Assembly: GCA_030142905.1 (NCBI GenBank)
Contig: JASJOG010000153.1
Span: 190,001 to 254,000 of the forward strand
Direction: 5' to 3'
DNA length: 64,000 nt
Source: Heliopora coerulea
Taxonomy: Eukaryota; Cnidaria; Anthozoa; Scleralcyonacea; Helioporidae
Both the position numbers and the translations under genes were made by a program. The first letter of the stretch is position 1, and each line of letters starts with the position of its first letter. Shown piece by piece: positions 1-64,000 of the stretch. The notes beneath the pieces are model-generated. The model saw only the letters and a list, made by a program, of their open reading frames with translations, had not been told where the DNA came from and searched no databases.

Positions 1-887
1 ATGATGTTTTTCTCTTTGTCAGTAATTTCGTCATATTCTGAGGCGAACAAAAGTGCTTTGATTTACAAGTCTTCAATTATCAAGGGATAAAAATCAACCA
101 CGTCAAAACTTATGAATGAATCTGCTGGTTTGTCTCTGATGTTTTTGAACCATTTAATGATGGAAGCGCTGCCATTACTTTCTTGTTGATTCGTTCAAGG
201 ATTCTTTTACTGATAATACCTATATCTGATTTCACGGGATTTATTAATCTACATGTCAGTTTGTTGTTAAAAATTTGGTTTGTGATCTTTCAAGGCAATG
301 AAACAATCTTTCTCAGCAAGCTCGTCAATCCTGTTGTCAAGCTGTAAGTCTTTTCCAATTCTCTTTTCTTCACTAATTATTTTGCCGGTTTCATTAGGTT
401 GGGCTTTCTTGTGTGATTTGTTTATACTGGAATGGAGTAACCAGTTGTAGGAAGCAGGTTTAATGCAATAGAAACTAGTCGACTTGTCCACAGGAATTAG
501 CAATTCTTTGCCGTTATGTATTTTCTTTTTGTCCCGTGAATGTTGTTGTTGGAATTTGCAAGTCGAGTGTTTGAATTCAATGTGTTGCACAATTTCTAGC
601 ATCTTACCTTCAAATTTGCGTAATTTGTCGATTGGTGGTGGAGACTTCATTGTTCTGAATCCATATGCTTCTTTAGTCGGTTTTTGTTCGGCTGTTACCA
701 AGGAGTGGTAGGCTTTCCATCGTACATGTTGTAAAAAGGATTGTGTCTTCTCAATCAGGTATCTCAAGTATATGTTTGGCTGTGCAATTGCTATGTTCTT
801 CGTAGAGTATCCAAGGTTTACAGGTTCCACATTCACTTGTAGAGTGCTCAACAATGTAGGAGCGAAATAGATGTGTGTCGATAACAA
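1..887 (-). pseudogene. Penelope-like element reverse transcriptase, N-terminal and palm start (broken, runs off window)
   Basis: An open frame at 267-887 reads leftward. Its C-terminal half has the conserved block that precedes the fingers of PLE reverse transcriptases: a LLIPVDKSTSFY-like segment, then a lysine-rich stretch, then FIALKDHK. The frame closes near 267, but related sequence continues leftward in shifted frames: CRLINP-type residues near 250-220 and FISFDVVDFYP, a palm motif A with its catalytic Asp, near 130-90. At least two frameshifts are therefore present and the rest lies outside the window. The first ATG of the open frame is not necessarily the native start. Function in an intact element would be copying the PLE RNA at a nicked target. 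No neighbouring host gene is visible. Confidence 0.72.
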
Positions 888-1640
888 GTATCAATAACAA
901 AATCATATGGGTGCAGAGTGCTCTATACCGAGGTAGATTGGAATAATCACAACACAAGATTTGGTTACTTCATAAGAACTTTTATTCACTACAGATCTGT
1001 GGTTAGTTTGTGTGTAGTATTTGGTTCGTATTGCAGGTAGAGACAGTGACGATTATCTATTACAAAGTAAATATAAGTTCATTCCTTTTGTCGATGGAAC
1101 TCAGCTCCGGACGGCAGATGATGAGAAATTTTTCAAAAACACCACAGAATTTAGCAAACATGTTTGGTGGCTGAAGGAATCGAATGCGTGCTATTCAATA
1201 GAATGGAAAATTATGAAGAAATGTCATCCCTATTCAAACAGGACTAAACGCTGCAACTTATGCATCTACAAAAAATTTCTCATCATCTGCCATCCGGAAC
1301 TGAGTCCCCTCAACAAAAGGAACAAACTTATATCTACTTGCAGGGACTGCAAGAAACATTTACTTTGTAATTGATAGTCACTGTCTCTACCTGTAATACA
1401 AACCAAATACTACATACAAACAACCTGACATCACAAACTAACCACGGATCTCAAGTTTACTCACCAAACACAACATTCACCTGAAGAATGTGGCAAGCTT
1501 CAGACTTGTCATACAAAACAGATCTGTAGTGAATAAAAGTTCTTATGAAGTAACCAAATCTTGTCTTGTAATTGTTCTGCTCTACCTCAGTATAGAGCTC
1601 TCTGCACCCATGCTTTGTTATTGATACTTGTTATCGACAG
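878..1640. repeat. Inverted repeat of PLE termini around an endonuclease tail
   Basis: The segment 878-1134 is matched in reverse complement by 1270-1640, with several small gaps and substitutions. Shared blocks include the stretch ending in a GATGATGAGAAATTT core at the inner ends and a GATAACAAGTATCAATAAC block at the outer ends. The arms enclose about 135 bp of unique coding sequence. Inverted or partly inverted terminal repeats are a known feature of Penelope-like elements, so I read this as two head-to-head PLE ends. Confidence 0.7.
1021..1374 (+). pseudogene. PLE endonuclease C-terminal tail fragment
   Basis: The part from about 1134 to 1374 encodes the region that follows the GIY-YIG nuclease in many PLE proteins: LSKHVW-like text (here FSKHVWWLKES), an IEWKIMKK segment, a CNLC zinc-binding pair and a LNKRNKLISTC terminus ending shortly after. 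The first third of the open frame (1021-1133) is only the reverse complement of the same 3' end and is not native coding sequence. The fragment is truncated at its 5' side and cannot be functional. It belongs to the plus-strand half of the inverted PLE pair described at 878-1640. Confidence 0.65.
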
Positions 1641-1900
1641 ATGTATCTATGTATATGTACACATATGCATACGTATGCATAGGCATATATATGTATATAT
1701 ATATATATATATAATATCTTCACGAGCCCGCTCAACATAAAGTTTAAACGTCATATAAACATCATAAAAACTTTATTAAAAAAGAAGAAAAATTCACAAC
1801 TTACGTTTCGGGGACCGGCCCCTTCTTCAGCTGAAGAAGGGGCCGGTCCCCGAAACGTAAGTTGTGAATTTTTCTTCTTTTTTAATAAAGTTTTTATGAT

Positions 1901-1956
<56 letters not shown>

Positions 1957-2195
1957 GTATATATATATGTATATATATATATATGTATATATATATGTAT
2001 ATATATATATATGTATATATATATATGTATATATATATGTATATATATATGTATATATATATGTATGTATATATATACGTATATGTATATATATACGTAT
2101 ATGTATATATATACGTATATGTATATATATATGTATACGTATATATATACGTATACGTATATATATACACATGTATATATATATATATATACACG
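1640..2195. repeat. AT-rich microsatellite with TATA/TACGTA/TGTA variants
   Basis: Outside the palindrome, 1640-1720 and 1900-2195 consist of (TA)n with interspersed TGTA, TACGTA and ACAC steps. All long open frames across it on both strands are repetitive Tyr-Ile-His-Met strings and are not genes. Confidence 0.95.
1753..1908. repeat. Perfect 156-bp palindrome with hammerhead-like motifs
   Basis: The two 78-bp halves are exact reverse complements, centred between 1830 and 1831 (CTTCTTCAG|CTGAAGAAG). Each half reads CTGAAGA, then a GGGG...CCCC hairpin, then CGAAACG, the same layout as the hammerhead-ribozyme-type core in PLE terminal repeats elsewhere in this window. It is immediately followed by an (AT)n tract. 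It is most likely two PLE ends joined head to head. Confidence 0.75.
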
Positions 2196-3335
2196 CAGCT
2201 TTCAAAAGTAGCTTCCCAACTTCATTCTTCTCTAAGGAAGACTTCTCGTACCAAATATTATTGCCTTGATTTTGCTGGTGTTTATTGATAAAGTAACATG
2301 AAGATTCTGGTTCATTCATCTCTGTAGGATGATTAGTTTTGAACATTTTGCAGTATTTAACCAAATAGCATTCATGGTCAATTGTTTGAGAAGTGGGATA
2401 GTACACTCATTGTCCAGAAGAGTTGTCCAGGTCATGACAGTCTTTGGATGCTTTTTTCCCCTACAAAATATCACCCCACTGAAAACGTTAGTATGCAATT
2501 TTTTTGGCTTGAAACAAAAATGCAAGGTAAACAGCCACCAGGCAACTCGCTGCAAAGCTACTTGTTTTTGGTCACCATATTATCTTTCAGCAAAACAGTT
2601 GCTTGCATCAGTCTTTCTCACTTAGAGAGTGATTTGTGCATGATAACCTTTACCATATTCGACCAGTAATGCTTTCATCAGGATTTTAAAACCTCTCAAG
2701 AAAGTTTAAAGTCGTCTTTATGTAAATTTACCGTTGGACCCTTTGTATCGAGGTGCCACTGAATGCTTAGTGGAAAATACACAAAAGCTGCAGGTTTATA
2801 TGCCATTTTTCTTTTTTTTTGATGTTTTACCATGGAAAGAGTACATCTTTTACTTCCCTCTTCTCCTTCTTTCAACAAAACTTGCACAAGGTTTGCTTGC
2901 TGTATTTTATTTTATGGTCAGCAATAAAAATGGAGAACTCATTCATGTTTTTGTAATTTGTTTCATCTTCATCAACAAAGTGTTGTACCTCGGGATAAAT
3001 ACTTAGCATAAATCTTCTTCATAGCACTTCTAATAGACATTTTTAACCAACTTTGAGACAAAAAAAAATATAAAAAAAAAAAAAAATCGTCACTCATGAG
3101 CTGTCTGTGATGCTGATATCCGACCAGTAACCTTTGAGAACAATCCAATGTTAAGATCGAAAGCCTAGCTATCAAATAAAAAACCTTTCTTTAAAGTAAA
3201 ACGAGTGAAAAGTTTGATTTGAAAGGGACTCAAAATATCTCAAGATCAGGACTAATACAGGGTCTTGCTATGAACATCCTTGATAAGCAGCAGAATTTTC
3301 AGAATGTATCTTTTATCATTTATTAAACCATTAAA
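2196..3335 (-). repeat. Dispersed repeat family, copy A (unclassified)
   Basis: Reverse-complement similarity links this stretch to 42.2-42.85 kb plus 47.2-47.5 kb, and in part to 57.46-57.86 kb. Shared landmarks are a block with AGAAGTGCTATC, one encoding LSIQWHL (2760s here, near 42580 there), and one reading CCCACTTCTCAAACAATTG. Short open stretches on the minus strand at 2316-2555 and 2696-2887 have a related reading in the copy at 42446-42631, so the family may once have coded for a protein. I do not recognise it. Confidence 0.65.
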
Positions 3336-4009
3336 GGTCTCAAGGGCTGTCAAGCTGGGGTGAACTGTGGTGATGAGCTCTCACTTTCCATTAAATGCAC
3401 AAGATGGCGTAAACTAAATACAGTAGCTTACAGTCAAGTCCAGCTCCTGGCCTTCTCATGGTGAGACCTGTTCCTTACAGACAGGAGAAAGGGCGAAAGG
3501 TGGGCCACTGGCACCTTAAAACCAGCTGCTCCAGGTAGATGGGACTTGTCAGCCTTGGTTGATAGCCCATCTAGGGGAAGAGAAACGAACTTTTTAAACC
3601 TCCACTGCCTTGTGGTTATACCTGATCTCAGGGAAGGATTCGGATGTAAATCCAGAGGAAAAATCTTGAGTTAGAGTCTCGAAGGCAGTTTGCTACTGGT
3701 TTCAGTAATGTTCTGGCAACTCGTGTGGTGGTGGTGGTGTTGGAACCATGCATATTGGCTTCTCCCTTTCCAGTTAATCATTTCAATGATGTGGAGAGGG
3801 GGGATCTGCTGCATAGGTAACAGCTTTTCTCCATAAATACTACCCAGGCCTTGCACCCTGGAGAGGACACCCCAGCTTTGTCGAACAACATTGACACAGC
3901 ACAGAAAGCAGCAGTCTACCAGTTATAAGTCTTTGACTCAACTGGCATAGAGTTAGACGCCAGGGGCTGCTTTTGACAGTGAGAGAGACCATCATGTTTC
4001 ACTGGGTGT

Positions 4010-4848
4010 GTGAAGTTTAGGAGAAAAGTGGACAAGCAGATTGATAACTTTGTGCCAAAGAACAATAAATTTAATAAGCGAATTGTCCTAAGACTGGGCA
4101 CTTGGAACATCAGGACTATGTTGCCTGGCTTCACAGATGACCTGCAAGAGGTGAATGATGCCCAAAAAACAGCAGACTTGACCAGAGAGCACGGAGTAGG
4201 GTTTACTGTCAGGAATAGACTGCTGGGATGTATCATACCCCCATCTGATGGAACCAAGCACATCTTATCTCTATGGCTCCATTCCTCCATTGAGCCTGTT
4301 AGCATCATAAGTGCTTATGCACCAACACTGACTTCACCATCGTGAAGTCAGATTCTATGATGACCTCAGTACCATCCTTGGAGGCATTCTGGAGAAAGAG
4401 CCACTTTACACACTTGGCAACTTCAACTCATGTGTAGGTGCTGATCATGACTCCTGTCCCAACTGTTTGGGTCAGTTTGTCACAGGAAGACTGAACGAGA
4501 ATGGACAGCCTCTGTGTCAGCAACACATACTTCAACACTAAGTCTCACCATAGAGTGTCCTGGAGACATCGAAGATCGAAACACTGGCACCAACTTGATC
4601 TAATTCTCACACACAGAGTTATGTTACCATCCATCAAGCTCATACACAGCCTTCACAGGGCAGATTGTGATACTGATCATTATCTGGTGTACAACAAAGT
4701 GAAAATACAAGTCAAAAGGATGTATCATACAAAGACAGAGGGAAAACCATGCTTTGATACCAGCAAAACTCGTGAAGAGCAGAAAGTGGTGGAGTTCATC
4801 ACTACCCTCAAGAAATCCCTTCCAGGCCCCTCTGATGGAAATGCATGA
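4010..4848 (+). pseudogene. APE-type endonuclease of non-LTR element
   Basis: The region opens with LGTWNIRTM, the N-terminal strand of exonuclease-III-fold nucleases where the Asn is a metal-site residue. It continues through PVSIISAYAPT, a GNFNSCVG-like segment (the canonical form has GDFNA, so the catalytic Asp position appears changed to Asn), and a C-terminal CDTDHYLV segment matching the SDHxLV motif. The frame changes near 4345-4500 and closes at 4848. In an intact element it would nick target DNA to prime reverse transcription. Immediately downstream lies the RT region of the same element. Confidence 0.75.
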
Positions 4849-6990
4849 GATAGATGGGAGTATTTCAGAGATGCAGTTCACAGTACAGCCATTTCCACCT
4901 TTGGCAAGAAGAACAAATCTGCAGACTGGTTTGAGGCACATGCAGAGATAATGACACCAGCAGTGGAAGAAAAGAGGAAAGCTATGATAGTGTACGAAAC
5001 CTACTGGCACTCCAGACTGCATGCAGTAATGTTCAACAATGCCCCAGATGCTGTGCTAACAACTGTTGGCTGGAACTCTGTGCTGGCATTCAGACTGCTG
5101 CTGACACAGGTAACATCAAGGCCATGTATGATGGACTTAAACAGGTACTAGGCCCTGTTCAGAAAACAGCACCTCTGAAATCATCAAGGATAAAGCACAA
5201 CAGATGCAGCGGTGGGTAGAACATTATTCTGAGCTGCATGCCAGAGAGAATAAGGTGATCGAAGAGGCCCCGAACGCCATTAAGTGCTTGCCTGTGCTTG
5301 ATAGTGAATCCACTGAGGAGGTGAAGAAGGTCCTTGGTTCACTTGCATCTGGAAAAGCACCGGGAAAGGACAAAATTCAAGCAGAAATCTTGAAATGCAA
5401 AGGCGACTCTTTCACTAAGCTCTACAAAATCTTCTGTGTTTGCTGGAAGTAAGGGGAGGTACCACAAGACATGTGAGATGCAAACATCATGACTCTTTAC
5501 AAGAACAAAGGTGACAGGAGTGAGTGCAACAACTACCGAGGCATCTCACTTCTCAGCATTACTGGAAAGCTTTTTTGCCCGAGTTGTTCTGAAGCATCTC
5601 CAAGTACAGGGAGAAAGAATCTATCCTGAGTCACAGTGTGGTTTTCATGCCAAACACTCGACCATCAACATGATATTCTCCATCAGACAACTACAAGAAA
5701 AATGCAGAGAACAAAGACAGCCGTTATACATCTTCTTTATCGATCTCACCAAGGCTTTTCACCTAGTAGGCAGAGATGGTCTCTTCAAGATCCTCCCCAA
5801 AATTGGCTGCCCACCAAAACTCCTCAGTATCATTAGATCCTATCACGATGATATGAAAAGCACTGTAATTTTTGATGGGTCGACTTCTGATGCCATCAAC
5901 ATTCAAAGTGCAGTGAAACAAGGGTGTGTTCTTGCTCCTACCTTATATGGGATATTTTTTGCAACCCTGCTAAGACATGCCTTCGGTACTTCCACAGGAG
6001 GTATTTATCTCCAAACAAGATCCGATTGAAAACTCTTCAATCTTGCCAGACTGAAAGCAAAGACAAAGGTTCACAGAAAGTGCCTATGTGACTTTCTCTT
6101 TGCCGATGATACAGCAGTCACCACACATTCAGCAAAGGAACTACAACAAGTCACAAATCGCTTCAGCGATGCCTGCAAGGACTTTGGTCTGACAACCAGC
6201 TTGAAGAAGATTCAAGTAATGGTGCAAGATGTGGATAGCCCACATCTTGGCTTCACCATCACTGACACTTTCACACTTGATCAAGAGCTGAACAAGAGAA
6301 TAGGCAAAGCAACCACCACAATGTCCAGGCTGACAGAGAGTGTGGACAAACAACAAGCTGACTAAGTGCACCAGAATACAGGTCTACAAAGCCTGCATGC
6401 TGAGTACTCTACTATACAGCAGTGAAACCTGGACCCTTCATGCCCATCAAGAACAGAAACTCAACACATTTCATTTGTACTGTCTCAGATGCCTACTAAA
6501 TAACAAGTGGCAGGACAAGATCACCAACAACAAAGTCCTAGAAAGAGCAATCCTACTGAGCATGTTCACGATGCTCAAGCAGAGCTGAATGCACTGGCTC
6601 AGTCGTGTTTTCAGAATGGAAGATGAGTAAATCCCTAAGGAGTTACTCTGAGGTGAGCTGGAACAGGGGACATGTCTTACAGGCAGGCCACAGCTCCACT
6701 ACAAAGATGTATGCGAGAGAAACCTCAAAACTCTACAGATAAATATGCAGACCCAGGGAGCAACAGCTTCTGATCGTTTGGAGTGGATACAGACTGAGAA
6801 AAAAGGGCTCATGAAATTAGATGCTTTGCTAGCAGAAAAGGCAGAACTGAAGAGACAAAGTAGAAAGGATCGACAATTCCACAGAAACACCACCCCACAC
6901 ACATCTGCATGCACTGCGTAAAAGACTGTGCAGTCATAGATGACGTTCTTTGAGTCCACATGAACATGTGGGTGCAACTCCATAGTCTCC
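4840..6990 (+). pseudogene. Reverse transcriptase of non-LTR element
   Basis: Fragments in more than one frame carry the expected order of RT motifs: GKAPGKDKIQAEIL (about 5360), CNNYRGISLLS (5530), YIFFIDLTKAF (motif A with catalytic Asp, 5740), SAVKQGCVLAPTLYGIFF (motif B, 5910) and FADDTAVTTHS (motif C with the Asp pair, 6100). After the palm come LLYSSETWTL (6410) and a KRQSRKDRQFHR-like basic tail (6860). Stops near 5450, 6028, 6590 and 6630 break it. Codon use and GC content differ from the AT-rich Polinton and match the APE region before it. Confidence 0.85.
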
Positions 6991-7049
6991 CAATACTGAC
7001 GGATGGCTCATAAAGGTTATTCTCACCATGCTTTTTGTTTTAATAAAAC

Positions 7050-7290
7050 AGAATAAAAATTTTAAATGTAAAATAATTTCCAGTTTGGGTTGTTAATATT
7101 TATGGCCAAATATTGTGATTTCTTTATTGCATTACCTCTTACAGTTATAGTAAGGACAATTTGTCTTTGACAACTTCGAAAAATTCTCAAGAGATGTATT
7201 GGAAGGGTGGGTGAAGGTTTGTTGTGTACATGTATTTCTAGTCTTACTTTAAACATGCTTACGTGCAAGTTCTATTTCAGAATCATCTTC
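7050..7290 (-). repeat. Dispersed repeat family, fragment B
   Basis: Reverse-complement similarity to 41745-41990 and to 56957-57180: shared text includes a run equivalent to CCCACTCTTCCAGTATATC and GATAATTTTTCAAAATTG. This is the 5' portion of the same family as the copy at 2196-3335. Confidence 0.6.
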
Positions 7291-7324
7291 ACGGTATTAT
7301 GAAATGATAGCTTAACAATTAACC

Positions 7325-7460
7325 TACACTGCTGAAGTCAACTGAAAAATGTTGACTTAAGCGGGATTTGAACTTGCACAATCGGTCATATTCTAGCAAG
7401 TTTAAGAAAGTACTTTCTGACCCCACTTCAACTAGGCTTTTGTCACTACAAAAATACCTT
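7325..7460 (-). repeat. Possible tRNA-derived SINE relic
   Basis: On the minus strand there is a B-box-like GTTCAAATCCC preceded about 50 bp upstream by an A-box-like GCCTAGTTGAAGTGG. The internal spacing suits a tRNA-type RNA polymerase III promoter, but the cloverleaf is not convincing and no second copy was found in the window. Confidence 0.3.
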
Positions 7461-7639
7461 TCTACTCTACTGAAACGAAATGAAATTACTTAGAATGAAT
7501 ACAATGCTATATGCCCTAAAGTAGCACATTTCAGATGCACTCATGGTCTCCCTAAAATTCACGAAGTCTTTTCTAAGCATAAACTGAAATTTAAATCTGT
7601 TGTCAAAGTAAAATGATATGTTCAGTGATTAATCACAGA

Positions 7640-8250
7640 GTATCCAAAACGGTCTGGTGGTCTTCTGTTGCATCTCAGATTGTAGTGCACATTTTCTTCA
7701 GGTCCATTGTTCGTTTGGTTTAATCTTCCAGCATTATCTAGTTCAAATATTGATTTATCCAAGTCAGAAACAGTACTTTCAAAATCCTCATTTGTTACTT
7801 ATCCTTATTGATCTTAAATTGTTTAAATTGTTGGAACGAACAATATTTCTCTTCTTACCCTCAAGCGATTCTATCTCGCAGTAACCTTGTCAAACATCAA
7901 CCAAGAGGTATGGACTCAAGTACTTTTCATCCAACCCCCTTGCTCTGAAATTCTTGAAGAGCACTGCATCTCAGATATCGAAGCCTTTGTTTTGTTGTGA
8001 CTAATGCTTTGTATCATAGGTTCACTTTTGTTTCTGTTGAGCCTGTCTTACCTTTTCCATCACAATCTTTTGGAGAGTGTTTTGCTGCCTTTTTTAATCT
8101 TCTAGATATTTCACTGGTCTGTGTGTTGGTCTTGCATCTAGTTCTTCCCTTACTACTCCCAATGGCAATCTAATGGTATCACTCCAGTTGAGGATTGTTT
8201 GCTTAGTCTGTAAGCCAGCAGTGCATGGGGAGGCTGCTCATCCCAATTAC
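7640..8250 (-). pseudogene. Gypsy integrase, C-terminal part
   Basis: The minus strand encodes PHALLAYRLSKQSSTGVIP, the conserved segment of Gypsy integrases that follows the catalytic core and leads into the LFG-type motif, then a charged stretch (REELDARPTHRPVKYLEDL-like, in a shifted frame). The sequence to the left (7640-7900) has no clear motif but is continuous with it. The matching catalytic core lies on the other side of the PLE at 8255-9690, so the gene was cut by that insertion. Confidence 0.6.
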
Positions 8251-8329
8251 CTTTAAAAGATAAAACATATTCCGAAAAACAGTGTCATCTTGTAAATTGA
8301 AGATTTGAGTTATATAAGAGATGAAAGTG

Positions 8330-8385
8330 AAATGGTAATATTTCGATTTTATTACAAAATCATCTTCAGACCAAGTGACTTTACA
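8330..8385 (-). ncRNA. Hammerhead-like motif in PLE terminal repeat
   Basis: On the minus strand CTGAAGA is followed by a GATTTT/AAAATC hairpin and then GAAA, flanked by ATGG...CCAT that can form stem I. This matches the CUGANGA-stem II-GAAA order of hammerhead ribozymes, which are known in PLE terminal repeats. The plus-strand counterpart near 9571-9610 has lost a base in the first core element. Stem III would be only a few bases, so self-cleavage is uncertain. Confidence 0.5.
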
Positions 8386-8397
8386 TAAACATACCTT

Positions 8398-9394
8398 GGC
8401 CTTGTTGTTGATGACACATTTCTACTCATAAAACTTTCCAACATTCCTACAGTTTTAGCTAAATTTAATGAATTTGATAAGAATCTAAAATTTACGGCAG
8501 ACATATTTCCTGATGTTATCCACTTCCTGGATACCAAAATTTTGGTCGATGGTACTGATGTTTACTGTAAAGATATGCACACCAGTCAGTACACTCACTT
8601 CTCTAGTTTTGAACCTTTTTCACACAAAACTGCTTGCATAAAATCACTTTTCTACTGTGCTTTTAAAATATGCACCACTAAGAAACTTTTTGAAAACCAA
8701 ATGAGTACCTTAAAATCTTTCATGTCATGGAATGGTTATTCCAACAATATCAAAATTATTTAATTAACACACTCAAATGCAAATACAATGACAAATCTCT
8801 TTCAACTCAAAATCCACCTGATGATGACAATTTGCCTAAGCTATGGATCCGCATTCCTTATCTTGGCAAACGAGGAGAAAATCTGGTCAACTCCTGTCTA
8901 AAGAAAATCCAATACTGGCTTACTCGTCCAGTTAAATTAATCATTATTTATGACACTAAGAAATCTCTTATTTCATTTCCAACAAAGATAAAATTCCTGA
9001 TTTCTCTTGCAGTAATCTTGTTTATCAGATCACTTGTCCTGGCTGCAATAAATCTTATATAGGTAAAACTGATCGCTGTCTTCACAAATGCCTTTCCAAA
9101 CATGCCACTCAGCACACCACCAGTGCAGTTGCCCAACACTTACTAGAGTGTGAACATGCACAATTCATTACCAACTTCTGTCACCAATGTGATATACTCA
9201 ATAATCTTTCTTGTTCTTCAGACTTAACTTCATGCATGAAAAATCTTATTTTTAATAATTATGAAATTCTCTATTCTAGTAAGTCTAGTAACACCAATCA
9301 ACTTTTAATTATAGAAGCACTTCACATTAAGTTTATTAAACCAGAACTCAACTCGGGTCTTAAGGCCAACAAAAATTTGTCTCTTTTCACCTAG
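8398..9394 (+). pseudogene. PLE RT C-terminus and GIY-YIG endonuclease
   Basis: The first part (8400-8760) has the RT thumb-side text VIHFLDTKI and FMSWNGY. The second (8760-9060) has LWIRIPYLGKRGE and the YDTKK segment. The nuclease begins near 9030 with LVYQITCPGCNKSYIGKT, the GIY-YIG motif with its paired cysteines, followed by AQHLLECEH (9140) and a C-terminal FIKPELNSGL (9330) before a stop near 9394. Two frame changes (about 8760 and 9060) break it. In intact PLEs this nuclease nicks the target to prime reverse transcription. Confidence 0.82.
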
Positions 9395-9699
9395 ATATAC
9401 TTCCATCAGCTTTCCTACTCATCCATAATATCCTTAATCAGTCACATCCTGTTGTCACCACCTATTATCATTTCACATGTAAATGTAGCCAGGTGGGTGT
9501 TCTTCTTTGTCACCAATTGTCATCACGGTTTTTGTATATATAAAGGCCTAGGTATGTTTATGTAAAGTCACATGGTCAGAAGATGATTTTGTAATAAAAT
9601 CGAAATATTACCATTTCACTTTCATCTCTTATATAACTCGAATCTTGAGTTTACAAGATAACACTGTTTTTTTGAATATATTTTGTCTTTTACTTTTTC

Positions 9700-10360
9700 A
9701 AGTTGTCAGCTGGTCATGGATTCCAATCATCTTTGTCTTTAAAATTCCATTGAATCATTTGCAAAGCCCATCAGTTTAGGGATGATAGGCTGTGGTTCAT
9801 CTTTTCTCTATGCCAAACAATTGACACTCAAAATTCTGGACCTGACCTGTAAGTGAAACTGAAGGCATGTTCAAGTACTAGAACAACTGTTTCTGCCTCA
9901 GCATACTTTATGTAGTAAGCAACTATGGAAAGGATGTACTTGTTTCCAAGTGATGTTAGTTTTAAAATGCCAATGATATCTACTCTTACCATGTAAAAGA
10001 GGGTAGGCATGACTTCAGTTTCAGGCACAAAATTCATGGTCCTTGGCCAATAAAATCTTCTCTGAATCACATCAAAGGTTCTTGCCACCCCTGAATGACC
10101 AACTTTTCAATGGGCTTTCCTCAGAATCATTGCTGATGCAAAGTGGGGTAAAACAATTTGAGATCTTTCCTTACTCGTTTTGTCAATCCATTTCCAACAA
10201 AGAACATCATGTTCGATCTCTAATGACTTGAAGACATTGTATAACGTAATTAACGTGTTTGTTGTGTCCTTCGGTTTTTGGTCTGCTCGACAACCATTTA
10301 ATACTCATCTCTTTATAAGCAAAATATGGGCATTGAGGTTTTGGATTTTTCAGAAACTTG
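9700..10360 (-). pseudogene. Gypsy integrase, zinc-binding end and catalytic core start
   Basis: The open frame 9828-10088 reads RRFYWPRTM, the usual text after the HHCC zinc finger, then MVRVDIIGILKLTSLGNKYIL, where the Asp in VDIIG is the first catalytic residue (canonical DxxGP), and then YIKYAEA. The region upstream on this strand (10100-10360) is the degraded zinc finger. The frame is broken after the first core motif, and the remaining integrase is displaced to 7640-8250 by the PLE insertion. Confidence 0.65.
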
Positions 10361-10367
10361 AATACTG

Positions 10368-10936
10368 TTAACTGGGGCACGAGAAAGTGTCAGCATGCTG
10401 TATCATTGTCCCCAGGTTATGACCTATGGAGTAATGATACTCTTCTAATTTCAAAACCCTGTGAGCTAGTTTTCCATTTGGATGTTTGATATTCTTTAGC
10501 CACTTTAATGCCTTGTGATCAGTAAATATCATAACTTTTTGACCATAAACATACGGGTGAAAATACTGTAAAGCCCACACTACAGTGTATGCTTCTTTTT
10601 CAGAACCTGAAAAGGCTTTAGATGCACATGACATTACTCTTATCCACTTTAATTTTCCTGTACCAGAACTGCTCCTATTCCCACATCGCTTGCATCAGTG
10701 TACAAATTATAATCTCTTTCAGTGTTAGGAAACCCCAGAATGGGACTTGAGATAAGCTGTTCTTTCAGGGTTTCAAAAGCAACTTCACAATTCTTGTCCC
10801 AAACGAAAGTTACATCTTTCTGAGTGAGATGCCTTAATGGACTTGCAATATCACTAAAACCAGAGATGAAATTACAATAGTAAGCCATCGTTCCCAGAAA
10901 ATGCCTTAGTTCAGGTAGATCTATAATAGCCAACAC
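10368..10936 (-). pseudogene. Gypsy RT thumb/connection and RNase H
   Basis: Two minus-strand frames. 10649-10936 has LRHFLGTMAYY (RT thumb), FVWDKNCEVAFETLK and then NLYTDASDVGIGAVL, the RNase H start with catalytic Asp. 10368-10634 continues with SGSEKEAYTVVWALQYFHPYV and FTDHKALKW, carrying the second and third acidic residues. The frame shifts once near 10640. In the intact element it would remove RNA from RNA-DNA hybrids. It is followed leftward by integrase as expected for Gypsy. Confidence 0.8.
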
Positions 10937-10939
10937 TTT

Positions 10940-11797
10940 CTCAGGGTCTGGAGCAAGACCTGAAGCTGAAATGGAAAAACCAAGAAGTTCATCACTCAGC
11001 CATGCAGAAGTGCACTTAGTTTCAGGTTTAGTCCTGCTTTGCTAATGGCATCCAGAACATTCTTCAAATTATTCAAATGCTGCTCAAAACATCATCTAAA
11101 TAAACAAGGCACTTGAGAGGCAGGGGACCTTTGAGGACTCTCGGTACCACATTTGTCAAGCCAAATGGCATTCGCAAGAACTTATAATGACCACCTCCAT
11201 GGATTACAAAAGCAGTTTTCTTTTGACTGGACTGTGCAACAGCCTGATGCTAAATCAAGTGTCAAAATATCTGAGGCAAGCAATAAGCATCTTTGATGGT
11301 AACTTCATTCAGTTTTCAAAAATGTATGCAAAAGGTTGATGGGGCTTGCCTAAGGCAAGTCACTTGGTTTTATCACCTTCCGCTTGTTCTTCTACAACAG
11401 GCCAGAGTGCATTTGCTAAGTGTCAGGGCAACTGTTTTATTGAGGGCACGTCTCCAGTTTCAATTTTGTGTTCAGCTGGTCATGTGAGGCTTAATTCTTC
11501 TGAATTTGTCACGAAAATGTTAATATGATTATTTAATAAATGTACTATCAATTTCTTTTCTTTCAGATCGAGATGTTCTAAACCAAAATCGATTTTCGTT
11601 CTCGTGCAGCTGTTTTCTTTTGATTCATGAACGGGATCCTCTACTTCAACATTAACTTGTTGCAGGCTGCCTATCTTCATTCCTTTGTAAAGTTTAATTG
11701 GCTTTACTCCTGGATTTATGGTCTGAATTGGCACTTTCTGTTCTTTCAGTTTAACAACAACCCTCATGAGTAGCACACCACTTCCAGCTAAGCTCAT
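10940..11797 (-). pseudogene. Gypsy protease-RT linker and RT palm
   Basis: The open frame at 11480-11797 reads INPGVKPIKLYKGMKIGSL, typical of the linker between protease and RT, and ends in FVTNSEELSL. The palm follows in broken frames: FLRMPFGLTNV near 11180 (motif between A and B) and CLVYLDDV near 11110 with the catalytic Asp pair. The right edge of this piece abuts the hAT element, whose 8-bp target duplication ATTGGGTT is inside the Gypsy sequence. Several stops prevent function. Confidence 0.75.
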
Positions 11798-11805
11798 ATT
11801 GGGTT

Positions 11806-14409
11806 TAGGCTGTTGTGGTATTTAAAAAAAAAAACAATATCGATATATTGAAAAAAAAACAATATCGATAATATCGATATTTCGATATTTTTTCTGCTAT
11901 TTAAAAAAATGTGTAATCCGAATGCTGACATCCTTCGTTTTACAAAACGGCATAACGAACATCAAATACAGCTGTAATTGTACAAAAAATTGTTATTATT
12001 GATTTTCGGCATTAATTTATGGCTATTACTATATTATGTCTAGACGTTTTTGGCTAGAAATATAAGCATGTTTGCTTGTTGAGGTTTTAGCTGCACTCTC
12101 TGCGAGCTTTCAATCTGACTGGCCTTACTAAACAGTCTTTCTAATAGTGAACTGCTGGCAGAGATAGCCAAGTATCTTCGAGCAAGCTGACTTAAAAGCA
12201 GGAATTTCTTAATGTGACATTTCCACAAAAGTAACATATCGTCATTACCATCAATTGTAGGAATTCTTGTGTATTCTTCCATTTCCTTTTTTTAACCTAC
12301 TACGAGGCATTTGGGTGGTTGTGGAAGTTGTCTGCAATATCTGCTGCATGCTGGTTAGAGAACCGAATGTTTTCTTGATCTTCTTTGCTGGTGGTTCATG
12401 TTGTTGGCAAACAGTATGCAGTCATTCAGCAGGGTATCTTCCACATCATCAAGCTCACAGCAGGCGCCATTGAATTTCTCAGTGAAGAAACCAGTCTAAT
12501 AAAAAACCAGCACTAACTCAATTACATTCTAAAAAAAGTATACTTGATTTATTTCTTAGTTTTTACAAATAATGGTTACTACCACTACATACCTTATATC
12601 GCGGGTCAAGAAAGCATGTAATCATCAACTGTTGTTTTTCTTCACTTGCATACTTGGAATTAAGGGTTTCCAAAATTTTCTTCATGGAAATGGTCATGGG
12701 CATATCATTATCTTTTGCTGCCAATTCCTGCACTTGTAGAAGATGAAGAATTGGTTTAAGTGCTGAAATTGTCACATATTTGCTTCTGCTCATGATATCG
12801 GTAAAATCGGCCAAGGGTGCAATAGCGGCATCAATTGCTTCCAAAATTTCTAGATCTTGCCATGTTGGAATGAGGTGGGCCATGTCTCTCATCATTAAGC
12901 ACCCGTCAAATAGCCCTTTTGTTTTTCAACACCTGTGCTATCATTTTGCATGTTCATCCCCAATGAGTTGAACATTCCTATCACACAAAAACTGTTTGTA
13001 ATTTGTTTCAACTTATGGGTGCTACAGAACAATAATAAGAATGTAAAAACTGTAAAATTCATACAAACCGATGCAAGTTTCAGTGGAGCTTTTCCTGGGT
13101 TGTCATGAAGTTGGGCTTCTGATATAGCCTTTTTCCTTTTCCAGCTCATGTTAAATGCCACTACAACCTTCTTGCAAACACCGATTGCATGTGGAACGTT
13201 TGGCTGTTTTTCAATGGTAGTGGTGATTGCCAGGTGTAAATTGTGGCCAAAGCATGTCATGTTGTGCCATTGTTTCTCCTTGCCAGCTTTTATGTTTGCC
13301 CCATTTTCTGTTGTAATCGCTGCCATCTTTGTCTCATCAAATTTCCAGTCAGAAAGGATTTCATTTAGGCACTGTGCGAGTTGCATGCCAGTGTGCTCCT
13401 CAGGCATATAATTCGTTCCCAAGCACCAATTTTGTAAGACCCATTGGTTATCAATCCAGTGTAAGGTAAATCTGATGTAAGGCGTCATACTGTATGATGA
13501 CCACAAGTCTGTTGTGGCAGCATAAAAGTCCATGCTATTTTTTAGTTTGTGCATGACATTGCTTCACGTTGCATCATATAGTTTGGCCACATGTTCTCTT
13601 GAGAATGAAGACTTAGCTGGTATCTGGTAATGGGGCTCTAAAACGTGAAGTAAATGTTTGAAGCCAGGACGTTCCACATCATTAAACGAAGTACTGTCTT
13701 TTGCCAAGAAGTATGTTATGGCATCAGTGATGTCTTTAGTGGGGTTTGCTTTTCCAGGGCTGCGAAAATCGTCAGTTGCGAGTCTTTCCCACAAGATTCA
13801 GAATATTCAGTCTTCGTGATTTGTTGCATTCGTAGCAGTATCTGAGTCACTGGCAGTGGTTGAGGATACCGCGCTGCGAACTGGCAAGGGTGAATGTTGC
13901 GTTTTCTTTTGCATGTGATTGTAAACCATGAAGTCCTTTGTCTTTAGATGCGCCATAAGGTTTGAAGTATTTCCTGCCTTGTTTTTCACAGCTTTCCTGC
14001 AATGATGACATACGGGATTATTGACTTTTGCCTTTTCCAAGTGCTCCCAAACAATGCTCGGCATGACTCCTTGTTATCAGACTTCTTTTCACTTGAGAAC
14101 TGTTGCTAAGTGTAGCAATTTCTTAACTTCATCGTATGTATTTATTGCATGGCTGGTGATGACTCATAGATCAAACACATTGGGAATGCAATGCATTGAA
14201 AATTAGCAAGAATTGCCAAGAAAAGCAACAATGCATACTCGCTAATTGTGCGTGCGATAGGAATTTAAAAGTCTTTAATAAACTTGGGGTAATTCTGTAA
14301 TACTGAAAATATGGAAATGAATTCAATATTTACAGTAAATTGAAATATCAACAAACCAAAAAAAAAACAATATCAATAAGCCGATATTTTGATATACCGC
14401 AACAGCCTA
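11806..14409 (-). mobile_element. hAT transposon 1 with TIRs and 8-bp TSD
   Basis: The terminal inverted repeats are TAGGCTGTTGTGGTAT at the left and its near-complement ATACCGCAACAGCCTA at the right. They are flanked by the exact 8-bp duplication ATTGGGTT (11798-11805 and 14410-14417), as expected for hAT. Just inside each end are AATATCGATATT-type repeats. The 2604-bp element carries one minus-strand transposase gene and lies inside a Gypsy element. Confidence 0.95.
12040..14064 (-). pseudogene. hAT transposase (BED-finger family), broken
   Basis: Domains in order on the minus strand: a BED-type zinc finger at 14064-13807 (IVWEHLEKAKVNN, CHHC, then a single MAHLKT histidine, the second zinc His apparently lost); a linker (13794-13564); the RNase-H-like core at 13554-12895 with the first catalytic Asp in TTDLWSSYSM, and at the second catalytic site ITTENGAN where family members have Asp; an insertion-domain piece (12895-12563); and the C-terminal dimerisation region at 12282-12040 with YLAISASSSLLERLFSKAS, carrying the third catalytic acid. 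Breaks between segments may include introns, but the D-to-E change and lost His suggest an inactive copy. Confidence 0.85.
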
Positions 14410-14912
14410 ATTGGGTTCTATAACGCTTTCATAAATCACTGGATTTTTGATGTGAGCCATTTGAAACACTTCATGTTTCCCTGGGATTTTGACACCTTCC
14501 TCCATTACAACAGTTGACGGATCTTTCACAGAAGAATCTAAACAAAACAATGACTCAATAGTCCCATCCAGAAATATTAACTGCATTTTAGGGGTGTCAA
14601 CAACAGCTTAATTGTTCATTGACCAGTCTAGTCCCAAAATAATCTCACAATCCATTTTGTTGGCAATGTAAAATTCCTGATTTGACTTCTGTGTGGTGCC
14701 AACTTCAATGTCTAATGTTACTTCACCCAAGATACCAATTTGGGAATTGTTCACAACTTCTGCAACTATATTGGATGGTGATCAGGTGTTGTTGCTGGGT
14801 GTCACTGACTTCTATGCATCTTAACTAATTATCAGATAGCAAAGCACCAGTATCGATAATACAAAGTTTTGGTTTACCATTTAACTTGACCTCGACCATA
14901 AGTGTTTTTCTT
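14410..14912 (-). pseudogene. Gypsy protease region (degraded)
   Basis: Between the hAT right end and the Gag zinc knuckles the minus strand has no long frame. Near 14850 it reads a LCIIDTGALL-like stretch with the DTGA core of retroviral-type aspartic proteases, followed by text with LGLDWSMNN-like residues near 14620. The placement between Gag and RT fits. It is interrupted by several stops. Confidence 0.5.
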
Positions 14913-15254
14913 TTATTTGCCAGTGAAATAACAGATAATCGTACTTTTGTCACAGTTACCTTGATTCTGGTTTGCAGTCTCTGTCTGGGTCATTTCAAAT
15001 TTTGTGTGACAGAATTTTGAAATATGTCCTTGTTTACCACAATGATATAACATTTGTGACTGCCTGTTTGAAGTATTTTGATCTGGATCTTTTGAAAAAT
15101 TGTTGTTGCCCTGCTTAAGGCTATTAGTAAAACAGTTACAGCCCAAATGTCCTGGTTTCCAGCAATGAAAACATACTTTGGTTGAAGCATTATTTTGTTT
15201 AAAGCTACTTAGGGTTGGGCATTGTTTTGCAATATGTCCAAATTCATTGCACAT
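14913..15254 (-). pseudogene. Gypsy Gag nucleocapsid with CCHC zinc knuckles
   Basis: Three zinc knuckles are visible in order: a CNEFGHIAKQC start, then CFHCWKPGHLGCNC, then a third that has lost its first Cys (YHCGKQGHISKFC). The spacing CxxCxxxxHxxxxC is that of retroviral nucleocapsids, which bind the genomic RNA. The frame continues from the Gag capsid part on the right through a frameshift near 15240 and ends at 14913 before the protease region. Confidence 0.8.
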
Positions 15255-15887
15255 ATAATATGTTTTACTGTTGGCATTGAATTGATGGCGGCAATCTTTG
15301 TTTTGCTAAATCTCTCTGTTGCCAACATTTCGGATCCTAAAGTTTGCATTGCACCATTTGCTGCTTCGAATTTCCATGCAACCAATAAAGCATCATCCAA
15401 GGTAGTAGGCGGTTCTTGAAATAATTTACTCTGCATGGCATGATCTCTTAACCCTAGGATAAACTGGTCAACTCTTCATCTTCAAAACCACATTTAGCTC
15501 CAGCTTCTCTGAGTGAAACAGCATAAGAGTCAACTGACTCACCTGGTTCCTGTTCATGTCAATGAAAATTGTATCTCGTTTTGGTCAAAGTTTGGTTTCT
15601 TTCCAACAACGACTTCAACAGTTTAATCCAGTTATTGTAGCCATTGTCTCCTTCCACAAAGTTGACCAATTCTGCGAGACAAAAAGCATCCTCGTTCAAA
15701 TTGAAAAACAGTACAAGCGTTTTTTTCTCATCTTTAAGCTCAATCACTTCAAGATACAATCCAGACTTCTTTATGACAAATTAAAATCTTCTCCAATCTT
15801 GAACTTTTCTGGTCTCCAAAATAATGTATGCAAAAGTTTGTTCAGTTCAGGGTTTAAAGCCTGACCAACAACTTCCTCTTCTGCCAT
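15255..15887 (-). pseudogene. Gypsy Gag, matrix/capsid part
   Basis: A likely start is the ATG at 15887 (MAEEEVVGQALNPELN). Three successive frames (15887-15771, 15759-15559, 15436-15255) carry acidic helical sequence with a CLAELVNFVEGDNGYNNW segment and then TLDDALLVAWKFEAANGAM, which leads into the zinc knuckles. Frameshifts near 15765 and 15480 break it. Position and composition mark it as Gag; there is no catalytic motif. Confidence 0.65.
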
Positions 15888-15959
15888 AGATATATCTCGA
15901 TCCCAGTGAGACCTCCACAATGTAACAAAGCACTCTCTAATTCCCTTCTTAATTCTCAA

Positions 15960-16475
15960 TCTTACAGATCACAACTCTCTACCTAGTGTATTACCACGCC
16001 TCTAGTCAATTGTGTCATATTCACAATTGAACAGTTTGGACATTTCTTCTCCTTTGACTTTGCCTTGACTATCAATTTTGTCTACAACAATCAATCCACT
16101 GTCTTCAGTCTCAGATGAACAGATAAGCTTTAATTTTTTTTATTCTTTACCACTTCCTTCAACACTCCTTGAACATTTACTGTCTTGGTACTAGATAGAA
16201 ATATAGATAGAAATTTTATTTAAACATGGTGGTTCTATCAGAATTAACAAGCAAAAGTATGAAATTCTTAAATCTGGTCTTCCTAGAAGCTGTGTATATG
16301 TTAATAGAACTATATTTACATTTTTTTTTTACAAAATATACAATATATACAAGGACATGTGGAAATTATGTTGTCAATACAGAAACTGTGGTTTTCTCAA
16401 TTTTCAAAGAATTTGGTCAGGAACTCAAGAGTATGGATCCAGGTACTGCAAAACTTCTTTTATAGCATTCAGTTC
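15960..16475. other. No gene seen
   Basis: AT-rich sequence between the Gypsy Gag start and the next retroelement. It probably holds the degraded 5' leader or LTR of the Gypsy element, but I could not find a matching second LTR. Confidence 0.4.
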
Positions 16476-17036
16476 TAACATTTGGTATTTGAATATTTGT
16501 CAGATGACTTTACGTTATAAATACATGAACGAGATTGTTTCTCAAACATTTTAGAATACAATGTAGCACAGCCATTAACAATTTTGTGCATCATAATTGC
16601 CTTTCCATTATGAGTCAAAGATGACCACTGCAAGTGTGTGGACTGTGTATGGAGAGCCATGAATGATATGAACTGCATGGTTTTGTCATTTATATTGTTG
16701 ATCTGCAAATGTTGTATCTATACTGTCCCACACACTATTGCAGTAATTGAAATAGGGTTCTACTATTGCATTATAGATACTAATGAGAAGCTCTGAATTA
16801 ATATATGCTTTGGATATTTTCATAACACGTAAATTTATTGCAACTTTCTTTTCGATATGCTCAATATGTCTTTTCCAAGTTAAATTTTTATCAGTTGTAA
16901 GGCTTAGAAATGTAACTTTGTGGGCCTGTTTTAAGTGATGCCATTAACTGATAAATCTAAGTTTTCAGAGAGGCTGGCTAACCTTTGCCTGGAGCCAATT
17001 ACCATAAATTCAGGTTTAATGACATTCAATGTAAGT
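16475..17036 (-). pseudogene. Non-LTR retrotransposon RT C-terminal fragment 1
   Basis: Reading leftward from about 17036: PEFMVIGSRQRL (post-palm segment), then SKAYINSELLISIYNAIVE and YFNYCNSVWDS (the conserved tail of Jockey/CR1-like RTs), then the open frame 16708-16475 with HNGKAIMMHKIVNGCATLYSK. Frames shift near 16720 and 16900. It abuts a second, different RT tail at 17037. Confidence 0.75.
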
Positions 17037-17755
17037 TACAACAACAAAAGAATTTATTCGCACCCATTACAATTACATACAAAGATTAGACTATTATGTT
17101 GTTGAATAGCGAGGGTGCACCAGGTACTCAAAATAATCAAGCAGCCACGTATTTAAATTTAGTCCAGTTACAGAATGTATAAACACTGACAACAAGTAAT
17201 AGCATACGAACATCAAACAAAAAAAGAATACATAAACCATTACAATTACAATCATGTTAGATGTTAGTATTTTGTAATATAATCAAATGTCAATCTTCTT
17301 TTAAATTGTATAAATGAAAGAATTCTAACTTCTTTATAAAGGGATTTCCATAGTTTGTCCTCACTCTAAGAAGGAAATAAGTCAGCCTAGATGTACATCT
17401 TGTGTTGTAACTATGTAATTCACAGACAGCAATAAAGAATGCATTGAAAGTAGAAGGCAAGAGGTGATTGTAAAATTTGTACATGAGAATAACAAGATAG
17501 AATAATGATATTCAAATTTTGAAAAAGTAATAATAAGCAAAGTTTTAAAGTAGAAGGGTACACATTGCCCCAAACAATTATTCCATAATTGAAAATGGAT
17601 AAACTAATGCATAATAGAGATTGACAATCTTTAAGCCACCATAATGCCAAAGTTTAAAGAACATTCCTATGGTTCTTTTTATCTTTTTTGTGAAGTAATT
17701 TATTCGACTTTTCCAGTTAAGGTTAGAATCTATCATCCGACCAAGATATAAAATA
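17037..17755 (-). pseudogene. Non-LTR retrotransposon RT C-terminal fragment 2 with 3' UTR
   Basis: Minus-strand text YLGRMIDSNLNWKSRI (about 17745-17695), then KLWHYGGLKIVNLYYALVYP and YGIIVWGNVYP, then a C-terminal LHSYNTRCTSRL and LRVRTNYGN near 17400-17340. It is the tail of an APE-type non-LTR RT in shifting frames, followed by a 3' UTR to about 17037. The junction with the PLE 3' end at about 17725-17755 marks where the PLE joined it. Confidence 0.75.
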
Positions 17756-17825
17756 AAACATATTCTGAAAAATATAGACATCTTGAAAAACTCAAGATAT
17801 GGGTCAAAACAAGATGAGTATGTGA

Positions 17826-17880
17826 GACTGTAATATTTCGACTTTATTAGAAAGTCATCACCAGACAGAATGATTTACAA
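17826..17880 (-). ncRNA. Hammerhead-like motif at the 3' end of the host PLE
   Basis: On the minus strand CTGGTGA, a GACTTT/AAAGTC hairpin, then GAAA, bracketed by CTGT and ACAG. It aligns base for base with the motif at 8330-8385, but the first core element has G for A at one position, so it is probably a decayed ribozyme. An identical plus-strand copy is at about 34355-34405, inside the inverted duplication. Confidence 0.45.
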
Positions 17881-18433
17881 AACAAGCCAAGGTCTATATA
17901 TACGGTGTGATGTGGATAATGGAAGTTGGGAATCCTATACCTGAGATATTAACACGACAAAACCCATTGCTAATTACTAATTAACTCAAGAGGAAGCTAT
18001 TTACAAGGCAAAAGTTATTAACAACAACTGACCCGACAATACTGACGTGTAAGATGACTGAGACAGGTGAGTATCAGATGCCATAATGTTGACAAACTGA
18101 TAGAATAATCATCAGCCATTGAGTTGGAGTGAGAAAGAGGTATAAAGTAGGAGGTCGGAAATATATATGAGTGCAAGGCTGCCTAGATGAAAAGTGTGAG
18201 TTCTTTTCAAGCTCCGGAGTTGGTTTCAGGCTTGTTAAATTAACAAGAGTTTATTAGTGTGAGTAGATTTACTCAAGTAAAGAATTTTATAGTGATTAAA
18301 GATTAAATTTTTGATAGATGAGTTCAAAAAGGAGGGGAGGTTATTAAGTCGATTGTATTGACCCTGTAAGTTGACAAGAAACTGTGGGTGTTCACATTCA
18401 GTGAGGTGTCGTGCCATTGCACTGGTATTAAGT

Positions 18434-18439
18434 TGAGTA
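18434..18439. repeat. Left target-site duplication TGAGTA of the Polinton
   Basis: TGAGTA precedes the terminal AGTAGTGG and recurs as TGAGTA at 34663-34668 directly after the right terminus. Six base pairs is the canonical duplication length for Polintons/Mavericks, and both copies interrupt the same PLE codons. Confidence 0.93.
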
Positions 18440-18759
18440 AGTAGTGGTAAAACGACAGTTCTGGCTCATCTTCAAAAAAAACACTCAAAATTTTTCTAAG
18501 TGTCGATTTTACACTACTGCGCATGCGCGAGAAATTTTTCCAAGTGACGTGTTTCTTATCCTCATTAGTCTAAAATTAAACCATCTAGGTCAAACATTCA
18601 AAGTGTCGTGTTTCTTATCTTCATTGGATTAAAATTGATCTAAAATGAACAAACTCCCAAGTGTCGATTTTAACCTACCCCTTTTCCCAAAACATGACAG
18701 AAGAAAAAAAAAAGTTGTCAAATTTTGTATTGAGAGACACACACACAATACAAAATTTT
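18440..18759. repeat. Polinton left terminal inverted repeat
   Basis: 320 bp, matched in reverse complement by 33469-33787 with about a dozen differences. Inside are four spaced copies of an AAGTG(T/A)CG(A/T)-led motif at 18498, 18542, 18601 and 18659, a TGCGCATGCGCG palindromic core at 18518-18529, and an (AC)n-rich inner end. Confidence 0.93.
18518..18529. promoter_or_regulatory. NRF-1-like palindromic site in the TIR
   Basis: TGCGCATGCGCG fits the known consensus of the animal transcription factor NRF-1 exactly. It is one of very few CpG-rich spots in AT-rich DNA. The copy at 34573-34584 is also perfect; the one in the inner right TIR (33701-33712) has one change. Role as a promoter element is inference. 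Confidence 0.45.
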
Positions 18760-18760
18760 A

Positions 18761-19219
18761 TTATTCTTCTTTCTCATTTCCACGATATTTCTTTTTTACA
18801 ACATGTTTTCCAACAGTGACACCTGCAGATAATAATCCAAGATAGGGAAGAAAAGGAGTCACTTTTTCAACCAAGTTTTTTACATCCCTTCTTAATAATT
18901 TATCTTTTGTCAAATCCTTCTCTAATTCATCACTGCTTTTAATAGCTTCCAACCCACCTAAAAGATCTGCAAATTTGCTGATAAGTAAATCTGTGAGAAA
19001 TGCATTTGCTTTCTCCGCTTGCTGTCTCTCATATTCCGCATAGACTTTTAAAACTTGTTTCCCGGAAGATTTTTTCAATTGTGCGACAGATTGCATAATT
19101 TCTCCATCTTCTGATAACAATAACAATTCATTTCTTTTTCTTGCAATTTCTTCTTCTGCGGACGCATTATCAGAATTGTTTGGGGTTGTTGGAATTTCTT
19201 CACTGTCATCTTTACTCAT
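18761..19219 (-). CDS. Small Polinton protein with hydrophobic C-terminal segment
   Basis: 152 residues, intact. The N-terminus is acidic and Ser/Asn/Thr-rich, the middle is helical and charged with possible coiled coil (about residues 25-85), and the C-terminus has FLPYLGLLSAGVTVG, a candidate membrane-associated helix, followed by a basic tail. I do not recognise the family; its position next to the ATPase and capsid genes suggests a virion or assembly role, which is inference. The start ATG sits in AATAAATG and overlaps the stop of the ATPase gene by 8 bases (ATGAGTAA), so the two could be cotranscribed. The stop lies right at the inner edge of the left TIR, within AATAATAAA, which can serve as a poly(A) signal. 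Confidence 0.75.
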   Translation of the reverse strand: MSKDDSEEIPTTPNNSDNASAEEEIARKRNELLLLSEDGEIMQSVAQLKKSSGKQVLKVYAEYERQQAEKANAFLTDLLISKFADLLGGLEAIKSSDELEKDLTKDKLLRRDVKNLVEKVTPFLPYLGLLSAGVTVGKHVVKKKYRGNEKEE

Positions 19220-19922
19220 TTATTAAATGTGTAAAAGGAAAAATTAAGTTGATCTCCAAGTTGGAATATCTCTTCTCTTTCAGCATCTTGAGAATTTCCT
19301 TTTCCTCTTCTTTTGAAATATTTCCAAGATATTCTTCCATAATGGTTTTCATATCTTTTTTATTCGGATTATAGAATGTAACCAATTTACTTATATTTTC
19401 TCTAAATGGTTTTGTAATAGTCGTCAACTGTTGTGTAATGACAACAACAGAAAGATTGAAATGTCTTGCAGAAAATCCCAACTTTACCAGCTCACTGGTT
19501 CTACTCTTGACACATTTTCCACTCGCACAGTCATCTAAAATAACTAAACTTTTACTTCCTTTTGCATAGTTGACAATAAATTTTAGCCATTTTTCTACTT
19601 CATCTTGTTTGCAAGGAATAGCATAAAAATCCTTGTCGTAATAATATTTCCAATTTTCCCAAGTTGTATTCCATTCAAAAGTAGGACAAATGAGAAAAAT
19701 AGATTCAAAACATCCAAAATATTCTTTTTCTAAAAAATCTAAAAGAAATTTTGTTTTTCCGCAAGCAGTCATTCCAACTATAATCATATTGAATGGTTTA
19801 CAATTGTTTTTCTGACATGAATTTTTATTTTTTTTATTCTCTTTTGCTTTACGAGAAATATTTTGTAACTCCAATTTTTCAACTTTCGGTATTATTTCTT
19901 TTATTGTAGTTATTTTCTCCAT
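19212..19922 (-). CDS. Packaging ATPase (A32/FtsK-HerA superfamily)
   Basis: 236 residues, open from end to end. A basic N-terminal segment is followed by the Walker A loop GMTACGKT (residues 50-57), ICPTFEWN (about 78-85), the Walker B strand SLVILDD (about 125-131) and the sensor strand VVVITQQ (about 159-165) followed by KPFRENIS with a candidate arginine finger. These features and the length match the genome-packaging ATPases of Polintons and related dsDNA viruses, which pump DNA into capsids. It lies between the small hydrophobic-tailed protein and the capsid gene, as is common in the group. The start ATG is in AAATAAATG, 6 bases from the capsid frame's end. No break is visible, so this is one of the best-preserved genes here. 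Confidence 0.92.
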   Translation of the reverse strand: MEKITTIKEIIPKVEKLELQNISRKAKENKKNKNSCQKNNCKPFNMIIVGMTACGKTKFLLDFLEKEYFGCFESIFLICPTFEWNTTWENWKYYYDKDFYAIPCKQDEVEKWLKFIVNYAKGSKSLVILDDCASGKCVKSRTSELVKLGFSARHFNLSVVVITQQLTTITKPFRENISKLVTFYNPNKKDMKTIMEEYLGNISKEEEKEILKMLKEKRYSNLEINLIFPFTHLINE

Positions 19923-19927
19923 TTATT

Positions 19928-21412
19928 TTAGAATTGTATTGAAGATAAATCTTTATTCACAATATTCAGTAATCCATCAGATAACACAAATATATGACAT
20001 TTTACATTTGCAGTAATTACAGTTTTCTTAATTTCTAATAATATTCCAGATTGTGTGTTTACTAATTTTTTACCATCTCCATAGACAAAATCGTCATTTA
20101 TGGTTCTCAAATCAATACATAATGCGAAAGCATTTTTGTAAAACTTTTCTAAACTCATAACAGATTCACAACTTTCATATCCACAGTGAAATATTCTAAA
20201 TGCTTCTTCGAAAAATCTACTTTTTGGAATACCTTGTGAATAGATAGAATTTGGAACCCCTTTGACACTAATTTTAATTTCTGTAATATTTGGATACACA
20301 AACTCCTCAGAATCTGTTAAAGTTTTATTTTTAAACAACAACACAATTAATAACAAAACATGTTAGTTTAGACAAGCTTTACTGACGTTTCGTTGCTAAT
20401 GCACAACATTTTCAAAGTAACATAGATGATGGATAAGGTAAGGTTATAATCATCTATGTTACTTTGAAAATGTTGCACGTTAGCAACGAAACGTCAGTAA
20501 AGCTTGTCTAAACTAACATGTTTTGTTATTTATCGTGTTTTATCCTGTTATGGCTATTCACATTCGAATTTTGAGCTGGGCATTAATATTCATCCTACGA
20601 CTACGATTCCTGCCTGGTAAATCCTTGGTCAATATTTTAATAACACAATTGCTTTCATACTTTTTCTTGGGATGTTAATCGTTTCATTATGCAATGTATG
20701 ATCTTTATTCCATTCCACAGTTTTCATTAAAGTGACATGATTAAATGACAACGATCTTCCTTGTGAATAATGTGACAAGACTTCCTCTGCCAAATCCAGG
20801 TTTTCAATAGTTTCATATTCCAATTCCAGATTTTCTAGAGAATATCCACCAACACTTTCTCCACTTTGGGCGACCATAATTTCACTTGCTTTTGGTAAAG
20901 TGATGATATATTGGAAATTGTTAATCATTCCATAAGGAGAATACAATCCATGAGTAGAAAGAATTTTTTCCAATTTCAAACACTGTTTTGTTCCAAAAAT
21001 ATCAAACATGCGTTCATCAGATTCTTTTTGTGTATTTCCACTTGTTGCTCCAGAGTCATCTTTTGAGATGAATTTTCTAACATTTTCATTTCCAATACCA
21101 TATTTAATCATATCAGATCTTTCATGTGGTGGTTTCCAAAGATCATTGTAAACTTCCAAAATAGATTCTCCTGTATTTTCATAAACAATTTCACCGGAAA
21201 ATTTAACAACTAATCTTTCTTTCAAAAGTTTTGACAAATTGTTTAAAAACCAAGATTTTGCATTTTTGTTTTTGAAATTAAATAACAATCTAAGAGAGTC
21301 TGGAACAAGACACAAATTTGGATTCAATTTTGGAGTATCAATGTAACAACATGTCTCACCCTGTTTCCTTTGATCTTTTATATCCAGGATACAATACAGT
21401 CACTCTACTCAT
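19928..21412 (-). pseudogene. Major capsid protein (double jelly roll), broken by frameshift and insertion
   Basis: Two coding blocks: 21412-20642 (N-terminal) and 20348-19928 (C-terminal), separated by a 293-bp palindromic insertion. The N-terminal block has NPNLCLVPDSLRLLFNF, ERLVVKFSGE, VYENTGESILEVY, KFISKDDS and HGLYSPYGM. The C-terminal block has FVYPNITEIKISVKG, NAFALCIDLR and a final KCHIFVLSDGLL strand. These match the cnidarian/nematode proteins annotated as F54H12.2-like, known as Polinton major capsid proteins. The ATG at 21412 (TATATAAATAAATG) is followed after about 18 codons by a frameshift near 21370. The insertion duplicates AACACAATT and truncates the frame, so no full capsid protein can be made from this copy. 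Confidence 0.9.
20349..20641. mobile_element. Palindromic (foldback) insertion inside the capsid gene
   Basis: 293 bp flanked by the 9-bp duplication AACACAATT (20340-20348 and 20642-20650). The arms 20351-20430 and 20449-20528 are near-perfect inverted repeats of about 80 bp with an 18-bp loop. Each arm contains TTGAAAATGTTGC, GCAACGAAACGTCAG text, a degenerate version of the hammerhead-type CUGAAGA...CGAAAC layout of PLE ends. A 110-bp unique tail lies on the side of 20530-20641. It looks like a PLE-derived foldback rather than a classical MITE. Confidence 0.75.
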
Positions 21413-21441
21413 TTATTTATATATAAAAAAAAAAAAAAAAT

Positions 21442-22773
21442 TTATTTCTTTCTTCTTTCTTTGTATTCATTGCATAAAAAGTAAGTAATTGCAAGTGTTA
21501 GAATCCACAAGTTTTTTGCAAGAAAAGTTATTCCTTTTGCACCCCATGCTAATATAGATCCAATTAAATTCAACAGAGAAGAAATGACAACACCAAAATT
21601 TTTACCAATATTTGCAAATGATTTTCCTAAATTTCCAACTGCTTTTGCACCTGATTTCAAAGCTTTTCTTGCTCCTATTATAATTGTTGTTAATATTCCT
21701 GCAACCGAAATTGCAACTGCTGATAGACCTAAAAGATTCTCTTTTGCCCGTCTCTTAAATCTTTCTAATCTTCCCAAATCACTATTGTCTACTTCTTCAT
21801 TTAAAATTTGTATTCCCTCTCTACTCTCTGGTCTCATATTATTTTCTAATCGCATTTTATCAGCTTGAAGTTTTGCAATATCTGCAAAAGATTTATAAAT
21901 TTCTTTTTGTGGTTCAAATGTTTCATCCATATATTTTTCCATCCAGTGCTGATATTCTTTTTCAAAACCATCTATTTTTCCTTGAATAATTTTTCTTTTT
22001 TCTTCTTCATCCACATCACCATCCACAATATAAATCAAACCACTAAATTCTCTCAACTCTTCTCTATTAAATAAGGATCTTCTAGGATCTTGTTTGTCAT
22101 CTATAAACTTTTTCAAATTATTTTACTTTGAATATTTACAAGAGAATCGTCAATAATGGTTGTATAAAATGAGTCATCTGTTTCTATTTCTTCTCTTATA
22201 ATTCTTGTTATACCCGGATCTCCTTTTTCTCCTTGAAATCGTCGTAATCCTCTTTCACCTTTTTCACCTTGTAAACCTTGTAAACCTCTTTCTCCTTTTT
22301 CACCTCTATCTCCTTTATCTCCTAGTATAATTCTTTCTTGAATTGCTGCTTTTGGAGTATTGTCAAATTCTTTTACATTTCTTCTTCTTTTATCCATCTG
22401 TAAAAGTTCCAACTTCTTCTCCTCTATATCTAATAATAGTGGTTTTTCCTTCTCCAGAAAATGTAGTGTTTTCAATCAAGTATTTTGATGAGAATCCATT
22501 TTTCTTTGCAATATCAATCTTAAATATTTCTTTAAAATCTCTTTTTGTATCTACTGTTATTTGTCTTTTCATATTTCCAGCAGTTTTTTTCATATTTTTT
22601 AACGTATCAACTCTTTCAACACTTTTCATTGGTTTAGGAGACAAAGGATCTTCTCTTGCATCTACAAAACTAGTTTCATCTTCCCCTTCTTCTTCTTCTT
22701 CTTCTTCATAATCCTCATCTCTATATCTATCTTTATCTCTCATTTCAAAGTCATCAAATCCTCCTTCTGCCAT
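21442..22773 (-). pseudogene. Structural-type protein with acidic N-terminus, collagen-like tract and hydrophobic C-terminus
   Basis: Three overlapping open segments that look like one gene with two compensating frameshifts. Segment 1 (22773-22390) starts at an ATG in TATATAAATAAATG, is acidic (a run of Glu) and contains SGEGKTTIIRY. Segment 2 (22475-22113), in another frame and without its own upstream ATG, holds about 14 Gly-X-Y triplets (GDKGDRGEKGERG and similar). Segment 3 (22116-21442) returns to the frame of segment 1, again with no near ATG; it is charged and helical, then rich in Gly/Ala/Leu/Ile with two or three membrane-like helices (SAVAISVAGILTTIIIGA, LLNLIGSILAWG, NLWILTLAITYFLC). 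Collagen-like tracts occur in viral fibres, and a surface or membrane role is inference. It lies between integrase and capsid genes. Confidence 0.65.
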
Positions 22774-23745
22774 TTATTTATATATTTTTTTTTTCCAACA
22801 AAAGATAATTCATTCTCATAAAATTTCCCAAGAATTTCTTCTCCTTCTAAATCTTCTATTTTATACACAGTGGGATCACCAAAAAACACTTGTATGATTT
22901 TAAAAATTTCTTTTGTAAAATTTGCTTCATATCCTTTTGCAAAAATGTTTTTATATCTAGAAATCCTAACAAGATCTCCAATTTTGTAGTTTGGAGAAGG
23001 AATGTCACCAACGGGTGCTCCAAAAAGTCTCATCCAAACTTGATCCTTATTTGTCTCATTTACATCTGAAGGTTTCAATCCAATTGTTCTATGCGTAGTG
23101 TGATTATAATTATAAACAAGGTCATCTAAGATATCCAGCCATTTGTTAGTATCTTTTGCATTAAAATATTTCCACATGCTTGTTTTCAGCGTCTTATTAA
23201 ATCTTTCTACAATTGCTGCTTTCCTCTCAGAATAAGTTGTAAAATATTCTACACCATTGTTTTTCAAGATTGTTTTAACACCAACATTGTGAAATTCTTT
23301 TCCGTCATCAAATTGAGTAAATTTTGGATATTTTCCAAATCTTGTTTTAAATTCTTCCATCAATTCCTCTACTGCTTTTGTCATATTTTTTGTATCTTTT
23401 CTGTAAACAGGAATAGCAAACACAAATCTTGATAAAATTTCAACCGCTGTTAGAATCCAATAACCTTTGTTTTTATTTTTATATTTTTTCATATCAACCA
23501 AGTCCATTTGCAATTGATCACCCAAATTTCTGACAAATGTTTTTCTAAATTTGTTTTCTAACAATGGGTTTAAACATGGTAAAAGTATCTTGTGTTGTTA
23601 ACCATTCTCTCACAAATTTTCTACTGACATTTATTCCTTCTTCTCTAGCTTTTTGGTAAAGTTTTTCCGCAGATTGAAAACCTGTTTCTGGATTGTAATA
23701 CAAATCTCTCAACTCTTGTTCAATCACAAATTCTTCATCTTTCAT
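22740..23745 (-). pseudogene. Polinton integrase (retroviral rve type), one frameshift
   Basis: N-terminal segment 23745-23545 has LRDLYYNPETGFQSAEKLY and VSRKFVREWL, the helical DNA-binding start typical of Polinton integrases. After one frameshift near 23550 the frame 23564-22740 has the catalytic core: first Asp in QMDLVDMKKY, second in FTQFDDGKEFHN, and Glu in AAIVERFNKTLK, followed by YNHTTHRTIGLKPSDV and a C-terminal chromodomain-like region (YKIGDLVRISRYK, VYKIEDLEGEEI). This is the enzyme that joins the linear element ends to the target and makes the 6-bp duplication. The 3' end overlaps the next gene's start by about 34 bases. The first segment's ATG is inside the palindrome shared with the divergent gene. 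Confidence 0.92.
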
Positions 23746-23760
23746 TTATTTAAATAAATG
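23743..23760. promoter_or_regulatory. 18-bp palindrome holding both divergent start codons
   Basis: CATTTATTTAAATAAATG is its own reverse complement. Its outer triplets are the start codon of integrase (minus) and of the next protein (plus), so only 12 bp separate the two gene blocks. Each half is the AAATAAATG start signature seen at other genes. A bidirectional promoter here is inference. Confidence 0.7.
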
Positions 23761-24369
23761 ACTACAGAAGAGATGGAAAGAAAATATTATTCTCTTGTAA
23801 AGAAAGAAGAAAAAATTCTAGATAAAAAACTAAGAGAAAATTTTTTGAAAAAATATCCATATGCAGATATGACAAAATTTTCATTTGAATCTGATTTTTT
23901 ATCAGATGGGAGTTGGGATTCTTCACATATATATTTCAAAAACAACAAGTATATTGAAACTGATATTGAATCAGATACATTTAAAAATGATCCAGAAATG
24001 ACAAAATATCTTTACAGTAATAAACCAAAAGAAAACTTTCCAAAAATATGGAAACTACTAGTAGGAGGAGAAATACAAAAATTACCTAGAGGAAAAAGAC
24101 ATGTGAATTACACAGGAAAATCTTATTATTGGGATAACTTTCCCACTGAATACATCCTGGATTATCCCATAAATCAGTTTAGGATTTATGTGAACAATAC
24201 AGATTATTTTCAGAGTAATTTACCAGGATTAAATATAACCACAAATGATAATGCAACATGGAATCTACGGGAGTCTTATTTTCAAAGCATTATAGGAACA
24301 TGGATAGCAACTTATGCTTGTGGAATATCAATACAACATTTGTCATTTTCAGCAGATGTACCAAAATAA
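23758..24369 (+). CDS. Unrecognised Polinton protein, 203 residues
   Basis: First gene of the rightward block, intact. The N-terminus is helical and charged (residues 1-35), and the rest is rich in aromatic and beta-prone text (YFKNNKYIETDIESD, SYYWDNFPTEYILDYP, QFRIYVNNTDYFQ, WIATYACGISIQHLSFSADV). I see no catalytic motif or signal peptide. The dense Trp/Tyr pattern and the final strand-like text would suit a structural beta-fold, which is inference only. The stop TAA lies in AAAATAAATT. The next frame is in the same register 12 bases on, so a single longer protein interrupted by a stop cannot be excluded. Confidence 0.6.
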   Translation: MTTEEMERKYYSLVKKEEKILDKKLRENFLKKYPYADMTKFSFESDFLSDGSWDSSHIYFKNNKYIETDIESDTFKNDPEMTKYLYSNKPKENFPKIWKLLVGGEIQKLPRGKRHVNYTGKSYYWDNFPTEYILDYPINQFRIYVNNTDYFQSNLPGLNITTNDNATWNLRESYFQSIIGTWIATYACGISIQHLSFSADVPK

Positions 24370-24417
24370 ATTACTTCTTTTATGAGATTTCATTTATATT
24401 TTACTGTGAAAAGAATA

Positions 24418-25176
24418 ATGAGACAATGTCAAATGGGTGATTTTTCCACTGTAAATAAATTTGGAGCAAATTTCTTAAAAGATCATATACCAAAATGGAC
24501 CTGGCAAGAAATTATGAAAATTAAAAATGAACACCTTGGTCAAGATGTTATTGCATCAAGATCATGGCCAAGATATAAACATGGTCCTGGTCAACTCAGA
24601 GACACGCAAAATGATTACAGGAAATTTATCCCAAAAATTTCAAATGGATTGATAAAAAAGGGAACAGAATTATTAAATCAAAGTATTGAAGCATATCTTT
24701 ACGCAATCCTTGGAGCACAAGCTAGAAGTAGACAAAGTATTGTGAGTAATAGAGCTTCAGCTTTGGAAACACAAAAAGTTTTTAGAGAAATTGTAAAAGA
24801 TTCTATTATAAATTATGACACAACTACTTGGATTAATAATATGAATGAAGCTGTTTCAGACACAAATGTGATCCTAAATACAGCAATTTCTCCAACACTA
24901 TGGTTGATTCCTTCTTCTATGATTATTCTGAAAAATCCAATAGAAGGATATAATAACAAATTGAGAGTTTCAACACAAGATATGGTTTTTGGGATTAATA
25001 AAGATTTAAATTATTATAAAGAAGAAGAAGAATCTATAAAGAAACAACATCAATTTGGATTAAAAAAATTAGAAGAAGAAAAGAAGAAGAAATCTCCTAT
25101 AAAAACATCAGAAAATCTCATTATTTTTTCTCTTGCAATGGTTGGTGGAGTTTTAATTTCAAAATATATACTCTGA
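24418..25176 (+). CDS. Polinton protein with C-terminal membrane helix, about 250 residues
   Basis: The frame is open from 24382; candidate ATGs are at 24382, 24418 and 24436, none with the AATAAATG signature, and I take 24418 as a compromise. The protein has a helical middle (KISNGLIKKGTELLNQSIEAYLYAI, QARSRQSIVSNRASALETQKV), a Trp/Ile/Pro-rich part (SPTLWLIPSSMIILKNP), a highly charged Glu/Lys coiled-coil-like stretch (about residues 190-235) and a final hydrophobic segment LIIFSLAMVGGVLISKYIL. That layout fits a tail-anchored or virion-associated protein, which is inference. I do not recognise the family. The stop TGA is 5 bases before the next start. Confidence 0.6.
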   Translation: MRQCQMGDFSTVNKFGANFLKDHIPKWTWQEIMKIKNEHLGQDVIASRSWPRYKHGPGQLRDTQNDYRKFIPKISNGLIKKGTELLNQSIEAYLYAILGAQARSRQSIVSNRASALETQKVFREIVKDSIINYDTTTWINNMNEAVSDTNVILNTAISPTLWLIPSSMIILKNPIEGYNNKLRVSTQDMVFGINKDLNYYKEEEESIKKQHQFGLKKLEEEKKKKSPIKTSENLIIFSLAMVGGVLISKYIL

Positions 25177-25181
25177 AATAA

Positions 25182-25847
25182 ATGGTAAAGACTTTTAAAG
25201 TATTCATAACAAAAAGAAAAACAATTTCATTAGATGAATCACTTGTGTTGAATCACCACTGTCATAAAATGTTTGTAAAATCAGCAAGTATTTTTTGGGA
25301 TTATAACAATCTAAATGAAACTTATTTTTACAATTATGATGTTGATGGAAACAACACAAAAGTCACTTTCAAAAAAGGATATTATACTTTTTCCTCTTTG
25401 AAAAAGGAATTTGAAAATACAGGAAAAATAGAATTGGAAGAAATTCCTTTCACAGGGAAATGCAAAATAAAATCAGACAAGAAAATGAATTTGAAAACTC
25501 TGTCTCCTATTCTTGGTTTTTCTTCTAATAAAGAAATTGCTGCAAATACTTTAACAGAAAGTGAAAATGTAGTAAATGTTAATAATAATTTAGAATATGT
25601 AAATATTCATTGTAATATAATAAACAAGTCAAGGAATTTTGTAAATGGAAAAAGAAGTGATATATTTTTACAAATTCCTATTCCTTCTAATCAAACTCTA
25701 AAAGGATCTGTCACAAATTTCTTTTCTTCTGAAGAAACAGAAGGAATAATGTTATCCAATGGAATCTATAATGAATTAGAATTTAAAGTAGAAGGAAACA
25801 ATTTTTCTTCTATAGGAAATGTTTTGTTAGAATTTTCTATTAAATAA
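25182..25847 (+). CDS. Minor capsid (penton-like, single jelly roll) protein
   Basis: 221 residues, intact. The start is in AAATAAATG, 5 bases after the previous stop. The N-terminal two-thirds alternates strands and turns; the core has LSPILGFSS (compare the LLGF segment of Polinton penton proteins), then VNVNNNLEYVNIHCNIINKS with the conserved HC pair, GKRSDIFLQIPIP, and a last IYNELEFKVEGN...IGNVLLEFSIK strand pair. The order and length match Polinton penton/minor capsid proteins from memory of the family, which sit at capsid vertices. It is placed directly upstream of the fibre gene, a sensible order for a vertex complex. Confidence 0.75.
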   Translation: MVKTFKVFITKRKTISLDESLVLNHHCHKMFVKSASIFWDYNNLNETYFYNYDVDGNNTKVTFKKGYYTFSSLKKEFENTGKIELEEIPFTGKCKIKSDKKMNLKTLSPILGFSSNKEIAANTLTESENVVNVNNNLEYVNIHCNIINKSRNFVNGKRSDIFLQIPIPSNQTLKGSVTNFFSSEETEGIMLSNGIYNELEFKVEGNNFSSIGNVLLEFSIK

Positions 25848-25853
25848 AGAAAG

Positions 25854-27932
25854 ATGAGTCTCTTCTACGGATATAAAAAAGACACAGTTGAAACAATAGG
25901 TGGTCTTCCCACCACAGGAGGAGAAATGACAGGAAACATTAACATGAATGATAATCATATTTTGACATCTGCTGATCCAACACAAAATTCACATCTTACA
26001 AGGAAAAAAGATGTAGATGATTTGGTGTCGGGTCATACAAGTTTGAATTATCTACCAAAAACTGGTGGAGTTATGACTGGAAATATTGACATGGGAAATA
26101 ACAAAATTTCAACAAATGTGAATCCTACAAGTGATAAAGATTTAGCTAGAAAAAAATACGTAGACGATCAAGACTCTAAAAAATTATCAGTAACTGGTGG
26201 TGTTATGTCTGGAAATATTGACATTGGAAATCATAAAATTCTGACAACTTCAGATCCTACGGGAGAAAAACATTTAGCAAGGAAAAAATATGTAGACACA
26301 CAAGATGCTAAAAAATTATCTTTATCAGGAGGAAGTATGACAGGAAATATTGATATGGGAAATAATAAAATTTTATCCTCTACAGATCCCACAGATGAAA
26401 AACATTTAACAAGAAAAAAATATGTGGATAATAACTTTTTAATTGTCGATAAAACCAAGCTACATTAGGGGAATGAAATGGATGAATTAAAAGGAAATAT
26501 TATGACAAAAAATTTTCAAATTTTTACTATAAAGACTCCAAACAATGGTTATTCTCTAACAAATAAACTTTATGTGGATTATAAAGTTAATAAAAAGTTG
26601 TCAAAATCAGGCGGATCAATGACAGGAAGTATAACACTTGGAAATAATAGAATTTTAACAACTGCAGATCCAACAGCTGATACAGATTTAGCAAGAAAAA
26701 AATATGTGGATGACGAAGACAATAAAAAAGTTACAAAAAGTGGTGATAGTATGACAAGAGATTTGAATATGGGAAATAACAAAATCAACACCACTTCAGA
26801 TCCAACAAATGATACACACCTAGCAAGGAAAAAGTACGTGGATTACCGAGATAGTCTCAAATTATCTTTATCTGGTGGAACAATGACTGGTGATATCGTA
26901 ATTGGAAATCATAAAATCCTATCCTCCACAGATCCCACAGGTGCTAAAGATTTAGCAAGAAAAAAATATGTAGATACTCAAGACAATAAAAAAGTTTCAA
27001 AAAGTGGAGATAGTATGACAGGAGATTTGAATATGGGAAATTTTCATATTATTCATGCAGCAAATTATTCTCCTTCTTCTGATCAACATGTGAATAGAAA
27101 ATGTGTGACAAATTTAACGTTCCCAAATACTCTTTCAAATTTATACCTTTTACAAATGAATGACAAAGGAATTTTTGATGTGAAAGATGATGTTAATTAT
27201 ATAGAATATACTGGAAGCAATAAAAAGGTTGAAAAACTTTTGAATTTGTCAAGAAAAGAAGATTGGAATTTCAAACAAGATGATACAAACAAACAACCAT
27301 TTTTCAAAAAATCCACAATTAATAATAATTTTTATTGTCTCCAATATCTTGGATCAAATAGTAACAATTTACATTTAGTTAATGCAGTAGATATTTTAAG
27401 CAATGAATACTTGAATTTTTATTTTGTATATGGTTTAAAGTCATTAAATTCAACAAACAATGAGGTATCGCTATTTAAAATTACAGATAATGCAACAACA
27501 AGTCAACCAACTCCTTTTGATTTTGGTATTTCTTATCATAATTCATTATTATATATAACAAACTCATCTCAAAATGCAGTTCCAAATTCCAATTGGGAAT
27601 TGAAAGCAAATGCAACAGAAATCAACAAGTTGATACGTCTTTCTTCACACTGGGATCAAAATAACACCAGTGGAGTTAAGAAGGGAAAATTATATGCCAA
27701 TGGAAAAGAAATTGTTTCTTTCACAACAACTCAAAAATTATCTCACAATGTGAATATGAAACTATATCTTGGATCAAAAAATAAAGACCATGGAAAATTT
27801 GATGGAGAAATATTATATGTATATGTTTCAACAAGAAAAATTAAAGAAAAAGAAATTGTGTTAAACCATTATCTTCTTTGTAAAAAATATAATGTTGATT
27901 TTGATGAAGAGGAAGTTATAAAATATATTTGA
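25854..27932 (+). pseudogene. Fibre protein: phage-tail-fibre-like repeats plus lectin-like C-terminus (one in-frame stop)
   Basis: One continuous reading frame of 692 codons with a single TAG at 26466-26468. From about residue 20 to 415 there are nine repeats of about 44 residues with the pattern GGxMTGNIDMGNNKI...DPT...LARKKYVD...KKLSxS; repeat 5 is degenerate and follows the stop. The pattern is the one known from tailed-phage tail fibres. The C-terminal 260 residues have beta-rich text (LNFYFVYGLKSLN, KGKLYANGKEIVSF, NMKLYLGSKNKDHGKFDGEILYVYVSTR) like the concanavalin A/LamG fold used in glycan binding. Receptor binding is inference. The gene follows the penton gene by 6 bases with a weak start (AATAAAGAAAGATG). 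Confidence 0.8.
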
Positions 27933-28052
27933 ATAGATTTTGAATAGATTTGATTTCTATTCAAATCTTATTTGATTTTACTTGTGAATAGATTTTGAAT
28001 AGAATTTGAATAGATTTGATTTCTATTCAAATTCTATTTGATTTTACTTGTG
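27931..28052. terminator. Duplicated hairpin unit after the fibre gene
   Basis: A unit of about 60 bp is repeated twice in tandem (27931-27985 and 27986-28050). Each can fold as ATTTGAATAGA, a TTTGATT loop, TCTATTCAAAT. It fills the largest gap in the rightward block and is followed by T-rich DNA and TATATAAATAAATG of the next gene. A transcript-end or 3'-end-processing role is inference. Confidence 0.45.
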
Positions 28053-28079
28053 AATAGAATTTTTTTTATATATAAATAA

Positions 28080-28400
28080 ATGAATAATGAAGAAAATAAA
28101 ATCACAACAGTTGAAAAAACTGTAAAACCAAAAGATCCAAGAAAAGTGGAATTGGGAAAAAGACTTGCAAAAATTTCCAGAGAAGCAAACGAAAGAAAAG
28201 CAAGACTACGTGAGAGAAAAGAAATTTTGGATTATATAGATTTTAGATATGTTGTTGGAGGTGTAACGCTTTTAGCTGCAATTGGTGGATTATATTTCGC
28301 ATATAAAAAAGACAATAGGGAAATCAAAGAAGAAAAATTTAAAGAAGAAGAAGAAAAAAAATCTCCTGTAAAACAAAGGTGTAATATTGAAAACCTTTAA
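28080..28400 (+). CDS. Small single-span membrane protein, 106 residues
   Basis: Intact. The start is in TATATAAATAAATG after a run of T. A basic N-terminal half (KRLAKISREANERKARLRERKE) precedes a transmembrane segment FRYVVGGVTLLAAIGGLYFAY at about residues 57-77, then a Glu/Lys-rich tail. The charge pattern predicts a single-pass membrane protein. No family is recognised. It opens a cluster of three small hydrophobic proteins between the fibre and polymerase genes. Confidence 0.7.
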   Translation: MNNEENKITTVEKTVKPKDPRKVELGKRLAKISREANERKARLRERKEILDYIDFRYVVGGVTLLAAIGGLYFAYKKDNREIKEEKFKEEEEKKSPVKQRCNIENL

Positions 28401-28426
28401 AAAATTTTTTTTTTATATATAAATAA

Positions 28427-28663
28427 ATGAGTAATACAGACATGAACAGAAAAGAAGCAATGAATGAATTGTTTGATTCTACTCTAATCACTTTGGGTGC
28501 AGTTGGTGTTGGAATGCTAACAAGAAAAGCAATTGGTGATGGTTTGTCTACTCCGGCATCTTTGGTTACTACACTGAAACTTGCAGCAGCTGTTGGATTA
28601 TCTACACTTGGAATAAAATATGCTCAAGATAAAAAATGGATTCCATCAGATCCCTTTAAATAA
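28427..28663 (+). CDS. Small hydrophobic protein, 78 residues
   Basis: Intact. The start is in TATATAAATAAATG after nine T residues, 26 bases past the previous stop. It has two hydrophobic stretches rich in Gly, Ala, Leu and Thr (LITLGAVGVGMLT and SLVTTLKLAAAVGLSTLGI) and a short polar tail ending KKWIPSDPFK. Probably membrane-associated. No family is recognised. The stop TAA is embedded in AAATAAATATGG, which also carries the next start codon. Confidence 0.68.
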   Translation: MSNTDMNRKEAMNELFDSTLITLGAVGVGMLTRKAIGDGLSTPASLVTTLKLAAAVGLSTLGIKYAQDKKWIPSDPFK

Positions 28664-28665
28664 AT

Positions 28666-29049
28666 ATGGAAACAGTTGTTGGCGGACTTTTTAATGCAGT
28701 TGCTTTTGCAGGTGCTGGATTTCTTTTCTCTAAATTAAATCACACTGGATATGAAAAGGAGATGAAGAGGCATAACCTTGCATTAGAAAAATGGTATGAA
28801 AATCAAGTTAGGAGAAAAGAAAAGTTAGAAAGACTAAGACAACAATTATCAGATGCAAATGTAGATATTAACAGAACAAATAAGTCTTTAAAAAATTTAC
28901 AAAATGAATATCAGCAGGAGGAAGAAAATGAGCTGCAACTTAAAAATTATTATACTCCATCAAAAGAAATGCAAGAATATCAAAATGTGGCAGTTCTTCT
29001 GATTGGAATCACGGGAGGTTATTTGGCTGATAAATTTATATTGCATTAA
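28666..29049 (+). CDS. Two-helix membrane/coiled-coil protein, 127 residues
   Basis: Intact, starting 2 bases after the previous stop. A hydrophobic N-terminus (VVGGLFNAVAFAGAGFLFS) is followed by a long charged coiled coil (about residues 30-95, with heptad-like Leu/Asn/Glu spacing) and a C-terminal hydrophobic segment VAVLLIGITGGYLADKFIL. The layout, two membrane-type segments separated by a coiled coil, is unusual. A scaffold or membrane-shaping role would be speculation. Confidence 0.68.
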   Translation: METVVGGLFNAVAFAGAGFLFSKLNHTGYEKEMKRHNLALEKWYENQVRRKEKLERLRQQLSDANVDINRTNKSLKNLQNEYQQEEENELQLKNYYTPSKEMQEYQNVAVLLIGITGGYLADKFILH

Positions 29050-29055
29050 TAAAGT

Positions 29056-29364
29056 ATGAGAACTTATAATGAATTGGAGGAAATTGCTAAAGAGAAAAAA
29101 GTAAAACACCGTCATAGATATAAAAAACTTGAGTTAGAAAACACAGACCCAGCTGCATTTTATGAAAAATATTGTAAAGGAAAATGGGAGGTGATTCCAG
29201 TTTTGGTAAAAAATAGAGCTGGAGAAGAAAAAGAATTTAAAAGTCTCTATGCCACAGGAAAATATTTTAAGATTTGGCCAGCAACTGTTAAATGGAGAAT
29301 TTTGGAAAAAAAGAAGATGAAATTAGATAATGGCGATTTTTGGGAATTTTCTTACAAAAAATAA
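29056..29364 (+). CDS. Small basic protein, possible HTH-like C-terminus
   Basis: 102 residues, intact, 6 bases after the previous stop. It is Lys/Arg-rich at the N-terminus (KEKKVKHRHRYKKLE). The C-terminal half, EKEFKSLYATGKYFKIWPATVKWRILEKKKMKLDNGDFWEF, resembles in spacing the NUMOD1-type helix-turn-helix associated with homing nucleases and viral proteins, a weak resemblance. It could bind DNA near the polymerase. It is the last small gene before the polymerase region. Confidence 0.55.
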   Translation: MRTYNELEEIAKEKKVKHRHRYKKLELENTDPAAFYEKYCKGKWEVIPVLVKNRAGEEKEFKSLYATGKYFKIWPATVKWRILEKKKMKLDNGDFWEFSYKK

Positions 29365-29589
29365 ATCGATTTTTTAAAGTATAACTCCCATTTATGAATT
29401 TTATTGCTATAATAAAGTAAGAAACAAATCGATTTTTTAAATAAAAATTTCTATAATAAAGTATAACTCCCATTTATGAGTTATATTACCATAATAAAGA
29501 AAGATTAGTAACAGAAAATGAATTTTTTTTTTCATTTTCAAAAATCTTTTGTAAAAAATTCATTTCTGTTACTAACATTAGTAACAGAA
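29365..29589. repeat. Repeat-rich spacer upstream of the polymerase
   Basis: Two copies each of AAATCGATTTTTTAAA and GTATAACTCCCATTTATGA, at least three ATAATAAAG, and an inverted GTTACTAA/TTAGTAAC pair near 29505-29590. It precedes the polymerase start ATG at 29590 and may hold its promoter. Confidence 0.45.
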
Positions 29590-32500
29590 ATGGGAGTAGA
29601 AAAACTCATTTCAAAAAAGGGTGCAAAAAAAACATCCAAAAGAATTTATTTGAAATCTGGAAACTATACAAAAGAAGAAATATTGAAAAGGAAAATGGAA
29701 GGATTACTGACCAAAGCCGAAAAACTGCACAAAGAACTTGGAACAAATTGGCGTCAAACACTCAAGAAGTTGAAAGAATCCACCAGAGAGGTAAGTAGAG
29801 AAGAAGAGAAGAAAACTTCAACTGGGAAAAGAGCATATACCAGGTCTGGAAAATACACAAAATATGCAATGTTAAAAAGGAAAGAATTTCGGAAAAATTC
29901 AGAAAAATCACCACAGAAGCAGAAACACATTTAAAAGAGGAAAAAGGTTGGTATAATAATCTTAAAAACTCCATAATGAGCTTATTTTCAAATAAAAGAA
30001 TAAAATTTAAGTTGGAAAAATCTGCACTAAATGCTGTTACAAAAAAATATGTAATAGATTTGGAAAAAGAGGGTTTGTCTTTATATAGCCCCTTGAGTTT
30101 ATTAGAAGAAGTAAAACCGATTGTGCTTGAAAAGTTTAAAAAATTTCCCATGACAAAGCAACAGCTGACATTAATGTGTTTGATGAAAAAAGAAAATCCC
30201 GCAAATGGAGAAGTAATAATTGACCATTCTCATTTTCATAGTCACCAACAGCAAATTTTAAAAGAAAATAATCCTGATGAAATTTATAAAAAAAATGCAA
30301 GATAAAATTATTAAAAGTTTTGAAGAATATTTAGATAAAGGGAGTCAATGGCAATTTGAAAAAGGTTTAAAACTATTCCTTAATATTAACAAAATTAGAC
30401 CTTTGAATGCATCTTCTTGGGTTCCACTTCCAAAATTTTTGAAAGATAAAAAAGCAATTATCAACCCAAAAAAATGAAGATCAAAAATGTTTCTTGTGGT
30501 GTGTTGGAATACATGAATTATTGGAAAAAAATATAGAAAGAATTACAGAAAGTTTGAAAAAGAAAACAGAAAAATTCAATTCAAATGGAATGAATTTCCC
30601 ATGTGGAATTTCAGATATAGAAAAGTTTGAAAAAAATAATAATATCCCTATTAATGTATTTGGCTATAGTGAAAAAGAAATTTTTCCTTTGAGAATAAGT
30701 GAGAATTTTTCAGGTAAGCATGTAAACATTTTGCTGATAGAAAATGGTGGAAACAAACATTATTGCTTTATAAAAAATATGAGCCAATTATTTTCAAGTC
30801 AAGTAAATAAACACAATGGAAAAATATACATTTGTAATTATTGCTTGCAGCATTTCAACAAAGAAGAAATTCTTAAAGATCATTTAGAATATTGTAGGAA
30901 ATTCAAGTGTGGAAAAACTGTTTTTCCGAAAAAAGGAGAAATATTAAAGTTTAAAAATTATCAAAAAATGCATGACGTGCCCTTTATTATTTTCGCGGAT
31001 TTTGAATGCTATTTAAAGCCTATAAATAAAATTGGTAATCATACAAAACAGTTTCAAAAGCATGAACCATCTGGATATTGTTATTTAATCAAATGTTTTG
31101 ATGACAACATTTACAAACCTAAATTAGTACTATGTACAAAAAAATCAGAAGACGAAGACATAAGTTTGAGATTTATAAAAAGTTTAGAAAAGGAAATTAG
31201 AGAAATACATGAAAAATTTAGATTTCCAAAAATAATTGAGATGAAAGATGAGGATAAAAAAGATTTTGAAAATGCAAAGAATTGTTATACTTGCAGAGTC
31301 AAATTTAATAAAAAATTGCAAAAAGTTAAAGACCATTGCCACTTTTCTGGAAAATATAGAGGCACCGCATGTAATGAGTGTAATATAAAAATGAAAAAAC
31401 CTAAATTCATTCCAGCCGTTCTTCACAACTTAAAATTATGACAGTCATCTATTTATTAAAAATCTTGGAGTGACAGAAGGAGAAATAAATTGTATAACAA
31501 AAACAGAAGAGAAATATATTTCTTTCTCAAAAAAATTATTGTAGGTGAATTTTTTAGTGAAAAAACTTTTGAATATGTCCAAGTCAAAAGAGAATTAAGA
31601 TTTATAGATAGTTTTAGTTTCTTAGCAAAAAGTTTAGAAAATTTAACTAAAAATGTAGGAAAAGATGATTTTAACAATTTGAATTTATTTTTTGAAGATG
31701 AAGGAGAGAGAGAATTATTAAAAAGAAAAGGAGTTTTTCCATATGACTGGTTTAACTCCTTAGAAAAATTGGAAGAAGAAAATATTCCACCAAAAAAAGA
31801 ATTTTATTCAATGTTAAATGAAGAAAATATAAATGAAGCAGATTATGAGCATACTCAAAATATTTGGAATTCCTTCCAAATGAAGAGCATGAGAGAATAT
31901 CACAATCTGTATTTGAAAACAGATGTGATTCTTTTGGCAAATGTTTTCGAAGATTTTCGAAAAATATGCAAAAAACATTATGGATTGGATCCAGCTTGGT
32001 ATTACACTTCACCAGGTTTAGCATGGGATGCCATGCTAAAACTGACTGGAGTCGAGCTGGAGCTTTTGCATGACCCTCAAATGTACCTCTTGATTGAAAA
32101 TGGAATCAGAGGTGGAATTTCGACTATTACAAAGAGACATGCAAAAGCAAATAATCCATACGTGAAAAATTATAATCCTGAAGAAGAAATAAAATATATA
32201 CCATATTTAGATGCAAACAATTTATATGGATGGGCAATGTCAAAACCTCTCCCTGTGAGAAATTTTGAATGGATGAATGCAGGTGAATTGGAGAATTGGA
32301 AAAATATTCTTTGTATTTTGGAAGTAGATTTAGAATATCCAGAAGAATTGCATGATTTGCATAATGTATACCCGTTGGCACCAGAGATTAAAAGTTGGTA
32401 ATATTGAGAAATTAATACCAAACTTGAGAGATAAAGAAAAATATATTTTACATTATGAAAACTTGAAATTATATGAAAAATTAGGATTAAAAATTACAAA

Positions 32501-33395
32501 AATTCATAAAGGTGTGAAATTTTATGAAGAAGATTTTATGAAAAAATATATAGAATTGAATACAAAATTGAGAACAACATCAAAAAATCAGTCTGAAAGT
32601 GAATTTTTTAAATTGATGAATAATTCTGTGTTTGGCAAGACAATGGAAAATGTTAGGAACAGAGTTGATATACAGCTTTGTAACAGAGAAGAAAAAGCTG
32701 TTAAATTATTTTCAAATATTAGTTTTGACAAAGCAACAATTTTCTCTGAAAATTTTATTGCTTTGCATATGTTTAAGAAGAAAGTTATACTCAATAAACC
32801 CATTTACTTGGGAATGAGTATTTTAGATTTATCCAAAACCCTTATGTATGACTTTCATTATAAATATATTAAAAAGAAATATGGGGAAAAAGTAGAATTG
32901 CTTTTCACCGATACAGATTCATTAATGTATGAAATCAAAACAAATGATTTCTATAAAGACATATCTGAAGATATAGAAAAAATGTTTGATACAAGTAATT
33001 ATGGAAAAAATAAAAAGGTAATTGGAATGATGAAAGATGAGTGTGGCGGGAAAATAATAGAATTTGTAGGTCTTAGATCAAAATTATATTCCTACAAAAA
33101 GGAAGAGAGTGAGGAGAAGAGGTGTAAAGGAATTAAAAAGAATGTTATTAAAAAAGAAATATTTTTTCAAGATTATAAAAATTGTTTATTTAGTGGAAAG
33201 GAAGAAACAAGAAAAATGAATTTAATATTGCATCGAAAACATGACTTGTTTTCTGGGACTATTGAAAAAATAGCATTGTCACCAAATGATGACAAAAGAA
33301 TTGTCATGGGGAATAAGATTAATACAATGTCATATGGGCATTATATGACTGATATGATAATAACTTATGAGAATATACTCGGATTTAAACCATGA
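29590..33395 (+). pseudogene. Protein-primed family B DNA polymerase, several frameshifts
   Basis: About 1260 codons across several open segments (29590-29934, 29900s-30305, 30277-30477, 30480s-31441, 31437-31540, 31530-32401, 32390-33395). In order: a duplicated basic N-terminal module (KRIYLKSGNYTKEEILKRK and KRAYTRSGKYTKYAMLKRK); a CNYC...H..C zinc-finger-like cluster (30835-30895); exonuclease motif FADFEC (about 31000); an HNH-like C...DHCH...CNEC cluster (31290-31380); polymerase motif A DANNLYG (32210), motif B KLMNNSVFGK (32610) and motif C FTDTDS (32905). The C-terminus is intact to 33395. It would replicate the linear element from protein-primed ends. At least five frame changes, mostly in A-rich runs, break it. 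Confidence 0.93.
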
Positions 33396-33468
33396 AGTGA
33401 AATTGCAATCAAATGGTCAGCGGTTTCATAATGTCATTCCTTAGTAGTCACGTGACATTGTTTTTAGA

Positions 33469-33787
33469 AAAATTTTGTATTGTGTGTGTGTGTCTCAATA
33501 CAAAATTTGACAACTTTTTTTTTTTTCTTCTGTCATGTTTTGGGAAAAGGGGTAGGTTAAAATCGACACTTGGGAGTTTGTTCATTTTAGATCAATTTTA
33601 ATCCAATGAAGATAAGAAACATGACACTTTGAATGTTTGACCTAGATGGTTTAATTTTAGACTAATGAGGATAAAAAACACGACACTTGGAAAAATTTCT
33701 CGCACATGCGCAGTAGTGTAAAATCGACACTTAGAAAAATTTTGAGTGTTTTTTTTGATGAGCCAGAACTGTCGTTTTACCACTACT
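33469..33787. repeat. Polinton inner right terminal inverted repeat
   Basis: Reverse complement of 18440-18759 with a few substitutions and small gaps. It ends ...CCACTACT at 33787 and is followed by TACTCA, the inverse of the left target duplication. It is therefore not the true end of the insertion, because the true right duplication is TGAGTA at 34663. Confidence 0.92.
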
Positions 33788-34502
33788 TACTCAACTTAAT
33801 ACCAGTGCAATGGCACGACACCTTACTGAATGTGAACACCCACAGTTTCTTGCCAACTTACAGGGTCAATACAATCGACTTAATAACCTCCCCTCCTTTT
33901 TGAACTCATCTATCAAAAATTTAATCTTTAATCACTATAAAATTCTTTACTTGAGTAAATCTACTCACACTAATAAACTCTTGTTAATTTAACAAGCCTG
34001 AAACCAACTCCGGAGCTTGAAAAGGACTCACACTTTTCAACTAGGCAGCCTTGCACTCATATATATTTCCGACCTCCTACTTTATACCTCTTTCTCACTC
34101 CAACTCAATGGCTGATGATTATTCTATCAGTTTGTCAACATTATGGCATCTGATACTCACCTGTCTCAGTCATCTTACACGTCAGTATTGTCGGGTCAGT
34201 TGTTGTTAATAACTTTTGCCTTGTAAATAGCTTCCTCTTGAGTTAATTAGTAATTAGCAATGGGTTTTGTCGTGTTAATATCTCAGGTATAGGATTCCCA
34301 ACTTCCATTGTCCACATCACACCGTATATATAGACCTTGGCTTGTTTTGTAAATCATTCTGTCTGGTGATGACTTTCTAATAAAGTCGAAATATTACAGT
34401 CTTACATACTCATCTTGTTTTGACCCATATCTTGAGTTTTTCAAGATGTCTATATTTTTCAGAATATGTTTTATTTTATATCTTGGTTGGATGATAGATT
34501 CT
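33788..34502 (+). repeat. Inverted copy of the left flanking DNA (PLE 3' end)
   Basis: Reverse complement of 17725-18439 at very high identity. It contains the same PLE text (MARHLTECEHPQF at 33810 onwards), the same hammerhead-like motif and the first 25-30 bases of the adjacent non-LTR RT (ending AGATTCT at 34502). It lies inside the Polinton as defined by its target duplications, so left-flank DNA was copied into the right end. Confidence 0.92.
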
Positions 34503-34662
34503 GAATGTTTGACCTAGATGGTTTAATTTTAGACTAATGAGGATAAGAAATACGACACTTGGAAAAATTTCTCGCGCATGCGCAGTAGTGTAAAATCGAC
34601 ACTTAGAAAAATTTTGAGTGTTTTTTTTGAAGATGAGCCAGAACTGTCGTTTTACCACTACT
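34503..34662. repeat. Truncated outer right TIR of the Polinton
   Basis: 160 bp matching the outer half of the left TIR (18440-18598 in reverse complement), including a perfect CGCGCATGCGCA core at 34573-34584. It ends CCACTACT and is followed by TGAGTA (34663-34668). This is the original right end of the insertion, cut internally where the inverted flank copy was joined. Confidence 0.92.
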
Positions 34663-34668
34663 TGAGTA

Positions 34669-34810
34669 GAGTGTTTTGTCAAACATTTATAAATGCATCT
34701 ATTGGTTTTGCTGATATAAGTTTCCATGCATCCTGGACAAGTAACTTCATAAACGACATTACTATGAGACAACTCCAGAATGTTGTCCTTGTTGAAACAG
34801 AAATAAGAAA
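34669..34810 (-). pseudogene. Host PLE GIY-YIG endonuclease, N-terminal half
   Basis: Read leftward from 34798: NVVYEVTCPGCMETYISKTNRC and then CLTKHSTQ, the GIY-YIG core (here YEV...YIS, with Ser for the usual Gly) with a CPGC pair. The frame then runs into the Polinton terminus at 34662. The C-terminal half of the same domain is at 18433-18235. Confidence 0.8.
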
Positions 34811-34840
34811 GAGACTTCAAGCAAACGACAAATTTCTTTA

Positions 34841-34883
34841 TTGTATACATGTTTCGGCAAAACTCATGCCATCTTCAGTACAA
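34841..34883 (-). ncRNA. Hammerhead-like ribozyme motif (left arm of foldback)
   Basis: Minus strand: TTGTA, CTGAAGA, a GGC...GCC hairpin, GAAA, CATG, TA, TACAA. TTGTA/TACAA form stem I, CTGAAGA and GAAA fit the conserved core, CATG is a minimal self-complementary stem III and TA fits the cleavage-site position. This is the best hammerhead candidate in the window. Its inverted twin is at 35698-35740 (+). Confidence 0.6.
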
Positions 34884-35697
34884 ATGGTAATAGGATATTT
34901 ACAAGCGATATTTATGTGACCTGATAAATATTACAAGCGTATGACTCATCTAATATGAATTCTCACACATGTGTCAGAAAGATTAATTACAAGGGTGCGA
35001 CTGGTTAATGGAGGAAGTGGGCGTTGAAGGCGATGTGTAGAAAGTTGATGACGTGTGGTAGACAGAAACAGGAAGAAGAAAAAAAATAAAATAAAATAAA
35101 ATAAAATAAAAAAAAAAAAGATTAAAAATTATATGTGTATATTGGAATTATAAGCTAAACATGGTGTTAAGATGATGGACTTGAACATTAAGTTCGGGTT
35201 TGAGTTTCTTAATATGTAGCGCTTCTTTGAGTTTAAGAGAAAGGACAGATTTATCGGAGTCTATGATTTTAAAGCATGAGGAGTTATACTGAAGTTTGCA
35301 AGCAGAGGTTTGCATTTAGACTCCGATAAATCTGTCCTTTCTCTTAAACTCAAAGAAGCGCTACATATTAAGAAACTCAAACCCGAACTTAATGTTCAAG
35401 TCCATCATCTTAACACCATGTTTAGCTTATAATTCCAATATACACATATAATTTTTAATCTTTTTTTTTTTTTTATTTTATTTTATTTTATTTTTTTTCT
35501 TCTTCCTAACTGTTTCTGTCTACCACACATCATCAACTTTCTACACATCGCCTTCAACGCCCACTTCCTCCATTAACCAGTCGCATCCTTGTAATTAATC
35601 TTTCTGACACATGTGTGAGAATTCATATTAGATGAGTCATACGCTTGTAATATTTATCAGGTCACATAAATATCGCTTGTAAATATCCTATTACCAT

Positions 35698-35740
35698 TTG
35701 TACTGAAGATGGCATGAGTTTTGCCGAAACATGTATACAA
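35698..35740 (+). ncRNA. Hammerhead-like ribozyme motif (right arm of foldback)
   Basis: Exact inverted copy of 34841-34883, with the same stem I, CTGAAGA and GAAA core and CATG mini-stem. Transcription through both arms would give a long hairpin that could hide both cores. Confidence 0.6.
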
Positions 35741-35811
35741 TAAAGAAATTTGTCGTTTACTTGAAGTCTCTATTAGCACTTGTGCTTCTACGATCTTATA
35801 GAAATAAGAAA

Positions 35812-36790
35812 CTTTTTTAGTGTCATAAACAATAATGAATTTAATAGGATTCTGTAGATAACAATACATTTTAGAAACACAAGATTTAAATAAATGTTCA
35901 CTGTGTTTACCAATATATGGTAGATGAACCCAGACCTTTGGCAAATCATCATCCGAAGCCCCAATGGTTGTCAAAGGAGAACTTTTGTATTTTAGTTCAA
36001 GCTTATTAATCAGAAAATCCTTGATACCAATAGGGTAACCATTCCATGACATAAAAGATTTGAGAATATCTATTTGGTTGTCAAGAAGCTTTTTGGTGAT
36101 ACAAATTTTAAATGTGTGATGAAAAAAAAAAAAAAAAAGAAATTTAATCCAAGCAGTTTTATGGGAAAAAGGTTCAAAGATGGAGAAGTTGGTATATTGG
36201 CCGGTGTGTGTGTCCTTGTAATAGATGATAAGATTTCAATATCCAAAAAACAAATAGCGCCATCAGGAAATGTATCTATGGTAAACTTAGCTAGAACCAT
36301 GGGAATATCGGAAGGTTTGATTAGCACCAATGTTATTGAGATCAGAAATAATAATGCATTCAAATTGGGTAAGTATTATGTTGGCTAAGATGGGTCTGAG
36401 TGATTATCCCATGGAAACACCATCTGTTTGCTCATACAACTGGTTATCAAGAGAGAAGGCAGTTTTACTACAACAGTATAAAATTACTTTTTTCAAAGTA
36501 GTGCCGAATAAGTTAACATTATAAATGCAATCTAAAATAATATTAACAGTTTGAGAAAGTAGCACATTAGTAAATAGCAATTCAACATCAAAAGAAACAA
36601 ACTGGTAACCTTCCACAAATAATTGCTCAGGAATGTTTTTAATGTGAGTGACAGAATCAAAAGAGTCAGAGAGCAAAAATTCATTAATGGTTAGTGGATT
36701 TAACAAAGAGGAAAGAAATTTACCAATGTTATAATGTGGAGTGCTAGTTGTATCGATGATAGGTCTAGCTGTTTTTTTTTTTTAAACACG
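35812..36790 (-). pseudogene. Host PLE reverse transcriptase
   Basis: Segment 36706-36404 has NIPEQLFVEG, VSFDVELLFTNV (motif A with the catalytic Asp) and EQTDGVSMG (motif B). Segment 36363-36070 has PMVLAKFTIDTFPDG and ICFLDIEI. Segment 36052-35812 has MSWNGYPIGIKDFLINKL, VWVHLPYIGKHSE and IIVYDTKKVSYF. The expected YMDD-like motif C region (about 36390-36300) is degraded. At least two frame changes and a poly-F-coding homopolymer show decay. The RT would have copied PLE RNA at nicked DNA. Confidence 0.82.
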
Positions 36791-38209
36791 TCTTGTTGTT
36801 TTGGCCCAATAGTGAGTTAGCACCTTTGCATTTTTCTCTGCGACTACTCAAAATTTTTGAGTTCTGATTGCCATATTAGATAGACAGATAAATTTGCTAC
36901 ATTTTTTTTTTTATATAACATTGTTGTCAGAATATATTCTTGGATCATTGCCAAAATTAAGGTAAAAGTTTGACAATAATATTTCCTTAACAAATATTTC
37001 CTGAAAGAGCACCTCTAGATCTACTTTCTGATGATTGATCATTGTTAGAAAATATTGTTCCTTAAGAGAGAAAAATAAGGTTTTTGTTCTACTAGTGATT
37101 TTTTTGCTCTATTTCCACCGGAAGTTGTCGGACAAGGTCAAGGTTAAAGGGTGGATGTACATCTTGGTAAGGCGGACCTTTTTGGTTATATTTGTCACAA
37201 AATGTGTTTAGTTTTTACTCTACATAGTATATAGAACACTAATTTTTTGACCAAAATTTTTGTCCAGACGAGATGCAGCAAGTACTATTTAGATCTTTGC
37301 GAATATCTTGTTTGATTTGTCGGCTCATGTTTCTGATCAGCAAGACTTAGGTTCTTTTGGAGAGATCTGTCTTTTTGTAGATTATCTTTGTCAGAAAATA
37401 TTGCTCCTTAAGGGAGAAAAATGACGTTTTGGCTCTATTTTCCCCGGAAGTTGTCGGACCAAGTTCAGAGTACGGTTGTACATCTCATGTAGGCGGACCT
37501 TTTTGGGTAATATCTTTGTCACAAAATGTTTTCAGTTTTTGCTATACATAGTATAGATAGCCCTAATATTTGGACCAAAAATGCAAATATCCCATATTTT
37601 ATCCTGAAAGTTTTGTATAAATTATTGAATGTTTTTAGGGGTTTATTGGTTCCATTTCAAGATACATTTGATATTGTATCAGGAAATCGAACCAAGAAAA
37701 AAAAGGTTGGGTTTGCTTGAATGTTTTTATTTTTTTTTTTTTGCTGGATTCCTTTCCAGATTCCTTTTCCTATAATGTAAACATATAATCCATTTTGTGA
37801 ATTAAGTTAGTGTTTTTTTTTTGGGTTTTGTTCAGTTCTTATAGACATGGGACTTATAATTAGGCCAAGGTCAAGGTCATTCAAGGTCATAAAAAAATTG
37901 AATATGTATATATAAAATTTTAATATGAAATATTTACAAGTTGCTATTTATTGTTCTGAAATGTTCTGTTTACAATTTATTTACAATGAATTAAGTATTG
38001 TGTCTGCCCCGACCATTTCTTCACAATGTTTTATGTTGTTCCTGTATTTGCCTTTTGTTGGCAACATTTGGGTACATCTGGATAAAACGTCTGTGGACCT
38101 TGTCTGATGGCACTCTGGTTGTTCTGTTGTGACTCAACCTTTCAGCTAACTGCACAGTCATTATGTCCATTTGATGACTGAATGTGTGGCCTCTTGCTGG
38201 TAACCGGGG

Positions 38210-38564
38210 TTAAGGTGGAACGTCTTGTGGTGGGTTAGGGTTTGTAGGTGGGATGTGACTCTTCCACCATGCGTGTGGCAACAAGTGGTTGGTGTGTGGG
38301 GTCTTATGCACTGAATAACCCAGCGATGATTTTAAATCTCCCATTATTGCTTCCATTGCCTGGGTGATTGGGATGGTGGAGTGATGGCCATGCATGGCCC
38401 CCAATGTTGTTAGACGGGCAATGGCCATCGAGGGATGCAACATAGTCTGCCACTGATATTCTGTTAATGGTGAAATGAGGTGGCAATAGGTAAGTGTTTA
38501 CCTTGAAGACTTTGTTCTCCATGTACAAATTGAGAGCACCATTGATGGTGCAATGTGTTACCAA
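38210..38564 (-). pseudogene. Conserved unrecognised protein of the unclassified element, copy 1
   Basis: Two minus-strand frames overlap: 38564-38304 (NLYMENKVFKVNTY, FTINRISVADYVASL) and 38443-38210 (AIARLTTLGAMHGHHSTIPIT, IMGDLKSSLGYSVHKTP, then a Pro/Asn-rich end). They align in order with one intact frame at 52166-51759, so a frameshift near 38430 broke a once-continuous gene. Conserved His pairs (MHGH) and a GDLKSxLGxSVHKTP block are the recognisable features. I cannot assign a function. Confidence 0.55.
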
Positions 38565-38599
38565 TGTCTATCCTGTAGCCACCAAGGTGTTGCTCTTTC

Positions 38600-39540
38600 T
38601 CCATGAGCATTTGCTTGATGTTGTGCCATGACTCAAGGAAGTCATGGCACCTGCCTCGTACTTTGCGTCGGCACCCTCAGCTTTTTTTGGGACAGACCTC
38701 GGAGGACGTGATAAATTAAATTGTACCATTTGATTTTCTTCACTGGGCCATCACCAAAGGCCAACGTAAAGGTGCCACCCATGCTCTCCTGGGGCGATGG
38801 TCGCATGTCTAAGGGTATGAAGGTCGGGTAAATGGTCTGCTCTCCTGTAAGCTGTGGTTGTTCCACTTTTGCAGCAAATATGTAATTGCTACTTATACGT
38901 TAAGTGAAACGTGGTACCCATTCTTGGGGAGGTGACCACGATTCATGGCATCACATTCAGTAACAATGTCTCCTTGGGCCAGAAACATGTTGTACAGCAT
39001 CTTTGTACCAAAGTGGAGAATATGGATGTACTCAACACTGCATTCTCTAAATACTGTTATGAGAAGGGTTGGTATGCCCTTGTTGGTGCCTCATATTAAA
39101 TAAATTTTCCCTGGCTCAGATGGGAAAACCAACTGGCCATAACTTCTGAGGTGGTAACATATCCATTGTTTGAGCAAATCTGGCCTGCTGTGATGGGGTA
39201 GGAAAAGGACAGACGGGTGGAAGGATATGGGAAGGATATTATTATCTAGGAAATTGGGGGAAGGGTACTGGCGTCGAGTTGATGAAGACAGCATAAGATT
39301 GGCGCCAAGCATATTGGCCATGGTTGTACCAAAATGCTAATGATTGACATTGTAATTTACAGCATACAAGTCGATATCTATATCTGCAACCGTTATATTT
39401 TGGGGCATGATATTGCAGATCTCTCTTGCAAAGAGTCGTTCCATGTCTAAAATAAAAATAATTGTATAAATTTAAGAACTGAAGAAAAAAAAAGGAGAAA
39501 AATTGCAAAAATGTACTATGTGAAAACATGGCCGCCATCT
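38600..39540 (-). pseudogene. Further minus-strand coding-like text upstream, unrecognised
   Basis: Open stretches at 39538-39242, 39321-39091 and 38866-38642 carry text such as GTTLCKRDLQYHAPKYNG, MLYNMFLAQGD and PTFIPLDMRPSPQESMGGTFTLAFGDG in shifting frames. They lie upstream of the conserved frame at 38210-38564 and could be earlier parts of the same protein or element. I recognise no domain. Confidence 0.35.
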
Positions 39541-39893
39541 TGGATTTATGAATAATTCATAATCTGTATAAAAAAGACCTGAAAACAATGATTAAATGCA
39601 TCCAAAAGAAGCAGAAGCATCTTAAATTCAAGATTATTTAATATTTACCTTTTTGAACTTGTAAACAGCTGAAAATCACTAATTTCTTCAGAGCACTAAC
39701 AAGCACAACTTGCTGTTATATAGAAAACTTACCAATTGACCAAACCATCCTGTTTTCAGAGATGATATATAATTTCAGGGGGATTGGTATGACTTTTTTG
39801 AAATCTAACCAGATCTCCTTAACAAAAAGAGATATCTTAAATCTCATTGCATCTTAGTGAAAGATCATCATGAGATATACATTTTCATAATTG

Positions 39894-40785
39894 TCGTGAT
39901 TGACCGATAATCGGAATTGGAATCAGAATCAGACCGATTATTGTGTTATCGCTAGACAATCAGAATCGGTTAAAGTTCCTGTATTTCCCGATTATAACCG
40001 ATTAATATGGAAATAAAACAACTCTTCAGAAGTTGCCAAATTGGCATTGTTTTCATCAGTTTCTTCTACGGTCAGCAGCAAGATGCGTGAGTGTATTTGT
40101 CTATCACCAGTCTGTCACTTACACAATCTTATAATACAGTGTGAAATAGATAAAATTACAAAAAAAAAATGGATGTTGATGGTCAGTTCAGTATGAGCAA
40201 CTTTCAGATTTCTAGATGAATGGCTTTCTTTTAAATATGTACAAGTTGGTATTTAAGACACTGTTGTGTGAGTAGGAAATATTTCCTTCACTGCTCAACA
40301 CAACCGGAAATAAAGATTTGTTGTTTGCTTTATCCAAGTCTTTTTAAAATGTCTGCAAGTTGCATGCCGGCTAGCACTGGAACACTGAGTGCTCTAGCTG
40401 TGCTGTTGTTATTGATTGCTAGTGTCGTGCCAGATGACAAGACGTCAGTGAGTCTGGCCAGAAAATTACTTTTTAAAAAAAAAAAAACAAAAACCTGTTA
40501 GAAGTATTTTGCTATTTCTCCTACTAACAAGTTGAAGCATGTGCAAGTCTCTTATGCAAAGCTACTAACTTAGCAGTGTGTTAAAAATTATTTTACCATG
40601 TGAAGGAATTGTGTTTTCTTACTAGTTTTTGGCCAAGGAAGCCATTTAAAGTTGTTTACGCCAGGTTTGCGAGCAGAATGAATGACGTCATTGGACTCGT
40701 TTTGATAATCGGAATCGGACCGATTATGACTTGGAACAAACGGTAATTGGTAATTTCCGATTGTGGCATGATCGGTCAATCACTA
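39894..40785. mobile_element. Non-autonomous hAT element (892 bp)
   Basis: TIRs TCGTGATTGACCGATAATCG at the left and CGGTCAATCACTA at the right, flanked by the 8-bp duplication CATAATTG (39886-39893 and 40786-40793). The sequence matches both ends of the larger hAT at 48098-52615 (for example GATTATAACCGATTAATATGG) but lacks the transposase, so it is an internal-deletion derivative. Confidence 0.92.
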
Positions 40786-40899
40786 CATAATTGATCTTTC
40801 ATAAACTGTATTCACTATTTCATAACTGATCTTTTTAACAAGAAGTCAGTTGTGAATAGGGATACAGATAAGCAACAAGGTCAGGCTCAACCAAAATGT

Positions 40900-41740
40900 G
40901 AAATGAGCTTCAGCTGACTAAAAAGATACTTGTTCTGTTCCATAACTTAAAGGATCATGATGGACATCTTATTACAAAAGAATTAGGTATGTTTAAGAAG
41001 AAGATAAGCATCATCCCAAATAATATGGAGAGGTATGTCATTCATAGTTGGGAATGATATTGTGTTTATTGGTATTCTTCAAAGGTTATCATCAAACTTG
41101 CCTTAGGATGGTTATAAATGTACATCTAAACTGCACTCTGGATGTAAGATCAAACTAACGAAAAGAAAATAGGTTTACCTATATGATTATATGGACTCCT
41201 TTGACAATTCTAATGATGAAAACTTCCTGAGAAGTTGTATTATTAGTGATTCTGATTATGACCACAAGATGGAAAGTACAGTTAATTATCATGACCTTGA
41301 TCTAAAGAATGATGTTTTACTTCTTGCAGATGTCTTTGAGAACTTCCAAAAGACTTGATTAGAGTATTATGGATTGGATCCCTGTCTTTACTTGAGTAGT
41401 CAAGGTCCAGCATGGGATGAAATGTTAAAAATGACTAATGTAAAATTGGATCTTTTATCTGATATTGATATGTACCAGCTTATTGAAAGAGGAATGAAAG
41501 GTGTTATTAGTTATATCTATGAGCAACATATTTCAGCTAATAATAAGTACATGAAAAACTATGATCCAAAAAAGGAAAGCAGTTACATCATGTATCTGGG
41601 TGCAAATGGGTGATGTGTATGGATGGGCAATGTCTCAACCGTTACCAAAAAGTGATTTTAAATAGGTATATGTGTAAGAATTAGACCTCAATATAGAATA
41701 TCTAGAATAGCTTCATGGTGAACATAATGATTACCAACTA
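40900..41740 (+). pseudogene. Second Polinton DNA polymerase B, N-terminal/central relic
   Basis: Plus-strand text in broken frames: KDHDGHLITKELGMFKKK (about 40960), NVLLLADVFENFQKT (41310), LDPCLYLSSQGPAWDEMLKM (41374 on), a GVISYIYEQHISANNKYMKN block, and polymerase motif A degraded to YLGANG where the catalytic Asp would be, then YGWAMSQPLP. It matches the order in the polymerase at 29590-33395 but differs a lot, so it is a different and older Polinton. It stops at 41740 where the dispersed repeat begins; the rest is at 52740. Confidence 0.88.
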
Positions 41741-41744
41741 AAAT

Positions 41745-42847
41745 TATGTGCATGCAACAAACCCTCACCCACTCTTCCAGTATATCTCTCAAGAATCTGA
41801 GTAAGATTGATAATTTTTCAAAATTGTCAAAAAGACAAATCGTCCTTACCATAACTGAAATATTGAATGCAGTAAAGAAAACACAACATTTGGTCACAAA
41901 TATTTAAACTGCTTGTCGTCATATTTACATTTAAAATTTCTATTATGCTTTATTAAAACAAAACGTTTGGTGATAATAACTTTTAATGGTTTAATAAATG
42001 ATAAGAGATCCATTCTGCCAAATCTACTGCTAAACAACAGATGTTCACATCAAGACCATCTATTGGTTGTGATCTTGAGATAGTTTGAGTTGTTTTCCAA
42101 TTAAACTTTTCACTCACTTTCTTTTAAAGAAAGATTTTTTATTAGATGGGTAGGCTTTCTGTCTTAAAATTGGACCATTCTCAAAGGTTACTGGTCAGAT
42201 ACCAGCACTGAAGAACTGGTAAATTCTACATTATCTCAAAGTTGGTTGCTAATGTCTGTTAGAAGTGCTATCATGAAGATTTACGCTAAGTATTCACCCA
42301 AAGGTACGACACTTTGTTGACAAAGATGAAGTGAATTACAACACCAACGAAATAAACAAAGAAATCATTAACAAGTTCTGAATCCTCATTGTAAACCGAA
42401 AATCGGAAAATTCATTAATATACAACAAAATATAACAAGCAAACCTTGTGCAAGTTTTGGTCGAAAGAAGGAGTAAAGAGAAGTAAAAGATGTACTTTTT
42501 TCCTGAGTAACACTTTCATAAAACAAAAAAATGGCCTAGCATACAAACCTGCAAGTTTTACACATTTTCAACTAAGCATTCAGTGGCACCTCAAACCAAA
42601 TGGTGAATTTGCAAAAAGAATACTCCTTTAAGCTCTTGAACTATCTTGATAAGTTTTAAAATCCTGATGAAAGCATTACTGATTGAATACATTAAAGGTG
42701 GTCATCCACTAGCCACCTGAGAAGTGAGAAAGACTGAAGCAAACAACTGTTTTGGCAAAGGATAGTTTGGAGACCGAAAACAAGTAGCTTTTCAGCATGT
42801 TACCTGGTGGCTGTTTGCCTTGCATTCTTGTTTATAAGCCAGGAATA
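41745..42847 (+). repeat. Dispersed repeat family, copy C (left part)
   Basis: Same-strand similarity to 56957-57830 and inverse similarity to 2196-3335 and 7050-7290. It includes an open stretch at 42446-42631 with FTHFQLSIQWHL matching YFPLSIQWHL near 2760. It is cut at 42848-42851 (GATC) by a Gypsy element and resumes at 47206. Confidence 0.65.
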
Positions 42848-42851
42848 GATC

Positions 42852-43035
42852 TTTGATGTAGGCACAACTACACAATGGACTTAGTTGCACTAAATCTTTA
42901 TTCTCAGTATTCAACTCAACATAAGCCACAGTTACTTTATTTATCGACCATCTGATATATTCGCAAGCAGCTTTTTGACCGCCAAAATCCAAAAATCAAT
43001 AAGATTGCACAGGTAGCCTGAGAATGTTGGCTACA
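42852..43035 (-). repeat. 3' LTR of Gypsy element
   Basis: Matches 47018-47201. On the minus strand it begins TGTAGCCAACATTCTCAGGC and ends near TACATCAAA. It carries a candidate AATAAAG poly(A) signal in the R/U5 region on the minus strand (AGAATAAAGATT near 42895). Confidence 0.9.
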
Positions 43036-43062
43036 ATACCCTCCTCCTAGTGTAAGGCAAGG

Positions 43063-44253
43063 TCATGTTGCATAACGGTTTGGTGTGCGTACTGTTCTAC
43101 CGGACCTTGTCTTGTACCCTTGGGACCTGATGGAGGTCTCCGGCACTGTGGTTTTATGTTCAATTGGTGTGCCGGTACTTTCCTTGTTGCCATATGCGGT
43201 GTTGACGAAGGCTGGTTTCAACCAATCTAAAGATACTGTATCACAACGTCCATCTAAATCAAGTTCGAAATATTTGTCTGCTCTGGTCAGGACGTGGTAA
43301 GGACCTTTATATGGCATATCTAAAGGCTTCTGCACCTGGTCTTGCCAAATAAAAACATGTGTGCACGAATCTACTGCCTTGCTGATGTAGACTGGTCGAG
43401 CTTGCAACTTAGTTGGGGTGGCTTTGAGGCTTTGCATGGTTTGTTTGAGCTTGGTCACCGGATCTGATGTGAGCCCGGTTGGCTCACGAGAGTGGGGATC
43501 GAAAAATTGTCTGGGCAGGCATAATGTTGTGCCGTAGACCAGCTCTGCAGTGCAAGCTTGTAGATCTTCCTTGTACATGCTTCTCAAACTGAGGAGTACC
43601 ATAGGCAACGAGTCAGTCCACCTGTTGGGATCCAGTTTGGCTTTGAGAGATGCTTTCAATTGGCGATGAAATCGTTCAATTATCCCATTTGCAATGGGGT
43701 GATATGCTGTAGTACTGATGTGCCTCGTTCCCAGCAATCTGATAAGCTCCTGCCACAGGTGCGACTGAAATTGAGATCCTCTATCAGTGGTGATTGTAGA
43801 CGGTACACCAAAATGAGCGATCCATCCTGACAAGAAGGCTTTAGCGATAGTTGGTGTTGAGGCATTGCTAATCAGAATTGCTTCGGGCCAACGTGTGAAA
43901 CAATCAATGCAAGTTAGCATGTAGTTGAAGCCATCGGACAGCGGTAGTGGTCCAACAAGGTCAATGTGTATATGACTGAATTGACTTTGAGGAAGGTTGA
44001 ATGCCCCAAGTGGTGTAGATGTGTGACGGTGTACCTTCGCTTTTTGGCACGATAGACATTCTTTTGCCCATCTTTGAACATCGCTGTTTATATTTGGCCA
44101 AATGAAGCGGGACACTATGAGCTTTTGTGTCGCATTGATTCCTGGATGAGATAAATCATGCAGGGAGTGATAGACTGCTTTTCTAAATTCCTTGGGTACC
44201 CAAGGTCTGGGGTTGTTTGTGGAAATGTCACACGATAATGGTTTTGCTGTCAT
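43063..44253 (-). CDS. Gypsy integrase
   Basis: 396 residues, open. The zinc-binding domain is at residues about 25-75 (HSLHDLSHPGINATQKL with HH; CLSCQKAKVHRH with CC). The core's first Asp is in IHIDLVGPLPLSDGF, the second in TTDRGSQFQSHLW and the Glu in NGIIERFHRQLKASL. After it come LSLRSMYKEDLQACTAELVYG and a C-terminal DLDGRCDTVSLDWLKPAF segment. It would insert the cDNA into host DNA. The frame is complete although upstream parts of pol are broken. The start is not defined because it is normally part of a polyprotein. Confidence 0.9.
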   Translation of the reverse strand: MTAKPLSCDISTNNPRPWVPKEFRKAVYHSLHDLSHPGINATQKLIVSRFIWPNINSDVQRWAKECLSCQKAKVHRHTSTPLGAFNLPQSQFSHIHIDLVGPLPLSDGFNYMLTCIDCFTRWPEAILISNASTPTIAKAFLSGWIAHFGVPSTITTDRGSQFQSHLWQELIRLLGTRHISTTAYHPIANGIIERFHRQLKASLKAKLDPNRWTDSLPMVLLSLRSMYKEDLQACTAELVYGTTLCLPRQFFDPHSREPTGLTSDPVTKLKQTMQSLKATPTKLQARPVYISKAVDSCTHVFIWQDQVQKPLDMPYKGPYHVLTRADKYFELDLDGRCDTVSLDWLKPAFVNTAYGNKESTGTPIEHKTTVPETSIRSQGYKTRSGRTVRTPNRYAT

Positions 44254-44426
44254 TGGAAGGTTGACTGAATGGAATTCTTGGAATGTGCTATTTCTTGAAT
44301 TTCTGGATCTGTCACTTGTGCTTCTGCCAGTCTGTCATATTCCTTGACAAGGTTTGGCATGCTGGTGGCATTAACTTGTCGTCAGGAGAGAGCATCTGCT
44401 GCCATGTTTGCTTTTCCTTGGACGTG

Positions 44427-44835
44427 TCAGATATCTGTCATGAACTCCAAGATGTATCCCAACTGGCGGGTTTCTCTGGGCATATACTTGTCAGAGTTAT
44501 TGCCGAAGACATACATTAATGGTTTATGATCAGTGAGAACACAAAAGTGGCACCCCTCAACTAAATGACGGAAGTGTTTGATTGCCAAATAGATAGCCAG
44601 CAATTCTTGGCCAAATGTGCTATACTGGGTTTCTGCTGGTTTGAGCTTCCTGGAAAAGAAACCATGTGGTCGCCAGTGCCCGTCGATCTTTTGTTGGAGG
44701 ACTGCTCCAACTGCGATGTCGGATGCATCCACTATTAGGCTGGTTGTTGCTGTTGGGTGCCAATATGTGAGCTGGGTGGCATGGGCCAACACTTGTTTCA
44801 GCTTGGTGAAATCTTTGACGAACTGCTCCGTTCAT
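44427..44835 (-). pseudogene. Gypsy RNase H region
   Basis: Frame 44792-44427 has SLIVDASDIAVGAVLQQ (first catalytic Asp), FFSRKLKPAETQYSTFGQELLAIYLAIKHFRHLVEG (Glu) and FCVLTDHKPLMY (Asp). It is linked to the RT on the right through a frameshift near 44832 and to the integrase on the left through degraded text (44420-44260) with a LEFMTDI end. In the element it would degrade RNA in the hybrid. Confidence 0.85.
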
Positions 44836-45819
44836 TGAGATCTTGATTTCTGTTGTGTTGCATGGGTCAGGGTGGAAATAAGTGGCTCTTGAAGTGTAGC
44901 ACAGTTGTCAATAAACCTGTGGTAAAAGTTGACAAAGCCCAAAAATTCTCTAAGCTTCTTGGTGGATTGGGGTAGTGGGAAATCGAGGACAACTTGCACC
45001 TTCTCTTCTAAAGGTTGTATACTGGTTTTGCTTATGCGATGGCCAAGGAAATCTAGCTCAAATTTGCCAAATTCACACTTATCTGGATCAATAAGTAATC
45101 CATAATTGCTCAGTCGGGTGAAAAGTTGTTGGAGATGCTGTTTGTGCTCTTCTGAGGACAAACTAGCAACCAGTAAGTCATCGATATAACTATACATAAA
45201 GTCTAGTCTGTGGATGACTTGATCCATGAACCTCTGGAATGTTTATGCTGGGTTGCAGAGACCAAATGGCATTCTTCTAAATTCGAAGTCCAAAAGGTGT
45301 AATAATCGCAGTTTTGTCAATGTCTTTCAGGTCAACTAGGATCTGGTGGTACGCACAAACTAAATCAATTTTTGAGAAGATTGTTGCACCATGGATGCTT
45401 GATGTGAAGTCTTGAATATGGGGTATCAGGTAGGGATCTGGTACGGTAATGTCATTCAACGCTCAATAATCTCCACACAGTCTCCAAGTTCCTGGAGTCT
45501 TCTTAGGAACCATGTGTAAAGGGGATGACCATCTGCTTGGGGAGGCCTGGATGATTCCAAGTTCCAGGAGGGTGTCAAATTCAGATTTTGCAATCTTTAG
45601 CTTGTCAGGGGCAAGTCGTCGGGGTCGAGAATGGACTGGGTGCCCTTTTGTGACAATTCGGTGGGTGATGTTGTGTTTGACACTCGTTTCCTGTGTGATT
45701 GGTTTCGTAATCGCAGGGAATTCTGAGAGTATGTCTGAGTACTCGGACTTGCAATGTTCAATGACAATGGCGCTAATGGATTTGATTCGTGTTAGGGTAC
45801 CATTGACGCTTGAAAACAT
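44832..45819 (-). pseudogene. Gypsy reverse transcriptase
   Basis: Segments 45819-45463 (HNITHRIVTKGHPVHSRPRRL, SPLHMVPKKTPGTWRLCGDY), 45459-45277 ([26 protein letters not shown] with the motif A Asp) and 45227-44832 (FMYSYIDDLLVASLS with the catalytic Asp pair, LDFLGHRIS, LREFLGFVNFYHRFI). Two stops or frame changes (about 45460 and 45250) interrupt an otherwise well-preserved palm and thumb. The order and spacing are those of Ty3/Gypsy RTs. Confidence 0.9.
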
Positions 45820-45864
45820 AGTGGCATCCAGTAATTTACTACATTGTAGGTCAACTAGCAGGCC

Positions 45865-46203
45865 TTAATGGCATAAAAAATCTGCTCCGAGGATGGGAAA
45901 TTTTACATAAGCAACAATGAAATTCCATGCTAAGTGACGACCTAAACCAAGGTTCAAATTCATTGGATGTTCGCCATAGGTTTTGATTTTGCTGTGATTT
46001 GCAGCCTCCAGGGTTATGTTGGTGGGTTGTAAGGAACCATGCATGTTAGGTGGGATAACGCTTACCTCGGCCCCGGTGTCCACTAAAAATCGTTTGCATG
46101 AATTACTGTCTGTTACAAAGAAGAGGAAGCTGTTAACATTGGTCAGCAGGTTCGCCGCCATTACTTGCTGACCTGCCCGTTTTCTGTGCAGAGAGGTTGG
46201 CAT
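45865..46203 (-). pseudogene. Gypsy aspartic protease
   Basis: About 110 codons with RFLVDTGAEVSVIPP carrying the catalytic DTG triplet, then LEAANHSKIKTYGEHPM and IVAYVKFPILGADFLCH with the conserved ILGADFL near the C-terminus. Such proteases cleave the Gag-Pol polyprotein. The frame overlaps the end of Gag by about 40 bases, consistent with frameshift expression, and ends at 45865 before the RT region. Confidence 0.88.
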
Positions 46204-46964
46204 TTGCAGGCTTTAGAGCTGAAACGTCGGTGATACCAACAGAGTATAGAACTACTAGGAGTTTCATTTTCTGTTTGGATTTTCTTTGTTGGGTTCTGTT
46301 GTCTAGTGAAAGCAGCCAATGTCTGATTGATCTCTAGTAGCTCAGCACGTAAGGTGGCAAGTTTGCTGTCTTCTTGTCGTTGTGGGATTGCGCTGTTATG
46401 AGCAGGGACATCCATGACTTTGTTGGCCATTTGGGCAAGCTCAGTTAGTGTAGTGGTAGCAGTCGTTGTTGCTGTAATGAGTTGTCGAACATGTGTAGAT
46501 AACCACTGTAAAAAGAGCTCACGAATCACAGGATGATCAGTTGATGTGTCATCAAGCAACTGCTCGAATTTGCAAAGGAGTTGAGAAGGTTTACGATCGC
46601 CTAACTCTTCAACTGACAACAACTGTTGTAATCTCTTGGCACGGCTTGCAGTCATTCTGGTTATGAGCTTATCTTTTAGTTCATCATAAGCATTGTGTAC
46701 CGGTTTGTGAATAATGAGATCGTGGATATCAACAGCAACTTCCGGGGGAAGAGAAGCAACAATGTGATGAAACTTGGTGTCTTGATTTGTGATTTTATGC
46801 TTGACAAACTGTGACTCTATTTGAGCAAACAAAACTTGCGGGTCAGCAGGCCAAAATGTAGGAAGTTTTAAAGCAACAGTAGCAATTTCTGTGACTGTGG
46901 GAGTAGGAACGTTTGCCTGTGCAGTTTGTGTTGTACCAGAGCTTTCACCTTCGGTGTTGGACAT
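46161..46964 (-). CDS. Gypsy Gag
   Basis: 267 residues, open, starting with an ATG at 46964 just inside the 5' LTR side. After a Thr/Ser-rich N-terminus comes LKLPTFWPADPQVLFAQIESQF, HHIVASLPPEVAVDIHDLI and YDELKDKLITRMTASRAKRLQQLLSVEELGDRKPSQLL, the capsid-like helical region typical of a widespread animal Gypsy group. The C-terminus has one zinc-knuckle-like CWYHRRFSSKACKC. It would assemble virus-like particles and bind element RNA. The last 40 bases overlap the protease frame. Confidence 0.85.
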   Translation of the reverse strand: MSNTEGESSGTTQTAQANVPTPTVTEIATVALKLPTFWPADPQVLFAQIESQFVKHKITNQDTKFHHIVASLPPEVAVDIHDLIIHKPVHNAYDELKDKLITRMTASRAKRLQQLLSVEELGDRKPSQLLCKFEQLLDDTSTDHPVIRELFLQWLSTHVRQLITATTTATTTLTELAQMANKVMDVPAHNSAIPQRQEDSKLATLRAELLEINQTLAAFTRQQNPTKKIQTENETPSSSILCWYHRRFSSKACKCQPLCTENGQVSK

Positions 46965-47017
46965 CTTGCATTAAACCATTAAAGAAAGTTCGCTTACCGT
47001 TTCATCAGGGTCAGCAA

Positions 47018-47201
47018 TTTGATGTATGCACAACTAGACAATGGACTTAGTTGCACTAAATCTTTATTCTCAGTATTCAACTCAACATAAGCCATGGTTA
47101 CTTTATTTATTGACCATCCAATATATTCGCAAGCAGCTTTTTGACCGCCAAAATCCAAAAATCAACAAGATCACACAGGTAGCCTGAGAATGTTGGCTAC
47201 A
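47018..47201 (-). repeat. 5' LTR of Gypsy element
   Basis: Matches 42852-43035 with a handful of substitutions, so the insertion is fairly recent. It is followed by GATC, the target duplication, and then by the continuing dispersed repeat. Confidence 0.9.
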
Positions 47202-47205
47202 GATC

Positions 47206-47545
47206 CCAACATCTTCACCATGGTGACATTTTATTAGGAAAACAATCCTGAAAAAGGCAATGAAATCCTTGTGTGCAAAGTGGAGGAAGGATCCAAAGAC
47301 TGTCAATGCAGGACACTTAATGTTTTATCCCACTTCTCAAACAATTGGCCATGAATGCAATCCAGATAAGTACCACAAAATATTTGAAAGTCATCATCCT
47401 TCAGAGATGAATGAACCATAATCTGCATTTACTTTGCCATTAAACACCAGCAAAACCCAGGTGATAATATTTGAACCAAGAAGTCTCCCTTACGGAAGAA
47501 TGAAGTCAGGAAGCCACTACTGAAAGCTGCTCAAAAGTCTTGATT
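47206..47545 (+). repeat. Dispersed repeat family, copy C (right part)
   Basis: Continues 41745-42847 across the Gypsy insertion. Inverse similarity to 2210-2470, including CCACTTCTCAAACAATTG and CACCAGCAAAA blocks. Confidence 0.65.
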
Positions 47546-48089
47546 CATACAAATTAGCATTTATTCAACTTTAACAAAAAACATCATTTACACTCAGTCA
47601 CTTAGCAAATGTCCTGACAGCAAGTGAGTTCCTTTACATCTTTTGTTCATAGAAATCAGAAAGAACCAAGACAATGCATTGCTGCAAAAAGTGAACAGTT
47701 GGTAAATGCATATTCCAAGGAGCTAACTTTGATAACTGCTCTTTCAAGTCATAAATTGTCCAGTTACTGAGGTGGTGCTCAAAAGCAAAACCAGCTGTAG
47801 GCACCAAGAAAGCCATTTCCTTTGCCTGCCTTAAATCATTTACTGCCTTTGTTGTTCAAATTAAGTAGACAACTTGCTAGAGGTCCATACAAGGGAAAAA
47901 AAGAACGAGAGCAAACCAATTTGCTTCAATATGGAACTAAGTAACCTAAGTAAGGTTTGGTCAACAACTTACCAGTCCCCAAGCTTGCACATGGCATTCT
48001 CGAGTGACTGGAATCCCTAAACATATATCTATATATATGTACAAACACAGAAACTGTGAAAATGTTTCTCCCTAGTCACCGCACACATC
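47546..48089. other. No gene seen
   Basis: No coding or repeat signal that I can support between the dispersed repeat and the hAT element's left target duplication. Confidence 0.4.
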
Positions 48090-49198
48090 GAAATTAGTAG
48101 TGATTGACCAATCATCGGAATCGGACTGATTATTGCGTTATCTGTAGACAATTGGAATCGGTTAAAGTTCCTGTACTTCCCGATTATAACCGATTAATAT
48201 GGAAATAAAAAAATTCTTTAGAAGTTGCCAAATTGGCATTGTTTTCGTCAGTTTCCTCTATGGTCAGCTGCGAGATGTGCGTGTGTATTTGTCTATCACC
48301 ACTCGGTCACTTACACAATCTTATAATGCAATGTGAAATAGATAAAACTACAAATATTATTGGATGTTGATCGTCAGTTCGGTTTGAGCAACCTTCAGAT
48401 TTCTAGATGAATGGCTTTCTTTCAAATGAATACAAATTGGTAATTAAGACATTGCTATTGTGTGAGTAGGAAATATTTCCTTCACTGCTCAATACAACTG
48501 GAAATAAAGATTTATTCTTTGCTTGATGCAAGTCTTTTCAAAACATCTGCAAGTTGCTCATACCAACTTGTCAATCAACATTGCAATTTGCACACAAGAA
48601 AACATCCCATGTGCTTGTAAATTAACGTGTATTTGTTTCATGGGTTTGGTGTCATTCCTTTTTTAATGTCAACGTTTAAATAACAAATACAGTCTTTAAC
48701 AGGCATTTAGGACTTGGAGTTTTGGATTATAGTTTCTAGACAATAGGCTCATGGCAAGTTAGCAACATGCCATCACCATAGAAGTCGATTCAGAAGATGA
48801 TGAAGCTTTATGAGTGAGTTATTGAAATCGCTTTAATGTCAATACCAATGTACTTGCCAATTTCCATTGATCGGCTGTCATAATTGGGATGTCGTAAAGG
48901 CTTGTGTATTTCACCACTGTAAGTTTTTGTTATAAAAGGTGTAGCATGTAGAAGGAACTGTTCCAGGGAGTGGAAACATCATGAATGACGTGATGTTTTT
49001 TTTTCAGGTTGTGTTTGTCTCGTAAGCTCTGCAGGCAATGGTGAACAAGAGGGGAACGGTTAAAATGCCCAGCGATGCATCAGGAAATGACTAACATATC
49101 ATTAACTGATCTTTGGGTAAAAAATGGCATCACAAAGCAACTCTGATGGTCTATACCAGTTAGTGTCAATTCAGCAACAATGTTGGCCACATTGTCCC

Positions 49199-49896
49199 TC
49201 AAAATAGTATCTGCCTTATTTTCACTTCATTCTTTATGGTGTCTTCTGTATATTGAGCAACAAATGAAGAGGCATTCAGTACTGCTTGCTTTCTCACGAA
49301 ATCTTGCATGATCCAATGGCCTGTCAGACTCAGCAGGGAGTTGTTGTTGCAAGTTGAAGACCAGATATCCGTTCGAAAAGCGACATGATCAACATTCTTC
49401 AGTTCGTCCCTAATGTTGACCTTCACATGTCTGTACATATCTGGTATTAGGTTCTGGCTGATGTGCTTGTCCGAAGCTAAAGTGTACCTGGGCTCAACAA
49501 AGTGGCAAAATATATGAAAACCCACATTGTAAATTATTGCAAAGAGTTGCAAATCCAACGCTACCATTTCCACATGCTTTGAATGGACCATGACTATTTG
49601 TCGATCATTTTGTTGTCGCTGGGTCATTTTATTTATCCTCTTAGTAAGCTGCATTTGGTGCAGTTGGTGGAGTCTTTTCATGTTTTGCGATGTAGATGGG
49701 CTGGTTGCATGTTGTTCCTCTTCAGCTTTTCTCTTTTGAGCATCCTCGAATTCCCTTTATGAAGCTCCACGACAGGTTCTTGAGATTGTTTGTGGTGAAA
49801 CTTGCTGTTGTCTTTCCTCCTCGAGATATTAGCAAACTGCAAATATTGCACTTTGCCTGAGCTTTGTCTTGTGGATTTACGGTAAAATAATCCCAA
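49199..49896 (-). pseudogene. hAT transposase fragment
   Basis: Frame 49681-49199 has VALDLQLFAIIYNVGFHIFCHF, the segment before the catalytic core, PRYTLASDKHISQNLIPDMY, then AFRTDIWSSTCNNNSLLSLTGHWI with the first catalytic Asp in TDIWSS. Frame 49896-49678 upstream is basic and may be the remains of the BED-finger linker. The rest of the core and the C-terminal dimerisation region are missing or unrecognisable (48560-49199 has no match), so it is inactive. Confidence 0.8.
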
Positions 49897-51758
49897 ATTT
49901 TACTTGTGCGGGGTATTGAATAAACAAACGATAGATGGCTACTGGGCTAGCACTGGACACTTAGTGCTCTAGCTGTGCTGTTGTTATTGATTGCTAGTGT
50001 TGTGCCAAATGACAAGGCATCAGTGAGTCTGGCCAGAAAATTTAACTATTTTTAGAAAAAAAAAAAACCTGTTGAAAGTATTTCACTCTTTCTCATACTA
50101 AGAAGTTGAAGCATGTGCACATTCCTTATGCAAAGCTACCAACATTGGGTTACGGTTAGGGTTGGGGTTAGTAGGGGTGAGCCCAAAAGGGAATTAATGA
50201 TAGCAAAGTCAATATTGCTCCAATCTTGATGAAAATTGTGAATTAAAGTCCATAAATGTCTGGCTACCTGCTGACAAATTTCAGGGCGATTGAGTCAATA
50301 CTTTATCCGGGGGAGATGAAAACGTGAAGGTTGTTTTGTAATTTTATACAATTAGCTCGTTTGCTTATTACTCCTTCACTTTTTAACATTTTTGAATTCT
50401 GACTGCTGCATTAGATAGACAGTTCTGCTAAAGTTTTGTAATACATCGTAGTCAGAAAATATGCTTGCATCATAGAGAAAATGGCAATTGAAGTTGAAAG
50501 TTTTAATATGCGAATGTCTTTTTAATGAGTTGAGATATCTTAAATCTGATTGCATAATACTGAAGGAGCATCACAAGATCTATCTTTTCATTGTTTGTCT
50601 TTGTCAGAAAATATTGCTCCTTAAGAAAGAAAAACGAGGTTTTTGTTCTACTAGTGAGTTTTTTGTCCCTATTTCCGCCGGAAGTTGCGGACAAAGGTTA
50701 AGGTCAAAGTATGGATGTACATCTCAGGTAGGCGGACCTTTTTGGTTTACATCTTTGTCACAAAATGTGTTTAGTTTTTGCTCTACATAGTATAGAGAAC
50801 CCTAATTTTTGGACCAAAATTTTTAGTCCAGCTAATGAGATTCAGGAAGTACTACATTTAGGTTTTTGCGAATATCTCATTTATTTGTCGGATCACGTTT
50901 CTGATTAGAGACAAATATTCTTTTGGAGAGATGTATCCTTTAGTAATACATCTATCAGAAAATATTGCTCCTTAAAGGAGAAAAGTGAGGTTTTTGTTCT
51001 TGCAGATTATTCAAAAGTTTGTATATCCGCTGCAAGTTGTAGGACCAAGGTCAGGTAGGCGGACCTTTTTGGTTTACATTTTTCTCACAAAATGTGCTTA
51101 GTTTTTGCTCCACATACTATCAACATTTCTAATTTTTGGACCAAAATTTGTGCCACCGATGCAACTTTTATTGGTTTATATTGTAGTTATAGTCATTCTA
51201 AGCATTTTCATAATACATCTTTATCACAAAATGCTTCCTTTATGGAGAAAATGAAGGTCATTCAAGGTCACTAAGAAGAAAAGACGTCTCGGTTTTTTGT
51301 CGGAAGTCAATTTTAGTCAAAATAGACTTTAGTTATTTTGACGACATCTTTCTTTTCATAATACATGTTTATCAGAAAATATGTCTCGTTAAGGGAGAAA
51401 TATGAGGTTCTATCATCTAGAAGCTAAACTCAAGATCAAGGTCATTCAAAGTCATTAAATAAAAATGAAGAAAATACCATGATAATCATCCCCAAATAGT
51501 TTTTATTTATTTAGCAAAATTTTAATATGAAATATTTACAAGCTGGTATTTATTGTTTCATAATGTTCTTTAAATACCAAGTTTATAAAGAATTAAGTAT
51601 ACCCTGCCCTCGACCATTTCTTTGCAAGTACTTATACCTATCCTGCACTTGCTGTTTGATGGCCACGTTTTGGTATCTTCTATTGAAACTTCGGTGTGCT
51701 TTAACCCATGGAATTCTAGTGGCTCTACCGAAACTTAGTCTTTTGACTGAGCGTACTA

Positions 51759-52166
51759 TCAAGATGTCCATGTCTTGATTGAACGTTTTGGCAGTTGTCG
51801 TTGTGGTGAGTTAGAGTTAGGGTTGATGGGTCTCCTAACTTCTGTTGTCCACCATGTGCATGGGTCTGAGTAGCGGGTATTGGGTGTTTTGTGGACTGAA
51901 AAGCCCAGCAGTGACTTGAGATCACCCATTAACCTCTTAATTTCCTCGGTGATTGCGATACTTGTGCAATGCCCATGCATCACACCCATTCTGGTAAGAT
52001 GTGCAATGGCTAGATCGTTTATGGCATCAAGCAATTTGAGGTATTGTGGTACGGACATTTTGTGAATGGCGAGACAAGCAGGTTGGATAGATTTGTCTAT
52101 CTTGAATACTTGCCTATCCAGATAGAAGTACAACACTTTTTCAATTTCTTTAACCGACATATACAT
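51759..52166 (-). CDS. Conserved unrecognised protein of the unclassified element, copy 2
   Basis: 135 residues, open. Features in order: FYLDRQVFKIDKSIQPACLAIHKMSVPQYLKLLDAI region (helical), then AIAHLTRMGVMHGHCTSIAIT with MHGH, then IKRLMGDLKSLLGFSVHKTPNT, and a Pro/Asn-rich end. The same blocks occur in order at 38210-38564, where the gene is frameshifted. Conservation of the protein text while the surrounding DNA has diverged suggests it was a real coding gene. No catalytic motif is evident to me; a DNA-binding or structural role cannot be told apart. Confidence 0.5.
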   Translation of the reverse strand: MYMSVKEIEKVLYFYLDRQVFKIDKSIQPACLAIHKMSVPQYLKLLDAINDLAIAHLTRMGVMHGHCTSIAITEEIKRLMGDLKSLLGFSVHKTPNTRYSDPCTWWTTEVRRPINPNSNSPQRQLPKRSIKTWTS

Positions 52167-52170
52167 CCTA

Positions 52171-52455
52171 AAGAGGCATGCTATATATCATTAGATTCGT
52201 CTCATTGAGACAGTTTGTTTGGTACATAGTATGTCTCTGTACAATGTATATTTCTAAATATTTTGAAAAGTGTTGTATTTTGACCCATGACAGAAAAGTA
52301 ATATGTCATTGCATATTTGGGTGGGAAAGTGATACCTGTCCAACTAAAGAGACATGCTATATATCATTAGACTCGATTCACTGAGGCAATTTGTTTAGTA
52401 TACAGCATGTCACTGTACAATGTATATTTCACTTAAAATATTGTGAAAACTGTTA
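52171..52455. repeat. Direct repeat of about 105 bp, spacing about 180 bp
   Basis: A block with CATGCTATATATCATTAGA, a GAGACAGTTTGTTTGGTA-like segment and CACTGTACAATGTATATTTC occurs at 52171-52255 and again at 52350-52435. It lies at the right edge of the unclassified element. Confidence 0.7.
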
Positions 52456-52739
52456 TAGGGTGTGGGTTAGGGTTAGTAGTTACACGTTTTTGGCCAAGGA
52501 ACCCATTTAAAGTTGTTTACACCAGGTTTACATGCAGAATAAATTACATCATTGGACTTGTTTTGATAATTGGAATCAGAATTGGACTGATTGTACCATG
52601 ATTGTTCAATCACTAGAAATTAGTGCCCTTACGCTGAACTTTGCATGGTGGGCGAGCAGATTGGCACTAAAAAAGATGGAAGTTAAGGAAGAAAATGTCA
52701 AAAGTTTAAGATAAAGATTGCTGGTGTGAAGAAGTTGGT

Positions 52740-53231
52740 TGTGATGTTGAGCAGTAAAAGTATGTAATACACAACAGGAAACTTAAATTGTATCAAAGTT
52801 TAGGTTTAAAGGTCACCAAGTTTTGGAGGGCTTTAGAGTTTAGTCAGTATATCAACTTTAATACTTGGAAAAGGGGGAAGGCAAAGAACTCTTTTGAAAA
52901 TGATTCCTTTAAACTAATGAATAATTGTGTATTTGGAAAGATAATGGAAAACCTTAGTAAAAGAGTTGATGTAAGCTGTGTAGTAAACCAACATATGTAT
53001 CATTGAAAATATTTAATGAAAACCTCATGACTATCCATAACGTTAAGGATCAGTTGGGATTAAATAAACCTGCTTATGTTGGAATGTGTGTATTGGATTT
53101 ATGAAAGTACTTGATGTATGATTTTCATTAGAATCATATGATGAATAAGTATAAAGGTAAGGCAAAGCCTATCTTCACTGATACTGACAGCCTTACATAC
53201 CACATACATATGGAAGATGTCTTCAAAGCAC
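52740..53231 (+). pseudogene. Second Polinton DNA polymerase B, C-terminal relic
   Basis: Plus-strand text continuing the polymerase of 40900-41740: KLYQSLGLKVTKF, YINFNTWKRGKAKNSFEND, FKLMNNCVFGKIMENL (motif B), LNKPAYVGMCVLDL, LMYDFH and FTDTDSLTYHI (motif C with Asp-Thr-Asp). Stops near 53004 and 53102 and several frame changes show old decay. It is cut at 53232 by a Tigger-like MITE. The 11-kb gap between the halves is filled by later insertions. Confidence 0.88.
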
Positions 53232-53233
53232 TA

Positions 53234-53740
53234 CAGTGATCTCTTGCTATATCGCGGTTCACCTTTCGTGGCTTCACTATTTTGCAGGTTTTGTTAATAT
53301 GTATATGTATTTCTATATTGCAGATTTCCCGCTATATCTCGGGATGTGCCGTTATATATAAAATGAGATCGTACGTGGCATGCTATTGGCTAACAGATGA
53401 GAGCCGACCAATCAGAGCATGATTCTGTATCCTGGGTGCTGATTGGCTCATGGAGCGCAGCATCTCGCCTTGTTGGACGCTTTGCTCATTCACTTTGCTT
53501 CAACGTGTGATCTGATCGCATAGTGTTACTTTATAGTCTTGTGTTTTGTGAAAGTTTTGTGAAATATTTGCTTTATTTCAAGCTCTGTGATGCCACACAA
53601 ACGTCCTGCATCTGCTAAGCACCTCATGAAACAGCGCCGTCACAAGAGCTATAAATAAATATAATATTGCTACTTCACGGATTTTCGCTTATCACGGGCA
53701 GTCCTGGAACCTAACACCCACAATAAACGAGGGATGACTG
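53234..53740 (+). mobile_element. Tigger/pogo-like deletion derivative (507 bp)
   Basis: Flanked by TA on both sides. The right end in reverse complement reads CAGTCATCCCTCGTTTATTG, a Tigger-type terminus, and the left end CAGTGATCTCTTGCTATATC is its diverged partner. A short plus-strand reading from about 53589 (MPHKRPASAKHLMKQRRH, then a stop) resembles the first residues of Tigger transposases. Confidence 0.8.
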
Positions 53741-53896
53741 TATTCCAATTATTAAAACTATATTTATACAGGATTTATACCTTATCAGTATTAACAAATA
53801 CTGCTATCAACAAGGGTCCTATAACTAATTAACTATATAAAGTAATAATATACATAAAAATAAAACATACACTTAAACTAAAATAGAATAAAAGGA

Positions 53897-54792
53897 CTAA
53901 TTAGTTTCATCTAAGAATTGTTTAAGAACCCTTTTAAAAAATACATTCAATCTCATTTGACAAATATGCAATGGTAATTTATTAAAAATGAAAGCCCCTT
54001 GGGAATAAAAACCTATCCCAGCCGATTCTAGCTTAACTTTTGGTAAGACCAGGCTGTTATGATTATTTCGGGTAATTTGTTGATGATTAGTCATTTGAAA
54101 ATATCCTTTAAATGGTTCACACAAAAGACCATTTAAGGACTTGAAAACCAAAACAGACTTGTTAAAAGTACATGTAAAGCCAAAGTCACTCATTTTAAAT
54201 TCAGCTTGCCATAATTTAGGCCATCTAATATTATTTTCCTTGTTCGACATTAATGGAACAATCATAGACTGATAAATCACATGACCAGAATATATTGTCA
54301 AAGAAGGGCTTATCTTTTCAAGCACTTTCGGTTTTCCCTATATCTTCTTAAAAGTCCAATGTAGATGCTGACTAAAACTAAGAGTTGGATCTAGTTTTAC
54401 ACCAAGATATACATACGATGAGGTGCATTCAATAGCATTACCACCAATATGGATATACAAAGACGAGTTTTACAGCTTTGCAAGGCGTTTTCCTGGACCA
54501 AAAACCATTGATTCCGTCTTATCTTTTTTTTAAGGTTGATTACCAACTGCTTTATCTGCAACCACAAAGCAACCCCGTCCATATCCTTAACCATAGCTGC
54601 TTTGATATTTATAATATCCTTACAAGAAAAATATAAGATGGAGTCATCCACATACATGATAATATTGGAGTGTTCTACAACTTTTGAGAGATCATCTATA
54701 TATATGAAGAACAACAGGAGCCCCAAAATGGAGCCTTGAGGAACACCATGATAAACAGGAAAGCTATCTGATCTATGGTTATCATAGACCAC
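53897..54792 (-). pseudogene. Non-LTR RT palm and C-terminal region
   Basis: Segment 54792-54397 has GVPQGSILGLLLFFIYIDDL (motif B) and NIIMYVDDSILY (motif C with catalytic Asp pair). Segment 54325-53897 has HVIYQSMIVPLMS, WPKLWQAEF and a C-terminal FKSLNGLLCEPFKGYF, RNNHNSLVLPKV, then GAFIFNKLPLHI, the conserved tail of such RTs. A frameshift lies between about 54400 and 54330. Confidence 0.82.
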
Positions 54793-55911
54793 GACCTGTT
54801 GTCAATTAAATAAATAATCTGTTAACCAGTTAAGCTGATTTTCAAAAACACCAAGCATCTTTATCTTCTGAATTAAGACAGCATGATCGACCATGTTGAA
54901 TGCTTTGCATAGGTCAATAAAAACTGACCCTGGGAGCTTTCCACAGTACATTGATTTCCTAATAGAATCTGTAAAATAGATTACTGCAAGACTAGTCTAA
55001 TATCTTCATCTGAAACCAAACTGAGTAGATGGTAAAAGATCCGATTTCTCTAAAAATTTAGCAAACTAATCATAGACTAAATGTTCCATCATTTAAGAAA
55101 TAGCGGGTTAGATTGATATTGGTCTGCAATTATCCAATTCAGAAATGCTTCCTGATTTGTAAACAGGCATAATTTTTGCCAGCTTCCACTGAGTAGGAAA
55201 TATCCTAGAAGACAGCGATAGATTTATAATTCAAGTTAACAGTTCAGCAATATACTGGGCAGTATCTCATCAAGGCCTGTCGCTTTGGTTCTTTTAAAAC
55301 TTGTGATGGACAAACTTCTTTAAAGCAAAAGACTGGGTCAAATATTCCATTATAAGTATGCACTAATTTTAACCCCATGTTCTGCCACACAAAACTTAAC
55401 AGTATGTTTAACAACTTTTTTCATATTTTGTGCAATAGAAGCAAAAAATTAACCAAAAGCATTTGATATTTTACCTTTGGATATTGTCATACCATCCTTG
55501 AGGTTAATAGTAGACTTTTTAGGGTTTAATTGTTGTCCAGAATTGACAGGGGTTCTTTCCATTTTCATTTAGCAAATTTCTATTGAAAGAATTCTTTTCC
55601 TTTCTTAACAAGTTATTTACTTGATTATGCTTCTTTCTATATGCTACCCAATCGAGAGCAGATTTAAAATTTCTTCCTTTCAAAGATAAATTATCTCTGA
55701 AACATTACTTTACACAAATTATTTGTTAACCACAAACAGTCTCCCACACACTTTCTTTTGAATTATTGGTTTAATGTTTATTAGTAGCTTCCAGGAGAAT
55801 GTTACACATTTGTTGCACAGCTTCATTCACATTTGTCTCTGCATATACCCTATCCCATGGAGAATTTTTAATATCATTACAATAGGCAAAATGGTCATAT
55901 CAAGCAATACA

Positions 55912-56286
55912 TCATGTTGCAATTATCCTAAATTTAATCTTCGATGCATTAATTTTCCTTGTGACTCTAATCATATCATTGTCACTCAAATGTGATGGAA
56001 TGACTTTTGGTTTAATTATTATCTTGGGGTTGGAAGAGAAGACAACATCAATTAGCAATTGAGTCTTCATTGTTATTCTAGTAGCATTTTGTATTATTTG
56101 TTTAAGACCATACATACCGAAAACTTGCTTCAACCACCTTTTACAGCTTGACTGAAGAAAGTTGCAATTTAGATCTCCAAGAAGTAAAATTTCCTTTTTC
56201 TCTTCAGTCACAGCATACAGAACTTCGTCCAGTTTATTATTAAAATCACTGTCTGTATACCTGGAGCTATCAGGGGGTCTATACAT
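55912..56286 (-). pseudogene. APE endonuclease, C-terminal half
   Basis: Begins MYRPPDSS (the YRPP motif), then EEKKEILLLGDLNCNFLQSS with the GDLN catalytic block, TLL-type LIDVVFSSNPKII and SHLSDNDMIRV, the SDHxxI position with Asn for His. The last change suggests the nuclease is inactive. Upstream nuclease text is degraded. It is followed leftward by the RT of the same element. Confidence 0.8.
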
Positions 56287-56631
56287 ATTACCAATTAGAA
56301 CGCATTTAGAATTGGGAAATAAGACCTCAATCCAAATACATTCGACATCTCCAAGTTCAAGATCATGTCATTGATTGTATGGCATCTCTTGCTTTACTTA
56401 TACACCAACTCCCCCACCATTTCCTGAAAGCCAGTCTTGTTGTTGAAAATCTTTCTGTTGCAATCTGATCAATTAGGTGCATTTCACAGAGGCCAAGAAT
56501 ATCAATACCTTTAAATTATATAAGAATTTCTTTCAAATTACTTTACACAGGTATAAACCACAAATATTTTGATGTAGTATCTTTAATCCTCTTCCATCCA
56601 GAAGCTCTACTAATTCCGGCATCCGACTTTC

Positions 56632-56957
56632 ATGTCATTTTTCGTTTCTCTACACTCCAAGGAGACCACACTACTTGCTTCTATGAACAAATGGCTTTAT
56701 TACATGGACAGAGGTTTGATTAATGCAATTTTATATCTAGACCTTAAAAAAGCATTTGATACTGTCAATCATAACATTTTACTTTTTAAGCTGGAATTAT
56801 ATGGCCATAAGAGGATGTGGTCTTGATTGGTTTTGATCTTATATCAGTGCCAGAAAACTTATTTGTAAAATTAACAGTAAACTGTCCAACATAAGAGAGA
56901 CCAGTTGTGGACTACCACAAGGATCAAATCTCAGCCCTTTCCTGTTTCTCTTGTATA
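56632..56957 (+). pseudogene. Non-LTR RT fragment, plus strand
   Basis: Reads KWLYYMDRGLINAILYLDLKKAFDTVNHNIL, split here into GLINAILYLDLKKAFDTVNH (motif A with the catalytic Asp), then in another frame SCGLPQGSNLSPFLFLLYIN (motif B). It is a short internal piece of a CR1/Jockey-like RT in the opposite orientation to its left neighbour. It stops where the dispersed repeat begins. Confidence 0.8.
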
Positions 56958-57835
56958 TTAACTAGAAATACATGTAAGCAACAACCCCTTGCCCACCCTT
57001 CCATTGTATCCCACAAGAATTCGATTGAGATTGATAATTTTTCAACATTGATAAAAAGCCTGAAAGTTAATGCAATCAACAACAGTTCTTGCAAAATGGG
57101 AGATAGAGGCTGTGTCACTGGACAGTTACAAAGAGAAAAAACGTCTAAAACATTCACGGCTTGGCCATTAATCAACAGAAACTCCTACTGGAAAAATTAA
57201 TATTTAAATCGCTGAAAGTTTGGTGAGAATAACCTTTAACTGTTTGACAAAGAATGCTCAGATCAAGACCTTGTATCAGTTGTAGATGTGCGCCATTTCA
57301 TGTGATTATCTCATACACTTGTCACTTAGTTCCCCTTAATGTAAGATGTTTTTATTAGATGGCAATAATGTCCATCTTGAAAGTCCAGAACCCTCCTAGG
57401 TTATTGGTCGTAATGTGGCATTGGGATAGCTTAAGATTTAAAACGTTTTTTTTTTTTTTTTTTAACATTTTTGGTCTTAAAATATTGCCTACAAATGTCT
57501 AAAGAGGTGCTATGACAATGATTGGTGCTTAACATTTAGCCGAAGGTACAAGACTTCCATGACTAAGATGAAACAAATGATGAAACTGACAAAATAAACA
57601 AAGAAAACATAAACGACTTATGTAATCTTATTGCTGACCAAAAACTGGATAATCCAAAACCAGCAAACCTGGTACAAGTTGAGAGAAGGAGAAGATGCAC
57701 CTTTTACATAGTTGAACTATCTGCTTTGTTTATTTTCAAAGGTGTAAAAAAAAAAAAAAAAGAAATGTGTAAGCATGCAAACTTTATGGCTTTCCAACAA
57801 AAAAGGTTCAACTGTTAATTTGCTAAAAGAAGTCG
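56957..57835 (+). repeat. Dispersed repeat family, copy D
   Basis: Same-strand similarity to 41745-42500: shared CCACAAGAATTCGATTGAGA-like, GATAATTTTTCAACATTG and AGATGAAACAAATGATGAA blocks. It includes a poly-T run at 57446-57465. Confidence 0.6.
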
Positions 57836-57837
57836 AG

Positions 57838-58351
57838 TTAAAAATCTAGAACAAACTGACAGCTTTTCAACCAAGGGTTCAAAGGATTAAGGCACTCATT
57901 CAAAGAAGGGACTAGGGTAAATGTTCTTGTGGAAGCATTGTTAACAATACATGGTCTGGTGGTTGTAGCTGTCTCATGCACAACTGATTTGTGTGGAATA
58001 TTGAACTCTTTCTCTTGAGCATGAACTGGTGCTGTTTCTATGATATTCTCTTTAAGTTGATCTTGAATGACTTTGTCATGAGCTGCTATCAGCCCTTTGC
58101 ACCATAGATGTCTTGTCAGATTCTCTAGCTGTTGCAGACTGCCTTGCTTGTTGTCGGGTAGCTTGGGATGATTCCCTTGCCAAGGCAACCCAGTTTTGTA
58201 CCATCCTTCTTGAACTCTGGGTGCACTGTGGACTGATCATTCTCTGGTCTGTCATCAAGGCCATATACTTTCTTGTAGTCACCCTGAGAGGTTCGAGTAG
58301 CAGTGTGTTTGGATCAAGTTCTTCTCCATGACTCATTATAAACCATCCCAT
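57838..58351 (-). pseudogene. BEL/Pao linker and RT start
   Basis: Frame 58351-58076 starts MGWFIMSHGEELDPNTLLLE. Frame 58188-57838 has MPWQGNHPKLPDNKQGSLQQL, GIIE-type NIIETAPVHAQEKEFNIPHKSVV and RPCIVNNASTRT where the RT palm's IVYDASA text is altered, then PSLNECLNP. It is truncated where the dispersed repeat begins at 57835. Confidence 0.85.
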
Positions 58352-58360
58352 TTTAGTAAA

Positions 58361-58759
58361 TTATGTAATTGGCTCACTGTTGTTGGTGATTAAGGGTTTT
58401 GTTTCAGTTTTAATGCCGACATATTCTGACCTACCCAGGATAACATGTATTGGTAGTTGACTTTTCTTATCATTATCAGCTATAGTTACTTTTGACAAGT
58501 GCAAATTATCACGAATCAATTTGGCATAGCGAGGGTTGATGGAAAGTAACTCATTCTTGTCAACTTCAATGAATTTGACTTTCATTTCATGCTTACCATG
58601 CAGAGATTCAACATCTAACTTGTGAGTTTGCACATGTACTCGTTTCCAATACATTAACATTTTGACTGGCTTCACTGATAGATAAGAACTACCAGATCTG
58701 GAGTCAATTAATGCACAACATTTGAGTCTGCTAACTTTGATAACTAGGAACGGTAACAT
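58361..58759 (-). pseudogene. BEL/Pao aspartic protease
   Basis: CCALIDSRSGSSYLS occupies the active-site position where BEL proteases have DSGAGSSY, so the catalytic triplet is altered. It is followed by LDVESLHGKHEMKVKFIEV, SQLPIHVILGRSEYVGIKTET and a GEPI-like end. The next minus-strand frame (58351 on) begins MGWFIMSHGEE, the usual continuation, after a short break at 58360. Confidence 0.82.
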
Positions 58760-58905
58760 GCCATCACATGGTTTGTCAAATCACAACTTGATGGGTGATG
58801 ATGTTTGTTGGATATCTGACAGTTTGTTTTGCATTAAGTCCCCTTGAATAGCTGGAAGCTTGTCTAATGTCATTGCCACATTGCCATCGACTGTGCTCAA
58901 CTTTT

Positions 58906-59500
58906 TCATTGTTTACAATGATTCAGGGACTCGAACTCATGGATGTTTTTTGGGTTTGTGTTTGGTATATGCAGCAATTCCATCATTTCTTTAACAAAGG
59001 ACTTAATGATTTCAGATTCTTTCATATGTTGAATCACTAAAATTGCTTTGGTGTGGTTATAGCCTTCTGACATAAATGGAAGAGAGTTGATGACATGTTT
59101 AATCTTAGGATTTAATGGCTTCCACAAATAAGTGAACTTTGTCAATGGTTTCAGTAAATTGCTCCCAGAACCTTGGCTAATCTTGATAATTTCCATCAAA
59201 TTTCAAAATCACAAGTTTTGGCAGCTTGGCCATCATGCTTGAATAAGATGCTTTCGTCCTTCACAGCATCCTCAGCATGAGACTTCATTCTTATTTCTTA
59301 CAGTTTCATTTAAAAATTGATTTGATGTTCTTTTGCATTCAAATCCTGTTCCTTCTTGAGTGCCTCAGTCCACATCAGCTTGAGAGAGCTTTTTGTCTAA
59401 CTCTTCTTTTGCTTTTAGATGCATTTCGTTTATGTAATTTGTAATTGATTTTAGCCCATGACAGTGTCTTTTGATCAGTTCTTGCTGGTTTAATTCGATT
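58906..59500 (-). pseudogene. BEL/Pao Gag region
   Basis: Frame 59199-58906 has FTYLWKPLNPKIKHVINSLPF and SEGYNHTKAILVIQHMKESE, then NPKNIHEFESL, matching the widely conserved Gag block of BEL elements. Immediately upstream, in broken frames, is a LVILKFDGNYQD-like segment with an RFWEQFTETID continuation (59230-59150). Further right the minus-strand frame overlaps the plus-strand ORF1 of the next element, so the true 5' limit is uncertain (about 59500). Confidence 0.75.
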
Positions 59501-59539
59501 ATGGCATCAAGACATGTTGAGAATAGCTCTGATAGGTAC

Positions 59540-60924
59540 AGAAAGGAAGATGTGTCTGGTCTTGCCAAAGAAGTTAAGAAACACTTAATTTTAAGAAATA
59601 AAGGGAACTTCAAATGGTCAGGAAGTTTTGATTCACTCAAAGCTTTTATTGAAGACCTATTAGACACCAGATGGACATCTCCTGGAGGAGGATGTAAGCT
59701 ACTCTACATTGGCAAAGTGGTAATTCATTGGTACCCAAACTTTTTGCTTATTGTTAAAGGAAGGGCCAGCAATAGCATTAAAATTCAAATGACCTGAACA
59801 ATGGTGGAGAGAAAGATTCAATATTTTTGACAAGAACTTGGCCAACCACTCAGATAGTGAAGGAGAATATTGGTTCATTGCTACAGGAATCAAATGCCTT
59901 CAGCGTATAATCAACCAGCTTGACAATGAAGTGAACACAGAAATCGATGAGTTAGGAAAAAAGGTAAATTCCTTGAAAGAGACTGGCAGGTGAATTCAGT
60001 CTAATTCGGCTGACTACATACCATCCCTAAAGAGACAGAATAAAGAGCTACAAGAAAGAAAAAACAACTCCCCTACATCCTTGCTGATTTGAATATGAAA
60101 GTAAAGGATATTGAAAATAAAAAAAATAAAGTCTCAGCAATAAGGCTTTTACAGGCTGATCACTATTGTGAAGGTATACCAGAAGATTACTCTGACAAAG
60201 ATAATTCCATTCTAGGGGTTGCATTCAGCTCCAAGACAGAAAAATGACAACAAATCAAACCTAAGCATCGAGTACAATGCAATAACAATAATTCGATTGA
60301 ATCAGCACCTTCTGGAACCAGCATAGACACAAACGACAGGTTTAATGTTCTTAATGATGAAGGAGATTGCAAAAAATAACTTACAGATAGAAATGACAAG
60401 GAACACCGCAATGCACAAATTCAATGGGAAAAACAACCAACAACTATTATTGTTGGAGATTCCATGAAGAAATAATCAATAGCCGATGGATTAGTAATTG
60501 GTAAAGCATTCTAGGGTGTTTTTTGAATCGTATAGAGGTCCAGACATAGAGGCTATGGGGCATCATATTAAGCCATGTCTATAAAAACAATCAAATAACT
60601 TGATTCTCCATGTTGGTATTAACAACAAGCAAGGCCACTGATGGTATTGTGGACCTCTGCCACAACATACCAATCAACCATCCCAACACAAATATTATAA
60701 TTTCAGAGATAATAACAAGGAGTAATAGATAAGAACTAAAACCAACAATTCAGAAGGTAAACGACTTAATATCTAAAGTTTGTAACCAACATCATTGCAG
60801 ACCAATAAAAGATGATAACATTCATCTTTGGCATTTATATTCAAGTGGATTACACCTTAATAAGTGTGGGACTACTGTTTTTGCTAACAATGTAATTAAG
60901 TACCTTAGTAGTTTAAGTAGTTGA
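59540..60924 (+). pseudogene. ORF1 protein with SGNH-hydrolase-like domain
   Basis: First part: FKWSGSFDSLKAFIEDLL and RWTSPGGGCKLLYIGKVVI, a conserved domain of such ORF1s. Middle: Lys/Glu/Asn-rich probable coiled coil. C-terminal part: TIIVGDSMKK (the GDS catalytic-Ser block; a stop follows immediately), NIIISEIITRSNR, and HLYSSGLHLNKCGTTVFANNVIKYL, whose SGLHLN holds the catalytic Asp/His position (HLN instead of DxxH). Stops near 59797, 59993, 60248, 60379 and 60475 break it. In intact elements it may bind RNA or membranes. Confidence 0.7.
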
Positions 60925-61059
60925 ACTGCTGTACTCCCCAAGGGTGGTCTACAAACTGCTGGGGTTAATCATGGTTCTCGGACAAGTATTAATAACAAAG
61001 CAGGCAAATGCCAATCTGCTGTTAATTCAAATGATGAGCCATCACTAAACAAGAACAGT

Positions 61060-61380
61060 AGAGGATTCAAGATAGCTCATTTGAATATAAGAAGTTTAAT
61101 TAAACACGTTGATGAGTTATGTATATATCTTAGAAACAAGCATCAACAAAATGATGCTTGTGACACAGTGTCCAATCATGAAATAGTCTTAAAGGGATAT
61201 AAAACTACGTAAGGACAGAAATTGCCATGGTCGTGGTGTAATTTTTTATGTATGAAATTCAGTGGATTATGAAAAAAATTATTTAGATTTTGACAATTTG
61301 GAGTTGATCACAGTTGAGGTAATCAAATCTAAAACTAAACCTTTTAGTTAATACTTGGTATAAACCTCCAGTATGAATGG
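61060..61380 (+). pseudogene. APE endonuclease N-terminus
   Basis: GFKIAHLNIRSLIKHVDELCIYL is the canonical first strand and helix of non-LTR endonucleases, here within 20-residue blocks: FKIAHLNIRSL then HVDELCIYL. It is followed by SNHEIVLKGYKTT in the same or near frames. It degrades before the catalytic Glu/Asp motifs. Confidence 0.7.
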
Positions 61381-61399
61381 TATATAGTGAGTTTTAGAA

Positions 61400-62760
61400 T
61401 GATCCTGGGGGGTGTTGAAGTTTTTATCCAACGAGATTGCAGTATTGATGAAATGGAGTGTTTTGATTGATTGTTGATTTAATCTGATCAGTAAAATTTC
61501 AGGGGGGCTAGCAAACAGTTGGATCAGTGTGTTTTGGAATTGGTCAAAATAATGTGTTTTCTTTTCAGTCTGTAAGTGATTGTCAAATAGTATTGGGTTA
61601 AAAAAAAAACTAAAAAAAAAAAAAACAAAGAGATGGTGTTTTTGATATTTTTGTTGGTCAATTAGTGGATCAAGCTGTACAAAGTGAAGCTAGAAAGAGA
61701 ATTAATCAAAAAGGTGGAGATGAAACAGCCAAATTGATGTATTTTATGGGTGTAAAATTAATAAGAAAATTGGTTAAGATGGGATTAGGGAGGTAAAAAA
61801 TTAAAGAAACAAGCTAGAGGAATGGGACTATTTTTTGGTTTGAGTCCTGTAATTGAATTGCATAGAGCTATGATGGGAAATGTTACTGGCAAAAAAATTA
61901 CCACTCTTACTTAAACGAAGATTTTAAAGGATTTGTAATATTGTACAATGAGAAGTGGATTTTTTTTTTTTTGATCAGCATGTGGAGAAGAGATTTATTT
62001 GTATCATGATTTAGAGATATATGGTAAAAGGGGGTTGAGGAATTTGTTGAAGATAACAAAATAAGTATGATTCAAATGGATTCAAGTGTACATCACATTA
62101 GGAAGCAGGATGCAGTTGGAGTTAGAATTTATTTAGACCAATTGATAACATTGGATGAGTTTGTTCAATGGGTAAAGAAAATATTTAAGAGAAATATGAA
62201 TTGTTGCATGTTTTTACCAATGATGATTTGAAATTTGATCAGGGTAAGTAATAGTATATATAGATGTACTTGAAATGGTAAGACAACCGAACAAGATGCA
62301 GCCTGTGGAAAAGGTACATGTTTATCTTCGCTCTGTTTATCATGCATATTCTCATGTAAAAAATGCTTATGATTTTTGTGATTCTTATTTTGAAGAGAGC
62401 ATGGAAGAACTTTTATGTACAGCTTGTTTGAATATGGATGAAGCAGTATTTTAATTTGTCAAATTGCTTGCTGACTTCAGTTTGTGATGGATTAAACTTG
62501 ATAATTGAAGGGTTAAAAAATTATAAACAGGTTTGTGTTTTTGTTTTTTTAGGTGTATACCAAATCATTTCATGAAGTTTCTTCAGAGATTTAATAATGG
62601 TGTACAAAACAATAATGCTGCTTTACGTTTGAACAAGAATGCGGTTGATATGAATGATGTTGGTACAATCCATTGCTTAACTGGAGGAATATGCAAAATT
62701 AGAACACAAATGTTAACAAGTGATAATCCAGTATTGGTTGTGGCTTTGTAATATTTAGAC
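61400..62760 (+). other. Unclassified region with short coding-like stretches
   Basis: Plus-strand stretches with protein-like composition but no recognised domain: about 61630-61800 (FVGQLVDQAVQSEARKRINQ, LMYFMGVKLIRKLVKMG), 62065-62230 (VGVRIYLDQLITLDEFVQWV), 62278-62453 (KVHVYLRSVYHAYSHVKNAY) and 62540-62750 (RLNKNAVDMNDVGTIHCLTG). All are shorter than 75 codons and broken by stops. They could be relics of one element or exons of an unknown gene; nothing decides. Confidence 0.3.
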
Positions 62761-63660
62761 CATTCTTTGACCATTCAGATAGCTTTTTTGTTTTTTATTT
62801 ATTTCAGGAACTAGACCAACAATGCATGACAAAAAAATATAATGATGATAAACATGATGAACAAAAGAGTTCAGTTTAGATAATACTGCATTAAATGTAT
62901 AATCATATTTTGTATAAAATAAAATTGCTAATAATAAATGCACACTTGTACTGTCTGATAGATTTATGCTTATTGTTTCTTAGCAACACCAATATAAGCT
63001 TTGTTCTCCCTTTTTTAAATAGTTTTCTAAATGGATATTCTTTGAGGTTTGGATTTAATAAACAAATAATGTTTGAACTATCCTTTGATTAAAATATGAG
63101 AAGTGTTTCTTTGTTCGAATTGGGTATATAAAACTAAATTTTTAATGCAATAGAAAAAGAATGATTCATTTGCATTACCATATGAAGTTAGAATCTCTTG
63201 TAGAATTTTTTTCCTTGTTGAGTGGCTTCATATGTTAAGCATTTTGTTCAATAATGTTGAATGTTGATTGATTGAAACAACATGTAGCAGTTACTTGCTT
63301 GTTGTTGTCTTGGTTGCATACTTGCATTTTATGTTGAAAGGTAAGTGGGAGGTTGATGTTTTGTAGACCTGAAAGATGTTATGGATGTTTACCAAACTGA
63401 ACCCTTTTTTCTAGAGCTTCTCCAAGACTGCATCTTCTCAGTGGTTTGTAAATATCATGGAAGTGTTCTTCGATTGGCTTAAGGTAATCAGCATGCGCTC
63501 GTTGCTGCTGACTGCAAAATGATAAAAACCATTTTTTCATTGTATTTATTTCATGTTTTTCTTTTAAGGTAGAATATTGAAATGCAGTGACATGGTTTAA
63601 ATCAAATTTTTGAGTTTGATTTAGTTTACATATATTATATGCATACCACTGAAAGTTGTC
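62760..63660. other. No gene seen
   Basis: AT-rich sequence without recognisable coding, repeat or RNA signal. Confidence 0.45.
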
Positions 63661-63666
63661 TCTAAA

Positions 63667-63768
63667 GCCTGGTTTCCATTAAGTCACAAGAATTGTGAAA
63701 ATTGTTTCGTAGCAGTTGTCGGGACCCTTGTGATTTTTGTGATTCTAACAATTTAATGGAAACCAGGC
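63667..63768. mobile_element. 102-bp MITE-like inverted-repeat element
   Basis: Perfect 16-bp terminal inverted repeat GCCTGGTTTCCATTAA at the left and its complement at the right, with the interior also partly complementary (CACAAGAATTGTGA and GTGATTTTTGTGATTC). Flanks are TAAA and ATAA, so a TAA-type duplication is possible but offset by one base. Confidence 0.6.
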
Positions 63769-64000
63769 ATAATGTAACTTTCTTTTAGTTCCTTTAGGAT
63801 GTCAAATATTGTGTGATGTGTTCAACACTCCATGACAGAACTAATTTTTTTTTTATATTAGGTAAAAAAAGTACTTGAAAGGATTAATTGTCCAAAAAAT
63901 AAAGTACTTATGAAGAAAATGTTGATCATGTCTATAATTATTTTGAGACTTCTTGTTATTTTTTAATTTGATTGGTGAACATTCCTAGAGTGAATTATAC
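63769..64000. other. No gene seen
   Basis: Short AT-rich end of the window with nothing I can support. Confidence 0.4.

Follow-up and report, generated by a model that had tools for sequence, protein, structure and literature searches.

To our knowledge, it is not settled whether animal Polintons produce infectious virions. We analyzed a stretch of 64,000 nucleotides of the Heliopora coerulea genome (contig JASJOG010000153.1, positions 190,001 to 254,000 of the forward strand; hereafter the window), in which an earlier note, made from the letters alone, had described a phage-style fibre gene directly after the penton gene of a Polinton. This locus raises two questions: what the gene encodes, and what its history in the genome tells about the element. 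Our results support the earlier interpretation. The gene likely encodes the receptor-binding virion fibre of an animal Polinton (adintovirus-like), as an exchangeable cassette that has been switched many times.

A decayed Polinton with a fibre gene in two pieces

The gene lies in an element bounded by terminal inverted repeats of about 1 kb (98–99% identity). We assigned this element to the Polinton/Maverick (adintovirus-like) group from these repeats and from its packaging ATPase, integrase, penton and type B DNA polymerase (Table 1). The polymerase frames are broken, and DNA_pol_B_2 is matched in the middle ORF only (31490–32401; Pfam, 2.2e-14). With these frames and a stop in its fibre gene, the window copy is decayed. 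No target-site duplication was recognised beside the assumed element ends, and a scan of 20 ORFs gave no convincing Pfam protease match for a cysteine protease. Two minus-strand ORFs that lack a Pfam match (19928–20356 and 20629–21327) may be pieces of the major capsid gene. Between them, at 20340–20539, are two inverted 91-bp arms separated by 18 bp. The same element has a collagen-like ORF (22113–22475, minus strand; Pfam Collagen 7.2e-7), possibly a second fibrous surface protein, and nested inverted repeats occupy 34810–35771, just beyond its right end.

Table 1. Features of the element and of its fibre gene (positions in the window)
Feature	Position	Strand	Evidence or remark
Left terminal inverted repeat region	17725..18759	.	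arms 17725–18478, 18469–18713 and 18704–18759 pair with 33469–34502, 98–99%
A32-type packaging ATPase	19212..19922	-	Pfam Pox_A32 8.8e-17
Retroviral-type integrase	22740..23564	-	Pfam rve 1.4e-9
Penton (minor capsid) gene, 221 aa	25182..25847	+	identified by fold
Fibre gene, first piece, 204 aa: anchor MSLFYGYKKD and four repeats, ends at in-frame stop	25854..26468	+	PHROG tail fibre 5.1e-16
Anchor peptide at the N-terminus (ANC1), proposed to bind the penton	25854..25883	+	motif in 33/34 loci; putative role
Shaft repeats 1–4	25899..26441	+	
Mid-shaft segment mid1, of a kind seen in single-fibre copies only; spans the stop	26430..26579	+	tblastn with a relative's segment, 84%
In-frame stop splitting the fibre gene in the window copy	26466..26468	+	
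Fibre gene, second piece, 484 aa: one degenerate repeat, four repeats, head	26478..27932	+	PHROG tail fibre 1.7e-22
Shaft repeats 6–9, the last one like a second-fibre repeat	26592..27119	+	
Head A, predicted concanavalin A / LamG_3-like lectin fold	27129..27929	+	
Type B DNA polymerase region	30494..33395	+	broken into three ORFs that adjoin or overlap
Right terminal inverted repeat region	33469..34663	.	pairs with the left arms

The earlier note was partly confirmed here. The repeat array and head are found at 25854..27932, as it had placed them, but not as a single open gene, since an in-frame stop divides the window copy into two ORFs. We searched the two pieces separately and modelled the second. 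The nine repeats of about 44 residues that had been claimed were recovered as eight repeat starts, four per ORF and mostly spaced by 44 residues, plus one degenerate unit (26478–26591). A strict full-repeat pattern was matched three times in each piece and in none of 2000 residue shuffles of either, which rules out chance repeats.

These repeats do resemble phage tail fibres, as had been proposed. Both pieces match PHROG tail-fibre profiles at multiple repeat positions, and the tandem units of about 44 residues are of the phage shaft type. At the level of single proteins, the best phage matches of the shaft are marine Synechococcus and Roseobacter phages. Among solved structures, a profile of the fibre family weakly matched hyaluronidases and tail fibres of phages (E 1e-4 to 0.02); the second piece by itself, searched by sequence, matched none at E 1. 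In the monomer model, the pLDDT of the shaft is mostly below 50.

A lectin-like head

The head, earlier described as beta-rich, was modelled with fair confidence (mean pLDDT 66–94 per ten-residue block, counted in the second piece from residue 231 on), and according to this model head A is a concanavalin A-like fold. The LamG half of the same claim fell short of the profile threshold: the window head scored 23.5 bits with LamG_3 and a relative (P0001) 25.8 bits, against a curated Pfam cut-off of 27.6. Among the folds listed as similar to the head is also the lectin-like portion of the binding domains of clostridial toxins; a shared fold is uninformative on function.

All 19 matches of a head-only search fall in the fibre family, which, as far as this search reaches, excludes a host protein as the nearest relative of the head. 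The head alone gave no match at E 1 against phage records. Searching with the whole second piece returned 112 protein matches. Profile comparison, in which some head rows retained a bit of shaft, related five head classes to one another: A matched B, C and D with 99.0–99.5% probability and E with 97.6%. Five fibre-repeat proteins on contigs of 0.3–2 Mb (P0045, P0054, P0057, P0061 and P0081) have other N-termini and heads and probably are the fibres that Polintons carry in other hosts. Two of them have a collagen-like start, and the head of P0045 is profile-related to head B.

The fibre follows the penton in sibling loci

We searched the genome (430 Mb in 769 contigs) and found at least 150 penton matches, the best 150 of 924 candidates having been scored. 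Counted by eye, 133 of these 150 have no internal stop, a large Polinton load for 430 Mb. That the host is an animal shows in the genome itself, which gave 37 matches to Wnt exons against none in any of 14 control genomes. We then inspected 34 distinct penton loci: the window, the 20 next closest, seven with a short flank and six others (seven of the 34 belong to three near-copy groups, with pentons more than 99% identical). The gene upstream of the fibre is a penton by its fold, and a repeat fibre is the next gene in all 34 loci. The fibre thus lies directly after the penton, as stated earlier, and is present in related Polintons, a point that the earlier note had set as a check.

In 33 of the 34 loci, the fibre starts with the motif MS[LFM][FYN]YG[YF], 0–22 nt past the penton stop, and residues S2, Y5 and G6 are invariant in all 33; the search pattern limits the letters allowed, and locus L041 gave no match. 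By analogy with the adenovirus fibre tail, this motif is plausibly a penton anchor. The fibre after the penton is uninterrupted in 12 of the 34 loci under a loose test (frame from the anchor to near the head end). In the protein database, 13 contig sizes are common to 38 of the 112 fibre matches and 54 penton matches, against a mean of 0.08 after jitter, which suggests that fibre and penton lie on the same contig. Scans of viral contigs with an intact fibre relative and with the penton alignment found no relative.

Two fibre layouts

The sibling loci fall into two layouts. A single fibre is present in 15 of the 34, with head A in 13, head D in one and another type in one (L053). The remaining 19 have a tandem layout with head B on the first fibre, followed in 18 of them by a second gene that begins otherwise (MSVVF, MSVIF or similar); the L026 locus ends too early. 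The second-fibre head, reached in 13 tandem loci, is A in 12 and D in one. Unlike the window, some copies have two or three fibre genes, bearing other heads. The third gene, seen in L033, L035, L038 and L049, is small, lies between the two fibres and combines the second anchor with a head of about 115 residues of another type (ending ...SYLTAT).

The same contrast was found genome-wide, where we scored the best 138 of 974 candidates for head A and the best 140 of 1132 for head B. Among these scored matches, a listed head-B match lies 0.5–2.5 kb upstream of 63 of the 100 short-frame head-A genes and of none of the 38 long-frame ones (Fisher p 3e-13, copies treated as independent). The line between short and long, 450 residues, was our choice, and long fibres may be counted as short because of a stop, as happened with L031, a single-fibre copy. 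A listed penton is found upstream of 60 of the 140 head-B and 46 of the 138 head-A matches scored, and none stands on the wrong side of any of them, in agreement with the gene order penton, B, A. All these fractions are lower bounds because the lists contain the best candidates only (150 of 924 for the penton), and an absent partner in them therefore proves nothing.

Repeated switching and a mosaic fibre block

The penton tree requires at least nine layout changes, seven of them forced by well-supported branches, and layout is barely more clustered on it than by chance (9 changes against a shuffle mean of 11.4; 51 of 500 shuffles as low). The head-A tree needs seven changes, four of them forced, and a tree built from the initial 320 bases of the fibre needs eight, again with four forced. 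Grouping the single-fibre copies in one clade was rejected by the penton data (AU p 2.7e-7) and by the head-A data (7e-36), which rules out a single origin of the one-fibre state. The head clade that unites the window with L031, L051, L052 and L054 was rejected by the penton data (p 0.003); the penton clades tested were not rejected by the head data (p 0.10 and 0.14), and the signal of head transfer between lineages is one-sided.

We compared the fibre block with its flanks in 37 pairs (penton identity at least 88%, both flanks available). Aligned-column identity is 80.5% in the fibre block, 92.2% in the penton and 92.5% in the downstream gene, and the fibre block is below both flanks in 35 of the 37 pairs. 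The 20 pairs of the same layout show 82.7%, 93.1% and 92.7%, respectively. When gaps are counted, the fibre block falls to 67.7% against 90.6% for the penton and 86.1% for the downstream gene. A non-coding stretch and a small ORF inside the block may account for part of its low identity. The head and the penton are under purifying selection, with a median dN/dS of 0.35 for head A and 0.23 for the penton (15 open head-A loci minus one without an open penton; pairs with dS outside 0.02–1.5 dropped).

The repeats are mosaic as well. The pentons of the window and L031 are 96% alike while their mid-shaft segments differ. Compared with the tandem locus L034, the first three repeats of the window match first-fibre repeats (79–83%), and its last repeat is 80% identical to a second-fibre repeat against 62% for the best first-fibre repeat. 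L037 has two repeats that match the first fibre and three that match the second, with one of these three nearly tied; in L052, the first repeat matches the first fibre and the last repeat the second. L056 and L044, two of the five single-fibre copies compared with a tandem relative, have no repeat whose best match is in the second fibre.

Lineages have passed repeatedly from one state to the other, probably via homologous recombination within the repeats. For the route of switching, and for this alone, there is a rival account to which we give even chances: the layouts would be old alleles shuffled among elements by recombination, and not the products of repeated in-place fusions of a tandem set. 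A mid segment at 70% or more was found in 14 of the 15 single-fibre loci and in none of the 19 tandem loci. This favors old alleles and weakens the proposal that single fibres all arose anew by fusion of a tandem set in place; exchange between elements, not just fusion in place, was therefore probably involved. However, the single-fibre locus L037 contains the first repeat of a second fibre (91%) and groups with the tandem loci L033 and L035 in the head-A tree (97/99) and in the anchor tree (100/100), and both the penton tree and the anchor tree pair L056 (single) with L055 (tandem) as sisters. Fusion in place and shuffling of alleles may both act.

A probable receptor-binding fibre

According to the reading that we favor, the short N-terminal tail (MSLFYGYK...) would dock in the penton of the five-fold vertex, a trimeric shaft of the phage tail-fibre type would be built from the 44-residue repeats, and the C-terminal concanavalin A-like head would bind a glycan of the target cell. 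The cassette exists in two forms, a single long fibre on anchor 1 with head A, D or another, and a tandem arrangement in which anchor 1 bears head B and is followed by anchor 2 bearing head A or D. Head exchange among copies is the pattern expected of a host-range module, and the differing heads suggest that the element spreads, or until recently spread, as real virus particles. It is in this sense that we infer the real virions and the host-range module proposed in the earlier note.

The target could also be bacteria instead of animal cells, the phage-type fibre serving for hitch-hiking as proposed in the available text on the virophage DSLV2 (PMC12724248). We consider this improbable. That model is published and the best phage matches of the shaft are marine Synechococcus and Roseobacter phages, but the sets searched contain no phage sequence related to the head, the part that would select the target, and the elements are integrated in an animal genome. 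Still less credible is another secreted or intracellular element protein whose repeats merely resemble phage shafts, for although the monomer model of the shaft has low confidence, the multi-position match to PHROG tail-fibre families, the lectin-type head, the constant place after the penton and the relatives in protist Polinton-like viruses, with fibre roles published in the available part of PMC12220804, all argue against it.

With the virion fibre retained as the favored reading, its place next to the penton, the purifying selection and a fibre block more mosaic and divergent than the flanking genes provide evidence on the virion question. We also propose, with a little less than even confidence, a broader view. 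Animal Polintons would carry a switchable vertex cassette, with several fibres or one, common anchors, phage-type repeats and interchangeable lectin heads, that is reshuffled within the genome; they would travel as infectious virions and be selected for receptor change. Such a cassette would be the signature of infectious, receptor-changing elements, and the integrated animal Polintons would therefore be proviruses of a living virus group. In any case, the loci provide anchors, shafts and heads in a natural series that can be studied.

Comparison with known systems

Among the openly accessible papers listed by our searches, which are no proof of absence in print, we found neither a fibre of this kind in an animal Polinton nor a layout switch. 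The words "fiber" and "fibre" are absent from the main text of PMC11071308, PMC10120064 and PMC9952930, and fibre genes are mentioned only in passing in the available part of PMC11071296. The animal form of the phage-like LamG fibre and its switching thus look new.

The shaft repeats resemble those of the tail fibres of marine tailed phages (Synechococcus phage S-B28, Roseobacter CRP-1 and CRP-235; about 39–46% identity, best E 4e-19). The head of the Polinton fibre has no sequence match there, and phage fibres sit on the tail whereas the proposed seat of the Polinton fibre is the capsid vertex. The switching described above would be an animal-host parallel to the exchange of tail-fibre modules in phages.

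The penton–fibre complex of adenoviruses follows a plan of N-terminal tail, shaft and knob, and avian types have two fibres. The Polinton gene shares this plan, would likewise work with a penton, and occurs as one or two fibre genes. However, we found no sequence relation of shaft or knob, and the anchor motif is analogous at most. Two fibres per penton in adenovirus are also described in the available part of PMC12220804.

Phage-related tripartite tail proteins are reported for the virophage DSLV2 in the available text of PMC12724248; there too, a small DNA virus of eukaryotes bears a fibre related to those of phages. Those tails have a gp37-tip fold, are made of three consecutive proteins and have bacterial LPS as proposed target, whereas the present fibre combines a repeat shaft with a predicted concanavalin A-like head.

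A further parallel is offered by the protist Polinton-like viruses, whose phage-like fibres, as described in the available part of PMC12220804, also have phage-type repeats and LamG_3 heads and are proposed to attach to the penton. These fibres, from cryptophytes and other protists, are often large and modular and end in a Peptidase_S74 chaperone. In contrast, neither piece of the present fibre has a Pfam match to Peptidase_S74, its host is an animal, and it exists in tandem and single states.
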